NCBI RefSeq assembly: GCF_900128985.1
Contig: NZ_FQUC01000004.1
Span: forward strand, 62,001-126,000
Source of the DNA: Indolivaga macrotermitis
GTDB taxonomy: Bacteria; Bacteroidota; Bacteroidia; Bacteroidales; Dysgonomonadaceae
Reading direction: 5' to 3'
DNA length: 64,000 bases
Shown here: positions 1 through 64,000 of the stretch, piece by piece
Numbering within the stretch: the stretch's first letter is position 1
Layout: the number at the start of each line of letters is the position of its first letter
The notes under the pieces: generated by a model
Database searches by the model: none
What the model saw: only the letters and a program-made list of their open reading frames with translations
What the model was told of the DNA's origin: nothing
Made by a program: the position numbers and the translations under genes

Positions 1-2
1 TA

Positions 3-2972
3 TCGCTCGCTCATTACAACCGCGACGTCCAGACTATCAGTATATCGCAACTGACGGGCATAGGCGAAGGCAACCGCTTCCATTCCATCTTTAAAGATTC
101 GCGCGGAAACTTCTGGTTCGGAGGTTCCAACGGGCTGATATTCGATCCGGATACGAACGGCAGCGCCAAGAGAACGATCTGGTACCGTATGGGCGACAAA
201 GAATATCCGATCTCCCACAACCGCATCAGGCATATATACGAAGATAAAGGCCATAACCTGTGGATAGCTACCGACGGCAGTATCAGCCGCTACGATTACA
301 ACCGTAACCAGTTTGTCCACTACAGCATAACCGACAGTACAGGTACTTTCAACTCCAACTGGGCATATTATATTTTCGAAGACGACAAAAGGCAATTGTG
401 GATAGCCACCTGCCTCGGAGGCTTATTCGTCGTTAATAAAGACAGGCTTATAGCCTCGCAGGGAACGTACGTTGCCGACAAGCACTATTCCGCACAAAAC
501 GGATTGAGCGGAAACTTTATCAACCAGATACTGCCCGATAGTTATGGCAATGTATGGGCATTGCTCCATAATAACGGCATCATCAAAATAGATATAAAGA
601 ACAACAGGATAGACAAAATACCTATTGACGACATACCCGAAGGAACATTACCCAACTATTTGATATCCGACCGTAACGGTATTATCTGGGTAGGTTACAG
701 AGGTGGAGTGGCAAGCCTCAATCCGGTCAACAATATATCCCACGCAGTGCGGTTCACAACATTCAGCTACAGCGAAGTATTGTCTATGACCGAAGTGGGC
801 GAGCATATCTGGGTATCTACTACCGAAGGCATCTGGGTGGTAAACCGGAAAACATACAGTATACAAAAGCTCGATATTACCAACAGAGCCTATACTTGCT
901 CGTATTACGATAAGGAAGCTAACAGGATATACATGGGAGGAGCAGACCAATACACAATATTGTCGCCCGATATCCTGCAAAAGCAGGCGTACAGCCATCA
1001 GGTAGTACTTACTTCCCTCTATGTAAACGACAAGTTGTACGAAGCCGGAACCGACTACACAGGGAACAGCATACGTTACCTCGACCATATTAAGCTCAAT
1101 TACAGGCAAAACAGTATTACGATAGAATTTTCGGACTTGTTGTTTTCGGAGAGAAGTGCCAATTCGTATGTCTACAAGCTCGAAGGTTTCGAAGATAAAT
1201 GGAATGGTATTAAACACAATTCGAACCGTATCTCATATACCAACCTCGAATACGGAAAATACGAACTCGTAATAAGCAAACTGGATGCTTATGGTAAGCC
1301 GTCGGACAAAGCCTTCACTTTCCGTATCGAGATAACTCCCCCGTGGTATTACACCATCTGGGCGAAAACAGTGTACGTATTACTCGCACTGGGTCTTATC
1401 CTCTGGATTATCAACTTTTTCAGGGTACGCAACAACCTGCGGATAGAGCGGATAGAGAAAGAGAAAACGCTCGAACTGTCAAACCTGAAAATGGATTTCT
1501 TCACCAACGTTTCGCACGAGTTCAAAACCCCGCTGAGTATGATCATTGCTCCTGTAAGCAAGCTTCTGCACGAGACAAAAGACGTACAAAAGAAGAGGCA
1601 ACTGGAAGCTATACAAAAGAATGCACTGAAAATTAACTCGCTGATCCGGCAGATACTCGACTTTAACCGTACCGAAAATATCAGTTCGGGGCTCATACTG
1701 TCGAGGGTAGAATTTGTTGAGTTTGCCCGAAGCCTGTTCTCTGTATACGAAGACGGCTACAAGGATAAACCCCTGTCGTTTATTTTCACGTCCAACAAAG
1801 AAAAGATTTACATCTATATGGATGTACTTAAAATAGAAGCCGTACTGAACAATCTGGTCTCTAATGCCTGCAAATACACCGAACGGGGAGCTGTCAGCCT
1901 GACACTTACCTATCACGAAGATACCCGTATGCTCGATATAGAGGTAAGCGACACAGGTATAGGAATACCTCAGGACGAAACCACGTATGTGTTTGAGCGT
2001 TTCTACCAGTCATCAAAAACCAGTAAAGACAAAGAAGGTACAGGTATAGGGCTTTATCTGGTGAAAACGTATACCGACCAGCACAACGGAACTGTAAAAA
2101 TCAGTTCGGAAGAAAATAAAGGTACTACTATCATCGTCAGCCTTCCGGCAAACGACGATGACCCGGAAGAGGTTATCGCCGAAGAAGAAACCGATGCCAC
2201 CCCGTTATCGGAAGACCTGCCATCGGTACTTATTGTAGAAGATAATCCTGAGATTGCCGGCTTTGTATTCGATACACTTTCGGAAAAATACAATTGCCGG
2301 ATTGCCCACAACGGGAAGCAGGGGCTAGACATATGCCTGCAAACCCTCCCTCAACTGGTTATCGCAGATATTATGATGCCTGTAATGGACGGGTTGGAGA
2401 TGGTACGCCAGATGCGCAAGAATATACCCACGTCTACCATTCCCGTGATCATGCTGACTGCTAAGGATGACAAAAACACCGAGTTGGAAAGTATAAGCCT
2501 ACATGTAGAAGCTTTTATACCCAAACCGTTCGATCCCGAGATACTATTGTCTAAAGCGGAACAACTGCTCAGCAGTAAGCAACAACTAGAAAGCAAGCTG
2601 CGGATCGAAACTATATCTACCCCTCAGGCTATAGAAGCGACATCGCCCGACGAGAAATTCCTTTCGTCAATCACCCGCATCATAGAAGATAAGGTAGCCG
2701 ACCCCGACCTCAACGTCAACTCGCTAAGTACTATATCGGGTATCGGATCGAAACAGATCTACCGGAAACTAAAACAGCTTACGGGCATGTCGCCTGTGGA
2801 ATATATTCGCAAAATACGGATGAAGAAAGCAGCGATTTTATTCACTCAAAACAAATTTACTATTGCCGAGGTGATGTATATGGTCGGTTTTTCCAACCCT
2901 TCATACTTTGCCAAATGTTTTCAGGCTGAATTCGGAAAAACACCTAAGCAATTTCTGGAAGAAAACACATAA
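3..2972 (+). CDS. Hybrid two-component sensor/regulator (HTCS), 5' truncated
   Basis: One-protein two-component system that senses an oligosaccharide in the periplasm and activates the adjacent polysaccharide locus. The frame is open from base 3, so the true start lies upstream of the window. Visible order: two-component propeller repeats (for example FWFGGSNGL, LWIATDGSI, IWVGYRGG), a Y_Y_Y domain (about 1080-1340), a membrane segment near 1360-1425, a HisKA motif NVSHEFKTPL with its His codon at 1515, an HATPase domain (NACKYT, DTGIGIP), a receiver with phospho-acceptor Asp at 2367 in ADIMMP, and a C-terminal AraC-type helix-turn-helix (EVMYMVGFSNPSYF). Downstream genes predict a galactan-derived ligand; this is inferred by analogy with the B. 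thetaiotaomicron galactan locus, which is also headed by an HTCS. Confidence 0.95.
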   Translation, partial: SLAHYNRDVQTISISQLTGIGEGNRFHSIFKDSRGNFWFGGSNGLIFDPDTNGSAKRTIWYRMGDKEYPISHNRIRHIYEDKGHNLWIATDGSISRYDYNRNQFVHYSITDSTGTFNSNWAYYIFEDDKRQLWIATCLGGLFVVNKDRLIASQGTYVADKHYSAQNGLSGNFINQILPDSYGNVWALLHNNGIIKIDIKNNRIDKIPIDDIPEGTLPNYLISDRNGIIWVGYRGGVASLNPVNNISHAVRFTTFSYSEVLSMTEVGEHIWVSTTEGIWVVNRKTYSIQKLDITNRAYTCSYYDKEANRIYMGGADQYTILSPDILQKQAYSHQVVLTSLYVNDKLYEAGTDYTGNSIRYLDHIKLNYRQNSITIEFSDLLFSERSANSYVYKLEGFEDKWNGIKHNSNRISYTNLEYGKYELVISKLDAYGKPSDKAFTFRIEITPPWYYTIWAKTVYVLLALGLILWIINFFRVRNNLRIERIEKEKTLELSNLKMDFFTNVSHEFKTPLSMIIAPVSKLLHETKDVQKKRQLEAIQKNALKINSLIRQILDFNRTENISSGLILSRVEFVEFARSLFSVYEDGYKDKPLSFIFTSNKEKIYIYMDVLKIEAVLNNLVSNACKYTERGAVSLTLTYHEDTRMLDIEVSDTGIGIPQDETTYVFERFYQSSKTSKDKEGTGIGLYLVKTYTDQHNGTVKISSEENKGTTIIVSLPANDDDPEEVIAEEETDATPLSEDLPSVLIVEDNPEIAGFVFDTLSEKYNCRIAHNGKQGLDICLQTLPQLVIADIMMPVMDGLEMVRQMRKNIPTSTIPVIMLTAKDDKNTELESISLHVEAFIPKPFDPEILLSKAEQLLSSKQQLESKLRIETISTPQAIEATSPDEKFLSSITRIIEDKVADPDLNVNSLSTISGIGSKQIYRKLKQLTGMSPVEYIRKIRMKKAAILFTQNKFTIAEVMYMVGFSNPSYFAKCFQAEFGKTPKQFLEENT

Positions 2973-3086
2973 TAAACTGATAAACAAAACAAAATACCTC
3001 AGACAGAGAGAAGTTAAATATCCGCTTTGTCCAATTTATTTCCTGATACGTCCAATTTCTACCACATCAAACACCTCCTTTGTGGC

Positions 3087-3094
3087 TATATTTG
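3087..3094 (+). promoter_or_regulatory. Candidate Bacteroidetes -7 box (TATATTTG)
   Basis: TATATTTG fits the TAnnTTTG consensus and lies 41 bases before the ATG at 3135. No good TTG is present at the usual -33 distance, so it may need an activator such as the upstream HTCS. Its position argues against an upstream start for the next gene. Confidence 0.5.
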
Positions 3095-3134
3095 CTATAT
3101 CCGTCAACCGCGGAAACCTAGAACTGAATATACC

Positions 3135-5711
3135 ATGATAAAAAGCCTGAAAAAAACATTTGCAGCCTTGTGCTGTCTCTCTCTTTTTGCCGGCATATCG
3201 GCTCAAAGCAAAACCGATATTCCGACTATCCATGTCGATAAGAACGGTGTTATGCGTTGGTCTGATACCAACAACGAAGCATCCTTCTACGGAGTCAATT
3301 ACACCTTGCCTTTTGCCCATGCTTACCGGGCTATGAATTATCTGGGCAAAGATCACAAAGCAGCTATCGATAAAGATGTATATCATTTTGCCCGTCTGGG
3401 TTTCAACGCATACCGCATACACATATGGGATGTCGAAATATCGGATGGTAAAGGGCAGCTTCTTACCAACGATCATCTCGATTTACTGGACTACCTTATC
3501 TCCAAACTAAGGGAACGTAATATACGGGTACTCATTACCACCATGACAAACTTCGGTAATGGTTATCCCGAAAGGAATATCAATACAGGAGCATTTTCGT
3601 ATCTGTACGACAAATGTAAAGTACACAGTACACCCGAAGCCATTGCTGCACAACAGAATTATATCGGTCAACTGGTTCAGCATGTAAACCCTTATACTAA
3701 AGAATCGTATAAAGACGACCCTTATATTGTAGGATTCGAAATCAATAACGAACCCTGCCACGCCGATACACCTAAGCAAACCGAAGAGTATATCAACCAG
3801 ATGCTTTCGGCACTGAAAAAAGCAGGTAACAAAAAGCCTGTCTTTTACAATGTAAGTCACAATTCGGGTCATGTGCAGGCATATTACAATACCGCTGTAC
3901 AGGGTACAACTTATCAATGGTATCCCGTAGGACTGGTGGCCGGACATACCCGCAAAGGTAATTTCCTGCCCTTTGTCGATAATTACGATATACCCTTCTC
4001 CAATGCCAAAGGATTTAATAACAAGGCTAAAGCTGTATACGAATACGATCCTGCCGACAATATGTACTCATACATACATCCGGCTATGGCACGCACATTC
4101 CGGTCGAATGGTTTCCAGTGGATAACCCAGTTTGCCTACGATCCCATAGATATGGCTTGGGCAAATACCGAGTACCAGACACACTTTCTCAATCTGGCTT
4201 ATACACCTCAGAAGGCTATAAGTATGAAGATTGCAGCCGAAGTTGCTTATGCTGTTCCGATGAATAAAAAGTATGCGCAATATCCGAATGATACCATCTT
4301 TGACAACTTCAGGGTGAGTTACAATAACGACCTGAGCGAGATGAATACTCCCGAAAAGTTCTTTTATTCGAACCAAACTACCACTTCGCCCGTTTCGGTA
4401 AATGATCTGAAGGAGATTGCGGGCTACAACGATTCACCTATCATCAGTTACGAAGGTACAGGAGCGTATTTCCTCGACAGGCTCGAAGACGGGCTTTGGC
4501 GACTCGAAGTAATGCCTGATGCCGTACAGATACAAGACCCGTTTGAAAAACCTTCGTTGAAGAAAGAAGTAGTAACTATTGCTTGGAACGAATGGAATAT
4601 GACTGTAAAATTACCCTCGTTAGGCAATGATTTTACAGTAAAAGCAATCAATGCAGGAAACAATATACAAAGTACAGCCAAAGGAAACAGCTTTGCTGTA
4701 AAACCGGGTGTGTATCTATTGAGCAGATCAGACTACACTCCTGCACAGAACTGGACAGCCAATTCGCAATGGAACCGTATTAGGTTGGGCGAATATGTAG
4801 CTCCCGAAGCCCGTACGAATACTTTTTCGGTAGCACATACTCCTGCAACTATTATAGAGAACGGAAAACCGTTACAGATAGAAGCTCAGATTGTAGGCCC
4901 ATCATTTCCCGATTCGGTAATAATATATACCGATAAAGTGTCTTTCTGGGCAGATAAGAACCCGTATGTAAAAATGAACCGTGTGAAAGGCTATACATAT
5001 CAGGCTGTTATTCCTGTTGATATGCTATGGGGTAGCGCTGTCAATTATAATATTATCGTTTGTAAAGGTGGCAAAAACTATACTTACCCTGCCAATGTAG
5101 AAGGTAATCCCCTCGATTGGGATTTTTACAAGAACAGCTATTTCTCCACACAGGTTGTAGCACCCGAAAGCCCTGTACAGCTTGTTAAGATTACAGATTC
5201 ATACAGCCGGATAGAAACATACGGCATTCCCGAAACTTCTTATATGACATCGCAACTCGATGACAGCGACTTGAAGGGATCAAAGGCGCTGGTATTCAAA
5301 TCACATAAGAAGGATACGGATGCCCGTTTCTTCTGGAAGAAATATATAAAAGACGATGTGGCAAACCGCAAAGAAGCCCTGCAAAAAGCACAGGCAATAT
5401 ACGTCAACCTGAACGGAACCCACAATATTGATAACCTGAATGTTGGTTTTATTACTTCGGACGGATTGTCTTATTCTGCTAAAATAGCCGTTGGTGCAGA
5501 CAGTAAAACATACCGGATACCGTTAGCTGATTTAAAGCAAGGTGCAACAACCTTGTTACCGGCTCCCTACCCTACATTCCTCGACAGGTATTTTACGCCG
5601 GATACCGGAATTCCGTTCGACATCACTAAAATAGAAAGTATCGAATTATCTACAGATCAAACCAATAAAAATGAAATAACCCTCGAATTGAACAACATCT
5701 ATTTAAAATAA
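3135..5711 (+). CDS. Secreted GH5-like glycoside hydrolase, galactan locus
   Basis: Protein of 858 aa with a signal peptide (MIKSLKKTFAALCCLSLFAG, cleavage near SAQS). The N-terminal half resembles a GH5-type (beta/alpha)8 hydrolase: GVNYTLPF near the start of the barrel, HFARLGFNAYRIHIWD, and VGFEINNEPCH with the likely acid/base Glu in the NEP motif. The nucleophile cannot be fixed by eye. The C-terminal half is beta-rich and may be a carbohydrate-binding or sandwich domain. ATG 3135 was chosen over in-frame 3027 because it starts the signal peptide and lies downstream of the promoter-like box. It sits between the HTCS and susC, so it probably trims galactan side chains or linked glycans. 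Family confidence is moderate and substrate unknown. Confidence 0.75.
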   Translation: MIKSLKKTFAALCCLSLFAGISAQSKTDIPTIHVDKNGVMRWSDTNNEASFYGVNYTLPFAHAYRAMNYLGKDHKAAIDKDVYHFARLGFNAYRIHIWDVEISDGKGQLLTNDHLDLLDYLISKLRERNIRVLITTMTNFGNGYPERNINTGAFSYLYDKCKVHSTPEAIAAQQNYIGQLVQHVNPYTKESYKDDPYIVGFEINNEPCHADTPKQTEEYINQMLSALKKAGNKKPVFYNVSHNSGHVQAYYNTAVQGTTYQWYPVGLVAGHTRKGNFLPFVDNYDIPFSNAKGFNNKAKAVYEYDPADNMYSYIHPAMARTFRSNGFQWITQFAYDPIDMAWANTEYQTHFLNLAYTPQKAISMKIAAEVAYAVPMNKKYAQYPNDTIFDNFRVSYNNDLSEMNTPEKFFYSNQTTTSPVSVNDLKEIAGYNDSPIISYEGTGAYFLDRLEDGLWRLEVMPDAVQIQDPFEKPSLKKEVVTIAWNEWNMTVKLPSLGNDFTVKAINAGNNIQSTAKGNSFAVKPGVYLLSRSDYTPAQNWTANSQWNRIRLGEYVAPEARTNTFSVAHTPATIIENGKPLQIEAQIVGPSFPDSVIIYTDKVSFWADKNPYVKMNRVKGYTYQAVIPVDMLWGSAVNYNIIVCKGGKNYTYPANVEGNPLDWDFYKNSYFSTQVVAPESPVQLVKITDSYSRIETYGIPETSYMTSQLDDSDLKGSKALVFKSHKKDTDARFFWKKYIKDDVANRKEALQKAQAIYVNLNGTHNIDNLNVGFITSDGLSYSAKIAVGADSKTYRIPLADLKQGATTLLPAPYPTFLDRYFTPDTGIPFDITKIESIELSTDQTNKNEITLELNNIYLK

Positions 5712-5750
5712 AGGTCGCAGACCTTTTTGTTATCGCTGTAATCGCGATAA
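5710..5750 (+). promoter_or_regulatory. Tandem hairpins between GH5-like gene and susC
   Basis: Two perfect 7-bp stems lie back to back. The first is AAAGGTC-GCA-GACCTTT (5710-5726) followed by TTG. The second is TTATCGC-TGTAATC-GCGATAA (5730-5750). They occupy the gap between gene 1 and susC and could attenuate, terminate or process the transcript. The first recurs at 10358 and, reversed, at 17040. Confidence 0.6.
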
Positions 5751-5796
5751 TACAAATAATCAATTAAAAATATACCTTTAAATTAATTAATAATTT

Positions 5797-8757
5797 ATGT
5801 CCATGAAAAAGAACAATAAATCAATCCGCACCTTTTTGCTGGTAGTGACGTTGTTGCTGATGATACCTTTGGCAGCAATGGCTCAATCCAGAAAAGTATC
5901 GGGAGTCGTAACCGACGATGCAAACGAACCTCTGATAGGGGTTACCGTATCTGTTCCCGAAACTACAGTCGGCGTTACAACCGATCTTGACGGACAATAT
6001 ACAATTGTTTTACCCGACGGAAAAAACCAACTCCGTTTCTCGTTTCTGGGATGCGAAACCCAAACCATAACTGTTACATCTGCTACTGTAAACGTAAAGA
6101 TGATGCCGCATTCGAATATCCTGACCGATGTGGTCGTGATCGGATACGGTACTCAGCGCAAAAGCGACCTTACGGGTTCGGTTAGTAATGTAAGCAGCAA
6201 AGATTTCAATGCAGGGCTTATCAGTTCGCCAGAACAGCTTATCAACGGTAAAGTATCGGGGGTACAAATCATGTCGAACAGTGGTTCGCCTACTGCCGGT
6301 AGTACTATCCGTATCCGTGGAGGGGCTTCGCTGAATGCCAGCAACGACCCGCTGATCGTATTGGATGGTGTGCCTTTGGAAAGTGGTGGTATCAGCGGAA
6401 ACACCGGAAACTTCCTCAGCCTTATCAATCCTTCGGATATCGAAAGTATGAGTATCCTGAAAGATGCCTCGTCAACAGCCATTTATGGTTCGCGCGCTTC
6501 TAACGGGGTAATCATTATCACAACTAAAAAAGGAACAAACAGCAGACTGAAAGTGAGCTTTAACACGGTTAACTCTCTTCAGACACGTACCAAGATGGCA
6601 GATATGCTAAGCCGCGACCAGTTTGTGAATGTTATCAATGCGAATGGCACAGCAGAGCAGGTAGCTCTTTTAGGAGATTCGTCAACTGATTGGAACGACC
6701 AGATTTTCAGAACAGCATTCGGTACCGACAATAATGTAAGCGTTGCCGGACGTGTTGCCGAGAATATGCCAATTCGTGTATCTTTAGGTTATTATAATCA
6801 AAACGGTTTGTTGATCGGTGATAACGCCGAGCGTATCTCGGGAAACTTGTCTTTCTCGCCTTCGTTTTTCAACGATTACCTGAAAGTGAACCTTAACATG
6901 AAGGGTTCTATCAATAATAACCAGTTTGGCAATACTTCTGCTATATGGGCTGCTTCTACATACAATCCTACAATACCTGTTTATTCGGGCAACGATTCGT
7001 TCGGCGGATACAACGAAGCAATTGATAATGCAGGCAATCCGGTAAACGGTTCGGTATTCAATCCGAGGGGACTTGTAAAGCAATATGACGCGAACAGCAA
7101 GGTTAAGCGTATGATCACCAATCTGGATGCTGATTATAAAATGCACTTCCTTCCTGAATTGCGTTTTCACGCTACTTTAGGTTACGACTATGCCGAAGGT
7201 AAAGGATCGGTATACGTTCCATCCGAAGCCGCTCAATACTATACTACTTCGGGACGTGATTATACATACGGGCCTCAGAAAATGACAAACCGTTTGCTGA
7301 CTACCTACTTCAACTACAACAAAGTATTCTCTTCTATCAAGAGTAATGTAGATATAACAGCCGGTTACGATCACCAGTACTGGAAAACTACTACTCCTGC
7401 CTATTCTGAGTATAATACAGTGGGAGATATACAGAAAACAACAGCAGCCAAAGACGAACGCCATGCTTTGATTTCGTATTACGGACGTTTGAACTACTCG
7501 TACGACTCTCGTTATATGCTAACTGCTACCGTTCGTAGTGATGGTACTTCACGCTTCAATCCTGACAACCGCTGGGGTACATTCCCTTCCGTAGCATTAG
7601 GATGGAGACTGACCGAAGAATCGTTCCTTGCCGACAATAAAGTTCTTAGCAACCTGAAACTGCGTGCCAGCTTCGGTATTACAGGACAGCAAGACGGAAT
7701 CGGTAACTATAATTACCTTCCGGTATATACTTTCAGCCAGAACGGTGCGCAAGTACAATTCGGTGACCAATGGTACTACTCGTACCGCCCCGAAGCTTAT
7801 GTCGAAAACCTGAAATGGGAAACTACTACTTCGTGGAACTTCGGATTCGACTTCGGATTCCTAAAAGACCGTATTACAGGTAGCTTCGACTTCTATACCC
7901 GTCAGACCAAAGACCTGTTGGCAACCGTGCCCATAGCGGCCGGTACAAACTTCGGCAAAAAGATATTGACCAACGTAGGCAATGTAGACAGTCACGGTAT
8001 CGAAGTCTCACTGAATGCAACTCCTATCGAAACTCAGGACTGGACATGGGATGTAAGCTATAATATGACATGGCAGAAAATGAAGGTGAAAAACCTTTCG
8101 CTTGTGCAGGGCGGCAGCCAGACCAATACACTTGTAGGGCCTACTATCGACAGCTATAACTTTCAGGTATTAACCGAGGGTTATGCACCTTATATGTTTT
8201 ACGTATACCATCAGTTATATGACGAAAAAACAGGTAAACCTATCGAAGGTGCTTATGCCGACCTGAATAACGACGGTGTTATCAACTCAGACGACCTTTA
8301 CCGTTACCACTCTCCGGCTCCCGACTTTATTTTTGGATTGAGCACTTCGCTCCGTTACAAGAAATGGAATCTGGGTATGAGTTTCCGTGCCAATGTAGGA
8401 AACTATGTTTACAACGGTATGGCTATGAATTCGGGTGCATGGAGCACCGTCAGCTACAACTCTTACCAGCTGAACAACCTATCTTCGAGCTACTTGAAAA
8501 CAGGATTTCAAAGCCGTCAGTACCTGTCTGACTATTATGTGGAGAACGCTTCGTTCCTGAAACTCGATAACCTTTCGCTGGGATACAATTTCGGTCGTGT
8601 AAGCAAATGGTTCTCACTGAATATGAGTGCTATGGTACAAAACGTATTCTGCATAACCAATTACAGTGGTGTAGACCCCGAAGTACCAAACGGTATCGAC
8701 AATTCGTTCTATCCACGTCCACGTACCTATTCGATCAGTATAGGTCTCGATTTCTAA
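5797..8757 (+). CDS. SusC-like TonB-dependent outer-membrane transporter
   Basis: Imports oligosaccharides across the outer membrane together with the SusD partner encoded next. Protein of about 986 aa with signal peptide ending near AAMAQS, then a carboxypeptidase-D-like N-terminal domain (KVSGVVTDDANEPLIGVTV), a TonB-box-like DVVVIGYGTQ, a plug domain (IRIRGGASLNASNDPLIVLD) and a beta-barrel ending in an aromatic residue (SIGLDF). No STN domain is present, so it is not of the anti-sigma-coupled type. The ATG at 5803 (MKKNNK) is an equally good start. Spacing to susD is 24 bases, indicating one operon. The setting predicts galacto-oligosaccharide import. Confidence 0.95.
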   Translation: MSMKKNNKSIRTFLLVVTLLLMIPLAAMAQSRKVSGVVTDDANEPLIGVTVSVPETTVGVTTDLDGQYTIVLPDGKNQLRFSFLGCETQTITVTSATVNVKMMPHSNILTDVVVIGYGTQRKSDLTGSVSNVSSKDFNAGLISSPEQLINGKVSGVQIMSNSGSPTAGSTIRIRGGASLNASNDPLIVLDGVPLESGGISGNTGNFLSLINPSDIESMSILKDASSTAIYGSRASNGVIIITTKKGTNSRLKVSFNTVNSLQTRTKMADMLSRDQFVNVINANGTAEQVALLGDSSTDWNDQIFRTAFGTDNNVSVAGRVAENMPIRVSLGYYNQNGLLIGDNAERISGNLSFSPSFFNDYLKVNLNMKGSINNNQFGNTSAIWAASTYNPTIPVYSGNDSFGGYNEAIDNAGNPVNGSVFNPRGLVKQYDANSKVKRMITNLDADYKMHFLPELRFHATLGYDYAEGKGSVYVPSEAAQYYTTSGRDYTYGPQKMTNRLLTTYFNYNKVFSSIKSNVDITAGYDHQYWKTTTPAYSEYNTVGDIQKTTAAKDERHALISYYGRLNYSYDSRYMLTATVRSDGTSRFNPDNRWGTFPSVALGWRLTEESFLADNKVLSNLKLRASFGITGQQDGIGNYNYLPVYTFSQNGAQVQFGDQWYYSYRPEAYVENLKWETTTSWNFGFDFGFLKDRITGSFDFYTRQTKDLLATVPIAAGTNFGKKILTNVGNVDSHGIEVSLNATPIETQDWTWDVSYNMTWQKMKVKNLSLVQGGSQTNTLVGPTIDSYNFQVLTEGYAPYMFYVYHQLYDEKTGKPIEGAYADLNNDGVINSDDLYRYHSPAPDFIFGLSTSLRYKKWNLGMSFRANVGNYVYNGMAMNSGAWSTVSYNSYQLNNLSSSYLKTGFQSRQYLSDYYVENASFLKLDNLSLGYNFGRVSKWFSLNMSAMVQNVFCITNYSGVDPEVPNGIDNSFYPRPRTYSISIGLDF

Positions 8758-8781
8758 GTTCAACCTAAAAACGATATCACG

Positions 8782-10359
8782 ATGAAAAAATCATTCTATA
8801 TATTACTGTTTGCCTGTACATTGATATTCGCATCATGTACCGACGACCTCGACCAGACTCCACATACCAATACCACATCGAAGGATGTGTATTCGAAAGC
8901 CGAAAACTACAAAGCTGTATTAGCTAAACTATATGCTTCGTTTGTTACAACCGGACAAGAAAAAGATGGAAATCTCGATCTCGAGAGCAATAGCGGTCAG
9001 GATTATATGCGTTGCTACTTCAACTTACAAGAAGCCGGAACCGACGAAGTCGCTTCAACATGGCTCGAAGGCGATAAAGTATATGATCTTACTTATCTCT
9101 CGTGGGATGCCAACGATCCTTGGGTATCCGATATGTATTACCGCATATTTTATACTATAGCTTTGTGTAACGAATTTCTACGTAATGCAGGCGACGACCA
9201 GATATCTAAATTTACGGAAAGCGAACAAGCCGATATCCGCCATTACCGTGCCGAAGCACGTTTTATCAGAGCACTGGCGTACTACCATGCACTGGATATG
9301 TACCGTAATATTCCGTTTGTGACCGAAAACGACCCTGTGGGTACTTATATTCCTCCACGTTACACTGCATCTCAGATATTTGAATATATCGAAAGTGAAC
9401 TGATCGCAATAGACGATGACTTGTTAAACAAAAATACCATCGAATACGGACGTGCACCTAAAGCTGCTGCTTATGCTCTATTGGCACGACTATATCTGAA
9501 CGCCGAAGTATACACAGGTACAGCACACTATACAGATTGTATCACTTACTGTAACAAGGTTATAGCCGAAGGATATACTCTGGAATCCGATTATAAAAAA
9601 CTATTCAATGCCGATAATAATAAGCGCACCAACGAAATTATCTTTGCATTTCCGGTTGATGCTACACATACCGTATCATGGGGAAGTACAACCTATATTA
9701 TTTGTGGGGCTGTAAGTAATACTTCAGACTATCAGAAACCCGAAGATTACGGTGTTACCAGCGGATGGGGTATGTTCCGTATCAGGGGCGAAGTTCCTGC
9801 TTTATTCTCAGACAAAGACGGACGTGCCTTGTTCTTTACCGAAGGACAAACTCAATATCTGGATGTAATAGACAACCAAAGCAACGGTTACTTTGTCGAA
9901 AAATGGACTAACCTTACCGATGCCGGTGCAACAGCATCCAATACTGTAGATGGTGGTGTGAATACTGATTTTCCTGTATTCCGTCTGGCAGATGTATACC
10001 TGATGCTTGCCGAATCGGTTGTGCGCGGAGGATCGGGCAGTTCTACGGCAGATGCTTTGAATTATGTAAATGCTTTGCGCCAACGTGCTTTCGGTAGCGA
10101 CTACGCAACAGACGGTACTGTTAAACAAGCCGAATTTACAGCAGACTTTATCCTTGACGAACGTGCCCGCGAGCTTTACTGGGAAGGTGTACGCCGTACA
10201 GACCTGATCCGTTACGGAAAATTCACTACTTCTTCTTATTTGTGGCAATGGAAAGGCGGAACTAAAGACGGACGTGCGGTAGACAGCAAATATAACATCT
10301 ACCCTATCCCTACTACCGACCTTACAGCAAACCCTAACTTATATAACGAGAATTATTAA
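8782..10359 (+). CDS. SusD-like surface glycan-binding lipoprotein
   Basis: Outer-surface lipoprotein that caps the SusC barrel and binds glycan. Protein of 525 aa with a lipobox at FASC (Cys19) followed by TDDL, which fits surface-exported Bacteroidetes lipoproteins. Family hallmarks include the TPR-like helical region with RAEARFIRALAYYHALDMYR and the C-terminal region with LDERARELYWEGVRRTDLIR. It is the direct partner of the SusC just upstream. Glycan specificity cannot be read from the sequence; the adjacent GH53 and GH2 genes point to beta-1,4-galactan. Confidence 0.95.
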   Translation: MKKSFYILLFACTLIFASCTDDLDQTPHTNTTSKDVYSKAENYKAVLAKLYASFVTTGQEKDGNLDLESNSGQDYMRCYFNLQEAGTDEVASTWLEGDKVYDLTYLSWDANDPWVSDMYYRIFYTIALCNEFLRNAGDDQISKFTESEQADIRHYRAEARFIRALAYYHALDMYRNIPFVTENDPVGTYIPPRYTASQIFEYIESELIAIDDDLLNKNTIEYGRAPKAAAYALLARLYLNAEVYTGTAHYTDCITYCNKVIAEGYTLESDYKKLFNADNNKRTNEIIFAFPVDATHTVSWGSTTYIICGAVSNTSDYQKPEDYGVTSGWGMFRIRGEVPALFSDKDGRALFFTEGQTQYLDVIDNQSNGYFVEKWTNLTDAGATASNTVDGGVNTDFPVFRLADVYLMLAESVVRGGSGSSTADALNYVNALRQRAFGSDYATDGTVKQAEFTADFILDERARELYWEGVRRTDLIRYGKFTTSSYLWQWKGGTKDGRAVDSKYNIYPIPTTDLTANPNLYNENY

Positions 10360-10372
10360 GGTCGCAGACCTT
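10358..10372 (+). promoter_or_regulatory. Short hairpin AAGGTC-GCA-GACCTT after susD
   Basis: Six-bp perfect stem with a GCA loop, overlapping the susD stop codon and followed by an AT-rich run. It is the same motif as at 5710-5726. It could lower or process the transcript between susD and the next gene. Confidence 0.5.
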
Positions 10373-10407
10373 TATATTTATATAACTTTTTAAAAGAATA
10401 AAGATAT

Positions 10408-12126
10408 ATGAAAGCATTAAAAGCAATAAAAGCGATCTTCGCCTTAGTAGCCCTTATAGCTACTATGACGGCCTGCGACAAAGACGGAGATACTATTTAC
10501 CTGACCGGAAACGAAAGTGGCGTACTGGTCGCTATAGAAGACGAGGCTGTTCTTACACAAGCTGCTTCCAAGCAATTAGCGTTGTCGCTCGTATGGAGCA
10601 ATAGTACATTGTCTCTTACCAACCCTAACATGGATGTTCCTAATATCCTTACTACATATATTCAGGCTTCTACTTCAAGCAATTTTTCGTCTAATATTGT
10701 AGAGTCTCTTGAAGCAAATACTTCTAAAGCATATACCGGAGCCGAACTGAACACCGTTGCTAAGAATCTTTCGCTGGAAGCAGATGTGGCTACAACTGTC
10801 TATTTCAGATTGAAAGGAAGTGTCGGCAGCAACATGGATCCTGTATACAGTAACATTGTAGAGGTAAAGATTACTCCTTACACTATTGATATGACAATAG
10901 GATATGTGCTTGACAGTAAAATGGAAGAAACTGCATCAACATTATACTCGCCTACAGCAAACGGTGTTTATACCGGATTTATGGGCGCTACCGCATGGTA
11001 TAACTTCTTCCTGAGAGAAGGAGACGGTACTACATGGGGTAACGATGGAGTAGAAGGCACTGCCTTCCTGATGTCTTCGGAAGAAGATGCGAACAAACGC
11101 TGGAACTTCTGGTTCCCCGGATTTGGCGGATGTTATTATGTAGAAGTAAATACACCTAAAAAAGTTTGGTCTGCCCTGTATATTCCAACATTGACTGTCA
11201 GCGGTGATGTAAATGCCGAAATGGTATTTGACCGTCCGAATGTGAAATGGACAACCACATTTACTGCAACTTCGGCTAAAACCCTGACTATAAAACTGAA
11301 CGGAACTGGTAAACAATATGACTACTCGACCGGAACAGAAGATGCTTTGGCGATAGATACTCCGGTAGCATTTACCCAAAGCGGAACTACTTTGAGCATG
11401 GCTTCTCAGGCAGGAGAGATTTCGGTTAGCGTTCCGGCAGCCGGAGAATATACTCTGACTGTAGATCTCAGCAATCCGCAAGCATGGACATGCGAGGCTG
11501 TAAGCGGATCGACCGGCCCTATCGAGATCAGCCAGTATCTGTACGTTTCGGGAGCCGATGATGGTATCAATGGTGGAAGCTGGACATTCGAAAACTTCCT
11601 GACCCTATATAACGAAGATGAGCTTGCCTATGCAGGTGTAGTTAACATCAATTCGCTTTGGGGATATGCTTTCTATACCGAAAAAGACAACTGGAGCAGC
11701 GCTTACAAACTAGCTTCGGGCGATGCTTTCTCCGGTACTATATCTGCCGAGAGCGAAACCAATATACCTGCTCCTACCGCCGGATTATATCTTATCGATG
11801 CTTCGATGAAAGGGTTTACTTATAACCTTTCGGCCGTAGGTAATACAATCTATGTATCGGGTTTGAATGACACCTGGGATTTTGGAACAACACTTGCCGC
11901 AAGTGCCAATACAGGCGAATACAGGGGTACTATCAACATTACCAAAGCTTCTACATATGGATTCCAAATACATACCGATATCTCGTGGAACCATTATTTC
12001 GGAGGTTCGGGAGGAAATCTCTATTATAAGAGCAAGAATAATATTACCGATGATGCCACACTGGCTGCCGGAACGTATGTACTGACTGTGAATCTGGTAA
12101 ACGGCACATACAGCATCACTAAATAA
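10408..12126 (+). CDS. SusE/SusF-like surface glycan-binding lipoprotein
   Basis: Protein of 572 aa with a lipoprotein signal (lipobox TMTAC, Cys24, then DKDGD). The body is beta-rich and divided into several Ig-like or starch-binding-like modules. An N-terminal SusE-like domain is recognisable from LTQAASKQLALSLVWS and IVEVKITPY, and the C-terminal repeats contain YVSGADDGIN and IYVSGLNDTW. Position directly after susD is the usual SusE/SGBP location. It probably holds polymer on the cell surface and has no catalytic signature. In the B. thetaiotaomicron galactan locus the equivalent position is also a surface glycan-binding protein. Confidence 0.8.
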   Translation: MKALKAIKAIFALVALIATMTACDKDGDTIYLTGNESGVLVAIEDEAVLTQAASKQLALSLVWSNSTLSLTNPNMDVPNILTTYIQASTSSNFSSNIVESLEANTSKAYTGAELNTVAKNLSLEADVATTVYFRLKGSVGSNMDPVYSNIVEVKITPYTIDMTIGYVLDSKMEETASTLYSPTANGVYTGFMGATAWYNFFLREGDGTTWGNDGVEGTAFLMSSEEDANKRWNFWFPGFGGCYYVEVNTPKKVWSALYIPTLTVSGDVNAEMVFDRPNVKWTTTFTATSAKTLTIKLNGTGKQYDYSTGTEDALAIDTPVAFTQSGTTLSMASQAGEISVSVPAAGEYTLTVDLSNPQAWTCEAVSGSTGPIEISQYLYVSGADDGINGGSWTFENFLTLYNEDELAYAGVVNINSLWGYAFYTEKDNWSSAYKLASGDAFSGTISAESETNIPAPTAGLYLIDASMKGFTYNLSAVGNTIYVSGLNDTWDFGTTLAASANTGEYRGTINITKASTYGFQIHTDISWNHYFGGSGGNLYYKSKNNITDDATLAAGTYVLTVNLVNGTYSITK

Positions 12127-12153
12127 TCTTGTTAAACCTAACATTCAGATAAA

Positions 12154-13194
12154 ATGAAAAATCTAAAATATATACTTATAGCTGTAGCCTCGGTATTCTT
12201 TACTTTTGCGGCATGCAGTGACGACGATAATAACAAGGGAGGTGTAGAACCGCCCGTATACGATATGACCGGTTTTGCCAAAGGAGCCGATGTTAGCTGG
12301 CTGACAGAAATGGAAAAATCGGGGGCTAAATTTTACAATACACTCGGGAGGGAAACCGAGTGTATGTCCCTCTTACGCGATTTGGGAATGAACTCGATAC
12401 GCCTTCGTGTATGGGTCAATCCTACCGACGGATGGTGTAATAAGAGTGATATGCTTGTAAAGGCATGGCGTGCCAACGCTTTAGGCATGCGTCTGTTGAT
12501 AGATTTCCATTACAGTGACACTTGGGCCGATCCGGGTAAACAAACCAAACCGGTCGCATGGCAGAGCCTATCGTATGACGAATTGAAAGCCGCTGTTGCA
12601 GAACATACAACCGATGTATTGACTGCCTTGAAGGAACTGAATATTACTCCTGAATGGGTACAGGTCGGTAACGAAACCGGAGACGGAATGTTATGGGAAG
12701 ACGGACGTGCATCGACCAATATGGCTCAATATGCTGAATTAAACAATGCAGGCTATGATGCGGTAAAAGCAGTTTTTCCCGATGCTAAAGTAATCGTTCA
12801 TTTACAAAGCGGCGACGATAACGAAATGTTCCGCTGGATGTTTGACGGACTGAAAGATAATGGTGGGAAATGGGATGTAATAGGTATGTCTCTTTATCCC
12901 GAACCGGATACATGGGAAGCTATGAATACCGCCTGCCTGAATAATATGGCCGATATGATCAGCCGCTATGATACTGAAGTAATGCTTTGCGAAGTAGGTA
13001 TGTCATGGGATAGCCCCGAGGAATCGCGCGATTTCCTTACAGATCTGATAACCAAATGTAAGGCTATCGCTAATGACAAATGTTTAGGTATTTTCTATTG
13101 GGAGCCCCAAGCTTATAACGGATGGAACGATTATACTTTAGGAGCTTTTGACAACTCCGGTAAGCCAACTGTAGCCTTAGACGCATTCAAATAA
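12154..13194 (+). CDS. GH53 endo-beta-1,4-galactanase, lipoprotein
   Basis: Cleaves internal beta-1,4-galactosyl bonds of pectic (arabino)galactan, likely on the cell surface. Protein of 346 aa with a lipobox (FTFAAC, Cys20, then SDDDNN). GH53 features are strong: GADVSWLTEMEKSG near the barrel start, RLRVWVNPTDGW, LIDFHYSDTWADPGKQ, the acid/base Glu174 in QVGNETGDGMLW and the nucleophile Glu280 in MLCEVGMSW. Length is typical for a single-domain GH53. It lies 27 bases after the SusE-like gene and 29 bases before the GH2 gene. This enzyme is the main reason for calling the locus a galactan system. Confidence 0.93.
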   Translation: MKNLKYILIAVASVFFTFAACSDDDNNKGGVEPPVYDMTGFAKGADVSWLTEMEKSGAKFYNTLGRETECMSLLRDLGMNSIRLRVWVNPTDGWCNKSDMLVKAWRANALGMRLLIDFHYSDTWADPGKQTKPVAWQSLSYDELKAAVAEHTTDVLTALKELNITPEWVQVGNETGDGMLWEDGRASTNMAQYAELNNAGYDAVKAVFPDAKVIVHLQSGDDNEMFRWMFDGLKDNGGKWDVIGMSLYPEPDTWEAMNTACLNNMADMISRYDTEVMLCEVGMSWDSPEESRDFLTDLITKCKAIANDKCLGIFYWEPQAYNGWNDYTLGAFDNSGKPTVALDAFK

Positions 13195-13223
13195 AAATAA
13201 CAGACAAACAACATACTATCGTT

Positions 13224-15677
13224 ATGATTAAATATTTTGCAACTATCTGTCTGATCTTTTCTATTTGCACGAATATACATTCACAGACGGTCAGAAACGA
13301 ATTTCTGCTCGAAAAAGGATGGAAATTCAGTAAAGGAGATTTTCAGGACGCTAACCAGATCAATTTCAATGATAATAATTGGGAGACCGTAGCCGTTCCT
13401 CACGATTGGGCTATTTACGGGCCTTTCGACCGCAAGCATGACTTGCAGGAAGTAGCCGTTACCCAAAATAACGAAAAGGTAGCGAGTGTCAAAACAGGGC
13501 GTACCGGAGGGTTACCATATGTCGGTATAGGCTGGTACAGGCGTTCTTTCGATGTAGATAACTACCGTAAGGGAGACAACCGTGTTACCCTTATCTTTGA
13601 CGGTGCAATGAGCGAAGCCCGGGTATATGTAAACGGAAAAGAAGCTATCTTCTGGCCTTTCGGTTACAACACATTCAACTGCGATGTTACCGACCTTCTG
13701 AACAGTGATGGCAAGAATAATATAGTTGCCGTACGTCTGGAGAATAAGCCTCAGTCGTCGCGCTGGTATCCCGGTGCAGGTCTTTACCGTAATGTACATG
13801 TTGTAGTTACAAATAATGTACATGTACCGGTAAAAGGAACATACATTACTACTCCTTTTGTATCGAAAGAGTATGCTTCGGTAAAACTGAAAACAGAAAT
13901 ATTGAACAGCGACAATCAGGATATACGCATCCTGACCGAGATCAAAGACGCTTCGGGAAAAGTAGTGTCAACGAAAGACAATACACTGAAAATAAATCAT
14001 GGTAAACCTTTCGAGCAGAACTTCATTGTGGATAATCCACAACTGTGGTCGCCCGAAAATCCTTACCTGTATCATGCAGTGTCTAAAGTATATGTAAAAG
14101 ATCAGCAGGTAGACGAATATTCGACCCGCTTTGGTATCCGTGATATCAAAGTAATTGCCGATAAAGGATTCTTCCTCAATGGCGAACGTCGTAAATTCCA
14201 AGGGGTATGTAACCACCACGATTTGGGACCTTTGGGTGCTGCTATCAACGTGGCTGCATTGCGTCGTCAGTTAACTATGTTGAAAGATATGGGTTGTGAT
14301 GCCATCCGTACCGCACACAATATGCCAGCTCCTGAGTTGGTTGAGCTTTGCGACGAAATGGGATTCATGATGATGGTAGAACCTTTCGATGAGTGGGATA
14401 TTGCCAAATGTCTGAACGGTTATCATCGGTTCTTTAACGAGTGGGCTGAGAAAGATATGGTGAATATGCTCCGTAATTTCCGCAACAATGCCAGCGTAGT
14501 GATGTGGAGCATCGGTAACGAGGTTCCTACACAGTGCAGCCCGAAAGGATATCAGGTAGCATCATTCTTACAGGATATATGCCACCGCGAAGACCCTACA
14601 CGCCCCGTTACATGCGGAATGGATCAGGTGACATGTGTGTTGAATAATGGATTCGCAGCTATGCTCGACGTTCCCGGATTCAACTACCGTGCTCATCGGT
14701 ATGAAGAAGCTTACGAAAAACTACCTCAAAATATAGTTCTGGGTGCCGAAACTTCATCTACTGTTAGCTCACGCGGAGTTTATAAATTCCCTGTTGAAAA
14801 GAGAGCAGATGCGTTATATGACGATCATCAGTCGTCGTCTTACGATCTTGAGTATTGCTCCTGGTCAAATGTACCTGATGATGACCTAGCATTGGCTGAC
14901 GATCACGAATGGACTATGGGACAGTTTGTATGGACAGGCTTTGACTATCTGGGCGAACCTTCGCCTTACGATACTGATGCATGGCCTAACCACAGTTCAT
15001 TGTTCGGTATTATCGATCTGGCAAGCATACCCAAAGACCGTTATTACTTGTACCGCAGTATCTGGAATAAGAATGAAAATACACTTCACATACTTCCTCA
15101 CTGGAACTGGAAAGGTCGCGAAGGACAGGTAACGCCTGTATTCGCTTATACCAATTATCCGAGTGCCGAACTATTCGTGAATGGTAAAAGCTACGGAAAA
15201 CAAAGCAAGAATAACTCTACTGTACAGAACCGCTACCGCCTGATGTGGATGGATGTTGTCTACGAACCGGGCGAAGTGAAAGTTGTAGCTTATGATGCTA
15301 ACGGAAAGGTAGCCGAAGAAAAAACCGTACGTACAGCAGGCGCTCCTCACCATATGGAACTGATTGCTGACAGAACTCAGTTATCGGCTGATGGTAAAGA
15401 CCTTGCATATATCACCGTACGCGTGGTAGATAAAGACGGGAACCTTTGTCCGGATGCCTCTACAATGGTTAACTTCTCGGTAAAAGGTGCCGGTAAATAT
15501 CGTGCCGCAGCAAATGGTGATCCTACAAGTCTAGACCTTTTTCACTTACCGCAGATGCCTGCATTCAGCGGACAGTTGACAGCTATTGTCCAGACAGGCG
15601 AATCAGCAGGAACTATAACATTCGAGGCTAAAGCTAAAGGATTGAAAACATCCACTATTACTCTTGATGTCAAATAA
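13224..15677 (+). CDS. GH2 beta-galactosidase, secreted
   Basis: Releases galactose from galacto-oligosaccharides, probably in the periplasm. Protein of 817 aa with signal peptide MIKYFATICLIFSICTNIHS. GH2 architecture: sugar-binding sandwich domain (VPHDWAIYGPF, GIGWYRRSF, RVYVNGKEA), Ig-like domain, TIM barrel with GVCNHHDLGPLG, the acid/base Glu433 in MWSIGNEVP and likely nucleophile Glu509 in VLGAETSS, then C-terminal domains with AYTNYPSAELFVNGKSYG and a bacterial Ig-like end. Specificity for galactose rather than glucuronate or mannose is inferred from the neighbouring GH53 and the family subtype. Confidence 0.9.
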   Translation: MIKYFATICLIFSICTNIHSQTVRNEFLLEKGWKFSKGDFQDANQINFNDNNWETVAVPHDWAIYGPFDRKHDLQEVAVTQNNEKVASVKTGRTGGLPYVGIGWYRRSFDVDNYRKGDNRVTLIFDGAMSEARVYVNGKEAIFWPFGYNTFNCDVTDLLNSDGKNNIVAVRLENKPQSSRWYPGAGLYRNVHVVVTNNVHVPVKGTYITTPFVSKEYASVKLKTEILNSDNQDIRILTEIKDASGKVVSTKDNTLKINHGKPFEQNFIVDNPQLWSPENPYLYHAVSKVYVKDQQVDEYSTRFGIRDIKVIADKGFFLNGERRKFQGVCNHHDLGPLGAAINVAALRRQLTMLKDMGCDAIRTAHNMPAPELVELCDEMGFMMMVEPFDEWDIAKCLNGYHRFFNEWAEKDMVNMLRNFRNNASVVMWSIGNEVPTQCSPKGYQVASFLQDICHREDPTRPVTCGMDQVTCVLNNGFAAMLDVPGFNYRAHRYEEAYEKLPQNIVLGAETSSTVSSRGVYKFPVEKRADALYDDHQSSSYDLEYCSWSNVPDDDLALADDHEWTMGQFVWTGFDYLGEPSPYDTDAWPNHSSLFGIIDLASIPKDRYYLYRSIWNKNENTLHILPHWNWKGREGQVTPVFAYTNYPSAELFVNGKSYGKQSKNNSTVQNRYRLMWMDVVYEPGEVKVVAYDANGKVAEEKTVRTAGAPHHMELIADRTQLSADGKDLAYITVRVVDKDGNLCPDASTMVNFSVKGAGKYRAAANGDPTSLDLFHLPQMPAFSGQLTAIVQTGESAGTITFEAKAKGLKTSTITLDVK

Positions 15678-15717
15678 ACTGTGTTTTACTAGATAGCAAT
15701 TAATGAGAATTATTTCG

Positions 15718-15747
15718 AAGGGGTACAGGCATTCGCTTGTATCCCTT
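15718..15747 (+). terminator. Likely terminator of the galactan operon
   Basis: A 13-bp stem with two G-U pairs (AAGGGGTACAGGC / GCTTGTATCCCTT) and a 4-base loop, followed by a T-rich stretch, 40 bases after the GH2 stop. Confidence 0.7.
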
Positions 15748-15806
15748 TATCCTTTTGATTATTGAGCATTTTTTACGTATCATTGTCTACTCAAACTCTG
15801 TTGAAT

Positions 15807-16433
15807 ATGGATATCGAAAAACAAATACTTACTATAGCCTCCCGTATCAGGGCATTGTCTCAAACCGGACTGGTATATGCAACTGATGAATATAATACTG
15901 AACGGTATGAAGAATTGCTGAATCTCAGTAACCGGATTACCGCCTTAGTTACAGATAACGATATCTCGTCCATAGAAAGCTGCTATCGGATAGAAACTGA
16001 TTACGTTACCCCTAAAGTCGATATACGGGCGGTTGTTTTTAATGACCAAAATGAGATTCTTCTGGTACAGGAAAGAGCCGATGGAGGTTGGGCTATACCC
16101 GGAGGTTGGGCAGATGTAGGTTACTCGCCTACCGAAATAGCAGTAAAAGAGGTGAAAGAAGAAACAGGGCTCGACGTTCACCCGATACGTGTAGTTGCCA
16201 TACACGATAAGCGTTGCCAACCCCACCCTCCTGCGCCGCATTATGCATATAAGATATTTATACTGTGTGAACTTTTAGGTGGAGAATTTGCTCCTGCATT
16301 CGATATTCTGGATAAAGGATTCTTCAAACAGAACGAGATTCCTCCTCTATCAGAAGAACGCACTGTACAAAGCCAAATCGACCTGATGTATGAATTCAAG
16401 AATAATCCGGATAAGCAAGCCGTAATTGATTAA
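15807..16433 (+). CDS. Nudix hydrolase with N-terminal helical domain
   Basis: Hydrolyses a nucleoside diphosphate linked to another group, in the cytoplasm; ADP-ribose is a frequent substrate of this architecture. Protein of 208 aa. An N-terminal helical region (about 1-65) of the Nudix_N type precedes the Nudix fold, whose box reads GWADVGYSPTEIAVKEVKEE followed by TGL and has all catalytic glutamates. ATG 15807 (MDIEKQ) was preferred over an in-frame upstream start at 15762 because the family begins there. It follows the galactan operon terminator, so it is probably separate from it. Substrate is not known. Confidence 0.85.
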   Translation: MDIEKQILTIASRIRALSQTGLVYATDEYNTERYEELLNLSNRITALVTDNDISSIESCYRIETDYVTPKVDIRAVVFNDQNEILLVQERADGGWAIPGGWADVGYSPTEIAVKEVKEETGLDVHPIRVVAIHDKRCQPHPPAPHYAYKIFILCELLGGEFAPAFDILDKGFFKQNEIPPLSEERTVQSQIDLMYEFKNNPDKQAVID

Positions 16434-16460
16434 GCAAGCAGCTTGCGTGATATTTATTTT

Positions 16461-16490
16461 TTGTTAAAACCAAAACATTCCCTATATTTG
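16461..16490 (+). promoter_or_regulatory. Promoter of secreted-protein module 1
   Basis: TTG (16461-16463), 19 bases, then TATATTTG (16483-16490): a full match to the Bacteroidetes vegetative promoter. The same pattern begins the other four leader copies. Confidence 0.85.
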
Positions 16491-16518
16491 CTGTGTAAAC
16501 AACCCTTTACAAAAAGGA

Positions 16519-16665
<147 letters not shown>

Positions 16666-16856
16666 CTAAACAAAATTTTCTATTGTGTCAAAATAACGGG
16701 ACATTTTTTTATGTCTTCGTTCGTTTTGTCGTATATATCCATTTCCTAATTATAAGTTGGCTCGGTAAACTGTACCGGGTAGAGTCATTATTACTTTTTT
16801 GTTGTCGTTCGAAAACTACTCAGGGAAACAGTTTGCCGATGAGCCAGCTAAATATT

Positions 16857-16887
16857 GCAGCGAGGTGCAGTCTGTGCACTTTGCTGC
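16857..16887 (+). promoter_or_regulatory. Conserved 13-bp stem-loop, leader copy 1
   Basis: GCAGCGAGGTGCA pairs with TGCACTTTGCTGC across a GTCTG loop, all 13 positions paired including two G-U. The same 31-base hairpin, with compensating base changes, is present in all five leaders. Confidence 0.75.
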
Positions 16888-16973
16888 TTTATCATTCAAG
16901 AAGGAACAAACTTGTCAATAGTCTTTCAAATGCAAAGGCGCAAAGACACAAAGGTTTTATACAAAAAAATACT

Positions 16974-16998
16974 GTAGGGGTAAGATTCTGCTTTACTC
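16974..16998 (+). repeat. REP-like palindrome, degenerate (leader 1)
   Basis: GTAGGGGTAAGATTCTGCTTTACT-type sequence, a diverged form of the 25-base GTAGGGG...CTCTGCT...CCC element found in leaders 2 and 3 and inside the transposase gene at 34269. Confidence 0.65.
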
Positions 16999-17039
16999 GT
17001 TGTATTAAAAAACAATCACTCTTTATAAAAACAACAAAT

Positions 17040-17079
17040 AGGTCTGCGACCTTAAAAACAACAAAAGGGTCAGTGACCC
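17040..17079 (+). repeat. Two short GGTC-3-GACC hairpins before the first secreted gene
   Basis: AGGTC-TGC-GACCT (17040-17052) and GGGTC-AGT-GACCC (17067-17079). The first is the reverse complement of the hairpin core at 5711 and 10358. Both lie in the open leader frame 25-60 bases before the ATG. Confidence 0.55.
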
Positions 17080-17102
17080 AAACAACTCAAACAGAAATAA
17101 CA

Positions 17103-17684
17103 ATGAAAAAGAAGATGCTTTTACTGATGGGTATAATATCCTTCGGGATAAGTTATGCCCAAGTAGGAATAAACACACAAACACCTCATGCAAGTGCTGC
17201 ACTTGAGGTAGTAAGCCCCGGAAATAACAAAGGTGTACTTATCTCCCGTATGAATACAAACCAGAAACAGGCAATTACATCACCTGCAGAAGGTTTGATC
17301 GTTTACGATACAGACAAAAAATGCTTATCGCAAAATGTAGGAACCGAGCTATCTCCCATTTGGATATGCCTCACACAGAATCAAACCCGTTTTTTCTATA
17401 TGCCAGCTGTTGCTATTGATGCTTCAACCATAGTGACCGGACGAACTCTGGACCTTTACACAGAGTACAAAACTCAGTTTGGAAGTCCGGATGCTAAAAG
17501 TACAAGTGCGCCCGGTGGCATACCTTATTTTCCTTCTGCCAATGATTTATATTACTACATAACCTATTATGACCCGTCTGTCATAAAGATCAATACTGTA
17601 GACGATGATGGTAAGGTTAGTTATGATATATTAAAAGAGGCCGATTACCAATCATTTATGAATGTCGTATTTGTTGTAAAATAA
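17103..17684 (+). CDS. Secreted QVGINT-family protein (family A, copy 1)
   Basis: Protein of 193 aa, function unknown. Signal peptide MKKKMLLLMGIISFGISYA, then QVGINTQTPHASAALEV, a GVLISRMNTNQKQAI motif, GLIVYDTDKKCLSQN, FFYMPAVAID and a C-terminal FMNVVFVVK. The N-terminal motif recurs widely in Bacteroidetes surface and appendage-like proteins. Four close paralogues lie at 19233, 21048, 23188 and 61607, sharing the Cys in DxKC, the FYMPS block, the tyrosine-rich DLYYYITYYD and the same last residues. It starts module 1, arranged A-B-A with gaps of 7-11 bases. Location is probably the cell surface or periplasm. ATG 17103 is chosen because it opens the signal peptide, although the frame is open upstream. 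Confidence 0.85.
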   Translation: MKKKMLLLMGIISFGISYAQVGINTQTPHASAALEVVSPGNNKGVLISRMNTNQKQAITSPAEGLIVYDTDKKCLSQNVGTELSPIWICLTQNQTRFFYMPAVAIDASTIVTGRTLDLYTEYKTQFGSPDAKSTSAPGGIPYFPSANDLYYYITYYDPSVIKINTVDDDGKVSYDILKEADYQSFMNVVFVVK

Positions 17685-17691
17685 GCTTCTT

Positions 17692-19221
17692 ATGAAAAAT
17701 ATAATCGTATTGTTATTACTTGCCATACCAATAGTTGTACCCGCTCAAAAAAATACTAATGTATGGCATTTCGGAAACAAAGGAGGTATCAACTTTAACA
17801 CCATGCAATCTGTCACTTCCTCCAACCAAGGTGTAATAGATAATGTACCGATTCCGATTGTGGGTTTCTTCAACACCACAGAAGGATGTTTTACTTATTC
17901 GAATAAATCGACCGGAGAACTAATGATCTCTTCTGACGGAATGACCGTCTATAATAAGAATGGGACTGTAATGCCTAATGGCAGCGGCTTAAAAGGTGAT
18001 CCATCTTCGACAAGCTCCGGTGTCCTGATACCCTACCCCGGAGACAGAAGCTTATTTTATGTGATTTCGGTTGGAGCAACTTCTGCCGGAAATAAAACTC
18101 CCGGCTTATATTATTCTGTGATAGATATGACTTTGGATGGAGGGTTAGGAGGAATAGATCCCCTCAGGAAAAATGTTTCTCTTTCGTTCGGTACATCCGG
18201 ATATTCACATCCTTATGCCGGAGAAAATATTGGAGCTGTACAACACGCAAATGGTACAGACTATTGGCTGCTATCGCGTTTTAGGGATGTACTGCTGGTG
18301 TGGGAAGTTACGTCTACCGGAATATCCGAACCTACTGTGTACAAAGGTTTATATAATATCGGTACACATTATGCTCAGGGATTAGGCTATCTCAAATTTA
18401 ATATTGAAGGAACGAAATTTATCCATGTAGACCATAATTACCAGAATAACTCCGTTTCCAGACTAACTATTGGCGATTTTGACCGCTCCACCGGTATTAT
18501 CTCCAACCTTAAAGAGCGGAATAGCCCCGAATTATCAAATCCCTATGGTTTGGAATTTTCAGTTAGCGGAGAATATGTCTATTTTTCCTCTATAGAATCC
18601 TTATCATATAATGGACTGATTATGGCGAAAATGGAAGACATTGAGGATCTGTCTTTGACTGCATTTCCGGTGACAAGGCTCATGGCCGGACCTTCGTGTA
18701 TTCAAATGGGATCAGATGGTCGAATATACGGTATAGCTGCCGGAAGCAGGAACATTTATATTGTACTGGATCCTGATTCCGGTGATGGAAAAGTGGCTAC
18801 ACTTACCAATTATTTAATTAGTGGAACATCCGGATTGTACGGATTACCTGTATTTGCAATCTCTTTTTTCAATCTTGCGCCCGTAGAAAGTAAAGAAGTT
18901 ATCTGTGCCGGAATAAGTAATGCTTATAAAATAACGGTAAACCTGACAGGTACAGCCCGTTTATCTACACTCAAATGGGATTTCGGAGACGGAACCATTA
19001 TTACACAAAACTTGCCTGCAGGTAGTACCAGCGGTACATATAGTTATAATCACATCTATACCTCTCCGGGTACTTATACAGTAAGGGTTGTTCCGGGTAT
19101 AGATGATGGTGATGGAGTTGTATATGAAGATTCGGATAAAACAAGTGAAAAAAGTTTCGATATCCTTGATTGCAGTATTGTATCTAACCGAATGATAAGA
19201 CGAAATGTAAATCGCCAGTAA
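17692..19221 (+). CDS. Large secreted PKD-domain protein (family B, copy 1)
   Basis: Protein of 509 aa with signal peptide ending near VVPAQK. The body (about 25-385) reads like the beta-propeller part of Bacteroidetes surface proteins: VWHFGNKGGINFNT, FNTTEGCFTY, LMISSDGMTVYNKNG, MPNGSGLKGD and SSTSSGVLIPYPG. A PKD-like domain follows near 410-490 (LKWDFGDGTI and YNHIYTSPGTYTVRV). It ends SNRMIRRNV with no obvious type IX sorting domain. The paralogue at 21650 has the same length and the same position between two family A genes. Probably a cell-surface adhesin or structural protein; function unproven. Confidence 0.8.
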   Translation: MKNIIVLLLLAIPIVVPAQKNTNVWHFGNKGGINFNTMQSVTSSNQGVIDNVPIPIVGFFNTTEGCFTYSNKSTGELMISSDGMTVYNKNGTVMPNGSGLKGDPSSTSSGVLIPYPGDRSLFYVISVGATSAGNKTPGLYYSVIDMTLDGGLGGIDPLRKNVSLSFGTSGYSHPYAGENIGAVQHANGTDYWLLSRFRDVLLVWEVTSTGISEPTVYKGLYNIGTHYAQGLGYLKFNIEGTKFIHVDHNYQNNSVSRLTIGDFDRSTGIISNLKERNSPELSNPYGLEFSVSGEYVYFSSIESLSYNGLIMAKMEDIEDLSLTAFPVTRLMAGPSCIQMGSDGRIYGIAAGSRNIYIVLDPDSGDGKVATLTNYLISGTSGLYGLPVFAISFFNLAPVESKEVICAGISNAYKITVNLTGTARLSTLKWDFGDGTIITQNLPAGSTSGTYSYNHIYTSPGTYTVRVVPGIDDGDGVVYEDSDKTSEKSFDILDCSIVSNRMIRRNVNRQ

Positions 19222-19232
19222 AAACAATATCT

Positions 19233-19814
19233 ATGAATAAATTAATAATAATTATACTCTTATTACCATTACAAATAAATCGAGTTTACAGTCAGATAGG
19301 AATTGGAACGGAGGCTCCCCACTTAAGTAGCGAACTCGATATTAACTCAGAGTCTAAAGGAGTAATTGTACCCCAGATGACAACTGGTCAAAAAGAAATA
19401 ATTACAACCCCTGCTCCGGGGCTAATGGTGTACGACCTAGACAAGAAATGTTTATCTATGAATCATGGCGATGAAACCACTCCTGTCTGGGTTTGTATGA
19501 TTCAAGATGCAACACGTTTTTTCTATATGCCTTCTATTAATATCCCAACTCCTGCGGTAGGTTCTGTTGGTACTCCTCTCGATTTGTATTCCGAATATGT
19601 TAAGCAATTCAATACCCCTTTGGCGAAAAGCATTTCTGCCCCTACCTCAATTCCTTACTATACATCTGCTACTGATCTGGAATATTACATTACTTATTAT
19701 GACAAAAATGTGCTTGATATTATAGATATAGATAATACAGGAAAAGTCACGTATAACATTATCAGAAAATCAGACTATGACACTTACATTAATATTGTTT
19801 TTGTCGTTAAATAA
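19233..19814 (+). CDS. Secreted QVGINT-family protein (family A, copy 2)
   Basis: Protein of 193 aa closing module 1, starting 12 bases after the family B gene. Signal peptide MNKLIIIILLLPLQINRVYS, then QIGIGTEAPHLSSELDI, GVIVPQMTTGQKEII, MVYDLDKKCLSMN, FFYMPSINI, DLEYYITYYDKNV and NIVFVVK at the end. It is more diverged from the other family A proteins than they are from one another, which fits an old duplication inside the module rather than recent copying. Confidence 0.85.
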   Translation: MNKLIIIILLLPLQINRVYSQIGIGTEAPHLSSELDINSESKGVIVPQMTTGQKEIITTPAPGLMVYDLDKKCLSMNHGDETTPVWVCMIQDATRFFYMPSINIPTPAVGSVGTPLDLYSEYVKQFNTPLAKSISAPTSIPYYTSATDLEYYITYYDKNVLDIIDIDNTGKVTYNIIRKSDYDTYINIVFVVK

Positions 19815-19821
19815 AGACTCC

Positions 19822-19852
19822 AAATACTTCTATCTGTTAGGTAGAAGTATTT
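19822..19852 (+). terminator. Terminator of module 1
   Basis: Perfect 11-bp stem AAATACTTCTA / TAGAAGTATTT with a 9-base loop, followed by GTTTTGTTT. The TTG of the next module's promoter overlaps its end, so termination and the next start are only bases apart. Confidence 0.85.
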
Positions 19853-19880
19853 GTTTTGTTTGAATAAATCCCTATATTTG
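19851..19880 (+). promoter_or_regulatory. Promoter of secreted-protein module 2
   Basis: TTG (19851-19853), exactly 19 bases, TATATTTG (19873-19880). It overlaps the end of the preceding terminator. Confidence 0.85.
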
Positions 19881-19908
19881 TCCCGCGAACAACCCTTTAC
19901 AAATAAGG

Positions 19909-20049
<141 letters not shown>

Positions 20050-20230
20050 ACAAAATTTTCTATTGTGTCAAAATATCGGGGCATTTTTTTATGCTTTCGT
20101 TTGCTTCGTCATATATATCCATTTCCAAATAAGTTGGCCGGGCAGGCTGTGTCCGCTAGGAGCATTGTTGTTTTGTTGTCGTTCGAATACTACTCTGAAG
20201 AACAGTTTACAAATGAGTCGGCTACTTTAT

Positions 20231-20261
20231 GCAGCGGGGTGCAGTGCTTGCACTTTGCTGC
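20231..20261 (+). promoter_or_regulatory. Conserved 13-bp stem-loop, leader copy 2
   Basis: GCAGCGGGGTGCA / TGCACTTTGCTGC with loop GTGCT. Position 7 of the stem is G-U here where copy 1 has A-U. Confidence 0.75.
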
Positions 20262-20338
20262 TTTATTTTGCTATTGTTGAGGACTTTAACATAAAGACAC
20301 AAAAAAACAAAGGTTTTAAAGATAATATTCAAAGAGAT

Positions 20339-20363
20339 GTAGGGGTAAGGTTCAACTTTGCCC
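20339..20363 (+). repeat. REP-like palindrome, left element of an inverted pair (leader 2)
   Basis: GTAGGGGTAAGGTTCAACTT then TGCCC; diverged in the centre. Faces the element at 20425. Confidence 0.65.
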
Positions 20364-20424
20364 ATTGTATAGAAAAACAAGATGGAGCCTTCTTTATGCC
20401 CTTTGTGATAAAGTACACATTATC

Positions 20425-20449
20425 GGGCAGAGCAGAGCCCTGCCCCTAC
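20425..20449 (-). repeat. REP-like palindrome, right element (leader 2)
   Basis: On the plus strand GGGCAGAGCAGAGCCCTGCC then CCTAC, identical to the element at 24385 and reverse-complementary to the copy at 34431 in the transposase gene. It is read in the leader frame as SGRAEPCPY. Confidence 0.85.
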
Positions 20450-20530
20450 AGCAAACATTTTCTAAAACAATCACTCTTTATAAAAACAACAAAAAGATCT
20501 ATGACTTCAATAACTCAAACAGAAACGACA

Positions 20531-20656
20531 ATGAAAACAGAATTCATTTTATTCACTGGTATTTTTTCTTCATCAATGTCCAGAGTACAAGCAGAGGTAA
20601 ATAAACAAAACTCTCTAGAAATCAATAATGGTATAGCAACCAAGACTATATGTTAA
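20531..20656 (+). pseudogene. Truncated signal-peptide stub, leader 2
   Basis: A 41-codon frame MKTEFILFTGIFSSSMSRVQ with continuation AEVNKQNSLEI, then stop. It aligns with the start of intact module genes (MKKKILLLMGIFSxGISCAQ then VGIN) but the signal peptide is altered and no mature domain follows. It is probably the remains of a first gene that was lost or exchanged. Similar stubs follow leaders 4 and 5. Confidence 0.6.
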
Positions 20657-21047
20657 CTTCCGAAAATTTAAATAATGCAATATAGTCAGGTTCAGCTATT
20701 GGGATTTTGCAGTACGATTATCTATAAAAGATGTACAGAAAAATGGTATAATTTATTTTCATAGCGTCGGAAAAACGCAATAAATTTGTTCATACATGTA
20801 CTCTAATATATTTATCAATGCGCAACCCGGATTGGATAAGCTCGTCGTATCGAATAGAGCCACCCTATTCTATAGTCATTCTCATTCTCATATGATTCTC
20901 TATAGAAGCATACGCCAGCCGAATAACTCTATACTACAAAGTGTAACCAATATACTTTGCGCCTTTTCTATACACCTCACGCATAGTTATTTGATATAGA
21001 TAACATCAATATAATATACTTAAAAACAACAACTCAAATAAATAATA
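20657..21047 (+). other. Gene-free gap between stub and family A gene, module 2
   Basis: AT-rich 391 bases. TAAATTTG at 20782 fits the -7 consensus but has no TTG at the right distance. A 67-codon frame at 20796 has no recognisable features. Comparable gaps of 410 and 557 bases follow the stubs in modules 4 and 5. Confidence 0.6.
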
Positions 21048-21629
21048 ATGAAAAAAGTCTTTTGTCTTATCCTATGTTTATCAGGGATAACATTACTACA
21101 AGCACAAGTGGGAATCAACACCTCAACTCCCAATTCCTCGGCAGCACTAGATATTACCAGCTCCGATAAGGGGATGCTGATACCCAGAATGACCACAAGC
21201 CAAAAAATAGCTATAGCAAACCCGGCGTCGGGCCTGCTAATATATGATACTGACCTGAAATGTGTCGCACAAAATGCCGGAACGCCAGCATCTCCAGCAT
21301 GGGTTTGTCTATCCGGAGAAAGTACACTGACCCAATCATTCTATATGCCTTCAATAGCTATTGATGCATCGGAGGTACTTACAGGTCAGACATTAGATTT
21401 ATATGGTGAATATAAGAAGCAATTCTATACTCCTACTATTATCAGTTCGGGGGCTCCTACAAGTATCCCCTACTTTACCAGTGCTACTGACCTCTATTAT
21501 TATATTACTTTTTATGACAATACGGTCTTAAAGATCAATAGCCTGAGTACTTCGGGTGTATTGAATTACGATATATTGAGGGAAGCCGATTATCATACAT
21601 TTATGAATGTTGTATTTGTAGTTAAATAA
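21048..21629 (+). CDS. Secreted QVGINT-family protein (family A, copy 3)
   Basis: Protein of 193 aa. Signal peptide MKKVFCLILCLSGITLLQA, then QVGINTSTPNSSAALDI, GMLIPRMTTSQKIAI, LIYDTDLKCVAQN, FYMPSIAIDAS, DLYYYITFYDNTV, YDILREADYHTFMNVVF and a terminal VVK. This is the first intact gene of module 2. It is close to copy 1 in its C-terminal third, where both have ILxEADYxxFMNVVF. No catalytic motif is visible. Confidence 0.85.
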   Translation: MKKVFCLILCLSGITLLQAQVGINTSTPNSSAALDITSSDKGMLIPRMTTSQKIAIANPASGLLIYDTDLKCVAQNAGTPASPAWVCLSGESTLTQSFYMPSIAIDASEVLTGQTLDLYGEYKKQFYTPTIISSGAPTSIPYFTSATDLYYYITFYDNTVLKINSLSTSGVLNYDILREADYHTFMNVVFVVK

Positions 21630-21649
21630 TAATGTAGCGGATAAAAGTC

Positions 21650-23176
21650 ATGAAAAAAATATTATTAGCAACAGCTTTGTTATTCTTTTATTGTACAACA
21701 CTGCTATCTCAGTTAGTAGCTCCTGAAACATGGAACTGGGCATTCGGTCAAAAAGCCGGTTTAACTTGGAATACAACTCAAAGCCTGGCGGTTGTGGGGC
21801 TAGAAGGTACACCGGATGCAACTCTCGATAATCTGCCGACTATTTTTACTTCTTCTATCAATACAACGGAGGGGTGTTTCAGCCTGTCGGATAGCGACGG
21901 CAATTTTTTATTTTACTCAGATGGTATGACTATCTGGAATAAGAACCATGCTGTAATGCCTAACGGTACGGGTATGAAAGGAAATAATTCTTCAGCCCAA
22001 TCAGGTATTATTTTTCCGTACCCCAGCGAAACTGACAAATATGTTGCTGTAAGTATTAGTGCCGCCGGGGAGTACCAACTGGCATATTCGGTAATAGATA
22101 TGACTCAGGATGGCGGTCTGGGGAGTGTTATAACAAAAAACATTGATCTACTAGGTGGGCAAGGATTTATGAGCGAGACTGTTACATCTATTCGCCATGC
22201 CAACGGAGAAGATTATTGGATAATAGTACCGGGAAGGGGGAATCCCACCCGGTTCAACGTATGGAAGTTCACCAAAGACGGAGCAGCTGCAACTCCGGTA
22301 ATATCTACAGCAACCGGAATATCAACAAATGAAACTGTGGGTGCGTATGGATATATTAAGGTGTCACCGGATGGTAAACACTTTGCATTCGGCACAAACC
22401 CTAACAGTTCTGTCATATTCGGTGATTTTGATAATTCGACAGGAGTACTTAGTAACATAAAGCAAAGAACAGGATTCAGTACCGTTACCTATGGTATAGA
22501 ATTTTCTCCATCGGGAAAAATACTGTTTGTCGGAAGAAACGGTGCTATTGAAGCTTTTATATTCGAAGACCTGCTAGCAGCTACTAATCCTAATACTGTT
22601 GCCAAAAAAAACTTTGAAAAGGGGACAACAGGGGTGACAGCTTTGCAAAACGGACCCGACGGAAGGCTTTATGGATCCGGCTTTAATCAAAAGGTCATCT
22701 ATTTCATTGATAATCCTGATGATTATGAAAATCTGAGATTTTATCAATTTCCGGCCGGTTTTCTCGGGACAGGAACTTCAATGCTCGGTATCCCTTCATT
22801 TGCAGCTAACTGGTTTAGTGCTAAAGCCAGTGCCAAGTCATTCGTTTGTCTCGGAAACGAATTCAAATATACAGTAGAAATAACTATGCTCGAAGGTACG
22901 TCGGCCTCAGATCTGCCCGTTAAACTGGTTTGGGATTTTGGCGATGGCTCTACCCCTGTAGAACAGGCTATTGTCTCCGGGGTTACAATCTATAAGCAAA
23001 CGTATAATTATCCAACTAATGGAGCTTATACCATTACTATTACTCCATATAAATCGGATGGTACCAAGCTAACAGCAAGCAAATTACCCGCAAATGTTAT
23101 AGACTGTGCCTTCAAGACCAACCGAATGATAAGATTGGATATTCAGAATACAGCGACAAAAGCCACAAACAGATAA
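21650..23176 (+). CDS. Large secreted PKD-domain protein (family B, copy 2)
   Basis: Protein of 508 aa, paralogue of the gene at 17692. Signal peptide ends near TLLSQL. It shares NTTEGCFSLSDSDGNFLFYS, DGMTIWNKNHAVMPNGTGMK, a propeller-like body with NGPDGRLYGSGFN, and a PKD-like domain (LVWDFGDGSTP, YNYPTNGAYTITITP). It ends with CAFKTNRMIRLDI, matching the C(S/A)xxxNRMIR ending of copy 1. This conserved tail may be a sorting or assembly signal of unknown type. Gaps to the flanking family A genes are 20 and 11 bases. Confidence 0.8.
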   Translation: MKKILLATALLFFYCTTLLSQLVAPETWNWAFGQKAGLTWNTTQSLAVVGLEGTPDATLDNLPTIFTSSINTTEGCFSLSDSDGNFLFYSDGMTIWNKNHAVMPNGTGMKGNNSSAQSGIIFPYPSETDKYVAVSISAAGEYQLAYSVIDMTQDGGLGSVITKNIDLLGGQGFMSETVTSIRHANGEDYWIIVPGRGNPTRFNVWKFTKDGAAATPVISTATGISTNETVGAYGYIKVSPDGKHFAFGTNPNSSVIFGDFDNSTGVLSNIKQRTGFSTVTYGIEFSPSGKILFVGRNGAIEAFIFEDLLAATNPNTVAKKNFEKGTTGVTALQNGPDGRLYGSGFNQKVIYFIDNPDDYENLRFYQFPAGFLGTGTSMLGIPSFAANWFSAKASAKSFVCLGNEFKYTVEITMLEGTSASDLPVKLVWDFGDGSTPVEQAIVSGVTIYKQTYNYPTNGAYTITITPYKSDGTKLTASKLPANVIDCAFKTNRMIRLDIQNTATKATNR

Positions 23177-23187
23177 CACATAGAACA

Positions 23188-23781
23188 ATGAAAACAAACC
23201 AATTACCCCAAATATTCCTTTTGGTTATGCTTTTTATTAGTGCAAGCTCTTTTGCACAAATCGGCATAAATACAAATTCACCGGAGGTCAGTAGTGTCCT
23301 CGACATAAATAGCCCGGCAAGCGGAGCCAAAGGGCTACTAATTCCACGGATGACAACAGTGCAAAAAGAAGCCATAACCAGTCCTGCCCATAGTTTATTG
23401 GTATATGATTCCGACCAAAAGTGTATCTCTCAGAATCTAGGTACCGAAACTATTCCGAAATGGACATGTCTTACATTATTCAACCGTAAATTTTTCTATA
23501 TGCCTTCTATTAATATCGAAACTACAACCTTAGGTACTTTCAATATAGATTTGTATGCTCAATATAAGACAGAATACGGTACTCCAATGTACACAAGCAC
23601 CGGAGCTCCAACCGAAATACCTTACTTTCCGTCACGAGAGAGTCTCTATTACTATATAAGCTATCACGATCCCACACGTATCACCATTAACAGTATTGAT
23701 GCCAATGGAGTTATGAATTATACTACTACTAAAAAAGCCAATTATGACGACTATCTAAATATTGTCTTTGTTATAAAATAA
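23188..23781 (+). CDS. Secreted QVGINT-family protein (family A, copy 4)
   Basis: Protein of 197 aa ending module 2. Signal peptide MKTNQLPQIFLLVMLFISAS then SFA, and QIGINTNSPEVSSVLDI, GLLIPRMTTVQKEAI, LLVYDSDQKCISQN, FFYMPSINI, SLYYYISYHDPTR and NIVFVIK. Like copy 2, it is the downstream A of an A-B-A set, and both have the SINI variant of the FYMPS block. The A-B-A order therefore seems to have been duplicated as a unit. Confidence 0.85.
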   Translation: MKTNQLPQIFLLVMLFISASSFAQIGINTNSPEVSSVLDINSPASGAKGLLIPRMTTVQKEAITSPAHSLLVYDSDQKCISQNLGTETIPKWTCLTLFNRKFFYMPSINIETTTLGTFNIDLYAQYKTEYGTPMYTSTGAPTEIPYFPSRESLYYYISYHDPTRITINSIDANGVMNYTTTKKANYDDYLNIVFVIK

Positions 23782-23786
23782 GTTGT

Positions 23787-23823
23787 GTTCCGGTTTATAG
23801 ACAATCCATTTATAAACCGGAAC
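23787..23823 (+). terminator. Terminator of module 2
   Basis: Perfect 13-bp stem GTTCCGGTTTATA / TATAAACCGGAAC with an 11-base loop, then ATATTTT. Confidence 0.88.
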
Positions 23824-23850
23824 ATATTTTGATAAAAGCAAAGATTATTC

Positions 23851-23880
23851 TTCGCCTTTTGTAAAAAACTATTATATTTG
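23851..23880 (+). promoter_or_regulatory. Promoter of secreted-protein module 3
   Basis: TTC (23851-23853), 19 bases, TATATTTG (23873-23880). The -33 element is one base off the TTG of the other copies. Confidence 0.75.
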
Positions 23881-23909
23881 CCCTGCAAACAACCCTTTAC
23901 TAATAAGGA

Positions 23910-24050
<141 letters not shown>

Positions 24051-24235
24051 CTAAACAAAAAGTTTTATTGTGTCAAAATAACGGGGCATTTTTTTATGTC
24101 TCCGTTCACTTTGTTGTATATATCCATTTCCAAATAAGTTGGCTGGGCAAGCTGTGTCCGCTAGGATCATTGTTGTTTTGTTGTCGTTCGAATACTATTT
24201 CGGATTATAGCTTGCATAGGGGTCAACTACATTTT

Positions 24236-24266
24236 GCAGCAGGGTGCAGTGTATGCATCTTGCTGC
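24236..24266 (+). promoter_or_regulatory. Conserved 13-bp stem-loop, leader copy 3
   Basis: GCAGCAGGGTGCA / TGCATCTTGCTGC, loop GTGTA. Both arms differ from copy 1, yet all 13 pairs remain. Confidence 0.75.
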
Positions 24267-24343
24267 TTTATTTTCGAGATTTATCGAATAGTATTTTAAA
24301 TACAAAGCCGCTAAGATACAAAGGTTTTACACAAAGACATACT

Positions 24344-24368
24344 GTAGGGGTAAGGCTCTGCTTTACCC
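24344..24368 (+). repeat. REP-like palindrome, left element (leader 3)
   Basis: GTAGGGGTAAGGCTCTGCTT then TACCC. Forms an inverted pair with the next element, 16 bases away, like a classical bacterial interspersed mosaic element. Confidence 0.85.
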
Positions 24369-24384
24369 TAAAAAATACATTGCC

Positions 24385-24409
24385 GGGCAGAGCAGAGCCC
24401 TGCCCCTAC
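24385..24409 (-). repeat. REP-like palindrome, right element (leader 3)
   Basis: Same 25 bases as at 20425; reverse complement of 34431-34455 in the transposase gene. Confidence 0.88.
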
Positions 24410-24451
24410 AACGAATACATTCAAAAACAATCACTCTTAATAAAAACAACA

Positions 24452-25258
24452 ATGAAGAAAAAGATTCTTTTACTGATGGGAATATTCTCCATCGGAATAA
24501 GCTGTGCTCAAGTGGGGATAAACACTCTGAATCCAGAAGCTGTATTAGATATCCGTTCTACGGGAAGTACTACTTCTACAAAAGCTTTAATCGTCAAAAA
24601 CAATACTGGAACTGAAATCTTCAGTGTCCGGGACGACGGGCGTATCATTACTGCTGGTGTTATCACTCCATCTGTATTGCTCGACCTACGTGATGGAACT
24701 GATAACTCAATAGTGGCAGTGGGGCAAAGTAATCAAACCGGAGCTATTGCTGGAGGAGGAGCTCTTAAATACGATACTTCCGCTAAATCGTTGTATTTAT
24801 CGGATGGAATAAATTGGAATGTATTAGCTTCTGATTATATCAAAGCGTTTGTTGTCGCTGATATAACCAACGCATCACAGAATTTTGCCAACAATACAAC
24901 AAATACTATCAGTAACTGGACTATAGTATCCGATCAGACTAATAGTTTCAATCCCCTATCCGGTATTTTTACAGCTAAAAGGTCTTCGGTATATTCTGTA
25001 TCCTTAAATATTACTCTTGATGATGGAGCTGTTAATGCACGTACTCAGTTACAGGCTAGTATTAAAGCATCCGGAGGACAGGAGGTAAAGTGTATCACCA
25101 CGTTTAATACAGCCGGAACACTTCCTACGGGAGTACAATGCAGTGGAAATTTTAATCTGGCTCTTAATGAAACTCTTTCGACTTCTCTTTGGCATAATTT
25201 GGGTAGTACTAAAAATATAAAGGTCGAATACAATAATCTAACAATAGTGGAACTCTGA
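24452..25258 (+). CDS. Secreted QVGINT protein with C1q-like C-terminus (family C, copy 1)
   Basis: Protein of 268 aa, function unknown. Signal peptide MKKKILLLMGIFSIGISCAQ then VGINTLNPEAVLDI. A middle segment (RIITAGVITPSVLLDLRD, GALKYDTSAKSLYLSDG) matches fibre-like Bacteroidetes proteins. The C-terminal half (FNPLSGIFTAKRSSVYSVSL, then VKCITTFNT and LWHNLGSTKNIKVEYNNLTI) resembles a TNF/C1q-type jelly-roll. Two tandem paralogues follow (25265, 26126), so module 3 is C-C-C. Probably surface exposed. The upstream frame is open into the leader; the ATG is chosen by the signal peptide. Confidence 0.8.
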   Translation: MKKKILLLMGIFSIGISCAQVGINTLNPEAVLDIRSTGSTTSTKALIVKNNTGTEIFSVRDDGRIITAGVITPSVLLDLRDGTDNSIVAVGQSNQTGAIAGGGALKYDTSAKSLYLSDGINWNVLASDYIKAFVVADITNASQNFANNTTNTISNWTIVSDQTNSFNPLSGIFTAKRSSVYSVSLNITLDDGAVNARTQLQASIKASGGQEVKCITTFNTAGTLPTGVQCSGNFNLALNETLSTSLWHNLGSTKNIKVEYNNLTIVEL

Positions 25259-25264
25259 TCAGGT

Positions 25265-26104
25265 ATGAATACAATGAAAAAAATAATATCCACAATTTAT
25301 CTTCTATGTATTTTAACAGGGAATTACATATACTCGCAAAATGTAGGGATAAATACTGATACACCCGGTGCTGCTCTGGAAGTTAAAGGGTTTTCGAATG
25401 CGACTGACACAACTTTAAGAATTATAAATGGCTCAAACAGAGAAATTCTTACTATGCTCGATAATGGGCGTCTGGGGATCGGACAATCTTCACCTGCTGT
25501 ACGGCTCGATCTCAGAGGCACATCCGACAATCCCATTATCGGGATAGGAACAACAACAAAGCTGGCTTCGACTGTAGGTGGTGGTGCTATACGATATATG
25601 GAGGGGACTAAAGAACTACATTATTCTGACGGGGAGGAATGGTTCAGGTTGCAATCAAATGCATTGCGTCCTTGTATGGTTGCCCCTAACGATTATATTG
25701 CCGGCTCATATGCAGATGGTACAACTACAAGGTTAATTGGCTTCGTTCCAATATACGATAGTCATGGAGCCTTTGATATGGCTACTTCCGAATATGAAGC
25801 ACCGATAGATGGGATGTATGTCGTTTCCTTTACTTTCTCTTTTACAAAATCTGCTATTGCTGCCAATACTTATATCGAAGGGCGATGGGTTGCAGAAAAT
25901 GGCGAAAGTATAAAATGCATACAGGCATATCCGGATGCAGGTAGTGGACAAGCCGGTTTTACCTGCTCAGGTACCCTCAGGCTATCCCTTGGAGAAAAAA
26001 TATGGCCAGAAGTATGGCATAACCTAGGTAGGGTTAAAACCCTTAGAGTATTCGGAAGTTCTTCTGATGTAGGATTTAATGAATTATCAATTTTTGCCCA
26101 GTAA
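25265..26104 (+). CDS. Secreted C1q-like protein (family C, copy 2)
   Basis: Protein of 279 aa starting 6 bases after the previous gene; ATG 25274 (MKKIIS) is an alternative. Signal peptide to about IYSQ, then NVGINTDTPGAALEV, LGIGQSSPAVRLDLRG, GGGAIRYMEGTKELHYSDGE and a jelly-roll-like C-terminal half (FDMATSEYEAPIDGMYVVSF, VWHNLGRVKTLRVFGSS). It shares the LWHNLG/VWHNLG block and a cysteine pair (KCIQAY, FTCSGTL) with copy 1. Confidence 0.8.
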   Translation: MNTMKKIISTIYLLCILTGNYIYSQNVGINTDTPGAALEVKGFSNATDTTLRIINGSNREILTMLDNGRLGIGQSSPAVRLDLRGTSDNPIIGIGTTTKLASTVGGGAIRYMEGTKELHYSDGEEWFRLQSNALRPCMVAPNDYIAGSYADGTTTRLIGFVPIYDSHGAFDMATSEYEAPIDGMYVVSFTFSFTKSAIAANTYIEGRWVAENGESIKCIQAYPDAGSGQAGFTCSGTLRLSLGEKIWPEVWHNLGRVKTLRVFGSSSDVGFNELSIFAQ

Positions 26105-26125
26105 AGAAATTATAAATTTATTTTT

Positions 26126-26974
26126 ATGAAAAAGATACAAACTATTATACTTCTGGCATTATCTTTCGCTATTTCCGGATATGCCCAAGTCGGTATTAAT
26201 ACAGACGCACCCTCTGCGTTACTGGAAGTAGTATCATCTACAACGGCCTCAGCAGGGAAAGCTTTTATCACAAGTAATTCAGATAACATAGAAACCCTGC
26301 AAATACAAAATAATGGATACATAGGGGTGGGTGTTCTTGATCCCTTAGTAAAACTGGATCTCAGATCTTCATCTTTGGCCATCGAAAATGCTTTAGGGAT
26401 CGGAAATACAACCCAAACTGCAACAGATGCAGGAGCAGGAGCTATCCGTTATAACGAAACAGTGCAGGCTTTAGAGTATTCTGATGGAACCGATTGGTTT
26501 AGGCTGCAAGTCAATCCTAATAAAGCGATGGTTATAGCACAAAATTCATATGGCCAAACATATATACCCGTATGGACTAATGATATCTATTACACAATAG
26601 GTACCACTATAGCTAATTGGACATCAATATATGACAGGAATGGAAATTTCAATCCTGTTACGGGCATATTTAAGGCTCCCCGTGACGGAGTATACAGTGC
26701 ATCTGTCACAGCAGTCTTCACCGACATATCGATGACCGCAGGTGCTCAATACGAATTATGGCTTAGAAACGTAACCCTTAATACTAAACTCAAAAGTACG
26801 GTACCCTATCTTAGCAAGGTTGAATCTATGGAATTGACCAATGTATGCAAATCGCTCGTTTATTTGACAGCCGGTCAAGAATTAGTTGTATATGTGTATA
26901 TGAACTGGCTTGAATCTAATGTTACCATGTCCACAGACGGTTCCCTTAATATTCTGACTATAGCGGAGATGTAA
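26126..26974 (+). CDS. Secreted C1q-like protein (family C, copy 3)
   Basis: Protein of 282 aa, last of module 3. Signal peptide MKKIQTIILLALSFAISGYA, then QVGINTDAPSALLEV, GVGVLDPLVKLDLRS, GAGAIRYNETVQALEYSDGT and a jelly-roll-like half containing FNPVTGIFKAPRDGVYSASV. Its C-terminal part has diverged most: the WHNLG block is replaced by VYVYMNWLESNV. This suggests a different binding surface. No enzyme motif is seen. Confidence 0.8.
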   Translation: MKKIQTIILLALSFAISGYAQVGINTDAPSALLEVVSSTTASAGKAFITSNSDNIETLQIQNNGYIGVGVLDPLVKLDLRSSSLAIENALGIGNTTQTATDAGAGAIRYNETVQALEYSDGTDWFRLQVNPNKAMVIAQNSYGQTYIPVWTNDIYYTIGTTIANWTSIYDRNGNFNPVTGIFKAPRDGVYSASVTAVFTDISMTAGAQYELWLRNVTLNTKLKSTVPYLSKVESMELTNVCKSLVYLTAGQELVVYVYMNWLESNVTMSTDGSLNILTIAEM

Positions 26975-27011
26975 ATAAGGAACTGGAAAAGCCACTCTAG
27001 ATAAACAGAAA

Positions 27012-27042
27012 AACGGTTGTCCCCTTCACTGGTGCAACCGTT
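27012..27042 (+). terminator. Terminator between module 3 and the aldo/keto reductase
   Basis: Stem AACGGTTG / CAACCGTT with a 15-base loop, followed by CTTGTTT. It lies between convergent genes and could act on both strands. Confidence 0.75.
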
Positions 27043-27062
27043 CTTGTTTCAGTCTATACTAT

Positions 27063-28013
27063 TTAATAACGGCTTGCCGCATTCAACTTATCTATAGCTT
27101 CTTTGCTTAAGTCAATATTTACAGCACCCAGAATATCTAACTGCTCTACTTTTGACACACTCGCAATAGGTGCAGTTATAGACGGGCGAGCCAATAACCA
27201 CACCAATGCTATTTGTCCCTGAGTAGCGTTATATTCTTTAGCCACCTCACTTAAAGCAGTCAGAATAGACTGACCCCTGTCGTTGATATAATTCTTTAAC
27301 TGACCCTGACGGGCACTTGCTGCTATATCTGCTACCGAATGATATTTTCCGGTAAGGAATCCGCTGGCTAACGAATAATAACTAACTACACCTAAACCTG
27401 TTTCCTTTACTAAGGGTTCGTATTTCGTTTCATAATCCTGACGGTCATACAGGTTATATTGCGGTTGCAAACAGATATATGACGGCAAGTTATTATCGGC
27501 TGAATATTTCAACGATTCGCGGATACGGTCGGGACTCATATTTGAGGTCGCAATATATCTGACTTTACCTTCCTTAACTAATTGGGCATAAGCTTCCAGA
27601 GTTTCACCTACAGGAGTCAAAAGATCATCGAAGTGAGTGAAGTACAGATCGATATGGTCTGTTTGTAAACGTTTAAGCGATTCTTCTACTTCACGTAAGA
27701 TGTACTCTTTTTTCAATCCACGGTGGGTTTCCGATATTTCGGCACCTACTTTGGTCGATATAATCACATCATTCCTTTTTCCTGTTTTTTTCAGCCACTT
27801 ACCGATAATAGTTTCCGACTCACCGCCTTTATTTCCGGGAACCCATGCTGAATAAATATCTGCCGTGTCGATAAAATCGAATCCTGCTCCAATGTATTTA
27901 TCCAGTATATCAGAAGATGCCTTCTCGTCGGCTGTCCATCCGAATACATTTCCTCCGAAAGCGAAGGGTATAACTTCCAGATCCGACTTCCCTATTTTTC
28001 TCTTTTTTACCAT
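27063..28013 (-). CDS. Aldo/keto reductase
   Basis: NADPH-dependent oxidoreductase of the AKR superfamily, cytoplasmic. Protein of 316 aa, normal length. Barrel motifs: start MVKKRKIGKSDLEVIPFAFG, catalytic Asp and Tyr in FIDTADIYS, Lys in IISTKVG, His in DLYFTHFDDL, and a C-terminal cofactor segment (SKVEQLDILGAV). Substrate cannot be predicted. It is followed on the same strand by nothing within the module and preceded upstream by the pyruvate oxidase with an 18-base gap, so the two may be co-transcribed. Confidence 0.9.
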   Translation of the reverse strand: MVKKRKIGKSDLEVIPFAFGGNVFGWTADEKASSDILDKYIGAGFDFIDTADIYSAWVPGNKGGESETIIGKWLKKTGKRNDVIISTKVGAEISETHRGLKKEYILREVEESLKRLQTDHIDLYFTHFDDLLTPVGETLEAYAQLVKEGKVRYIATSNMSPDRIRESLKYSADNNLPSYICLQPQYNLYDRQDYETKYEPLVKETGLGVVSYYSLASGFLTGKYHSVADIAASARQGQLKNYINDRGQSILTALSEVAKEYNATQGQIALVWLLARPSITAPIASVSKVEQLDILGAVNIDLSKEAIDKLNAASRY

Positions 28014-28031
28014 AATAATTAGTTTTCTACT

Positions 28032-29768
28032 TTATACTAAATCTCTCCAGTGTTTTAGATTACTTTTTGCTGTATCCCAAACTTCGTCTATACGTCCTGC
28101 CCACAACAACCGGGCCATAGATTTTGCAAACCCTTTCATTTGCACAAACTCAATCTTAGGAGGCATTGCCAATGCGTTGGGGTCGGTTTTTACCGAAATA
28201 AGAACAGGCCCTTCCATCGCAAATGCTTTTGCCAAAGTTTCTTCTACTTTATCAGGATCATTGACTGACAAGCTTTTCATTCCCATAGCATGAGCAATAG
28301 CTGCAAAATCAGGATTATACATACTCGTTTCGTGGTCGGGTAATCCGGCAACTTCCATTTCTAATTTGACCATACCCAATGAGCGGTTATCAAAAACAAC
28401 CAGTTTTATAGGCAATTTATATTCTACAATCGTTGCCAGATCGCCCATCATCATAGATAAACCACCATCGCCACACAGTGCGATTACTTGTTGTGATGGA
28501 CGTGCCAATGCTGCTCCTATAGCCATAGGCATAGCATTAGCCATAGATCCGTGACTAAATGATCCTAACATCTCTCTGTTACCTGTCGCTTGAAGATAAC
28601 GGGCACCCCATACGCAACACATACCAGTATCTACGGTAAATATCGCATCATTATTAGCCAGCTTATCTATAATTGTTGCTACGTATTCGGGAGCAATATT
28701 ATCTGTTGTGCCTTTTTTATCGGCCATTGCAGCAAGGTTCTTCTTCACTTTAGAATAAAGCTTTAACTGATCCTGCAAAAAACTGTCATCACTTTTAGCT
28801 TTTATCAGTGGCAAAAGGGCTTTTAGCGTATCATCCACATTGCCTGCCAATCCCATATCAACCTTTGCTCTACGTCCGATCCGTTCGGGGCGCGCATCTA
28901 CCTGTACAATTTTACAATCGTCGGGCATAAATAATGCGTAAGGAAAATCGGTTCCTAATAAGATAAGCAGTTCGGCATCATTCATACTCGAAAAAGCCGA
29001 TGGCAAGCCTAAGAGCCCGGTCATACCTACTTCATTGGGATTGTCGTACTGCACGCCCATTTTTCCTCTGAAACTATAACCAACCGGAGCTTTTATTCGT
29101 TGGGATAATTCTACCACTTCGGTATGAGCATCTTTTGCTCCAATCCCACAATATATTGTAACCTTATTGGATGTATTAATCAACTCTGCCAGAGCTGCTA
29201 TTTCGGAATCCTGCGGACGGTATACCGATTTGGAAGGGAGCAACTGTGTTGATGTATGTATATCGCACGCTTCAGATTCTGCTAAATCCCCCGGTAAACC
29301 TAATACTGCAACTTCTTTTTTATGTATTGTATGCTGCAATGCTGCCTGCAACATACGCGCAAACTGCATTGGGGTATTTGCTATCTGGTTATAACCACTG
29401 CAATCGTCAAATAATTTAATTGTATTCGTTTCCTGAAAAAACGATGATCCGATCTCACCTGTAGGGCAAGTAGAAGCTATTGCCAAAACAGAAGCATTGG
29501 CACGTTGTGCATCATATAACCCGTTGATAAGATGTACGTGTCCGGGACCACTGCTTCCGGCACAACATGCTATACCATTTAGCTCAGCCTCGGCTAAAGC
29601 TGCATATGCTCCGGCTTCTTCATGGCGAACATGTATCCATTTGATGCCTTTGTCTTTTCTTACAGCTTCATTTACTTCATTTAAACTATCGCCGGTTACA
29701 GCATAGATGTGTTTGATTCCGGCATCTTTAATTGTTTCGATTAATTGTTCTGCTACTTTTTTACTCAT
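28032..29768 (-). CDS. poxB: Pyruvate oxidase / quinone-dependent pyruvate dehydrogenase-like
   Basis: Thiamine diphosphate and FAD enzyme that oxidatively decarboxylates pyruvate, usually to acetate, passing electrons to quinone. Protein of 578 aa, close to E. coli PoxB. Shows HVRHEEAGAYAALAEAEL with the catalytic Glu, the central FAD-binding domain (LLILLGTDFPYALF), and the TPP motif GDGGLSMMMGDLATI with the following FDNRSLGM. Start 29768 (MSKKVAEQ) was chosen because the frame upstream has no family similarity. The C-terminal membrane-binding peptide is not obvious. A phosphate-dependent type remains possible. Confidence 0.88.
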   Translation of the reverse strand: MSKKVAEQLIETIKDAGIKHIYAVTGDSLNEVNEAVRKDKGIKWIHVRHEEAGAYAALAEAELNGIACCAGSSGPGHVHLINGLYDAQRANASVLAIASTCPTGEIGSSFFQETNTIKLFDDCSGYNQIANTPMQFARMLQAALQHTIHKKEVAVLGLPGDLAESEACDIHTSTQLLPSKSVYRPQDSEIAALAELINTSNKVTIYCGIGAKDAHTEVVELSQRIKAPVGYSFRGKMGVQYDNPNEVGMTGLLGLPSAFSSMNDAELLILLGTDFPYALFMPDDCKIVQVDARPERIGRRAKVDMGLAGNVDDTLKALLPLIKAKSDDSFLQDQLKLYSKVKKNLAAMADKKGTTDNIAPEYVATIIDKLANNDAIFTVDTGMCCVWGARYLQATGNREMLGSFSHGSMANAMPMAIGAALARPSQQVIALCGDGGLSMMMGDLATIVEYKLPIKLVVFDNRSLGMVKLEMEVAGLPDHETSMYNPDFAAIAHAMGMKSLSVNDPDKVEETLAKAFAMEGPVLISVKTDPNALAMPPKIEFVQMKGFAKSMARLLWAGRIDEVWDTAKSNLKHWRDLV

Positions 29769-29938
29769 AATTCGTTTGTAAAAGTTGTCTTTATTCTCAA
29801 AAATATAATGTATATGTTGTATAACAGTCTGCAATCATTTTTTTTGGCATCGACTCGTCTTATTTAGCATTAATTAACAAATCAAAAGTATATGTTTTAA
29901 AATTAATTCCTGTCACTATTTAACTTCCCTGATATATA

Positions 29939-29968
29939 TTTCAAATATCAAAGTAATTATTATCTTTG
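29939..29968 (+). promoter_or_regulatory. Likely promoter of the Ter island
   Basis: TATCTTTG (29961-29968) matches TAnnTTTG; TTT rather than TTG is found 19 bases upstream. It lies 66 bases before the first TerD ATG, in the divergent gap after poxB. The rest of 29769-30034 shows nothing else. Confidence 0.65.
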
Positions 29969-30034
29969 TCATTATCGTATAGGGATATACAAAGCGATAT
30001 CAAGCTAAAAAATAACATATAAGACATTATTAAC

Positions 30035-30589
30035 ATGGCAATTAATTTGACGAAAGGCCAACGGATAGAGATTGGCTTATCTAAAGTAGGTGTTGGTCTT
30101 GGATGGGATCCGAACGAAGGCACGGGACATGATTTTGACCTTGATGCCTGCGCATTTATGTTAGGTTCGAACAAGAAGTTACCGTTAGACGAATACTTCG
30201 TTTTTTATAATAACCCGCTATCGCCGGACGGAGCTGTTGAATCGTCGGGTGACGACCTTACCGGAGGAAATAGTGACGGTGATGACGAAACATTGACAGT
30301 AGACCTTGCTAAAATAGATCCGAAAATCGAAGAAATAGTTTTCACAGTTACTATCCACGACTACGAAACCCGTAAACAGAATTTCGGACAGGTACGCAAT
30401 TCATTCATCCGTATATATAACCAACAGACTAACGAAGAAATTGCCAAATACGAACTGGACGAGGATTTTTCGGTAGAAACTGCTGTTGAATTCGGACGCT
30501 TGTACAAACGTAACGGCGAATGGAAATTCGAAGCTATGGGTATCGGCTATAAAGGAGGTTTACAATACTTTGTCGACAAATACGCATAA
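30035..30589 (+). CDS. TerD family stress protein 1
   Basis: TerD proteins are calcium-binding cytoplasmic proteins tied to tellurite, phage and chemical-stress resistance. Protein of 184 aa, a single TerD domain. Calcium-site acidic clusters are visible in HDFDLDACAFML and GDDLTGGNSDGDDETLTVDL, with the FGQVRNSFIRIYN block typical of the family. The next gene is a close paralogue (18-base gap). It heads the Ter island running to about 42870. Confidence 0.95.
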   Translation: MAINLTKGQRIEIGLSKVGVGLGWDPNEGTGHDFDLDACAFMLGSNKKLPLDEYFVFYNNPLSPDGAVESSGDDLTGGNSDGDDETLTVDLAKIDPKIEEIVFTVTIHDYETRKQNFGQVRNSFIRIYNQQTNEEIAKYELDEDFSVETAVEFGRLYKRNGEWKFEAMGIGYKGGLQYFVDKYA

Positions 30590-30606
30590 AACTAATAATA
30601 TTCAAC

Positions 30607-31161
30607 ATGGCAATAAATCTAGAGAAGGGTCAACGCACCGAGGTGAAGTTACCCAAATTTATAGTAGGTCTGGGATGGGATACAAACACATCAAGTACAG
30701 GACAGGCTTTCGACTTAGACTGTTCGGTATTTGCTTTGGGTGAAAACCGTAAACTCGTAGCCGATGACTTTTTCGTATTTTATAATAATCTGAAATCTCC
30801 TGATAGCGCTATAGAGCATACAGGCGATAACTTGACAGGAGAAGGTGACGGTGATGATGAATCTGTAAAAATAGACTTATCGAAAATAGACTCCAGAGTA
30901 AGTGAACTTTGCTTTGTTGTTACTATCCATGAAGCAGAAGACCGCAAGCAAAACTTCGGGCAGGTACGTAATTCTTTTGTTCGTATTTACAATCCCGATA
31001 ACAAAGAAGAACTTCTGAAATATGAGTTGGAAGAAGACTTTTCGGTCGAAACTGCTGTCGAATTCGGACGCTTATACAAACGTAACGGCGAATGGAAATT
31101 CGAAGCTGTAGGCGTAGGACAGAAAGGCGGACTAGCCGATTATCTCCAAAAATATAATTAA
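30607..31161 (+). CDS. TerD family stress protein 2
   Basis: Protein of 184 aa, paralogue of the previous gene with the same length and ending. Acidic metal-site motifs AFDLDCSVFALG and GDNLTGEGDGDDESVKIDL; the block VETAVEFGRLYKRNGEWKFE is nearly identical to copy 1, suggesting recent duplication or gene conversion at the 3' end. Function as for TerD proteins; a multimeric scaffold or calcium sensor is likely. Confidence 0.95.
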   Translation: MAINLEKGQRTEVKLPKFIVGLGWDTNTSSTGQAFDLDCSVFALGENRKLVADDFFVFYNNLKSPDSAIEHTGDNLTGEGDGDDESVKIDLSKIDSRVSELCFVVTIHEAEDRKQNFGQVRNSFVRIYNPDNKEELLKYELEEDFSVETAVEFGRLYKRNGEWKFEAVGVGQKGGLADYLQKYN

Positions 31162-31199
31162 AAAGAATACTACTTAATACCTAAAAAAAGTAACCAATC

Positions 31200-31886
31200 A
31201 TGGCAATTAATTTACAGAAAGGACAAAGAATAAACCTTGAGAAAAGTTCCGGAGCTAAATTAACACAATTTTGTGTAGGCGTTAACTGGGGCGGAATAGA
31301 ATATCAAGCTGAGGAAGGCGGATTTCTTGGATTTGGAAAAAAAACTGTGACCAAAACCAAAGATGTAGACTTAGACCTTAGCTGCGTTATGTACGACGAG
31401 AACGGAAACCTGTGCGATCACTTATATTCGCCACTTTACCGTCCTGAATTGTTAGCTCAATTTGGATTAAACACAGGTAAGCTGATTTCTATCACCGGAG
31501 CCATGCGCCATACAGGGGATGACCTTGAAGGAGATAAAGGTGGTGACGATGGACTTGACAATGAAATTATCACTGTAGACCTGACTAAACTGGGAAGTAA
31601 CATCCATCGTATTTTCTTCTTTTTGAATAACGTTGGTGAAGAAGACTTCTCTCAGGTTCCTTATGCAAAAATCAGAATGTACGAAGGAACACCGGTTAAG
31701 GTAGATAGCGTATACGCTGAATATAATGTCGTTGCCGAGCCTCAATACAGAGGGAAGAAAGCTCTTATCATGGGCGAGTTATACAAAAAAGGTGAAGATT
31801 GGAAATTCAATGCTATCGGCGATGCATTCGAAGATGTATTCTTAGGTCAAACCATACAACGTATTACTCAAAACTACGCTAAATAA
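31200..31886 (+). CDS. TerD family stress protein 3, with insert
   Basis: Protein of 228 aa. It starts like the others (MAINLQKGQRINL) but has a longer N-terminal half with a Gly/Lys-rich insert (GGFLGFGKKTVTKTK) before DVDLDLSCVMYDENG. The acidic loop GDDLEGDKGGDDGLDNEI and the TerD C-terminal core (LMGELYKKGEDWKFNAIG) are present. The insert and the amphipathic tail suggest a specialised partner, for instance one bridging to the TelA protein encoded next. A terminator-like hairpin separates it from TelA. Confidence 0.9.
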   Translation: MAINLQKGQRINLEKSSGAKLTQFCVGVNWGGIEYQAEEGGFLGFGKKTVTKTKDVDLDLSCVMYDENGNLCDHLYSPLYRPELLAQFGLNTGKLISITGAMRHTGDDLEGDKGGDDGLDNEIITVDLTKLGSNIHRIFFFLNNVGEEDFSQVPYAKIRMYEGTPVKVDSVYAEYNVVAEPQYRGKKALIMGELYKKGEDWKFNAIGDAFEDVFLGQTIQRITQNYAK

Positions 31887-31920
31887 TAGCTGGTTATACC
31901 ATATAAACAGACCTTACAAG

Positions 31921-31971
31921 CACTGTTCATCTTAATCTAATCAGTTAGAGAAAAGGTGAACGGTGTTTTTT
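31921..31971 (+). terminator. Terminator after the TerD trio
   Basis: CACTGTTCATCTT pairs with AAGGTGAACGGTG (two G-U pairs) and is followed by six T. The rest of 31887-32172 is AT-rich. TATTTTTA at 32095 is a weak -7-like box for TelA. Confidence 0.75.
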
Positions 31972-32172
31972 ATTAATTCTAAAATACTGAGAAAAATTTA
32001 CTACTTTCAGACAAAAGAAGACTATCGGAATGATAATCTTACAAAAATTTCTTAATCCTTTTTGCTTTTTAATATATAAGCCAAAAGGATTTTGTATTTT
32101 TACAACGAAACTCATTGTTTTATTGACATATAAAGCATTAATAGACGCTTTTATTAAATTTGAATACAGTAT

Positions 32173-33297
32173 ATGGATATGAACACTATGCCTGAAATGG
32201 CTCCGCTAAACCCGACTCCTAATCAGGCTCCGGCTCTGCAACGTATGGATAGAGACGGTAATGTTGATTTGGCCAATTTAAGCCAGAACGAAATAGATAA
32301 GTTGTCGCAACTCAACCGCAGTTTAGTTGTTACAGACGTTAATTCGGTATTGAACTATGGAGCCGACCTACAGGCTACTATGGAAAAATACAGTAACGAT
32401 TTCCTTACATCTGTCCGGACTTTCAACTCGGGCGAAGTGGGTGCGCATATAAACGAACTGCTTACCGAACTCAATTATATTGATGTAGATGAACTGAACC
32501 AAAGTCCGTTCAAAGCATTCCTCAGTAAAATTCCGTTGGTAAAGAATCTGGTGGTAAATGTCAAAAAGATATTTCAGAAATACGATACGGTTATTTCCAA
32601 TGTCGACAAAATATCAAATAAGATAAAAGCCGGACGTATCAACTCACTGAAAGACAATACTGCCCTGCAAACGATGTTCGACAATAATGTGGAATATATC
32701 AAACAGATCGAGCAACTGATTATTGCCGGTCAGTTAAAGATGCAGGATTTGCAAGTGAAACTAGCTGAGATGGAGGGTAATCCTGCTAACTACAAAGATT
32801 ACGAAATAAGCGATATGCGCGAATTTATATCACGCCTCGATAAACGTCTGGCTGATATGAAGATCATCCGTTATGTAATGATGCAGTCGCTTGCGCAAAT
32901 ACGTGTTGTGCAAAACAACAATGTTGCTATTGCAGACAAAGCTCAATCGATTATCTCCACTACTATTCCGGTATGGAAAAACCAGTTAACTATTGCTGTT
33001 GCATTGTGCCGTCAGAAAGCAAATGTAGAAATGCAGCGTAAAGTGGCTGATACAACCAATACTATATTGGAGAAGAACGCCGAACTGCTTCGTCAAAACA
33101 GTATAGAGGTAGCCCGCGAAAACGAAAACACCGTAGTTTCGGTAGAAACATTGAAGAAGACAACCCAATCATTGATAAGTACTTTGGACGAAGTAAAACG
33201 TATACATGAAGAAGGTATGCGCAATCGTCAGGTACTGGATAAAGAGTTACAATCCCTTGAAACTGAATTAAGGAAGAACGTGACTGGAATTCGCTGA
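32173..33297 (+). CDS. telA: TelA-like toxic anion resistance protein
   Basis: TelA/KlaA family proteins accompany TerD in tellurite and chemical-stress systems; biochemical role is not established. Protein of 374 aa, all-helical, with long coiled-coil stretches. Family features include FLSKIPLVKNLVVNVKKIFQ, the central YKDYEISDMREFISRLDKRL and the conserved LAQIRVVQNNNVAIADKAQS with IPVWKNQLTIAVAL. ATG 32179 is an alternative start. The downstream helical gene begins 9 bases later. Confidence 0.92.
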   Translation: MDMNTMPEMAPLNPTPNQAPALQRMDRDGNVDLANLSQNEIDKLSQLNRSLVVTDVNSVLNYGADLQATMEKYSNDFLTSVRTFNSGEVGAHINELLTELNYIDVDELNQSPFKAFLSKIPLVKNLVVNVKKIFQKYDTVISNVDKISNKIKAGRINSLKDNTALQTMFDNNVEYIKQIEQLIIAGQLKMQDLQVKLAEMEGNPANYKDYEISDMREFISRLDKRLADMKIIRYVMMQSLAQIRVVQNNNVAIADKAQSIISTTIPVWKNQLTIAVALCRQKANVEMQRKVADTTNTILEKNAELLRQNSIEVARENENTVVSVETLKKTTQSLISTLDEVKRIHEEGMRNRQVLDKELQSLETELRKNVTGIR

Positions 33298-33306
33298 TAA
33301 CCGGTA

Positions 33307-34272
33307 ATGGACGAAAACAGAGCCAATATACTCGAAACATCGGATCGTATAATTCAACAACTCGGGGAACTGGTCGTCTTTTTCGAAGACCAGACCATTA
33401 TGAACATCTATCTGCAAAATAAAGTTATCCACAAACTTTTTGAGGACAACGAGGATATGGATGTTAATAAGCTGGAATTATACCACATACAATTTACGAT
33501 GACGTTAATAGAACTTCTCGATAAAATAAAGAAGAAGAATGAGCGCTTTGTAGGTATGATGAAATCGGAAATCGAGTTGAATAACGATATGATGCAGAAG
33601 TTGCGCAAAGCTATTGCCCTTGAAGGAAGCTTCGAAGGTGAAAAAGTGCAACAGGCGCTTCGTGTGTCGCGCTCGATATATAATTTCCATAAAATACTTT
33701 CATCCCAATCAAGGGATTACCCTTTTATGGAGAATACCTCTGCTTTCGGGTTAAAGTTTTATAAAGAATATTTTTTCGAAGTAGACCCTCAATTGCTCGA
33801 TGTACTGATCAGTTATTCGAGCTCGGATGTTTACCGTAATTCATATGGAGCTATTGGCCGGACATTACTAACCAATCTGGCTGCTAATAGTTATGCGATA
33901 GATTTTTTCGCAGGTATTCGTATAGGTAATCTTATGGCCGAAATATACAGAATACGTAATCATGGAATGTTTTTTCTGTTTGTTCCGTCAAAAAACCTAT
34001 TTCTGGAGGTAGAAATGTCGTTATTTCCGGAAAAAGACGAATGGATAACCCTTTTATCGAAAAAGGAATCGTCAATAAAAGAGCTTACCCTTAAGAATAT
34101 CGAACTGGAGAAGAATATCAAAACCAATATCCGGAAGCTGGACGAGGATATCGCTGAACTATTGAAAGAAAACCTGAAAAAGATTACCGACATAGATTTT
34201 CTTGCCGATCTGGAGAATGTAGATATTCAGGCGAATACCCTGAAAGCCATGCTCGAAACCAAAATGATATGA
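33307..34272 (+). CDS. Helical protein of the Ter island, unknown function
   Basis: Not recognised. Protein of 321 aa, predicted mostly helical and charged, with no signal peptide. A central region contains FGLKFYKEYFFEVDPQLLDV and NLMAEIYRIRNHGMFFLFVP; the C-terminal 90 residues (SSIKELTLKNIELEKNIKTN and onward) look like coiled coil. It follows TelA by 9 bases, so a TelA partner is plausible. Its stop overlaps the ATG of the transposase gene by four bases (ATGA), which may mark where the element landed. Confidence 0.7.
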   Translation: MDENRANILETSDRIIQQLGELVVFFEDQTIMNIYLQNKVIHKLFEDNEDMDVNKLELYHIQFTMTLIELLDKIKKKNERFVGMMKSEIELNNDMMQKLRKAIALEGSFEGEKVQQALRVSRSIYNFHKILSSQSRDYPFMENTSAFGLKFYKEYFFEVDPQLLDVLISYSSSDVYRNSYGAIGRTLLTNLAANSYAIDFFAGIRIGNLMAEIYRIRNHGMFFLFVPSKNLFLEVEMSLFPEKDEWITLLSKKESSIKELTLKNIELEKNIKTNIRKLDEDIAELLKENLKKITDIDFLADLENVDIQANTLKAMLETKMI

Positions 34273-34820
34273 CTTATACTTCTGCAACATATAGCAAACG
34301 GAAAAACATCCGCCTTCAGGGATATGACTATTCTAGTGAAGGATTGTATTTCGTTACCATATGTACACAGAATATGAAGTGTATTTTCGGTGAGGTTACA
34401 GATGGGAAGATAGAATACAGAGATAGTGATGTAGGGGCAGGGCTCTGCTCTGCCCTCAATTCTAAAATTGTACATCTATCTGATATTGGCGTAATTGTTC
34501 AAAACCAATGGCTATCCTTGCCCCAAAGATTTCCGACAATAGAATTATTTAATTTTATTGTAATGCCGAATCACTTTCATGGGATTATACATATCAGGAC
34601 AGAGCAGAACCCTGCCCCTACATTAAGTGATATCATTTGTGCATTTAAGTCAATAACAACTAAAATACGCAATAAATCATTCCACACTACCGGACAAAAA
34701 ATCTGGCAGCGGAATTATTATGAGCATATTATCAGGAATGACAGATCGCTAATACAAATAGCCGATTATATATCATCAAATCCTGTCAATTGGCAATCTG
34801 ATAGGTATTATAAAAATTAA
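34269..34820 (+). CDS. REP-associated tyrosine transposase (RAYT)
   Basis: Y1/HUH-type transposase of the REP-associated group, which cleaves single-stranded REP hairpins. Protein of 183 aa. It shows the N-terminal YDYSSEGLYFVTICTQN, the HUH motif His102-Phe-His104 in MPNHFHGI, the catalytic Tyr in RNYYEHIIRN (150/151) and a C-terminal YISSNPVNW. Two REP-like palindromes lie within the coding sequence, in opposite orientation, read as VGAGLCSAL and RTEQNPAPT. It interrupts the Ter island. RAYT genes are usually single copy and not flanked by IS ends, and no flanking inverted repeats were seen here. Confidence 0.88.
   Translation: MTYTSATYSKRKNIRLQGYDYSSEGLYFVTICTQNMKCIFGEVTDGKIEYRDSDVGAGLCSALNSKIVHLSDIGVIVQNQWLSLPQRFPTIELFNFIVMPNHFHGIIHIRTEQNPAPTLSDIICAFKSITTKIRNKSFHTTGQKIWQRNYYEHIIRNDRSLIQIADYISSNPVNWQSDRYYKN
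34431..34455 (+). repeat. REP-like palindrome inside the RAYT gene, element 1
   Basis: GTAGGGGCAGGGCTCTGCTC then TGCCC; exact reverse complement of the elements at 20425 and 24385 in the module leaders. Confidence 0.9.
34597..34621 (-). repeat. REP-like palindrome inside the RAYT gene, element 2
   Basis: Plus strand reads GGACAGAGCAGAACCCTGCC then CCTAC, two bases different from the leader elements. Inverted relative to element 1. Confidence 0.85.
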
Positions 34821-34832
34821 GACCAACAACCC

Positions 34833-35777
34833 ATGATAAATCGGATTTACTTCTTTTCAATAGTATTGATACTATTCCTGCTTTCGGGAGTAGTGCATGC
34901 ACAGATGAAAGAGGCACACCGCAAGTTGGTGTTGAAAAGCGATGTTATTCTCGTATACAATTCATATTTAGAGAGAGAGAAAGATATTGTATCAGATTAT
35001 ACAACAGTATATTTCGACTCTATCTATGACAGAAATATAGACACCATACTGGTAAATAAAACCAAATTCAAGAAAGGAGATTACAGGCTTCAACGTTTAG
35101 TAGAAGGAGAAGATGTATTTATTAATTCGATACAGGAAGGTGGAGGATGTTTACTTTTAGGGATGCTGGATAGTGACTCGGTGTACGTCAACTTTCTTTT
35201 TCTTAAGAAGACCGGGAAAGAGTACCGGAACTTAGCTGAATTAAATGGAATTGAAATATCCAGAGCCAAAGGGTATTACATTCCTCAGATAATAAGGCTT
35301 ATAGAGATCAATTCGATAAAAGATCCGAAAGAGAAATACAAGCAATCGGTAAACTGGTTTATTGATAATGGAGTTTACCCTGACAACGATTTTATTGAGT
35401 ACTATATACAACAAGGTATTGTTCAGAAAGATAATTACTTTGATGACGAGATAATACTGAGGGCTAAGAATATGTTTCTAAAGGGAAAGGAAAGTTTATT
35501 GCCTATCATACAAGATAAATATGCATCGGAAGCAAAAAATTATTACCTTCAAAAAATGAAAAGAATAGCACGTTTAACAGAACCACGCTATTCTGACTAT
35601 TACGATTTCCGGAACAGTATCAGGTTAATGTATGATTTCGAATATGAAAATGCAGAATATATTCTACTCGGTATGCTTACTTCCGATCCGGTAGACTCTT
35701 ACGATAAATCGCGAATAATGCGACACTTTATTGAAATGGTCGAAAACGATAAAAATATAACAATCAGAAAAGAATAA
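34833..35777 (+). CDS. Secreted protein of the Ter island, unknown function
   Basis: Not recognised. Protein of 314 aa with a clear signal peptide (IVLILFLLSGVVHAQ) and no lipobox. The mature part is mixed alpha/beta then helical, with a segment WFIDNGVYPDNDFIEYYIQQ suggesting helical repeats. It lies between the transposase and the VWA genes with short gaps. It is the only exported protein of the island, and a periplasmic sensor role would be speculation. Confidence 0.65.
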   Translation: MINRIYFFSIVLILFLLSGVVHAQMKEAHRKLVLKSDVILVYNSYLEREKDIVSDYTTVYFDSIYDRNIDTILVNKTKFKKGDYRLQRLVEGEDVFINSIQEGGGCLLLGMLDSDSVYVNFLFLKKTGKEYRNLAELNGIEISRAKGYYIPQIIRLIEINSIKDPKEKYKQSVNWFIDNGVYPDNDFIEYYIQQGIVQKDNYFDDEIILRAKNMFLKGKESLLPIIQDKYASEAKNYYLQKMKRIARLTEPRYSDYYDFRNSIRLMYDFEYENAEYILLGMLTSDPVDSYDKSRIMRHFIEMVENDKNITIRKE

Positions 35778-35818
35778 ATTTAGAACTACTTTAAGAACAA
35801 CATAAAATTTAAACAGAT

Positions 35819-36457
35819 ATGAGAAAACTTCCTGTATACCTTGTATTAGATACCTCAGGATCGATGCACGGAGAACCTATCGAAGCCGTAAAGAACGGTG
35901 TACAAGTATTGGTTTCGACACTGCGTCAAGACCCTTATGCTCTGGAAACTGCCCACCTCAGTATTATCACATTCGATGAAAGAGCAAAACAAGTATCGCC
36001 TTTGACCGAACTGTCGATGTTCCAGTTGCCAAGCCTTACAGCCAATGGTACAACTTGCTTAGGTGCAGCCTTGAGTCTGTTGGCAGAACGTATCGAAGCG
36101 GAAGTACACAAAAGTACCGCCGAAAAGAAAGGCGACTGGCGTCCACTAGTATTTATAATGACAGATGGTGCACCAACTGATAACTGGGAAAGAGGTCTGG
36201 AAGATTTTCGCAAAACCAAGTGCGCTATGGTAGTAGCTTGTGCTGCCGGACAAAGTGCTCAAACCAAAGTCCTGAAAAAAATTACAGATACTGTAGTCTC
36301 TTTAGATACTGCCGATAGCATGACCATCAAGGCATTCTTTAAATGGGTATCGGCATCAGTTAGCTTTGGTAGCCAGAAAGTAGAATCGACTCATCAGGAA
36401 ATAGCCGGAATGAGCGAGCTGCCTCCTCCTCCACCCGAAGTAAATATTGTATTATAA
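35819..36457 (+). CDS. TerY-like VWA protein 1
   Basis: Von Willebrand A domain protein (212 aa) of the TerY group, cytoplasmic metal-dependent binding protein of Ter systems. The MIDAS is intact: DTSGSMHGEP, the Thr in NGTTCLGAAL and the Asp in MTDGAPTDNW. The tail is proline rich (ELPPPPPEV). First of three tandem VWA genes that precede a PP2C phosphatase and a kinase, the TerY-P triad described for Ter stress systems (Anantharaman, Iyer and Aravind). Confidence 0.93.
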   Translation: MRKLPVYLVLDTSGSMHGEPIEAVKNGVQVLVSTLRQDPYALETAHLSIITFDERAKQVSPLTELSMFQLPSLTANGTTCLGAALSLLAERIEAEVHKSTAEKKGDWRPLVFIMTDGAPTDNWERGLEDFRKTKCAMVVACAAGQSAQTKVLKKITDTVVSLDTADSMTIKAFFKWVSASVSFGSQKVESTHQEIAGMSELPPPPPEVNIVL

Positions 36458-36497
36458 ACCGGGATTGTTAATATGTAATTAAAATAAAATTCAAAAT

Positions 36498-37133
36498 ATG
36501 AGACGATTACCTGTATATTTATTATTAGACACATCGGGCTCGATGCGAGGCGAACCTATCGAATCGGTGAAGGTCGGATTAGAATCGATGGTCGCCAGTC
36601 TCAGACAAGATCCATTCGCCCTCGAATCGGTATATATCAGTATTATTACATTCGACCGCGATGTGAAACAGCTATTACCGCTGACAGCATTAGAGCATTT
36701 ACAACTGCCTGAGATCGTAACACCCGAATCGGGTCCTACACATCTGGGAGCAGCATTGGAAATGCTTTGCCAGAAAGTAGACTCGGAAGTAAAGCTTAGT
36801 TCGGCTGACGAAAAAGGAGACTGGATGCCCTTGCTGTTTATTATGACAGACGGGAAGCCTTCCGACCTTCAAAAGTATAACCAGATGATACCTCAAGTCA
36901 GGAACCGTAATTTTGCCGGAATCATTGCCTGTGCCGCCGGTGTAAAAGCCGACACACAACCTCTGCTTGCACTGACTAATCAGGTGTACTCACTGGACAC
37001 AACCGACAGTTCTACTTTCCGTCAGTTCTTCAAATGGGTATCGGCATCTGTCAGTGTGGGTAACCGCAGTGTAGGCGCCAGTAACGATATAGCATTACCA
37101 CCTCCTCCACCGGAGATCCATACAGTTATATAA
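36498..37133 (+). CDS. TerY-like VWA protein 2
   Basis: Protein of 211 aa, paralogue of the gene before. MIDAS residues in LLDTSGSMRGEP, the Thr in GPTHLGAALEML and Asp in MTDGKPSD. Ends with the same type of proline tail (ALPPPPPEIHTVI), which may bind a common partner. The shared FFKWVSASVS block near the end is conserved in all three copies. Confidence 0.93.
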   Translation: MRRLPVYLLLDTSGSMRGEPIESVKVGLESMVASLRQDPFALESVYISIITFDRDVKQLLPLTALEHLQLPEIVTPESGPTHLGAALEMLCQKVDSEVKLSSADEKGDWMPLLFIMTDGKPSDLQKYNQMIPQVRNRNFAGIIACAAGVKADTQPLLALTNQVYSLDTTDSSTFRQFFKWVSASVSVGNRSVGASNDIALPPPPPEIHTVI

Positions 37134-37168
37134 CAATACTTTTTCAATACGTTATTACAGGGATTTTT

Positions 37169-38233
37169 ATGAGACGACTACCTATATATTTTCTTATAGA
37201 CGTATCCGAATCAATGATCGGAGAGCCTCTTTCTCACGTACAAAACGGTGTGGAAACCATTATACAGGAACTTCGTACCGACCCTTATGCCTTAGAGACT
37301 GTTTACCTGTCTATTATAGCATTTGCAGGCAGAGCTAAGAAACTCTGCTCGATGCAGGAGCTGTCGAGCTTCTACCCTCCCCGACTACCTATCGGTGGCG
37401 GAACATCGTTGGGTAATGCGCTCAACTTTTTGATGAATGATATAGATTCGACCATTCAGCGTACTACAGCAGACACCAAAGGCGACTGGAAACCTATCGT
37501 CTTCTTATTTACAGATGGTGCACCGACCGATGATACTACAGCGGCATTCGAACGTTGGAACAACAAGTACAAAGGTAGTGCCAACCTCATAGCCATTTCT
37601 ATCGGGGATAATATGGACACTGCAGTTTTAAAAGAAATCTCGGAAAATGTACTCCAACTGAAAGATACGGACGAAGTATCATTCAAAGCTTTTTTCAAGT
37701 GGGTTACAGCCTCTATCAAAACAACCAGTGTCAGTATTGCCAGCCTCAACAGCGACGATCTGAAACTGGCTCCATTCTCGGACGATTTCCTGACTAAGAT
37801 AGAACAGGAAATGAGTATGCCGATCAAAGTAGACGAAAACTTTGCCGTAATCCTCGGTAAATGCCAGAATACCAAACAACCTTACCTGTTGAAATACCAG
37901 AAAAGGGTAGATAAAGATGACTTTTCGTATTTGACCCGCGTCGGAGGACGGCATTTCAAATTCGTAGGGGCATATCCTATCGATAATAGCTACTTCGAAA
38001 TGGTTGACGGCTATGCCAACGGAAACCTCACCGGAAAACGCATTAATACGAGTGAGTTGGTTGGATTTCCATCCTGCCCTTGTTGTGCCAATCAGGTAGC
38101 CATAGGCTTATGTATGTGCGGCAATATTATGTGTGTCGGTAACGAACAAACCAGTACATGTCCTTGGTGTGGTGTACAACTCTCATTCAAAGAATCGGGC
38201 GGAGGTATGGATATCGGACGTACACGGGGGTAA
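37169..38233 (+). CDS. TerY-like VWA protein 3 with C-terminal zinc ribbon
   Basis: Protein of 354 aa: VWA domain (1-about 200), a linking domain of about 90 residues, then a TerY-C zinc-ribbon end. The first MIDAS motif reads DVSESMIGEP: DxSxS is kept with Glu in place of Gly. Thr in GGTSLGNAL and Asp in FTDGAPTDD are present. The C-terminal Cys pairs are CPCC, MCGNIMC and CPWC (about 300-345). This third copy resembles the full-length TerY of other Ter systems, whereas the first two lack the ribbon. Confidence 0.93.
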   Translation: MRRLPIYFLIDVSESMIGEPLSHVQNGVETIIQELRTDPYALETVYLSIIAFAGRAKKLCSMQELSSFYPPRLPIGGGTSLGNALNFLMNDIDSTIQRTTADTKGDWKPIVFLFTDGAPTDDTTAAFERWNNKYKGSANLIAISIGDNMDTAVLKEISENVLQLKDTDEVSFKAFFKWVTASIKTTSVSIASLNSDDLKLAPFSDDFLTKIEQEMSMPIKVDENFAVILGKCQNTKQPYLLKYQKRVDKDDFSYLTRVGGRHFKFVGAYPIDNSYFEMVDGYANGNLTGKRINTSELVGFPSCPCCANQVAIGLCMCGNIMCVGNEQTSTCPWCGVQLSFKESGGGMDIGRTRG

Positions 38234-38260
38234 ACGCTACAATTTATTATTGAACAGATT

Positions 38261-39814
38261 ATGAATTTCAACGATATAGTACCTTATTTAGATCCGGCTG
38301 ATAAAGAAGAATCCCTGAAAGAATTTTTCGGGAGGGAAGACATTAAATCATTCCTTTCAGAAAAATGGAAAGAATATACGGATACGGAAGTCACTTTACC
38401 TAAAGATACAGATGAGCAGCCATTATCCGTACAACCGGAAGAAATACAAACAGTAACGAATCCTGAAACACCTGTCGATATGCCATTTATCCCTTCTATA
38501 CCAGATGACGAAGAAACAAGAGCACGTTATCAATCTCTGTTTTCGGAAACCAGACACGAGATGTTTAGCCGGAAACTAAAAGGTACACATATCCAATTCC
38601 AGAACGGAAAAGTCAACCAGCCATATCAGATGTTACTCGATGTTATGGATCTGGGTATGCCTGAGGTAGGCAGGTTAGAGTTTATCGGTTTAAATGAAAT
38701 CGGACTGAATTTCAATCCCGAGACCTGTTTGGTAGAAGGTATTCCTACGACATCCGGTGACTTTAAAATAAAACTCCAATGTTATCTTCAAGATTGGAAG
38801 GAAGGTGATCCTGTGTTCGAAAAACCCGTAACATTGATAATCAACCCCGATCCCCGGGCATTATGGAACAGTATCCCTACCCCGGAAGACATCCCTTATT
38901 ACAAACCCGATTCGGATTGTAAATATGTAAAAATTGGACGAACAAAAGGATTTTTGGGAATGGGTGCCGAAAACCGTAAAGATATGGTTGCCGCAAGCCA
39001 ACGTGGACGTTCACATGCTCACGAAGGTAAACCGAGGGATGACGATTTCAGTATAATCCATAATGATAATACCGAATGGTATACGGCAATAGTAGCCGAC
39101 GGAGCAGGCTCTGCCGAATATTCGAGAAAAGGTTCGGAGATTGCCTGCCGGACTGTATCCGAAGTATGTGATACGCATCTGACAAAGTATAGCAAAGAAA
39201 TAGACGAACTTATCAAAGATTTCGATAGAGATAACTCGGATAGTAAACGTAAAAAACTGGGTGACGCTTTATACAATATACTCGGATCGGCTGTTTTCAA
39301 AGCATATAAAAATATCGAACAGGAAGCCGTCGGTAATGATGCCCAATTGAAAGACTATTCAACGACCCTGTTAGTCGCCCTTTCTAAAAAATATAAATTC
39401 GGATGGTTTGTCGCTACATTCTGGGTAGGTGATGGTGGTATCGGAATATACAACAAAGAAACCGGATACCTGAAAATCATGGGAGAACCTGACGGTGGAG
39501 ATTTTGCCGGCCAGACACGTTTCCTGACAATGGGTGAGGTAATGCAACCCACCGAGATTTACAAGCGGTTGCGGTTCGAAATTGTCGAAGATTTTACAGC
39601 ATTGGTATTAATGACTGACGGTGTAACAGACCCTAAGTTCGAGACTGATTCGAATTTACAGAAACCCGAGAAATGGGATGCACTGTGGAAAGATATCACC
39701 TCGAAAGTAGAATTGACGGATGACAATGAAGCATCTGCCCAACAGTTACTCAAGTGGCTCGACTTCTGGTCACCCGGAAACCACGACGACCGTACTATTG
39801 CGATTATATACTAA
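38261..39814 (+). CDS. PP2C-type phosphatase with Ig-like N-terminal part
   Basis: Serine/threonine phosphatase of the Ter island, likely reversing the kinase encoded next. Protein of 517 aa. PP2C metal-site motifs: VADGAGSAEYSRKGSEIA, WVGDGGIGIYN, LMTDGVTDPKFE and NHDDRTIAIIY. The N-terminal 210 residues are not part of the phosphatase; VEGIPTTSGDFKIKLQCYLQ with the preceding NFNPETCL resembles a putative Ig-like domain. No membrane segment. Gap to kinase is 42 bases. Confidence 0.92.
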   Translation: MNFNDIVPYLDPADKEESLKEFFGREDIKSFLSEKWKEYTDTEVTLPKDTDEQPLSVQPEEIQTVTNPETPVDMPFIPSIPDDEETRARYQSLFSETRHEMFSRKLKGTHIQFQNGKVNQPYQMLLDVMDLGMPEVGRLEFIGLNEIGLNFNPETCLVEGIPTTSGDFKIKLQCYLQDWKEGDPVFEKPVTLIINPDPRALWNSIPTPEDIPYYKPDSDCKYVKIGRTKGFLGMGAENRKDMVAASQRGRSHAHEGKPRDDDFSIIHNDNTEWYTAIVADGAGSAEYSRKGSEIACRTVSEVCDTHLTKYSKEIDELIKDFDRDNSDSKRKKLGDALYNILGSAVFKAYKNIEQEAVGNDAQLKDYSTTLLVALSKKYKFGWFVATFWVGDGGIGIYNKETGYLKIMGEPDGGDFAGQTRFLTMGEVMQPTEIYKRLRFEIVEDFTALVLMTDGVTDPKFETDSNLQKPEKWDALWKDITSKVELTDDNEASAQQLLKWLDFWSPGNHDDRTIAIIY

Positions 39815-39856
39815 AAAAGTTTCAACCCTTTTTTATTACTTCAGTAAGACTAAGAG

Positions 39857-41356
39857 ATGAGTGCTAAAACAATTACACTAAAAGCGAGCGACGGCTCTAC
39901 TGTCGAATTTGTTGATGAAATAATCGGATCGGGGGGAATGAAAGATGTTTATTTCAGCCCCGACAAATCCTACGTAGTCGGTTTCTTCCGCGATAAGCAG
40001 GACTTTAATGCAAAAGACCGCCTACAAACCATTACCGGAATATACCGCGAACGGATATTCTCGCAACAGGGCGGCGACTATTGGAAAGACCTTTTCTGCT
40101 GGCCTACCAAAATTGTAGAACATAAAGGGAAACTGGGCTTGGTATGCCCTACATATCAGGCATGCTTTTTCTTTAAATATGGTTCGATAAATAATGATTT
40201 TCTCGGAATCAAAGGAAAAGAAAAGGAAGGTAAATGGTTTGCTTCGGCCAAAAACCAAAACAAGTTTCTCGCTCCCGAAGAGAGAGGTGACTGGTTTAAA
40301 TACCTACAGATATGTATCCGTGTAAGCCGTGCTGTAAAACGCATGCATGCAGCAGGGTTGGCTCACTCAGACTTGTCTTATAAGAATGTATTGATAGACC
40401 CTACCTCCGGACGGGCTGCCATTATAGATATCGACGGGCTGGTTGTTCCAGGTAAGTTTGCACCTGACGTATTGGGTACGCCCGATTTTATCGCGCCTGA
40501 GGTTATTATGACCCAGCACCTGAAAATGGATGACCCTAACCGTAAACTGCCCAATATTCCAACCGACCGTCATGCACTGGCCGTTATGATATATATGTAT
40601 CTCCTTTACAGACATCCATTACGGGGAGGCAAAGTAAATGCAATGGAAGCCAGTAAAGACGAAGAACTTTCGATGGGCGAAAAAGCATTATTTATTGAAC
40701 ACCCCACCGATGCTTCGAACCGTGTGAAGCCGGCTCAATTACAAGACAGCCAGCTACCACAGGCCGATCCTGTCAAAATACCGTACACTGTATGCGGCCC
40801 TTATCTGAAAGAACTATTCGACAGGGCATTTATAAATGGATTACATAATCCGAATGTGCGCCCTACCGCTAATGAATGGGAAGATGCTCTACTGAAGACT
40901 GTCGACCTGGTTCAACCTTGCCAAAACCCCAAATGCTGGCATAAGTGGTTCGTATTCGATAACAGTACCAAGCCGAAGTGTCCGTTCTGCGGTACAGATT
41001 ATAAGGGGCAATTGCCGATACTCAACTTATACTCGCCCCGACAGGAAGGGACATTCACTCCGGACAATTACCGTTTGATGGTGTATAACAACCAGTATCT
41101 GTACCCGTGGCACGCCAACCGCAACGTATGGCCTAACGAACGGTTAGCTGAAGAAGATAAAAAACCTGTGGGCTATTTTGTTTTCCACCAAAACAAATGG
41201 CTACTGATCAACCAGCGGTTGACTGATCTGGAAGATAAAACCGAAGGTAAAAAGATCGGCTTCGGGGAGGCAGTCGAGCTAACTGATAATAAGCAAATAC
41301 TTTTATCGAAAGAAGATGGCGGCAGGTTGATTGTCGTACAAATGGTAAACAACTAA
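39857..41356 (+). CDS. Ter-island protein kinase with zinc ribbon
   Basis: Eukaryotic-like kinase, 499 aa, cytoplasmic. Gly-rich loop IGSGGMKDVYF; catalytic loop HSDLSYKNVLID with Asp172 (HSD in place of HRD); DID in place of DFG (AIIDIDGLVV); activation segment GTPDFIAPEV. A zinc-ribbon segment follows the kinase domain (CQNPKCWHKWF and KCPFCG), then a C-terminal beta-rich part. Together with TerY and PP2C it forms the TerY-P triad. Substitution of HRD and DFG suggests altered but probably retained activity. Confidence 0.9.
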   Translation: MSAKTITLKASDGSTVEFVDEIIGSGGMKDVYFSPDKSYVVGFFRDKQDFNAKDRLQTITGIYRERIFSQQGGDYWKDLFCWPTKIVEHKGKLGLVCPTYQACFFFKYGSINNDFLGIKGKEKEGKWFASAKNQNKFLAPEERGDWFKYLQICIRVSRAVKRMHAAGLAHSDLSYKNVLIDPTSGRAAIIDIDGLVVPGKFAPDVLGTPDFIAPEVIMTQHLKMDDPNRKLPNIPTDRHALAVMIYMYLLYRHPLRGGKVNAMEASKDEELSMGEKALFIEHPTDASNRVKPAQLQDSQLPQADPVKIPYTVCGPYLKELFDRAFINGLHNPNVRPTANEWEDALLKTVDLVQPCQNPKCWHKWFVFDNSTKPKCPFCGTDYKGQLPILNLYSPRQEGTFTPDNYRLMVYNNQYLYPWHANRNVWPNERLAEEDKKPVGYFVFHQNKWLLINQRLTDLEDKTEGKKIGFGEAVELTDNKQILLSKEDGGRLIVVQMVNN

Positions 41357-41371
41357 AGTTTTCTGGTTATT

Positions 41372-42046
41372 ATGATAAAGCATATTTCTTTCGATCTGTG
41401 GATGACATTGATACAATCCCATCCCGAATTTAAACTGAAACGCGCACAGCTTATTGCTGATATGTTCGGGATAAAGGATAAAGAAGCTAAAGACATAGAC
41501 TCTTTTGTTCGCTCTGTAGATAAAGTTTTCGACCGGAAGAATATGATCAGCGGACAGAAGCTGTCTGCCAATGTCATGTACTGCAAAGTCTTGCAAAAGG
41601 TAGTACCCGACGCACAGGCTGTAACATTGGATAATGCTATCGAACTCAGGAAAAAATCGGATGAATTGTTTATCGAATATCCACCGGTTTTCCTCAATGA
41701 AAATATTCCACACATATTATCCGAATTAAAGAAAGACGGGTATACCATCAACCTGTCGAGCAATACAGGTTTTATCGAGGGAGATATTTTACGCCCTACC
41801 CTGAGCCGGATGGGTATTATCGATTATTTCGATTTTCTGGTTTTTTCGGACGAAATCAATGCATCCAAACCTTCGTCTTATTTTTTCCAGACAGTATTTG
41901 AAAATGCACATGTAGATAAACACGAAATATTGCATATAGGAGATAATCCTAAAGCGGATTATCAAGGCGCTAAAAGCTTTGGTTTCGACGCATTACTGAT
42001 CACTAACAATAATTATACAATTGATGATGTCAAACGAAAGTTATAA
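41372..42046 (+). CDS. HAD-superfamily hydrolase
   Basis: Protein of 224 aa. HAD motifs: I, FDLWMTLI (the second Asp of DxD is replaced by Trp); II, LSSNTGF; III, Lys in INASKPSSYFF; IV, HIGDNPKADYQGA. HAD enzymes accompany PRTases in the nucleoside-like metabolite branch of Ter systems. Overlaps the next gene by about 23 bases, showing translational coupling. Substrate unknown; loss of the acid/base Asp in motif I may shift activity. Confidence 0.9.
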   Translation: MIKHISFDLWMTLIQSHPEFKLKRAQLIADMFGIKDKEAKDIDSFVRSVDKVFDRKNMISGQKLSANVMYCKVLQKVVPDAQAVTLDNAIELRKKSDELFIEYPPVFLNENIPHILSELKKDGYTINLSSNTGFIEGDILRPTLSRMGIIDYFDFLVFSDEINASKPSSYFFQTVFENAHVDKHEILHIGDNPKADYQGAKSFGFDALLITNNNYTIDDVKRKL

Positions 42047-42872
42047 GGGTAAAATAACTCATTATAGCGGATTTCTAATTGAGAACAATGACGATTTCGG
42101 ATTCTCTGCCGACGATTATTCCAAGTTCAAACACGGAGCAGAAAATATAGCACGGAAATTCGGGTATGAACTGGCCGAACGCTTTATAAGAGATTGTTTT
42201 AAAGATTCATATACAGGCAAGCAAATTGTGATTGTGCCTAGCGCTTATTCGTATATTCCTACGGCATCGTTTTTCATGATGCGCTACTTTGTACAAAGGC
42301 TGAATATGTATCTGTACGAAAACGGATTCCCTGTAGTACAGGAAACCAAGATTGTCCGTTCTGTTACTTACCGCGAAGATTATGGCGAAATGTCTGCCGA
42401 AGACAGATACAATCTTATCAGTGGAGATAAATTCCATATAGATAAGACATTTCTCGGTGATAAAGTACTACTCTTTCTTGATGATATTAAAATCACCGGA
42501 ACGCATGAGCGTATCATAATTAAGATGCTAAATGAATACGGCATATCTAATGATTCGTACATGCTCTATTTTGCAGAACTAGTCAATCAGGATATATCAC
42601 CCAAATTCGAAAATTACCTGAATAACCATAGTGTATCCGGTCTCGATGACATCGAGAAAATAATCACAGGTGAGGATTTCACATTCAATACCCGGGTAGT
42701 CAAATATATACTGAATGCATCTCCCGAAAAGTTCGATCAGTTCATTGAAAGACGTACCCCTAAATTTGTTTCTCAACTGTTATTTAACAGTATAGGCAAC
42801 GAATATTATAAGTTCGACAGTTATATCCGGAATATAAATAAATTAAAGGAGTTAACATCTATAAACATTTAA
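42024..42872 (+). CDS. Phosphoribosyltransferase-like protein of the Ter island
   Basis: Protein of about 282 aa. The PRPP-binding loop is recognisable in VLLFLDDIKITGTHE, where two acidic residues precede TGT. The N-terminal part has IVIVPSAYSYIPTASF. The C-terminal third is helical and unassigned. PRTases of this type are part of predicted nucleoside-like metabolite synthesis in Ter clusters. ATG 42024 or 42027 may be the start, both inside the end of the HAD gene. It closes the island; 42873-43043 is AT-rich with a TATTTTTG box at 42984. Confidence 0.8.
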   Translation: MMSNESYKGKITHYSGFLIENNDDFGFSADDYSKFKHGAENIARKFGYELAERFIRDCFKDSYTGKQIVIVPSAYSYIPTASFFMMRYFVQRLNMYLYENGFPVVQETKIVRSVTYREDYGEMSAEDRYNLISGDKFHIDKTFLGDKVLLFLDDIKITGTHERIIIKMLNEYGISNDSYMLYFAELVNQDISPKFENYLNNHSVSGLDDIEKIITGEDFTFNTRVVKYILNASPEKFDQFIERRTPKFVSQLLFNSIGNEYYKFDSYIRNINKLKELTSINI

Positions 42873-43043
42873 AACAGACATAAAAGAAGGTAGATCTAAT
42901 AAATAAGAGCAGAATAAACCTATCGATCTCGAATTAATCTTAATTTTATTCGGAAGATATTCCGATTTATATCTTTTTATTTTTATTTTTGTAATTGGTA
43001 TATTTAATATTCACATTTTAGAACAACCTAAAGTTTACAACAA

Positions 43044-43325
43044 ATGGCTAGTAGAACTTCGTACACTTATCAAAAGGAGCTACTCAACCGACTTAAAGAA
43101 ACCCTTGAAGTCTTCAGAGAAGATATGTCTAATGTTGCGCGTAATTATAAAAATTCCGTACAAAGTTTACATGATAATGACGGATTAATGGATGAAGCAT
43201 ATGACGAATACTACGTTAACTATCTGAATCCTACGGTCGAAATCTTAAACAGTATCTTAGAAAGGATCGATACTGAAGATGTTGCGTTCATTGAAAAAGA
43301 AATCAACTTCTTATCTAGCAGATAA
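43044..43325 (+). CDS. Small helical protein, unknown
   Basis: Not recognised. Protein of 93 aa, acidic, predicted helical (KELLNRLKETLEVFREDMSN), with a short aromatic YDEYYVNYLNP in the middle that could be a turn between two helices. It starts a four-gene set with two HU-like proteins and two membrane LysM-like proteins, at 17 bases from the next gene. A structural or partner role is possible but not shown. Confidence 0.7.
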   Translation: MASRTSYTYQKELLNRLKETLEVFREDMSNVARNYKNSVQSLHDNDGLMDEAYDEYYVNYLNPTVEILNSILERIDTEDVAFIEKEINFLSSR

Positions 43326-43342
43326 GCTAATAACTGATTGTA

Positions 43343-43591
43343 ATGGATAATAAATTGTGCGAATCGATTCAGAAAAATCTGGAAGCACAAGGAATTTCTC
43401 TTTCGGATCAGGAAATTAAAAACCTGTACATCTCAACTGTTCAGAAACTGTACGATCTGACAGATGAAGGAGAAGTTATAGACATTCCTGATTTCGGGTC
43501 TTTCTGGAAGAAAAAAACAGAACAGGCTTCGGTTAGTCTTTTTTCTCCTAAAAAAAGACTAACTGATCGTATAAATAAAGAAGATGAATAA
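43343..43591 (+). CDS. Short HU-like protein
   Basis: Protein of 82 aa. The order of helices followed by a beta segment (DIPDFGSFWKKK) is that of the HU/IHF fold of Bacteroidetes, with the conserved GSF turn. The beta-arm is short compared with canonical HU (about 90 aa), so DNA binding is uncertain. It overlaps the next gene by 8 bases, which suggests coupled synthesis with the HU/LysM fusion protein. Confidence 0.7.
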   Translation: MDNKLCESIQKNLEAQGISLSDQEIKNLYISTVQKLYDLTDEGEVIDIPDFGSFWKKKTEQASVSLFSPKKRLTDRINKEDE

Positions 43592-44444
43592 GCAAACAGT
43601 ACATACCAAATTAAGTGAGGCTGTATCCGGAGAAACCCGGTCGGAGCTGAGCGTTGCAGATGCTTTCATCAAAGAACTATTCAATGAGGTTGAAAAAGAA
43701 CTGATCGCTAACTCTTTCATTAAAATAGAAGGGTTAGGATTGTTACGTGTTATAAAAAGCGGAGAAAACAAACGGATTTTATATCTTGGCAGCAATACGC
43801 GTCTCGAAGGAGAGATTGATCTGACAGTTGTCAATAAACATACACATACAACAGAAGCTATCGGCGATAATATAAGCTTCGACTCAGATTCTTATAATGA
43901 TAAAGGAGCAGATGAACTCTTCGAAAGCTTCGAAGAGCGTTATCCTCAACATAATCAGTCAAAAAACCTGCCACAGGGTGAACCCCGGAAAAACGTTCAG
44001 AATTCTGAATATACATATATCGCTAACCGCAAAATGAACCTGATAAAAACATGTATCATTGCACTGGCTATTTTATTACTGGCTAGTGTCGGATATATAC
44101 TTATATCGGGAGCATCATCGAAACCTGACGAGAAGAGCCTGAGGGATATTGGTTTTAGAGATATTGAGAACACCGATACTTTGGCTTTCAACAAAATGGT
44201 AGTACCTCAGGTAGATGTCTCTCTTCAGTATATTGCGAGAATATATTACGGCGACGAAATATACTGGCCTTATGTCTTTATAGCTAATAAGGACGCGGCA
44301 AATAAAAATCTGGTAGTCAGAGGTGGTACCGTTATCAGAATTCCACGTATATCGGTCGACTTAGCTGATCTGCACGACGGAAAGCTCAAGACTTCTCTAA
44401 AAAGCCTTGCCACAGACATCATCAAGGTCGAGCGTAACGATTAG
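43584..44444 (+). CDS. HU-like domain / membrane segment / LysM-like protein
   Basis: Protein of 286 aa with an unusual order. An HU-like N-terminal region (about 1-85; VADAFIKELFNEVEKELIAN, KIEGLGLLRV) lies before a charged linker, a membrane helix near 155-175 (CIIALAILLLASVGYILISG) and a LysM-like C-terminal part (VSLQYIARIYYGDEIYWPYV, GTVIRIP). This predicts a cytoplasmic nucleic-acid-like domain and a periplasmic peptidoglycan-binding domain in one chain. The next gene encodes a second LysM-like membrane protein. Confidence 0.75.
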   Translation: MNKQTVHTKLSEAVSGETRSELSVADAFIKELFNEVEKELIANSFIKIEGLGLLRVIKSGENKRILYLGSNTRLEGEIDLTVVNKHTHTTEAIGDNISFDSDSYNDKGADELFESFEERYPQHNQSKNLPQGEPRKNVQNSEYTYIANRKMNLIKTCIIALAILLLASVGYILISGASSKPDEKSLRDIGFRDIENTDTLAFNKMVVPQVDVSLQYIARIYYGDEIYWPYVFIANKDAANKNLVVRGGTVIRIPRISVDLADLHDGKLKTSLKSLATDIIKVERND

Positions 44445-44550
44445 CCCGTCTGAATCTGCTTTCAAGTATTCAGGCAAAGCAATAAAGGCCAGAACCGGAG
44501 TACGTTCCTAACAACAACAAAACCATTTTCTTACTACTTTATACATCTTT

Positions 44551-45015
44551 ATGAGCAGAAGATCCTCTAAAAAGAAAGCGAACCTAAAGCATATTTATAT
44601 ACTCCTATTTGTAGTAGGTGTTCTTGGTGCAGGTTATTATTATATAGAAAAAACAGAAAAGGAAACTCCACAGAACTACATTCCCGCACCGTTGACCGGA
44701 GAAGTTGGCAGTCCCCAATATACACTTGTTGAAAATAGTGATTCGGCTAATTATGAAGCGTCTGTAATATATAACGAGAATATAGGAATAAATGATGTAG
44801 CGGAAACCTTTTATCAGAATTCAGCTTTCTGGCCTTATATCTATCTGGAAAACAAAGATCAGATAACCAACCCCTTAAATATACCGAAAGGCATAGTATT
44901 AAAAATACCACGCCTTTCTGCTAAATCTATCAATATTAAGGATGACAAAAGCATCAACCGAGCTAAACAACTCGCAGACAGCATCCTAAGTAAGTCTACC
45001 GGAGAAGTATATTAA
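44551..45015 (+). CDS. Membrane-anchored LysM-like protein
   Basis: Protein of 154 aa with a basic N-terminus ([14 protein letters not shown]), one membrane helix ([19 protein letters not shown]) and a periplasmic LysM-like domain ([34 protein letters not shown]). The [10 protein letters not shown] block matches YWPYVFIANK of the previous protein, showing these are related domains. Its last 20 bases overlap the end of hisS on the other strand. Confidence 0.75.
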
Positions 45016-46357
45016 TACATTCATCTGCACTAAGCAATTGTTGCTCGCCAGTATGCATATTTTTCAGCATTATCTTTTGTGCATTCTTTTCATCTTCTCC
45101 AACAATAGCTACATAAGGAATATTATTAGAGTCAGCGTATGACATTTGTTTTTTCATCTTAGCCGATTCAGGATAAAGCTCTGTCGAAATACCGGACAAA
45201 CGAAAACGGTTAATAACCGGCAATATATAGTCAGCCTCAGCCTCTCCGAAATTCACAAACAAAACTTTAGTTCCCTGTACCGAATCTTTCGGATAAAGAT
45301 CCAGTTGATTCAACACATCGAATATACGATCGGCTCCGAATGAGATACCGACACCCGAAACACCCGGTAGCCCGAATATCCCTGTCAGGTTATCGTAGCG
45401 TCCTCCGCCTGTAATACTTCCTATTTGTACATCAAGAGCTTTTACTTCTATAATAGCTCCTGTGTAATAATTCAATCCACGGGCAAGAGTCAAATCCAAT
45501 TCCAGATCGGATTTCAGATCAAGTAACTCCGTTTTAGACAGTATAAATTCCAGTTCTTCGACACCTTTCAATCCGGTCTCTGATACAGCCAAACTGCTTT
45601 TCAATGTTTCCAGTTTCTGCTTATTTGTTCCTTCTAAAAGGATTATAGGCTGGAGTTTATCTATTGCATCCTGAGAAATACCTTTCGATTGAAGTTCTTC
45701 ATTTACCTTTTCCAGGCCGATTTTATCGAGCTTATCTATAGCTACTGTTATATCAACCACTTTCTCGGGTGCACCTATGATCTCAGCAATCCCCGACAGT
45801 ATCTTCCGGTTGTTCAGCTTAATAGAAACACGAATCCCGAAACGGCCGAAAACCTCATTGATAATCTGAATAAGTTCTACCTCGTTCAACAATGAGTCGG
45901 AACCTACCACATCGGCATCACATTGAAAGAACTCGCGGTAACGGCCTTTCTGCGGACGGTCGGCACGCCAAACGGGTTGAATCTGATAACGTTTGAATGG
46001 GAATGATATTTCATTTCGATGCATCACCACATAACGGGCAAAAGGAACTGTAAGGTCGTAACGAAGACCTTTTTCGCATGCCTTTACTGCAAACTTATTG
46101 GAGTTTTTCTGCAGTAATTCTTCATCTTCAAAGCCTGCCAGAACATCGCCTGAATTCAGAATCTTAAACAGTAGCTTATCTCCCTCTTCGCCGTACTTAC
46201 CCATCAGGGTAGAAAGGCTTTCCATTGCGGGAGTTTCTATCTGTTTGTATCCAAATAGGTTGTATACACTTCTGATAGTATCAAAAATATAATTGCGCTT
46301 AGCCATTTCTTCGGGCGAAAAATCACGCGTTCCTTTTACGATTGAAGGTTTTTGCAT
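44996..46357 (-). CDS. hisS: Histidyl-tRNA synthetase
   Basis: Charges tRNA-His; class II synthetase, 453 aa. Motifs seen: [18 protein letters not shown], motif 2 ([12 protein letters not shown]), [12 protein letters not shown], the histidine-specific [27 protein letters not shown] and a C-terminal anticodon-binding domain ([12 protein letters not shown]). Start at 46357 is the family start. It converges on the LysM-like gene with a 20-base overlap of 3' ends. Confidence 0.97.
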
Positions 46358-46459
46358 CGTTTCTTTAATGTATCTTGATTTAGTAGTGCAAAGGTAAATA
46401 ATTTGTTCTTAAGACGCAGGACTTTTCGTTATTTTGCCCGGATAAATACCCGAATTTGT

Positions 46460-47122
46460 CTAAAATGACTGAATACGGTCCGATTCATATATCGAAACGC
46501 CAGATTGAGACTGTTCCGACACGATCATCATTGTCTTAGCTACCTGCCAGGCTTCTACCGGACGGTATTTCTTTGCTGCACCGAGCATTAGGAACGAGAA
46601 TCCCCTCATCAAATATTCGCTGAGCTTCTCTCCTAAACGGAATTCATCTCTTTTACCCAAGAGCAATGACGGACGGAATATACTTACCGATTCTATGCCT
46701 GTATTTCGTATAGCATCTTCACACTCTCCCTTAGTCCGGTTATAAAAAATAGAAGATGAAGCCTTCGACCCGATAGCCGTAATAATCAAATACTGATGCA
46801 CACTATTCGCTTTTGCCAATTCGGCAAAGCGAACCGGATATTCGTAATCGACCTTCCGGAAAGCGGCCTGCGATCCTGCTTTTTTTATAGTAGTGCCTAA
46901 GCAGCAAAATAACGCATCACCCTTCACCAGATGCTTGAATGTCGCGGGATTATCGAAATCCACGATATGCTGTTTCAACCTCGGATGAGTTTTATCGAGC
47001 GGCTTCCTCACAAATATATTTACCTCGTCATACATACCACTATCAAGCAGCATATCAAGCAAAAAACCTCCGACTAATCCGGAGGCTCCTAACAATATAG
47101 CAGTTTTAGTTTCTTTATTCAT
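46460..47122 (-). CDS. NAD(P)-binding oxidoreductase, HTATIP2/NmrA-like
   Basis: Short Rossmann-fold protein of 220 aa. Nucleotide motif GASGLVGGFLLDML near the N-terminus, CLGTTIKKAGS, KVDYEYPVRFAELA and YNRTKGECEDAI with a YxxxK-like arrangement, then IFRPSLLLGKR. Similar small reductases are annotated as semialdehyde-dehydrogenase-like or nucleoside-diphosphate-sugar epimerase-like. Substrate unknown. It overlaps the upstream oxidoreductase gene by 8 bases and is probably co-transcribed with it. Confidence 0.85.
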   Translation of the reverse strand: MNKETKTAILLGASGLVGGFLLDMLLDSGMYDEVNIFVRKPLDKTHPRLKQHIVDFDNPATFKHLVKGDALFCCLGTTIKKAGSQAAFRKVDYEYPVRFAELAKANSVHQYLIITAIGSKASSSIFYNRTKGECEDAIRNTGIESVSIFRPSLLLGKRDEFRLGEKLSEYLMRGFSFLMLGAAKKYRPVEAWQVAKTMMIVSEQSQSGVSIYESDRIQSF

Positions 47123-48473
47123 AACTTTTCACTCCCAGTAATTTAATGGCATCCACATATTGGGCAATGCCTACAGCCACTTTCTTAGCCTCGCGCATTG
47201 CGAGTACTACTGTCTGAGGGGTATGCACCACGTCACCTCCGGCGAAAACTCCCCTGCGGGTAGTCATCCCATACGGATATTCGGATGTGGTTATGTATCC
47301 TTTTTCGTTGACCTCGATACCTAATGTAGTGGAAACAATACGATTGGCTGGCTTAGAACCTACAGCCAGATAAACCCTGTCCATAGGTATAGTAACCTCC
47401 CCTGCAGGGGTTTCTATACGCATCCTGACAAGCTTCTGTTTTCCGTTTACTTCTTCTCCTATCAACTCCTGAGTAGAAGACTCCCACATAAATTGGACTC
47501 CCTCATTTTGAGCTTCGAGAAATTCCGACCTCAAGGCTGGCATATCTTCTTCTTTCCGGCGGTAAATAAGAGTTACGCTCTCCGCTCCCATCCGCAATGC
47601 CGTACGGGCTGTGTCCATTGCCACATTACCTGCGCCTATTACAGCCACCTTTTCGCCTATTTTGAGGGGGACTTCGGTTCTCGGAATATCATCACTGGCA
47701 AATAAACTTACCATCCGCAGAAAATAGGCTGACTGTGCCACTCCATACAAATTATCGCCTTTGATACTTAGTGTCTGAGGCAGGGCTGTACCCGATCCGA
47801 TAAACACTGCATCGAAGTCCTCTTCACTAAACATGGCATCTACGGTTATTCCTTCACCAACTACACAATTGTTACGGAAGGTAACTCCTAATGCTTCTAT
47901 CTTTTTTACTTCGCGACGGGTAATTTCATTTGGTAAACGATATTCGGGAATACCGTATAGCAGTACTCCTCCCGGCTCTTTCTGGCTTTCGAAAACGGTA
48001 ACATTAAATCCGTCTCGGGCAAGGTCTCCGGCTACCGTCAATCCGGCAGGACCCGATCCTATTACAGCAACTTTACCTCTGGTTTTAGCTTTCAACCGTT
48101 CTTTAGACAACCCCATCTCACTATCGAAGTCTGCTATAAAACGCTCAAGTTTACCAACACGTACGGGGTTACCTTTTTTATTCAGTATACAATGTCCTTC
48201 GCACTGTTTTTCGTGCGGACAAACCCGTCCGCAAATAGCAGGCAGATTACTTTTTTCGTTCAGCAACTCCATAGCGCCGCCAATATTTCCTTTCGACAGC
48301 TGATGTATCCACTCGGGTATTTTATGTTCTATAGGACAACCTTGTACACATAAGGGATTCTTACAATTCAGACAGCGCTTTGCTTCGTCTATCGCTTCTT
48401 TCATTGTGTATCCGGCATGTAATTCGGCTAAAGCTGCCAACGTCCCTTTATTTGAATCTAAATTTGTTTCCAT
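47115..48473 (-). CDS. gltA: NADPH-dependent glutamate synthase small-subunit-like oxidoreductase
   Basis: FAD and iron-sulphur protein, 452 aa, that transfers electrons from NADPH. The N-terminal cluster domain has CLNCKNPLCVQGCP and CGRVCPHEKQCEGHC; the FAD site is VIGSGPAGLTVAGDLA and the NADPH site VIGAGNVAMDTARTAL; the C-terminus has GVFAGGDVVHTPQTVV. No large glutamate synthase subunit or NfnA partner lies next to it, so it could serve another partner. The gene symbol follows common usage for this family and is not certain. Confidence 0.88.
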   Translation of the reverse strand: METNLDSNKGTLAALAELHAGYTMKEAIDEAKRCLNCKNPLCVQGCPIEHKIPEWIHQLSKGNIGGAMELLNEKSNLPAICGRVCPHEKQCEGHCILNKKGNPVRVGKLERFIADFDSEMGLSKERLKAKTRGKVAVIGSGPAGLTVAGDLARDGFNVTVFESQKEPGGVLLYGIPEYRLPNEITRREVKKIEALGVTFRNNCVVGEGITVDAMFSEEDFDAVFIGSGTALPQTLSIKGDNLYGVAQSAYFLRMVSLFASDDIPRTEVPLKIGEKVAVIGAGNVAMDTARTALRMGAESVTLIYRRKEEDMPALRSEFLEAQNEGVQFMWESSTQELIGEEVNGKQKLVRMRIETPAGEVTIPMDRVYLAVGSKPANRIVSTTLGIEVNEKGYITTSEYPYGMTTRRGVFAGGDVVHTPQTVVLAMREAKKVAVGIAQYVDAIKLLGVKSYE

Positions 48474-48618
48474 TCTGCAAAACAGAGATATGTTTATTCC
48501 TTGATTATAGCGAGTGTCCTATCCCACTTAGCTGATATTCTCTCGCTTTTGTTATTTCTGATTTACAAAGATACTACTTTTCGCTATATCTACTTATCAA
48601 AAGTATATATATACAATA

Positions 48619-48654
48619 AATATCCCTTATAAGTTTTACATTATAAGGGATATT
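48619..48654 (-). terminator. Terminator of the cyclophilin gene
   Basis: Perfect 14-bp stem AATATCCCTTATAA / TTATAAGGGATATT with an 8-base loop, located 35 bases past the cyclophilin stop in its direction. The remainder of 48474-48688 shows no gene. Confidence 0.8.
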
Positions 48655-48688
48655 CAATTTAGGAGGCAGGCTTCAAAAGCCTTTGTAT

Positions 48689-49507
48689 TTATTGGGATAT
48701 AACAACAATATCCATTTTGATATCGGTTTCGGGACGGTCTTTCTTATCTGTTTTCACAGATTGTATTTTCATTACGGCATCAATGCCTTCAATAACTTCA
48801 CCGAAAACGGTATACTCATTGTCAAGATGCATAGCGCCTCCTTCTTTAGTATATGCTAACCGTTGTTCGGGAGTGAATACCAATGTAGAATCTGTTTTGG
48901 CAGTTTCTACCGCCTGTGCATATAATCCCTGACGGAAAGCTGCAAGGCCATCGCGGTCTCCGCTGCTATAATATTCTTTTATTTTCGCCTTATTTTCAGA
49001 TTGCAAGTCATTATACAACGATTGTGTACGCCTTTCGATCCGTTCGGTTTCTATTTTGTTTATCTCCTTCTCCGAATAGCTTTTGCCGACCACAATATAA
49101 AATTGCGAAGCAGAAGAAGCTTTTTCGGGATTCACCTCATTGCCTGTGCGGGCAGCTGCTAAAGCTCCTCTTTTATTAAAATGTTTAGGAAATACTATTT
49201 CTGCCGGAATTGTATAATCAGCCATATTATTATCTGAAGCTGTAGAATCAGCGGATGCCAATGATTTGGGATCGCCTCCCTGAATCATAAAATTCTTTAT
49301 CACCCGGTGAAATATCTGGTCTTTGTAGAAACCTTCACGTACCAGTTTCAGAAAATTATCGCGGTGCCCCGGTGTATCTCCGTAAAGCTTAATTTTGATA
49401 TTCCCATACTCGGTCTTAATCAATACAAGAGAATCTTGCTCCTGCGAATAGGTATTATGAGTTGTCATCGCCAAAATAAATATAAATAGTAAAATTATCT
49501 TTCTCAT
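48689..49507 (-). CDS. Exported cyclophilin-type peptidyl-prolyl isomerase
   Basis: Catalyses cis-trans proline isomerisation during folding in the periplasm. Protein of 272 aa with signal peptide MRKIILLFIFILAMTTHNTY. Cyclophilin motifs: TEYGNIKIKLYGDTPGHRDN, FHRVIKNFMIQGGD and FGEVIEGIDAVMKI. An extra helical segment (about 160-215; EINKIETERIERRTQSLYND and onward) is inserted between two core motifs, after SSASQFYIVVGK. Such an insert is common in Bacteroidetes members. Gene stands alone with its own terminator. Confidence 0.92.
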   Translation of the reverse strand: MRKIILLFIFILAMTTHNTYSQEQDSLVLIKTEYGNIKIKLYGDTPGHRDNFLKLVREGFYKDQIFHRVIKNFMIQGGDPKSLASADSTASDNNMADYTIPAEIVFPKHFNKRGALAAARTGNEVNPEKASSASQFYIVVGKSYSEKEINKIETERIERRTQSLYNDLQSENKAKIKEYYSSGDRDGLAAFRQGLYAQAVETAKTDSTLVFTPEQRLAYTKEGGAMHLDNEYTVFGEVIEGIDAVMKIQSVKTDKKDRPETDIKMDIVVISQ

Positions 49508-49704
49508 CTTTTTCCGGGTTCAGATAGTTTTGTTTATTCAAATTTCAGGATCGGGATATGAGTATTATAAGTATTTAATGATATAACTAATTGCTATTTT
49601 ATTTACCTAAGTAACAAATAGTACTGAAACCTCAATATCCTTTTTCCTTGTTATTTTTTACGCAACACAAAGATAATTTTTTCCCTGAAAAAACCGCAAA
49701 GAAA

Positions 49705-49740
49705 TAGCCGTAATACGCTATTCATTTCGTATTACGGCTA
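49705..49740 (-). terminator. Terminator of the DUF937-like gene
   Basis: Perfect 13-bp stem TAGCCGTAATACG / CGTATTACGGCTA with a 10-base loop; in the minus direction it is followed by a T-rich run. The rest of 49508-49756 shows nothing. Confidence 0.85.
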
Positions 49741-49756
49741 CAAATTTTATATTATA

Positions 49757-50206
49757 TTATTTATTTCCGCCGAACAAGCTACCCAGGGCATCGAATATAC
49801 CTCCGCCGCCTTTGCCTCCCGAGAATGCTTTTATCAGAGACTCTACACTAAAGCCGGAATCATTGGGATCGTTGGCTTTTTTCGAGAATATGCCTATTAC
49901 CGCAGGAATCACTGCCGAAGCCACACTGTTGGCAACCTCTTTACTTAGACCTACCTTCTCGCTGAGAGCGGATACCACCGAACCTTGCAAACTACTGCTG
50001 ATACCCTCCATATCGGATGCTCCACCCGAAAACAGATTAGTTATAGCCGAAAGGTTATCCGGTGTAAAATGATCTTTTAATCCGTCCACGATAGATGTTG
50101 TAGTAGTTTCCACTGCTGCCTCTTGTTTATCGGCAGGCACCTGAGCATTTCCGGAAATAGCTCCCAAGGCTTGCTCTTTTACCAATTTAATAATATTATC
50201 CAACAT
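49757..50206 (-). CDS. DUF937-like protein
   Basis: Protein of 149 aa. DUF937-type proteins have an N-terminal helical region rich in Ala/Ser and a glycine-rich end; here LDNIIKLVKEQALGAISGNA, VVSALSEKVGLSKEVANSVA with VIPAVIGIFSKK, and a tail GGKGGGGIFDALGSLFGG. No signal peptide. Function of the family is not established. Monocistronic, with its own terminator. Confidence 0.8.
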   Translation of the reverse strand: MLDNIIKLVKEQALGAISGNAQVPADKQEAAVETTTTSIVDGLKDHFTPDNLSAITNLFSGGASDMEGISSSLQGSVVSALSEKVGLSKEVANSVASAVIPAVIGIFSKKANDPNDSGFSVESLIKAFSGGKGGGGIFDALGSLFGGNK

Positions 50207-50593
50207 ATTTTTATCCTTTTATGGGTTTCTGATTTACTCGAACCGGTGGCAGTATTTGCCGAAGCAATAAATTGAGTATTAGTTCTTATTATCTATTTTA
50301 AAACATTGTGCACAGGGTTTTGTTCAGCTATCGGCTAACATTGGTTTGAGTTTATCTATAAGTAAAACCAAATGTTATGCATCTTTATTATCCGGCAAAT
50401 ATTAAAAAAAATGAATACAAGTGGGAATTGTGTCACCTTTCAAGACACTACCAACTGATACACAGCGACATTAAGAAGGTGACACGTGTCACTTTTTTGT
50501 CACCTTTTATGTATACTTTTGTTTACTTAATGTCACCTTTGTATACGTTGCTACCGAGATATCAGTATATTTGTAATACATAAGATGATTCCA
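50207..50593 (+). promoter_or_regulatory. Gene-free region with clustered GTCACCTTT sites upstream of yraN
   Basis: No gene seen. Direct copies of GTCACCTTT start at 50432, 50499 and 50532; AAGGTGAC (50476) and GTCACTTTT (50488) flank a 14-bp perfect palindrome GTGACACGTGTCAC at 50479-50492. A wider inverted pair GACATTAAG (50467) / CTTAATGTC (50526) encloses the cluster. TATATTTG at 50566-50573 fits the -7 element. The arrangement looks like a multi-site operator. Confidence 0.55.
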
Positions 50594-50959
50594 ATGGCTC
50601 AACACAACAATCTGGGAAGGAAAGGCGAAGACTTAGCTGTAAGTTATCTGACTGGCAAGGGGTTTCGTGTTATCGAACGAAACTGGATCGGACAGAGGCA
50701 CGAAATAGACATTATAGCTACTGATACCAATTTCCTGATCTTTATCGAGGTTAAGTCCCGGTCATCGTCCTACTGGGGTCGCCCCGAAGAAGCTGTTACC
50801 GAATCAAAGATCAAACGGATGATTGCCGCCGCCGATTATTATCTGAAAATCCATGATAGTGACTTACCTGTCAGGTTCGACATCATTGCCGTATTATTAA
50901 ATAAGGAACAAACCCATATAGAACATATAGAGGATGCTTTTCTTCCTCCTTTAAATTGA
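50594..50959 (+). CDS. yraN: YraN/UPF0102 family nuclease-like protein
   Basis: Protein of 121 aa with a restriction-endonuclease-like fold; function unproven. Family motifs: NNLGRKGEDLAVSYL, FRVIERNWIG, HEIDIIATD, LIFIEVKSRSSSYWGRPEEA and the end IEHIEDAF. The catalytic-type D-(E)xK arrangement is kept (EIDII, FIEVK). ATG 50594 (MAQHNN) matches the family start better than 50585, which would lie almost at the transcription start. Confidence 0.9.
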   Translation: MAQHNNLGRKGEDLAVSYLTGKGFRVIERNWIGQRHEIDIIATDTNFLIFIEVKSRSSSYWGRPEEAVTESKIKRMIAAADYYLKIHDSDLPVRFDIIAVLLNKEQTHIEHIEDAFLPPLN

Positions 50960-50969
50960 AAATACAGGC

Positions 50970-51659
50970 ATGGTTAGAAAAGACTATAAAAGAAGTTTTT
51001 GGTATTACAGACCAAATGACAATTTTCCTCCAAAGGCAATAAGAGACTTAGAAGAATATGATCATGCGGAATTTCTAAACTTTTGGACGAATGAACCTAG
51101 AGACCAGAAAAAGTGGGCTAAAGAATTACCTCTCCTGACTGATGTCAAAATTTTGTGGGTAAGCTCGAATGTAAATCAACAAATGTTTGAGGCTATTTGT
51201 AATATGCCCAACCTTATTGGATTGTCGCTAAAAACCACAAGTGTTAAGAACATCGATTCATTGAGTAAATTAAGTAATTTGGAATATTTAAATATCTGCG
51301 GTATAACTAAAGTTGATAATATTGAAGTATTAGGAACTCTAAAAGGTCTGAAAGTATTATGCATTGAAAATGCAAAGAAAATTGTGAATTTTGACATTTT
51401 ATCTGATCTTGTAAACTTAGAGGAGCTTGCCATAGACGGAAGCATGTGGACTGCTCAAAAAATCGACAATTTCGAGTTCGTTTCTAAGTTGACTAACTTA
51501 AAGTACCTTTCATTTGTCAATACAAGAGCAAACACAAAAGACTTTACTCCACTGTTGGAATTGAAGAAACTGATAAACTTCAGCTCTTCGTATAATTATC
51601 CTCAAGAAGAGTTCGAAAAACTTAAACAATTACCAAATCTCAAATATTCAAACACTTAA
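50970..51659 (+). CDS. Cytoplasmic leucine-rich repeat protein
   Basis: Protein of 229 aa without a signal peptide. About six leucine-rich repeats: NLIGLSLKTTSVKNIDSLSK, LSNLEYLNICGITKVDNIEV, LKGLKVLCIEN, LVNLEELAIDG and LTNLKYLSFVN. The N-terminal 60 residues (RKDYKRSFWYYRPNDNFPPK) are unassigned. Codons are more AT-rich than in neighbours, hinting at acquired DNA. It begins 10 bases after yraN. A role in protein binding is all that can be said. Confidence 0.8.
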   Translation: MVRKDYKRSFWYYRPNDNFPPKAIRDLEEYDHAEFLNFWTNEPRDQKKWAKELPLLTDVKILWVSSNVNQQMFEAICNMPNLIGLSLKTTSVKNIDSLSKLSNLEYLNICGITKVDNIEVLGTLKGLKVLCIENAKKIVNFDILSDLVNLEELAIDGSMWTAQKIDNFEFVSKLTNLKYLSFVNTRANTKDFTPLLELKKLINFSSSYNYPQEEFEKLKQLPNLKYSNT

Positions 51660-51730
51660 TACGTTCTTAAAGAAAAAGATAGAATAAATATGTTGCATAA
51701 GGCCGTTAATGGATATTTAAAAGAAAATAT

Positions 51731-52102
51731 ATGAATATAGAAGAAGTAAGAGAGTATTGCCTATCGATAAAAGGAGCCGAAGAATGCTTTCCCTTTGATG
51801 ATACAACAATTGTATTTAAGGTTATGGGTAAGATGTTCGCTTATATGGGATTGGAACGCCAAGACGACGGTTTCAGAGTAAACCTGAAATGTGATCCGGA
51901 TAAAGCCGTTGAATTAAGAGAAAAGTATGAAAGCGTAATCCCCGGTTATCATTCTAATAAGAAATATTGGAATACCATTTATATAGATGGTGATATGCCC
52001 GATAGCGAAATCAAAGCTTGGATCAGGCATTCTGTAGATGAAGTGATAAAGAAGCTTCCTAAGAAAAAACAGGAAGAATATGCTGCTATGAAGAACGAAT
52101 GA
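51731..52102 (+). CDS. MmcQ/YjbR family protein
   Basis: Protein of 123 aa of a CyaY-like fold family with suggested DNA binding. Family features: MNIEEVREYCLSIKGAEECF, VFKVMGKMFAYMGLE, VNLKCDPDKAVELREKYESV with PGYHSNKKYWNTIY, and ASVDEVIKKLPKK-like end (SVDEVIKKLPKKKQ). Three bases separate it from birA. Function of the family is not settled. Confidence 0.88.
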   Translation: MNIEEVREYCLSIKGAEECFPFDDTTIVFKVMGKMFAYMGLERQDDGFRVNLKCDPDKAVELREKYESVIPGYHSNKKYWNTIYIDGDMPDSEIKAWIRHSVDEVIKKLPKKKQEEYAAMKNE

Positions 52103-52105
52103 TTT

Positions 52106-52849
52106 ATGCCCGAAGCTAAAATATTACATATAGAAGAAACTGAGTCGACCAACTTATACCTGCGTAAACTATCGGAGGAAAAGACATTGCCAAACGGGTT
52201 TTCGGTCTATTCCGATTTCCAGACTGCGGGACGGGGACAGCGGGGCAATTCGTGGGAGTCGGAAAAAGGGCTGAACCTTACATTCAGCACGATACTTTAT
52301 CCTGTGCAACTAAAAGCTGAAAACCAGTTCCTTATTTCTCAGATAGTCTCTCTTTCTATTTACGATACATTGAGTGAATATACTGATGGCATCTCCATTA
52401 AATGGCCTAACGATATATATTGGAAAGACCGTAAGATTACAGGTATGCTTATCGAGAACGACATTATGGGGGATTACATATCCAAATCGATAATCGGAGT
52501 CGGAGTGAATCTGAATCAGGATATATTCAAAAGCGATGCACCTAATCCGGTTTCGTTAAAGCAGATTACGCATAAAACGTGCAATATCGAATCTGTTCTG
52601 ATATCTATTCTGGAAAAGCTGTCATCCTATTATAAACTATTGAATGACACGGCTGCAACACATCGAATAAGGGACACATACAAAGATGCCCTATTCCGGA
52701 AGAATGGTTTGTATAAGTTTGCTGATGCAGAAGGCTTCTTTTTCGCTCGCATTAAGAACGTTAAAGACATTGGTTTGCTATGCCTCGAAACCGAAACAGG
52801 CGAAATCCGTAATTACGGATTCAAAGAAGTCAGATATATACTGGATTAG
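52106..52849 (+). CDS. birA: Biotin-[acetyl-CoA-carboxylase] ligase
   Basis: Attaches biotin to carboxylase carrier proteins. Protein of 247 aa, without the N-terminal helix-turn-helix of regulatory BirA, so a monofunctional ligase. Motifs: HIEETESTNLYL, the biotinyl-adenylate motif AGRGQRGNSWES, IKWPNDIYWKDRKITGMLIE and GVGVNLNQ. Its stop overlaps the end of the minus-strand gene by four bases. Confidence 0.93.
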   Translation: MPEAKILHIEETESTNLYLRKLSEEKTLPNGFSVYSDFQTAGRGQRGNSWESEKGLNLTFSTILYPVQLKAENQFLISQIVSLSIYDTLSEYTDGISIKWPNDIYWKDRKITGMLIENDIMGDYISKSIIGVGVNLNQDIFKSDAPNPVSLKQITHKTCNIESVLISILEKLSSYYKLLNDTAATHRIRDTYKDALFRKNGLYKFADAEGFFFARIKNVKDIGLLCLETETGEIRNYGFKEVRYILD

Positions 52850-53517
52850 CGGTCGTAATAGAACTCAAATTCGAACGACAGGCTATCGTAAATCTCTCTC
52901 AGTACAGCATCATCCGAATCTTTGTATTTTGTCAGATTCTTAATAATATATTCGGCTTCAGCAGGCGATTGCTTTCCCGCATTTTTGAGAAACAGTAAAG
53001 CTGCGTTGCGCAACGAAACCTGTCCCGAGACTGCGTCATCGAAGACAAATGAAAGAGTCTCTACACATATATCCTCAGTCTGTTTCTTTGTGAGCATAAG
53101 CCTGACCGCAAGCCAATAACCGGAAGTCCTGATATCTTCCCCGGCATTATTGATCCATTCCTTTACCAGTTTACCGGCAAAGGGCAGCGATTGAAAAAGG
53201 TTGAGACTTACCTGCTCCCTGATTTCCTGATTGGGAATCTGAGCCACCCACCTGTTGGCCGCCTCAGATGTAAAGCCGTCTACCGGATAAAGCAGTGTTG
53301 CCAATATCTTCAATTCGCGCGTACCGTCTTGCCAGAGTAGCTCTGCCAGCTCAGCATCAGGTGTATAGCGTGCTGCTATATCTTTAATTTTGCTGATATC
53401 AACGCCAAAATTGAGTTTGTAGCTTAAACCATGGTTACGCATACTTGCCGAAGCAATGCCATTCATAGCCATGCGGCATCTCCTGCGAATATCTCGTATA
53501 GTATCTTCGTGTTGCAT
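52846..53517 (-). CDS. DNA alkylation repair (AlkD-like) HEAT protein
   Basis: Protein of 223 aa, all-helical HEAT-like repeats of the AlkC/AlkD type. Recognisable features: LSYKLNFGVDISKIKDIAAR, LAELLWQDGTRELKILATLL and WVAQIPNQEIREQVSLNLFQ, matching family regions. A glycosylase role for alkylated bases is expected from the family; residues essential in AlkD cannot be assigned by eye, so activity is uncertain. One base separates it from the Dabb gene upstream, likely one operon. Confidence 0.8.
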   Translation of the reverse strand: MQHEDTIRDIRRRCRMAMNGIASASMRNHGLSYKLNFGVDISKIKDIAARYTPDAELAELLWQDGTRELKILATLLYPVDGFTSEAANRWVAQIPNQEIREQVSLNLFQSLPFAGKLVKEWINNAGEDIRTSGYWLAVRLMLTKKQTEDICVETLSFVFDDAVSGQVSLRNAALLFLKNAGKQSPAEAEYIIKNLTKYKDSDDAVLREIYDSLSFEFEFYYDR

Positions 53518-53518
53518 C

Positions 53519-53821
53519 TTATATTTCGTAGTCTACTGCTATTCTTCCTGACACAGCCTCGCGTACAAATGGCAATAGCGCCTGATGCAAAGGATGATTC
53601 TGGTAAAAATCAAGGGCCTCTTTCGATACTACCTCCGAATAGAGGGCAACATCATAGTTGGCCGGCGAATCGAGAAAGTTGATACCTACTTCAATCTTTT
53701 CTAGTCCTTCTATCTTTCCACGCAGGTCTTCCAGTTTTTCTTTAATAAGACGGGCGTTAGCAGCTTTATCATTGCCATTTGCTTCGTCTTTCAACTTCCA
53801 AAATACAATATGTTTAACCAT
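53519..53821 (-). CDS. Dabb (stress-responsive A/B barrel) protein
   Basis: Small dimeric alpha+beta barrel protein, 100 aa. MVKHIVFWKLKDEA at the start, the KIEVGINFLDSPANYDVALY strand region, and the helix/loop with ALDFYQNHPLHQALLPFVRE are typical. Function unknown; members include stress proteins and some enzymes. Confidence 0.9.
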   Translation of the reverse strand: MVKHIVFWKLKDEANGNDKAANARLIKEKLEDLRGKIEGLEKIEVGINFLDSPANYDVALYSEVVSKEALDFYQNHPLHQALLPFVREAVSGRIAVDYEI

Positions 53822-53974
53822 GTTATTTTAACTTTTGAGTTTATGCAAATATAGCGAAAAAGAACAACTTATAGCTTTTGCCTGATTGCTTTATTTAGAT
53901 AGATACTACGAACGGAAAAGCTGCTTATCTTTACTTTTATCTTACAAAACACACACAATCAATTATATTATAGT

Positions 53975-53982
53975 TATTTTTG
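53975..53982 (+). promoter_or_regulatory. Candidate -7 box of pepE (TATTTTTG)
   Basis: TAnnTTTG match 28 bases before the pepE ATG. No strong -33 TTG at the expected spacing. Confidence 0.45.
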
Positions 53983-54009
53983 TAATAGTATTTTAAATAA
54001 AAAAGCTTT

Positions 54010-54720
54010 ATGAAATTATTATTGTTGAGTAATTCAACCAATCCGGGAGAATCTTATCTGGGTTATCCTAAACAAGCGATCAAATCATTTTTAGGCGAAC
54101 AGCCATTAAATATAGTGTTTATACCATATGCCGCAGTGACTTTTTCGTATGACGAATATGTCGATAAAGTCAATGGCAGTTTGCAGGAAGTGAATATACA
54201 AGTACGGGGTATCCATACATTTGATAATCCCACAGATGCAATTTTAAAAGCCGATGCTATCATGATAGGTGGCGGTAATACATGGAAACTTACCCGTACG
54301 CTACAAGATAATAATCTTATAGACTGCGTCCGTTCGAAAGTTCTGAATGGAACGCCATATATCGGATGGAGCGCAGGATCTAATGTTGCCTGCCCGACCC
54401 TTCGCACAACAAATGATATGCCTATAATTGCTCCTTTGAGTTTTGATACATTCAGCTTTGTGCCTTTCCAGCTCAATCCTCATTACCTGGACGATAATCC
54501 TGCCAATCATGGAGGAGAGACGCGCGAAATGCGGATCAATGAATTTATAATACAGAACCCCGACGTTTATGTTGTAGGATTGAGGGAATCTACTATTTTG
54601 CATTTTGAAGATGGAAAATTATCTTTACTGGGAGATCGCTCTGCCCGTATTTTCAAATACGGAGTGGCACCGGTCGAATTAACGTCAAAAGATGATTTTG
54701 ATTTTCTATTAAAAAACTAA
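54010..54720 (+). CDS. pepE: Dipeptidase E (Asp-X dipeptidase)
   Basis: Serine peptidase (family S51) that hydrolyses N-terminal-Asp dipeptides in the cytoplasm. Protein of 236 aa. Nucleophile Ser121 in IGWSAGSNVACPT; preceding MIGGGNTWKL and the NPHYLDDNPANHGGETRE block are typical. Length matches E. coli PepE (229 aa). Followed after 33 bases by the HD phosphodiesterase. Confidence 0.93.
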   Translation: MKLLLLSNSTNPGESYLGYPKQAIKSFLGEQPLNIVFIPYAAVTFSYDEYVDKVNGSLQEVNIQVRGIHTFDNPTDAILKADAIMIGGGNTWKLTRTLQDNNLIDCVRSKVLNGTPYIGWSAGSNVACPTLRTTNDMPIIAPLSFDTFSFVPFQLNPHYLDDNPANHGGETREMRINEFIIQNPDVYVVGLRESTILHFEDGKLSLLGDRSARIFKYGVAPVELTSKDDFDFLLKN

Positions 54721-54753
54721 GGTTTACACATCGCCTTTTTGCTTATTGAATTT

Positions 54754-56832
54754 ATGGAAGTTTTAAAGAAAGAAATAAAGATACCCACAATCGTATTATT
54801 CGTTCTCGCAATAATACTTATTGCATACTTTGCTCCGCGCGAAACCAAAATCAGTTATGATGAGACTGAAGGTAAACCTTGGAGATACGGTTTGGTCACC
54901 GCTCCTTTCGACTTCCCGATTTATAAGCCCGATGCCCAACTGGAACACGAGCGCGACAGTATAATGCGTCAGTATATAGGATACTATTCGCAAGACAAAA
55001 CCCGGGCTGAACGCTCGATCACGATATTTACTAATGATGCTAAAGCCGCTGGTGTTGCATCCGAGTACATTTCGTATGTCCAGAAGAAGATGAACGAAAT
55101 ATATTCAGTCGGATTAATTTCGGCCGATGATTACGAAAAAATAGGAAATAGTAACCTCAAACAGCTATACCTGATCGGAAATGATAATATAGCCGACCTC
55201 AGGGCAATAAATTCCTTCTATACTTCGAAGTTGGCATATGAAAAGCTTATAAATGATGCACCGCAAGACGAACTGCATATACAAACATTACAGTCTCTGA
55301 ATCTGAATAATTACCTGTTTGACAATATTATTCAGGATGCCGAATTATCAAAGAAAGCCAAAGACGAACTACTCATGAAAGTTCCTTTTGCGGAAGGCAA
55401 TGTATTAGCCGGACAGAAAATTATTGACCGGGGCGAGATAGTAACACCGAAAACTGTTCACATACTGAATTCGCTGCAAAAAATAACGGAGCAAAAGGAA
55501 GGATCGGGTACCCGGCGAAACTGGATGGTAGCCGGAGATATCATATTAATAACAGCCTTTATCATGGCATTCATGATCTATCTCCAATTCTTCCGTAGCA
55601 GAGAATATCATAACCGGCGTAACGTGCTGTTTATGTTATTGATGATAGTTCTGTTTTGTGTACTAACAAGCCTCTTCATACAAGTCGGAATCAATGTCTA
55701 TGTAATACCATTTGCTATAGCAACCATCATGGTGCGTACCTTCATCGATTCGCGGACTGCTATGATTACACACTTAGTTACATCGCTGATCTGTTCCCTG
55801 ATGGTACCCTTTCCTCAAGAGTTTCTGATGTTGCAAATCCCCATAGGCTTTGTGTGTATATTTAGCCTGAGAGATTTGTCGGAACGGTCTCAACTTATCA
55901 AAGCATCTTTCTTTATTCTATTGGCATATGCATCTTTGTATATCGGCGTTACACTGGCTTTAAAAGGAGATATTAAACAAATCGACCCGTTAATGTTCCT
56001 ATATTTCGCTATCAATTTCATGTTCGTAATGTTTGCTTACCTTCTTGTATATATGTGCGAAAAAGCATTTGGGTTTATATCGGGAGTGAGTATGATTGAA
56101 CTTTCCAATATAAACAAGCCATTATTACAAAAACTATCTGAGGTCGCTCCGGGCACATTCCAACATTCGATGCAAGTAGCCAATCTTGCAGCAGCGGCGG
56201 CAAGCCGGATCGGAGCAAATGCACAGCTCGTTCGTACGGGAGCGTTGTATCACGATATAGGTAAAATGACTAATCCTGCCTTCTTTACAGAGAACCAGAT
56301 TCCGGGAATGAATCCGCATGACTCTCTCTCATACAAAGAAAGTGCGAGAATAATAATCAGCCATGTATCGGAAGGTATTAAAATAGCCAAAAAGTACAAT
56401 TTGCCTCAGCAGATTATCGACTTTATAGCTACTCATCATGGAACAGGTAAAGTAAAGTATTTCTACAATTCATACAGAAACGCCCATCCCGATGAAGATG
56501 TAAATGAAGCTGATTTTTCTTATCCGGGGCCTAACCCTTTTAGTAAAGAAACCGCTATTCTGCTGATGGCCGATACGATTGAAGCTGCTTCGAGAAGCCT
56601 GTCTGAATATACTGAAGAAACAATATCCAATCTTGTTGAAAAACTCATAAACAGCCAGTTAGCTGATGGACTACTAAAAAATGCGCCTATAACATTCTTA
56701 GATATAGAAACTGCTAAAACTATATTTAAAGAAAAACTGATGACTATTTATCATTCCCGTATAACCTATCCTGAACTATCTAAAGAAGCTAAAAAGCACG
56801 ACGAAGATGCTCATTCTTCGTCTTTTACCTGA
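54754..56832 (+). CDS. 7TM receptor-type HD phosphodiesterase (PgpH-like)
   Basis: Membrane protein of 692 aa of the 7TMR-HD group, which includes the cyclic di-AMP phosphodiesterase PgpH. Order: N-terminal membrane helix (IPTIVLFVLAIILIAYF), extracytoplasmic 7TMR-HDED domain to about 265, seven membrane helices (about 270-460), and a cytoplasmic HD domain with HSMQVANLAAAAASRI, GALYHDIGKM, DFIATHHGTGKVKYF and MADTIEAASRSL. The ATG at 54754 was preferred over TTG 54739. Cyclic di-AMP turnover is the expected role; not proved for this one. Confidence 0.92.
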   Translation: MEVLKKEIKIPTIVLFVLAIILIAYFAPRETKISYDETEGKPWRYGLVTAPFDFPIYKPDAQLEHERDSIMRQYIGYYSQDKTRAERSITIFTNDAKAAGVASEYISYVQKKMNEIYSVGLISADDYEKIGNSNLKQLYLIGNDNIADLRAINSFYTSKLAYEKLINDAPQDELHIQTLQSLNLNNYLFDNIIQDAELSKKAKDELLMKVPFAEGNVLAGQKIIDRGEIVTPKTVHILNSLQKITEQKEGSGTRRNWMVAGDIILITAFIMAFMIYLQFFRSREYHNRRNVLFMLLMIVLFCVLTSLFIQVGINVYVIPFAIATIMVRTFIDSRTAMITHLVTSLICSLMVPFPQEFLMLQIPIGFVCIFSLRDLSERSQLIKASFFILLAYASLYIGVTLALKGDIKQIDPLMFLYFAINFMFVMFAYLLVYMCEKAFGFISGVSMIELSNINKPLLQKLSEVAPGTFQHSMQVANLAAAAASRIGANAQLVRTGALYHDIGKMTNPAFFTENQIPGMNPHDSLSYKESARIIISHVSEGIKIAKKYNLPQQIIDFIATHHGTGKVKYFYNSYRNAHPDEDVNEADFSYPGPNPFSKETAILLMADTIEAASRSLSEYTEETISNLVEKLINSQLADGLLKNAPITFLDIETAKTIFKEKLMTIYHSRITYPELSKEAKKHDEDAHSSSFT

Positions 56833-56840
56833 TTTTATAG

Positions 56841-56869
56841 TTGTTTTCTAAAAATATTTTCTACTTTTG
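56841..56869 (+). promoter_or_regulatory. Promoter of secreted-protein module 4
   Basis: TTG (56841-56843), 18 bases, TACTTTTG (56862-56869), directly after the previous stop codon. Same position relative to the short ORF as in the other copies. Confidence 0.75.
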
Positions 56870-56895
56870 CGGTATCAACACCAGACCTATTAGGA

Positions 56896-57033
<138 letters not shown>

Positions 57034-57298
57034 TATAAATATTATGATAAATAATTATAATTTTTTCATAGTACATAATTGTACGCACTTTTCACTGCGT
57101 CATTTTCACACTATAAAAAGTAGCCAGTACAGATTGCAACAGACAGGATCATCTTTATTTTGTTGTCGTTCGAATTCCTGTTTTATACTAGATTTGTCAA
57201 ACTGTCAACTACCTAATGCAGCAGGATGCAGGGATTGTATCTTGCTGCTTTTAAGAATAATCCATAGACAACGACATAAACAACAACTCAAAAAAGCA
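57034..57298 (+). other. Leader copy 4: diverged long open frame
   Basis: The first half shares little DNA with the other leaders, yet a frame is open from 57044 (ATG, 174 bases before the stem-loop) to the stop at 57487. It keeps FCCRSNS and NAAGCRDCILLLL. The distance from stem-loop to the stub ATG is 81 bases, a multiple of three. Retention of an open, in-phase frame in this diverged copy supports selection on the frame. Confidence 0.55.
57218..57248 (+). promoter_or_regulatory. Conserved 13-bp stem-loop, leader copy 4
   Basis: GCAGCAGGATGCA / TGTATCTTGCTGC, loop GGGAT. The ninth pair is A-U where copies 1, 2 and 5 have G-C, a compensated change. Confidence 0.75.
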
Positions 57299-57487
57299 AT
57301 GATAGAAAAGAACACTTTTTTACCGACAGGTATATTCTCTTACAGAATAGCCTGTATTCGACTGGAAACAATCATTAAAAATTGTCTAAAGGCATTCAAT
57401 AGACACTCTAAAAATAGCATTATCCATTTATATGGAATTAATGAAGACATAGCTATAGCACCTCAAGCGTATATGGCATCGGGCTGA
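57299..57487 (+). pseudogene. Truncated signal-peptide stub, leader 4
   Basis: A 62-codon frame MIEKNTFLPTGIFSYRIACI followed by unrelated residues and a stop. The PTGIFS core aligns with LLMGIFS of intact module genes. The intact counterpart with MKKKILLLMGIFSSG starts at 57898. Confidence 0.55.
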
Positions 57488-57897
57488 CTCAAAAGAACAA
57501 ACGAATAGAGCTTGGATGTATATTAAAAAAGATAACAATCATGATATGCGCAGATTGTTATTCTCCGGTAAGGAACAACACTTTTGATGTATGCAGTTTT
57601 ACATAGTAAACTCACTGCTCATTATTAGAATAAACATCTATACTATAAGACTCCCATGTATATTTATTGAGTAACCTAAACCTAAAAATATACAGGCACT
57701 GAATATTCCGAAAAGTAAGCCCGGTAAATTTCTTATATGATTTCACAAGTGAGTTTAATAGGCCGAACCTGATAAGGATATTCTTGTTTTCGTTTCAAAT
57801 ATTAAGATCAACATTATAGTTAACAAAGTACAAATGCGTGTACTTTATATTCTTAAGAAAAATAACGACACACTTAAATAGTTTAAACAAAACAACA
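57488..57897 (+). other. Gene-free gap in module 4 with hairpin
   Basis: AT-rich 410 bases with no convincing gene. A perfect 8-bp stem AAAGTACA / TGTACTTT (57825-57846, loop AATGCG) sits 51 bases before the next ATG and could affect its translation. Confidence 0.55.
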
Positions 57898-58596
57898 ATG
57901 AAAAAGAAAATCCTTTTACTTATGGGTATTTTTTCCTCCGGAATTATATGCTCACAAGTAGGAATAAACACACAAAATCCACTAGGAGTATTCCATGTAG
58001 ATCCTTTAGCGAATACTAATGTGACTGGAACCAACGGATATGAAGATGATGTTATTGTCACAAGTACAGGTAATGTTGGGATCGGAACAGTGACCCCAAC
58101 AGCAAAACTTGATGTCAGAGGCAGTGTACGCATAGCCGATGGGACACAGGCTGAAGGTAAAATCTTTACCACAGCTGGTACCGGACTTGGATACTGGGCC
58201 GAAACTTTTAAATTTCAAATTATAGAGTCCAGTGTCTATGATGGACTACTATTGCCGGGTGGAAATGGAGCGGCATGGCTGGCAGTTACACCAGAGGTAG
58301 AACTTACAGCTGGAAAATGGATGTTAATGGCACGTTTAGTAACTAAAAACGCATGTGCTTCTACATATTTTACCTGGCTCCGTCTACTGGATGCTTCCAC
58401 AGGAAATGCTATCAACGCAGCCGGAGGAAGACCTTCTTACGATGGAGCATACTATGATATTGTGGAGACTGTGGGTGTCATAGATATTACCAGTGGCACC
58501 AAGAAGGTGGTATTACAGGGACAGAACTGGTCCAATTGTACTTATACCTCTCCTGATCTGGGAGGCTCTTATCTATATGCAATAAAACTATCTTAA
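57898..58596 (+). CDS. Secreted QVGINT protein (family D, copy 1)
   Basis: Protein of 232 aa, function unknown. Signal peptide MKKKILLLMGIFSSGIICSQ then VGINTQNPLGVFHVD. A fibre-type segment follows (DDVIVTSTGNVGIGTVTP, AKLDVRGSVRIADGTQAEGK). The C-terminal 110 residues are a beta-rich domain ending GGSYLYAIKLS. Copies 2 and 3 follow in tandem, making module 4 D-D-D. The signal peptide is almost that of the first gene of module 3, although the mature parts are unrelated, so leader and signal region seem to be shared between different cargoes. Confidence 0.82.
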   Translation: MKKKILLLMGIFSSGIICSQVGINTQNPLGVFHVDPLANTNVTGTNGYEDDVIVTSTGNVGIGTVTPTAKLDVRGSVRIADGTQAEGKIFTTAGTGLGYWAETFKFQIIESSVYDGLLLPGGNGAAWLAVTPEVELTAGKWMLMARLVTKNACASTYFTWLRLLDASTGNAINAAGGRPSYDGAYYDIVETVGVIDITSGTKKVVLQGQNWSNCTYTSPDLGGSYLYAIKLS

Positions 58597-58609
58597 AGTA
58601 ATTTATGTT

Positions 58610-59401
58610 ATGAGAAAAATTTATTGTCAAAAAATAAATACAATATATCTGGGTGTATTCTGTGCTTTAATACTCTTTGCTAATCCTTCGAATGCTCAGG
58701 TGGTAAAAATAAATGGGGTAACTTCCGGAATCCGTATGCAAATAGACCCATTAAATAATTCTTCGGGAACAACCGGAGTAACAGATGATCTGGTAATAAC
58801 TTCGGATGGCAATCTCGGTTTTGGCACGACAGCGCCAAGTGTGAAAGTCGAAGTCAGGGGTGGTTTACGTATTGTAGATGGCCAACAGCAGGAGGGTGCT
58901 TTTTTTGTCTCGGATGCAACCGGATTAGGTTCCTGGCGCGATGCAGACATGGTCGGAAGAAGGATTGCATTGGGGAATATAATGACAACCCAAAACCTGG
59001 CCACAACTTATACTAATGTAACATCTACCCCTCTAAACCTCAAAGGAGGATTATGGATGATAGTAGGGCGGGTCGATGTTGTAGGTACAGCTACAGGCAC
59101 GGAAGACAGAGCTCAATTCGTTTGGATAAAAATAGAAGAGAAGACGACCGACACACAGGGTACTGTTACAACTAAAACAATTAGCGAATCAGGGCTCCCC
59201 CATATGATACGGACAGGTGTATATAGCCAATATTATTGTACACCTATGGTTACCGGCTTTGTATCGATCCCTCTGGAGGGAATATCCCAAAAGAAGAGGG
59301 AATACTCTATATACGTAAAGAGTCCGTCTCCTAGTTATACATCCCCCAGATTAACTTCAAATTTATCAGGAGCATATTTTTATGCTATTAAACTTCAATA
59401 A
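58610..59401 (+). CDS. Secreted protein (family D, copy 2)
   Basis: Protein of 263 aa, 13 bases after copy 1. Signal peptide to about PSNAQ, then VVKINGVTSGIRMQIDPLNN, DDLVITSDGNLGFGTTAP, VKVEVRGGLRIVDGQQQEGA and a beta-rich C-terminal domain ending GAYFYAIKLQ. The QVGINT start is degenerate here (QVVKINGV). Shared features with copy 1 are the DDxxxTxxGNxGxGTxxP block and the YAIKL end. Confidence 0.8.
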   Translation: MRKIYCQKINTIYLGVFCALILFANPSNAQVVKINGVTSGIRMQIDPLNNSSGTTGVTDDLVITSDGNLGFGTTAPSVKVEVRGGLRIVDGQQQEGAFFVSDATGLGSWRDADMVGRRIALGNIMTTQNLATTYTNVTSTPLNLKGGLWMIVGRVDVVGTATGTEDRAQFVWIKIEEKTTDTQGTVTTKTISESGLPHMIRTGVYSQYYCTPMVTGFVSIPLEGISQKKREYSIYVKSPSPSYTSPRLTSNLSGAYFYAIKLQ

Positions 59402-59414
59402 AATTGATTCTACT

Positions 59415-60197
59415 ATGAAGCGATATAATTTATACTTCTTTGCATTATGCTTAATGCTCCTCTCGCCGGGGCATACCATATTTTCCCAGATTGGAGTCTA
59501 TACCGATAATCCTCAATACCTGTTTCATCTGGACGGGAAGGGTAATAACCCAGATAATTCAGCACCCACATCTACACAATTAAGTGATGACCTCATTATT
59601 GATGGATCCGGAAATGTTGGAGTAGGGACTGTTCCGACCACAAAATTGGATATTAAAGGATCTCTTTTCTTATCCGGAACAAATCTTAAAGCAGATATGC
59701 GCCTGCTATCCGATAGCAATGGTAATGCATCATGGAAAGATATCAATGATATTTTAACTCCAATCGAAAGTATTTTAGATGGTCTTTTATATGGTGACCC
59801 TACAGGCTTGGCTGATCCCAATGTAGAAGATCCCAGCCGATCTCTGGTTATAACTTCCACATGGACTAACATAACTCGAACTAGTATAAAAGTTACACCC
59901 GGTACTTGGTTGATATACTCGTCTGTATCTGCTAATGGCTATGGCTCACCAACAACTACAGGTCCTACCTTCTTTTGGATACAATTAAGAAATAAGACCA
60001 ACGGGCAAGTATTGGAGACTGTCGGAAGTTTGCATGAATACGAAGGAGGATATTGGTCAAAGCCTCAGTTTGTAAAACTAATAACTTTTACAGCAAATGC
60101 TGAGCTCGAGATATGGGCTATTGCCGATATATATGATACAGTAAGAAATAGGTATGGAGGATCGCATTTCGGAGCTGTAAAAATACTCAACAATTAG
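59415..60197 (+). CDS. Secreted protein (family D, copy 3)
   Basis: Protein of 260 aa. Signal peptide MKRYNLYFFALCLMLLSPGH, then QIGVYTDNPQYLFHLDGKG, DDLIIDGSGNVGVGTVPTTK and LDIKGSLFLSGTNLKADM, with a beta-rich C-terminus ending GGSHFGAVKILNN. ATG 59415 was chosen because it begins the signal peptide; an upstream in-frame ATG at 59382 would lie in the previous gene. Last gene of module 4, before a terminator. Confidence 0.8.
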   Translation: MKRYNLYFFALCLMLLSPGHTIFSQIGVYTDNPQYLFHLDGKGNNPDNSAPTSTQLSDDLIIDGSGNVGVGTVPTTKLDIKGSLFLSGTNLKADMRLLSDSNGNASWKDINDILTPIESILDGLLYGDPTGLADPNVEDPSRSLVITSTWTNITRTSIKVTPGTWLIYSSVSANGYGSPTTTGPTFFWIQLRNKTNGQVLETVGSLHEYEGGYWSKPQFVKLITFTANAELEIWAIADIYDTVRNRYGGSHFGAVKILNN

Positions 60198-60217
60198 ATT
60201 AACATGTATTTGGATGA

Positions 60218-60252
60218 AAAGTCTCTTATGGCATCATGTTATAAGGGACTTT
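60218..60252 (+). terminator. Terminator of module 4
   Basis: Twelve-bp stem AAAGTCTCTTAT / ATAAGGGACTTT (one G-U pair) with an 11-base loop, then CTTTTAT. Confidence 0.85.
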
Positions 60253-60274
60253 CTTTTATATCTATAATTTCTAT

Positions 60275-60304
60275 TTGTCAGAATGAAAACATTCATTATA
60301 TTTG
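60275..60304 (+). promoter_or_regulatory. Promoter of secreted-protein module 5
   Basis: TTG (60275-60277), 19 bases, TATATTTG (60297-60304). Confidence 0.85.
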
Positions 60305-60333
60305 CAGCATTATAAGCATAATTTCATTTGAAA

Positions 60334-60477
<144 letters not shown>

Positions 60478-60782
60478 CTAAACAAAATTTTCTATTGTGT
60501 CAAAATAACGGGACATTTTTTTATGTCTTCGTTTGCTTTGTCGTATATATCCATTTCCTAATAAGTTGGTTCGGTAAATTGTACCGGATAAAATCATTGT
60601 TGTTTTGTCGTCGTTCGAATACTACTCCGGACAATCATTTACCAATAAACCAACTGCTTATTGCAGCAGGGTGCAGTGCATGCACTTTGCTGCTTTATTA
60701 TCTTTTTAAGAAACAATCATTTAACATAAAAGCAACAAAAGGGGCCACAGCCCTACAAACAACAATTCAAACTAGATTAATT
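60478..60782 (+). other. Leader copy 5: long open frame
   Basis: Open from the GA tract through LCQNNGTFFYVFV at 60495 to the stop at 61049. Carries FCRRSN and AAGCSACTLLLY. Distances 60495 to stem-loop (168) and stem-loop to stub ATG (120) are multiples of three. No REP element here, which makes it the most compact of the well-conserved leaders. Confidence 0.6.
60663..60693 (+). promoter_or_regulatory. Conserved 13-bp stem-loop, leader copy 5
   Basis: GCAGCAGGGTGCA / TGCACTTTGCTGC, loop GTGCA; all positions paired. Confidence 0.75.
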
Positions 60783-61049
60783 ATGAAAAAGAAGAATCTT
60801 TTAGCCACAGGGATATTCTCCCTCGGGGTAAATTGCACCCTTACTGGGACTAATACCCGGTATCTACGAAATGTATTAGATTATACCCTTATCGATCATT
60901 CTGGCAATTCTGATAAAAAAATAAATACAGAAACTAATATTGGAAGTACTTTCTTTCTATTTAAGGACTATTACAAGAGAAAGAGTCTGAGTACAAGTAT
61001 AAAAATATTCGATAACACACTGAGTAAGATTAGCACTCTAATCGACTAG
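60783..61049 (+). pseudogene. Truncated signal-peptide stub, leader 5
   Basis: An 88-codon frame that starts MKKKNLLATGIFSLGVNCTL, close to the intact module signal peptide, then loses similarity (TGTNTRYLRNVLDYTLIDHS) and ends. No QVGINT motif or known domain follows. Could be a decayed gene or a genuine small protein; the former is favoured because leaders 2 and 4 have similar remnants. Confidence 0.55.
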
Positions 61050-61606
61050 CAATGAACAGATTTGCAAAGAGCGAGGAGTATATCAAAAATATGCACTGAA
61101 TAAACGGACAGATTTACCGATATAAAAACAGAAAATAAACCCTCATTCATTTTTTATTTGTTAACATATACGCTTTTATTTTTGTAAAATATTAACAATA
61201 ACATTTATTGATAATTTTTAATTTTACAAAATTGAAAAACTCTTAAAATACGGCTAATTGAATAGCCTATCATTCTTACAAGCAGGAAAACACGATAGTT
61301 ATTATAATTGTAAGAAGATAAAAGATGTACAAAGTATTATTAACTAATAAAAGATGTTTAGGTTTATATTTCGTCAAATCAACACGATGATATTTATATT
61401 GTGTCCTTTTCGGCATTTCTAATAAATATCAGTTCATGCAAAAATTTGAATCTGGAATAGTTTATTTATTCTATTACCTCCCAAGTCTCAATCTTTGCGA
61501 AGATGTTACCTATCTAATTTCTAGTATAAGAAATATATAAAAAAAATCACAAACCTCTTATACTATCTCAAATTTCTACTTAAAATCAATAAACAAATCA
61601 AGCAAA
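61050..61606 (+). other. Gene-free gap in module 5
   Basis: Very AT-rich 557 bases. A TATTTTTG box lies at 61177 with TTG only 16 bases upstream, a weak promoter candidate for the downstream genes. Nothing else recognised. Confidence 0.55.
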
Positions 61607-62194
61607 ATGAAAAAAAAAATCACATTATTAATCTTAACACTTGCTAGTATTTACTCGGTCAACGCACAAGTTGGAATCAACACTGAAACTCCTGATCCCA
61701 GTGCGACCCTGGATATTGTCAGCACAGAGAAGGGTATGCTTATTCCACGAATGACTACCATACAAAAGGAAGCAATAAGCAGCCCGGCTTCAGGACTCTT
61801 GGTATTTGATACGGATCTGAAGTGCGTATCTCAGTTTACGACAGGTTCTAATTGGATATGTCTTACCATACCATCTCAAATGCGTTGGTTTTATATGCCA
61901 TCTATAGCCATATCCACAGAAGAAATATCAACAACCAGCCTTACTATTGACTTGTATGACGAATATAAAAAGCAATTTTTAGGTTCCGACCCTACAACCT
62001 TTAAGGCAAGTATTGGAGCTCCGGCTAGTATTCCTTATTTTCCTACAGCAACGGACTTATATTACTATATAACATACTATTCTAAAGATGTTTTTCAGAT
62101 AGTAAATATCAGTAATGCAGGTATTCTGGAATATAAAGTTATAGGAGCTGCCACTGATGAAACTCTCATAAACGTTGTATTCGTTTTAAAATAA
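61607..62194 (+). CDS. Secreted QVGINT-family protein (family A, copy 5)
   Basis: Protein of 195 aa. Signal peptide MKKKITLLILTLASIYSVNA, then QVGINTETPDPSATLDI, GMLIPRMTTIQKEAI, LLVFDTDLKCVSQF, FYMPSIAIST, DLYYYITYYSKDV and a terminal NVVFVLK. It is paired with a much larger surface protein downstream (33-base gap) instead of the family B protein of modules 1 and 2, so the family A gene seems to accompany different large partners. Confidence 0.85.
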   Translation: MKKKITLLILTLASIYSVNAQVGINTETPDPSATLDIVSTEKGMLIPRMTTIQKEAISSPASGLLVFDTDLKCVSQFTTGSNWICLTIPSQMRWFYMPSIAISTEEISTTSLTIDLYDEYKKQFLGSDPTTFKASIGAPASIPYFPTATDLYYYITYYSKDVFQIVNISNAGILEYKVIGAATDETLINVVFVLK

Positions 62195-62226
62195 GGTTAT
62201 TAACAAAACTCAGGGAGCAAAAAAAA

Positions 62227-64000
62227 ATGAAAATATACAACTATCTGATATTGTCTTTGTGGATAATATTAGCTTCATCATTTGTTAACGGTATGTATGC
62301 TCAGACACCCGGTGGCACAGCTCTAACAATAGAGCTTTGGCTACAGGCCGACAAAGTACAGAATACGATACCTGCTGATGGAAGCAATATTACACAATGG
62401 TTAGACAAATCATCTAACAATATTCACTTTAAGCAGAATGCAGCGTTACTGGTTCCGAGAATAAAATATTCGGCAATGAACTATAATCCATCAATAGAAT
62501 TTTACACTGATGTTGAAGAAGGTAATGCGAGCACTGCAGAACGGAACCGGAGCATGATCGCCGAAACAGCAATGACCGTAACATCCAATAAGGCTTATTA
62601 CACTTTCTGGGTATCGGTAATGGATGATACTCAGTCAAGCTCTTTGGCAACCGTTATTAACTATGGTGGTAGTACTTCGGACAATGATGGATGGCGAAAT
62701 GCCACCAGCAATAAAAATATTTGGATGCAGAACTATAGAGGAAGCTCCTTTTATCATTCCACAGGGATAGGAAAGCTTTATGGAATAGGAACTTCAATCA
62801 GGCCAAACGACTATGTCACTGCTAATCCTATCAGGTTATATCATAACGGACAACTAGGTACAGCAACTACCGGCCGGGCACAACTCTCTCCGGGAAATAC
62901 TTTCCCCATCATTGGTAAATCGAGCAGTACTGCCACAACCAACTATTTTTTCGGCGAAATACTGGAGGTCATTGTAGTATCAGCAGATGCAGGAACATAC
63001 ATAAGTGATCTGGACCTTGAAAAGATTCATTCCTATTTAGCTATCAAATATGGAATTACTTTAGAGAACCAAAATATTATATCATCGGATGGAACTGTTG
63101 TATGGGATGGAACCGGAACATTAAATGATGGATATAAAAATAATGTTTTCGGGATAGGTAAAGACTCCGGATCGGGATTAGACCAGAAACAATCTAATAG
63201 CTTTGACAAGAAAGTTGCAACCGTTTTTGTTGACGAGCTGAAAGACCTGAACTCAAACAATGCAGGAACAATTGCCGATGGGAACTTTCTTATGTTTGGT
63301 TCAAATACGGGCTCCGAAGTATCTGCTTACACACAAGCCAAAGGGACAGCTTATCTAAACGGATCAATCGTCGAAGAATTAAATGCCGTACAAAACATAG
63401 TATTAAAAGCCCAAACGACCGGGCAATCGAGCTACACTGTTAATATTAAGCCACATGTCGGTTCAAAATACGTTTTAGTGTCACCGGACGATCCTACTTT
63501 TGCTCCCAACAAAACCCGAATATACCTTGTTGAAAATGAAGTTGCTAAAGATGTACTGATTAACGATGGAGACCTCGTAGGTTTCGCCACATTTATAACT
63601 GCACCGGGAGGGGTATTTCAGAATCTAAGAGTATGGCTCAAAGCGGATGATCCCGCTAGTATAGTTCTGGCAGGCGACAATAATGTCTCTGTTTGGAAAG
63701 ATCAGACGTATAATGGCAACGACTATAGTTACGCAGATGTAGCTTATACAGGGAAAACATATCCGCAATATGTAGAATGCGACGAAAAGATGAACTTTCA
63801 CGCAGCTGTAGACTTTTCCATAACCTCTTATTTAGCCCGGAAAGAAGGCCCCATGAAGGAGGATGCTCCGACTGATTTCACTTCGTTCGTTAGCTATTAT
63901 GCAACAGCATATGCCAGTAACGACAGGCTATACACGCATGGATTCGGTTCTAATAATCCGAGAGCTATTACGACTCGTACTCCGGCCATGGGCTTTGCTC
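62227..64000 (+). CDS. Large secreted surface protein, 3' end beyond window
   Basis: Open from ATG 62227 to the window end (at least 591 aa). Signal peptide MKIYNYLILSLWIILASSFV then NGMYAQ. Repeated domain units begin LTIELWLQADKVQN and, after about 450 residues, LRVWLKADDPASI followed by VSVWKDQTYNGNDYS: LamG-like sandwich units. Between them is a segment with HSYLAIKYGITLENQN, VWDGTGTLNDGYKNNVFGIG and SGLDQKQS, a pattern seen in large Bacteroidetes surface proteins. Probably a multi-domain adhesin; any C-terminal sorting signal is not visible. Confidence 0.85.
   Translation, partial: MKIYNYLILSLWIILASSFVNGMYAQTPGGTALTIELWLQADKVQNTIPADGSNITQWLDKSSNNIHFKQNAALLVPRIKYSAMNYNPSIEFYTDVEEGNASTAERNRSMIAETAMTVTSNKAYYTFWVSVMDDTQSSSLATVINYGGSTSDNDGWRNATSNKNIWMQNYRGSSFYHSTGIGKLYGIGTSIRPNDYVTANPIRLYHNGQLGTATTGRAQLSPGNTFPIIGKSSSTATTNYFFGEILEVIVVSADAGTYISDLDLEKIHSYLAIKYGITLENQNIISSDGTVVWDGTGTLNDGYKNNVFGIGKDSGSGLDQKQSNSFDKKVATVFVDELKDLNSNNAGTIADGNFLMFGSNTGSEVSAYTQAKGTAYLNGSIVEELNAVQNIVLKAQTTGQSSYTVNIKPHVGSKYVLVSPDDPTFAPNKTRIYLVENEVAKDVLINDGDLVGFATFITAPGGVFQNLRVWLKADDPASIVLAGDNNVSVWKDQTYNGNDYSYADVAYTGKTYPQYVECDEKMNFHAAVDFSITSYLARKEGPMKEDAPTDFTSFVSYYATAYASNDRLYTHGFGSNNPRAITTRTPAMGFA

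Follow-up and report, generated by a model that had tools for sequence, protein, structure and literature searches.

In-frame REPs on both sides of the HUH codons of a RAYT gene in Indolivaga macrotermitis

Why does a RAYT gene of Indolivaga macrotermitis carry, inside its own coding sequence, two copies of the repeat on which its enzyme is thought to act? The gene lies at 34269-34820 (+) of the window, which is the whole 64,000-nucleotide stretch of contig NZ_FQUC01000004.1 that was analysed, and it encodes a protein of 183 amino acids. An earlier note, made from the letters alone, had called it a RAYT (TnpAREP) gene, and this identity is borne out by domain, profile, and structure matches. 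Pfam Y1_Tnp was found in the product with 33.1 bits against a cut-off of 23 (E 7e-8). The top family match is NCBIfam REP_Tyr_transpos, yet its 69.1 bits lie below the curated cut-off of 80. With a profile built from 55 homologues, the E. coli TnpAREP-REP structure (4er8) ranked first (E 2e-9), and the predicted structure (mean pLDDT 84) was matched to 4er8 by Foldseek with an E of 8.7e-7. In the structure search, the model resembled the ISDra2, IS608, and 4er8 transposases, with TM-scores of about 0.48 by query length. The protein has the motifs NHFH, WQ, and YISSNP. The HUH motif NHFH (residues 101-104) is encoded by 34569-34580 (+); in an alignment of the 55 homologues, M99, P100, and H102 are invariant and N101 and H104 nearly so. 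Y167 of the YISSNP motif, encoded by 34767-34769 (+), and N171 show no variation in the same alignment, and Y167 is likely to be the catalytic tyrosine, a role carried over from the family. The product has both the HUH motif and the single-tyrosine Y1 transposase domain expected of a RAYT.

The two 25-nt palindromes described in the earlier note were found exactly where it had placed them, in opposite orientation. REP A, GTAGGGGCAGGGCTCTGCTCTGCCC, lies at 34431-34455 (+), upstream of the HUH codons, and encodes VGAGLCSAL (residues 55-63); the inverted REP B, GTAGGGGCAGGGTTCTGCTCTGTCC, lies at 34597-34621 (-) and encodes RTEQNPAPT (residues 110-118). The reading frame is kept through both, so that they are translated on either side of the NHFH codons, as had been claimed. 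As a GTAG-headed hairpin, REP A is perfect (z -3.2; equalled in stability by 1 of 200 shuffles). The hairpin of REP B is weaker (z -1.7), and its two departures from the family consensus are both nonsynonymous. The inverted arms of the pair extend to 28 nt. Four matches to the REP pattern occur in the window at up to 3 mismatches, and none was obtained in any of 100 dinucleotide shuffles. At the shared amino acids, third codon positions are conserved in 10/12, 12/14, and 9/11 cases within the REPs versus 45/87, 50/88, and 41/86 elsewhere, the samples within the REPs being small.

Are these palindromes real REPs? They are members of the genome's own REP family, and REP A is identical to several dispersed copies, which makes good the word "REP-like" of the earlier note. 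A strict pattern gave 14 genomic matches and a looser one 39, versus none with the reversed controls. Chance palindromes were ruled out by the shuffled windows, by these reversed-pattern controls, and by the codon shuffles described below. The family has two stem subtypes, CAG/CTG and TAA/TTA, related by compensated changes. In the window, an intergenic REP of the TAA-stem subtype at 20339-20363 (+) pairs with a copy of the same sequence as REP A at 20425-20449 (-), and another of that subtype at 24344-24368 (+) pairs with a second copy of the REP A sequence at 24385-24409 (-), both REP A-like copies being pattern matches. A further copy was found with the looser pattern at 16974-16998 (+) (G000:C22:78974, G000 being this genome). 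Rfam gave no match in the window. Among 61 related genomes, the family is present in six, and the other 55 have no copies. Where the orthologous RAYT is present, there are 17 (G000), 7 (G001), and 51 (G019) copies; the congeners without a RAYT at the operon position have 3 (G002), 3 (G004), and 1 (G005). A dispersed GTAG REP family is associated with this RAYT. The REPs kept by the latter three genomes are mostly degenerate, as if the family decays once the enzyme is lost. G002 has a more distant RAYT at another locus.

The copy number in this genome should be read with care. Among 21 own-genome loci compared, a subset of the 39 looser-pattern matches, 16 have in common a longer repeat, which reaches about 0.8 kb, and most of the copies here would therefore reflect segmental duplication and not REP movement. 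A population of 120-bp REPINs, suggested by 7 of 15 pairs being exactly 120 bp, was scaled down for the same reason, 16 of the 21 loci lying in or beside the longer repeat. The copies of the repeated segment (L001, L002, L007-L009, L045-L048, L050, L052-L054, L056, L057, and L059) are mostly about 65-87% alike pairwise and carry or adjoin a REP pair. Those in the window (about 20060-20500 and 24070-24450) lie just 5′ of secreted-protein genes, and at least one secreted-protein gene downstream of the segment has a VGINT motif. For several of eight G019 loci compared, the common stretch surrounding the REP is just about 36-57 bp, and two of seven G001 loci compared have about 114 bp in common; these stretches are consistent with true REP or REPIN dispersal in the two genomes.

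Did the REPs enter the protein as insertions, or are the two peptides ordinary loops whose DNA resembles a REP through chance or codon bias? Alignment with REP-free homologues gave a divided answer to the claim that both peptides are insertions. At the VGAGLCSAL site (site A), the stretch joining two strands is longer by a net 20 or so residues, and residues 50-59 of the model, where REP A starts, form a low-confidence loop (pLDDT below 50). At the RTEQNPAPT site (site B), the claim does not hold; the REP-coded residues occupy a variable linker with no net gain over, e.g., the G084 homologue, and in the model they form the loop joining strand 102-109 to helix 119-137. That the site B loop is not longer than in some REP-free homologues is what ordinary protein sequence would give. 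However, REP A exactly matches dispersed copies, hairpins far exceed the codon-shuffled expectation among homologous genes (199 versus 3-13), the REPs are family-specific, both among genomes and in gene flanks, and the variation is consistent with hairpin pairing. The earlier note had named peptides conserved over unrelated DNA as the observation that would tell for ordinary loops; none was found among the REP-bearing homologues looked at, where the peptides vary in step with the hairpins. It is scarcely credible that these are ordinary loops. The gene has in-frame REPs in the manner of the published subclass 2.4.

How common is this among related RAYT genes? From 150 loci, 138 distinct HUH-bearing homologous genes were retained after non-homologous frames, frames lacking the HUH motif, and frames of identical proteins were discarded. 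In 105 of the 138, a total of 199 GTAG- or GTGG-headed hairpins were found, and 20 codon-shuffled sets gave 3-13 matches. The commonest arrangement is both orientations at site B only (50/138). The split pair, with a + copy before the HUH codons and a - copy after them, was found in 16 of the 138, across several lineages, and the reverse polarity once. For the present gene (L015), site B was entered by hand after the detector had rejected its imperfect hairpin; the score threshold at site A was waived for L015, L017, and L122, and L033 was excluded for its weak A hairpin. GTA GGG is the main reading of the + copies (23/26 at site A and 52/69 at site B), and the reading frame that gives a TAG stop is nearly empty among the in-gene + copies. 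Symmetric "double foot" REPs of the GTAGAGACGC...GCGTCTCTAC type are found inside the homologues L024, L025, L032, L039, L184, and L199, some of them in tandem.

The two copies of a split gene resemble each other. Their mean identity is 0.92 within a gene versus 0.69 between genes (n=16; none of 2000 permutations as high), and the best match of a copy is its own partner in 15 of the 16 genes. For pairs within site B, identity is 0.81 within versus 0.61 between genes, and the own partner is best in 12 of 24. Between A and B of the split genes, 128 stem pairs include 10 two-sided, 4 one-sided, and 1 broken change, a tally skewed by the detector's preference for hairpins; the corresponding tally within site B covers 18 of the 24 pairs, five not having been entered and one of the remaining 19 skipped for unequal length. 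Stem changes in the in-gene REPs of homologues often change the encoded residues. Of 98 homologous genes, 34 have a further copy of their own REP in the flanks, versus 27 of 2425 trials with a foreign REP, and the present gene is among the 64 of 98 without its own REP in the flanks. A quick tree with the REP residues masked covers 136 of the 138 genes, the other two having been dropped as short; 57 of its 133 inner branches are open. On this tree, the split group requires four changes versus REP-free genes and seven versus all others, at least three being forced by starred branches. The split arrangement is probably recurrent, as judged from this tree, and an ancient state followed by losses is also possible.

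Does the gene move with its REPs? The earlier note had suggested that the element spreads together with its gene by way of the embedded pair. The geometry is indeed REPIN-like, with the heads pointing outward, so that REP A and REP B might serve as element ends letting the gene or its core spread. However, the genome contains a single full copy of the 552-bp gene, and the 12 other matches are all REP-sized pieces. It comes after one shared upstream gene and ahead of vWA genes in G000, G001, and G019, the last of a different genus, and its ATG overlaps the upstream TGA as ATGA in G000 and G001. The corresponding junction in G002, G004, and G005 has no RAYT; the stop of the upstream gene is TAA there, and a vWA gene comes directly next. 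The gene is single-copy and not self-mobile, is found at one operon junction across two genera, and gives the suggested spread no support; that the gene and its REPs move as one unit is disfavoured by these facts and is very improbable. The upstream gene nearest to that of G000 is the one of G004 (86% identity), where the RAYT is missing, and this suggests vertical inheritance of the RAYT with losses. The operon (32173-37133) consists of genes for TelA (PF05816), an unknown 321-aa protein, the RAYT, an unknown 314-aa protein, and vWA proteins; the 314-aa gene (34833-35777) is missing between the RAYT and vWA in G001. Pfam gave no family for the neighbours of the RAYT at 33307 and 34833, and the viral contigs searched held no relative. 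The inverted flanking REPs of a RAYT (TnpAREP) gene are lacking here; a search of the 5 kb to each side, with up to 5 mismatches allowed, gave none. In G019 (L016), on the reverse strand, a REP-like TAAGGGGCAGGGCTCTGCTCTGCTC and a second GTAGGGGCG head lie in the gap that separates the upstream stop from the ATG of the RAYT, the REP-like sequence 5′ of the ATG being nearly a classical flanking REP.

What, then, are the in-gene REPs for? It is reasonably probable that this RAYT is of the subclass 2.4 kind, by the published description, with two cognate REPs placed in peripheral loops mainly as tolerated passengers. REP A lies in a loop ahead of the HUH strand and REP B in the linker behind it. 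They may have arrived by REP insertion into loops that tolerate extra residues, avoiding stop codons, and gene conversion or renewed replacement by REPs may then have kept the in-gene copies matched to the family. As tolerated passengers, they would guarantee that the enzyme's gene holds a copy of its target, and any regulatory use would be secondary. Several observations stand against this reading: the RAYT lacks a flanking REP, unlike a classical REPtron; REP B has two nonsynonymous changes and a weaker hairpin; and the copy number in the genome is mostly due to segmental duplication. The recurrent polarity, + before the HUH codons and - after them, is not accounted for by passive tolerance either.

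The earlier note had also suggested autoregulation or self-targeting. Under autoregulation, the in-gene pair would be a putative target that lets the RAYT hold down its own expression; the enzyme might bind the single-stranded DNA or the mRNA of its gene, or the two arms might act through a long mRNA stem around the HUH codons. The RNA of 34420-34630 is predicted to fold with the arms paired at -75 kcal/mol (z -6.8; none of 200 shuffles as stable), although such pairing is what any inverted repeat would give. The polarity in 16 of 138 homologues versus the reverse in one speaks for autoregulation, as does the start codon overlapping the stop of the upstream gene, and both this polarity and the stability of the mRNA stem are possibly signs of it. 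However, the commonest arrangement has both orientations within site B (50/138), and compensated changes inside each hairpin separate A from B in several split genes, which indicates that each REP is preserved rather than an A-B duplex. An mRNA duplex between A and B as the main selected feature is weakened by these changes. Autoregulation is a doubtful explanation on this balance. It is still less likely that the split pair arose several times in unrelated RAYTs with unrelated REPs and was retained, matched to the REP family of each genome, because the gene needs it as an internal gauge of REP recognition. If true, such a gauge would shut the gene down or test the enzyme against its own target.

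The finding bears on how REPs spread and on why RAYT genes persist for long without jumping. A target within the coding sequence ties the enzyme and the repeat together on one molecule, and thus each gene records the REP paired with its enzyme. This allows RAYTs to be matched directly to REP families by computation, even in draft genomes, and in-gene targets give a simple test of whether an enzyme acts on its own gene.

Embedding of REPs in a RAYT gene, which the earlier note had contrasted with the usual action of RAYTs on REPs outside their genes, has already been reported for subclass 2.4 (Quentin et al. 2018, PMC6006769). According to its main text, tnpAREP genes of this subclass hold in-frame REPs, inserted generally between the HuH and Y motifs and away from the active site; the motifs are NH[IFV]H, WQ, and YIxNNP, and helix alphaB ends with an 8-residue insertion. 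The phenomenon is known, and what is new here is another instance, confirmed and measured, with numbers added. Neither the split arrangement flanking the HUH codons nor the within-gene similarity was found in the passages of the literature covered, and a word search of the text of PMC8266576 gave no mention of internal REPs. REPs within other protein genes have been described (Di Nocera et al. 2013, PMC3733652). Like the intragenic GTAG/CGTC REPs and the Rickettsia palindromic elements treated in that paper, the present ones are palindromic repeats translated in frame; unlike those intragenic REPs as described there, their host gene encodes the very enzyme that is presumed to act on them. With E. 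coli TnpAREP and the classical REPtron (4er8), the present RAYT shares the HUH/Y1 nuclease fold and a GTAG-headed REP, whereas the REPs of the classical gene lie on its flanks and here they sit within the gene. With subclass 2.4, as set out in the main text of PMC6006769, it shares in-frame REPs within the gene, the NH[IFV]H and WQ motifs, and long GTAG-headed REPs whose stem base has three G-C pairs. It differs from that description in having no flanking REP within 5 kb, in YISSNP for YIxNNP, a difference of one position, and in the placement of one REP before the HUH codons and one after them.
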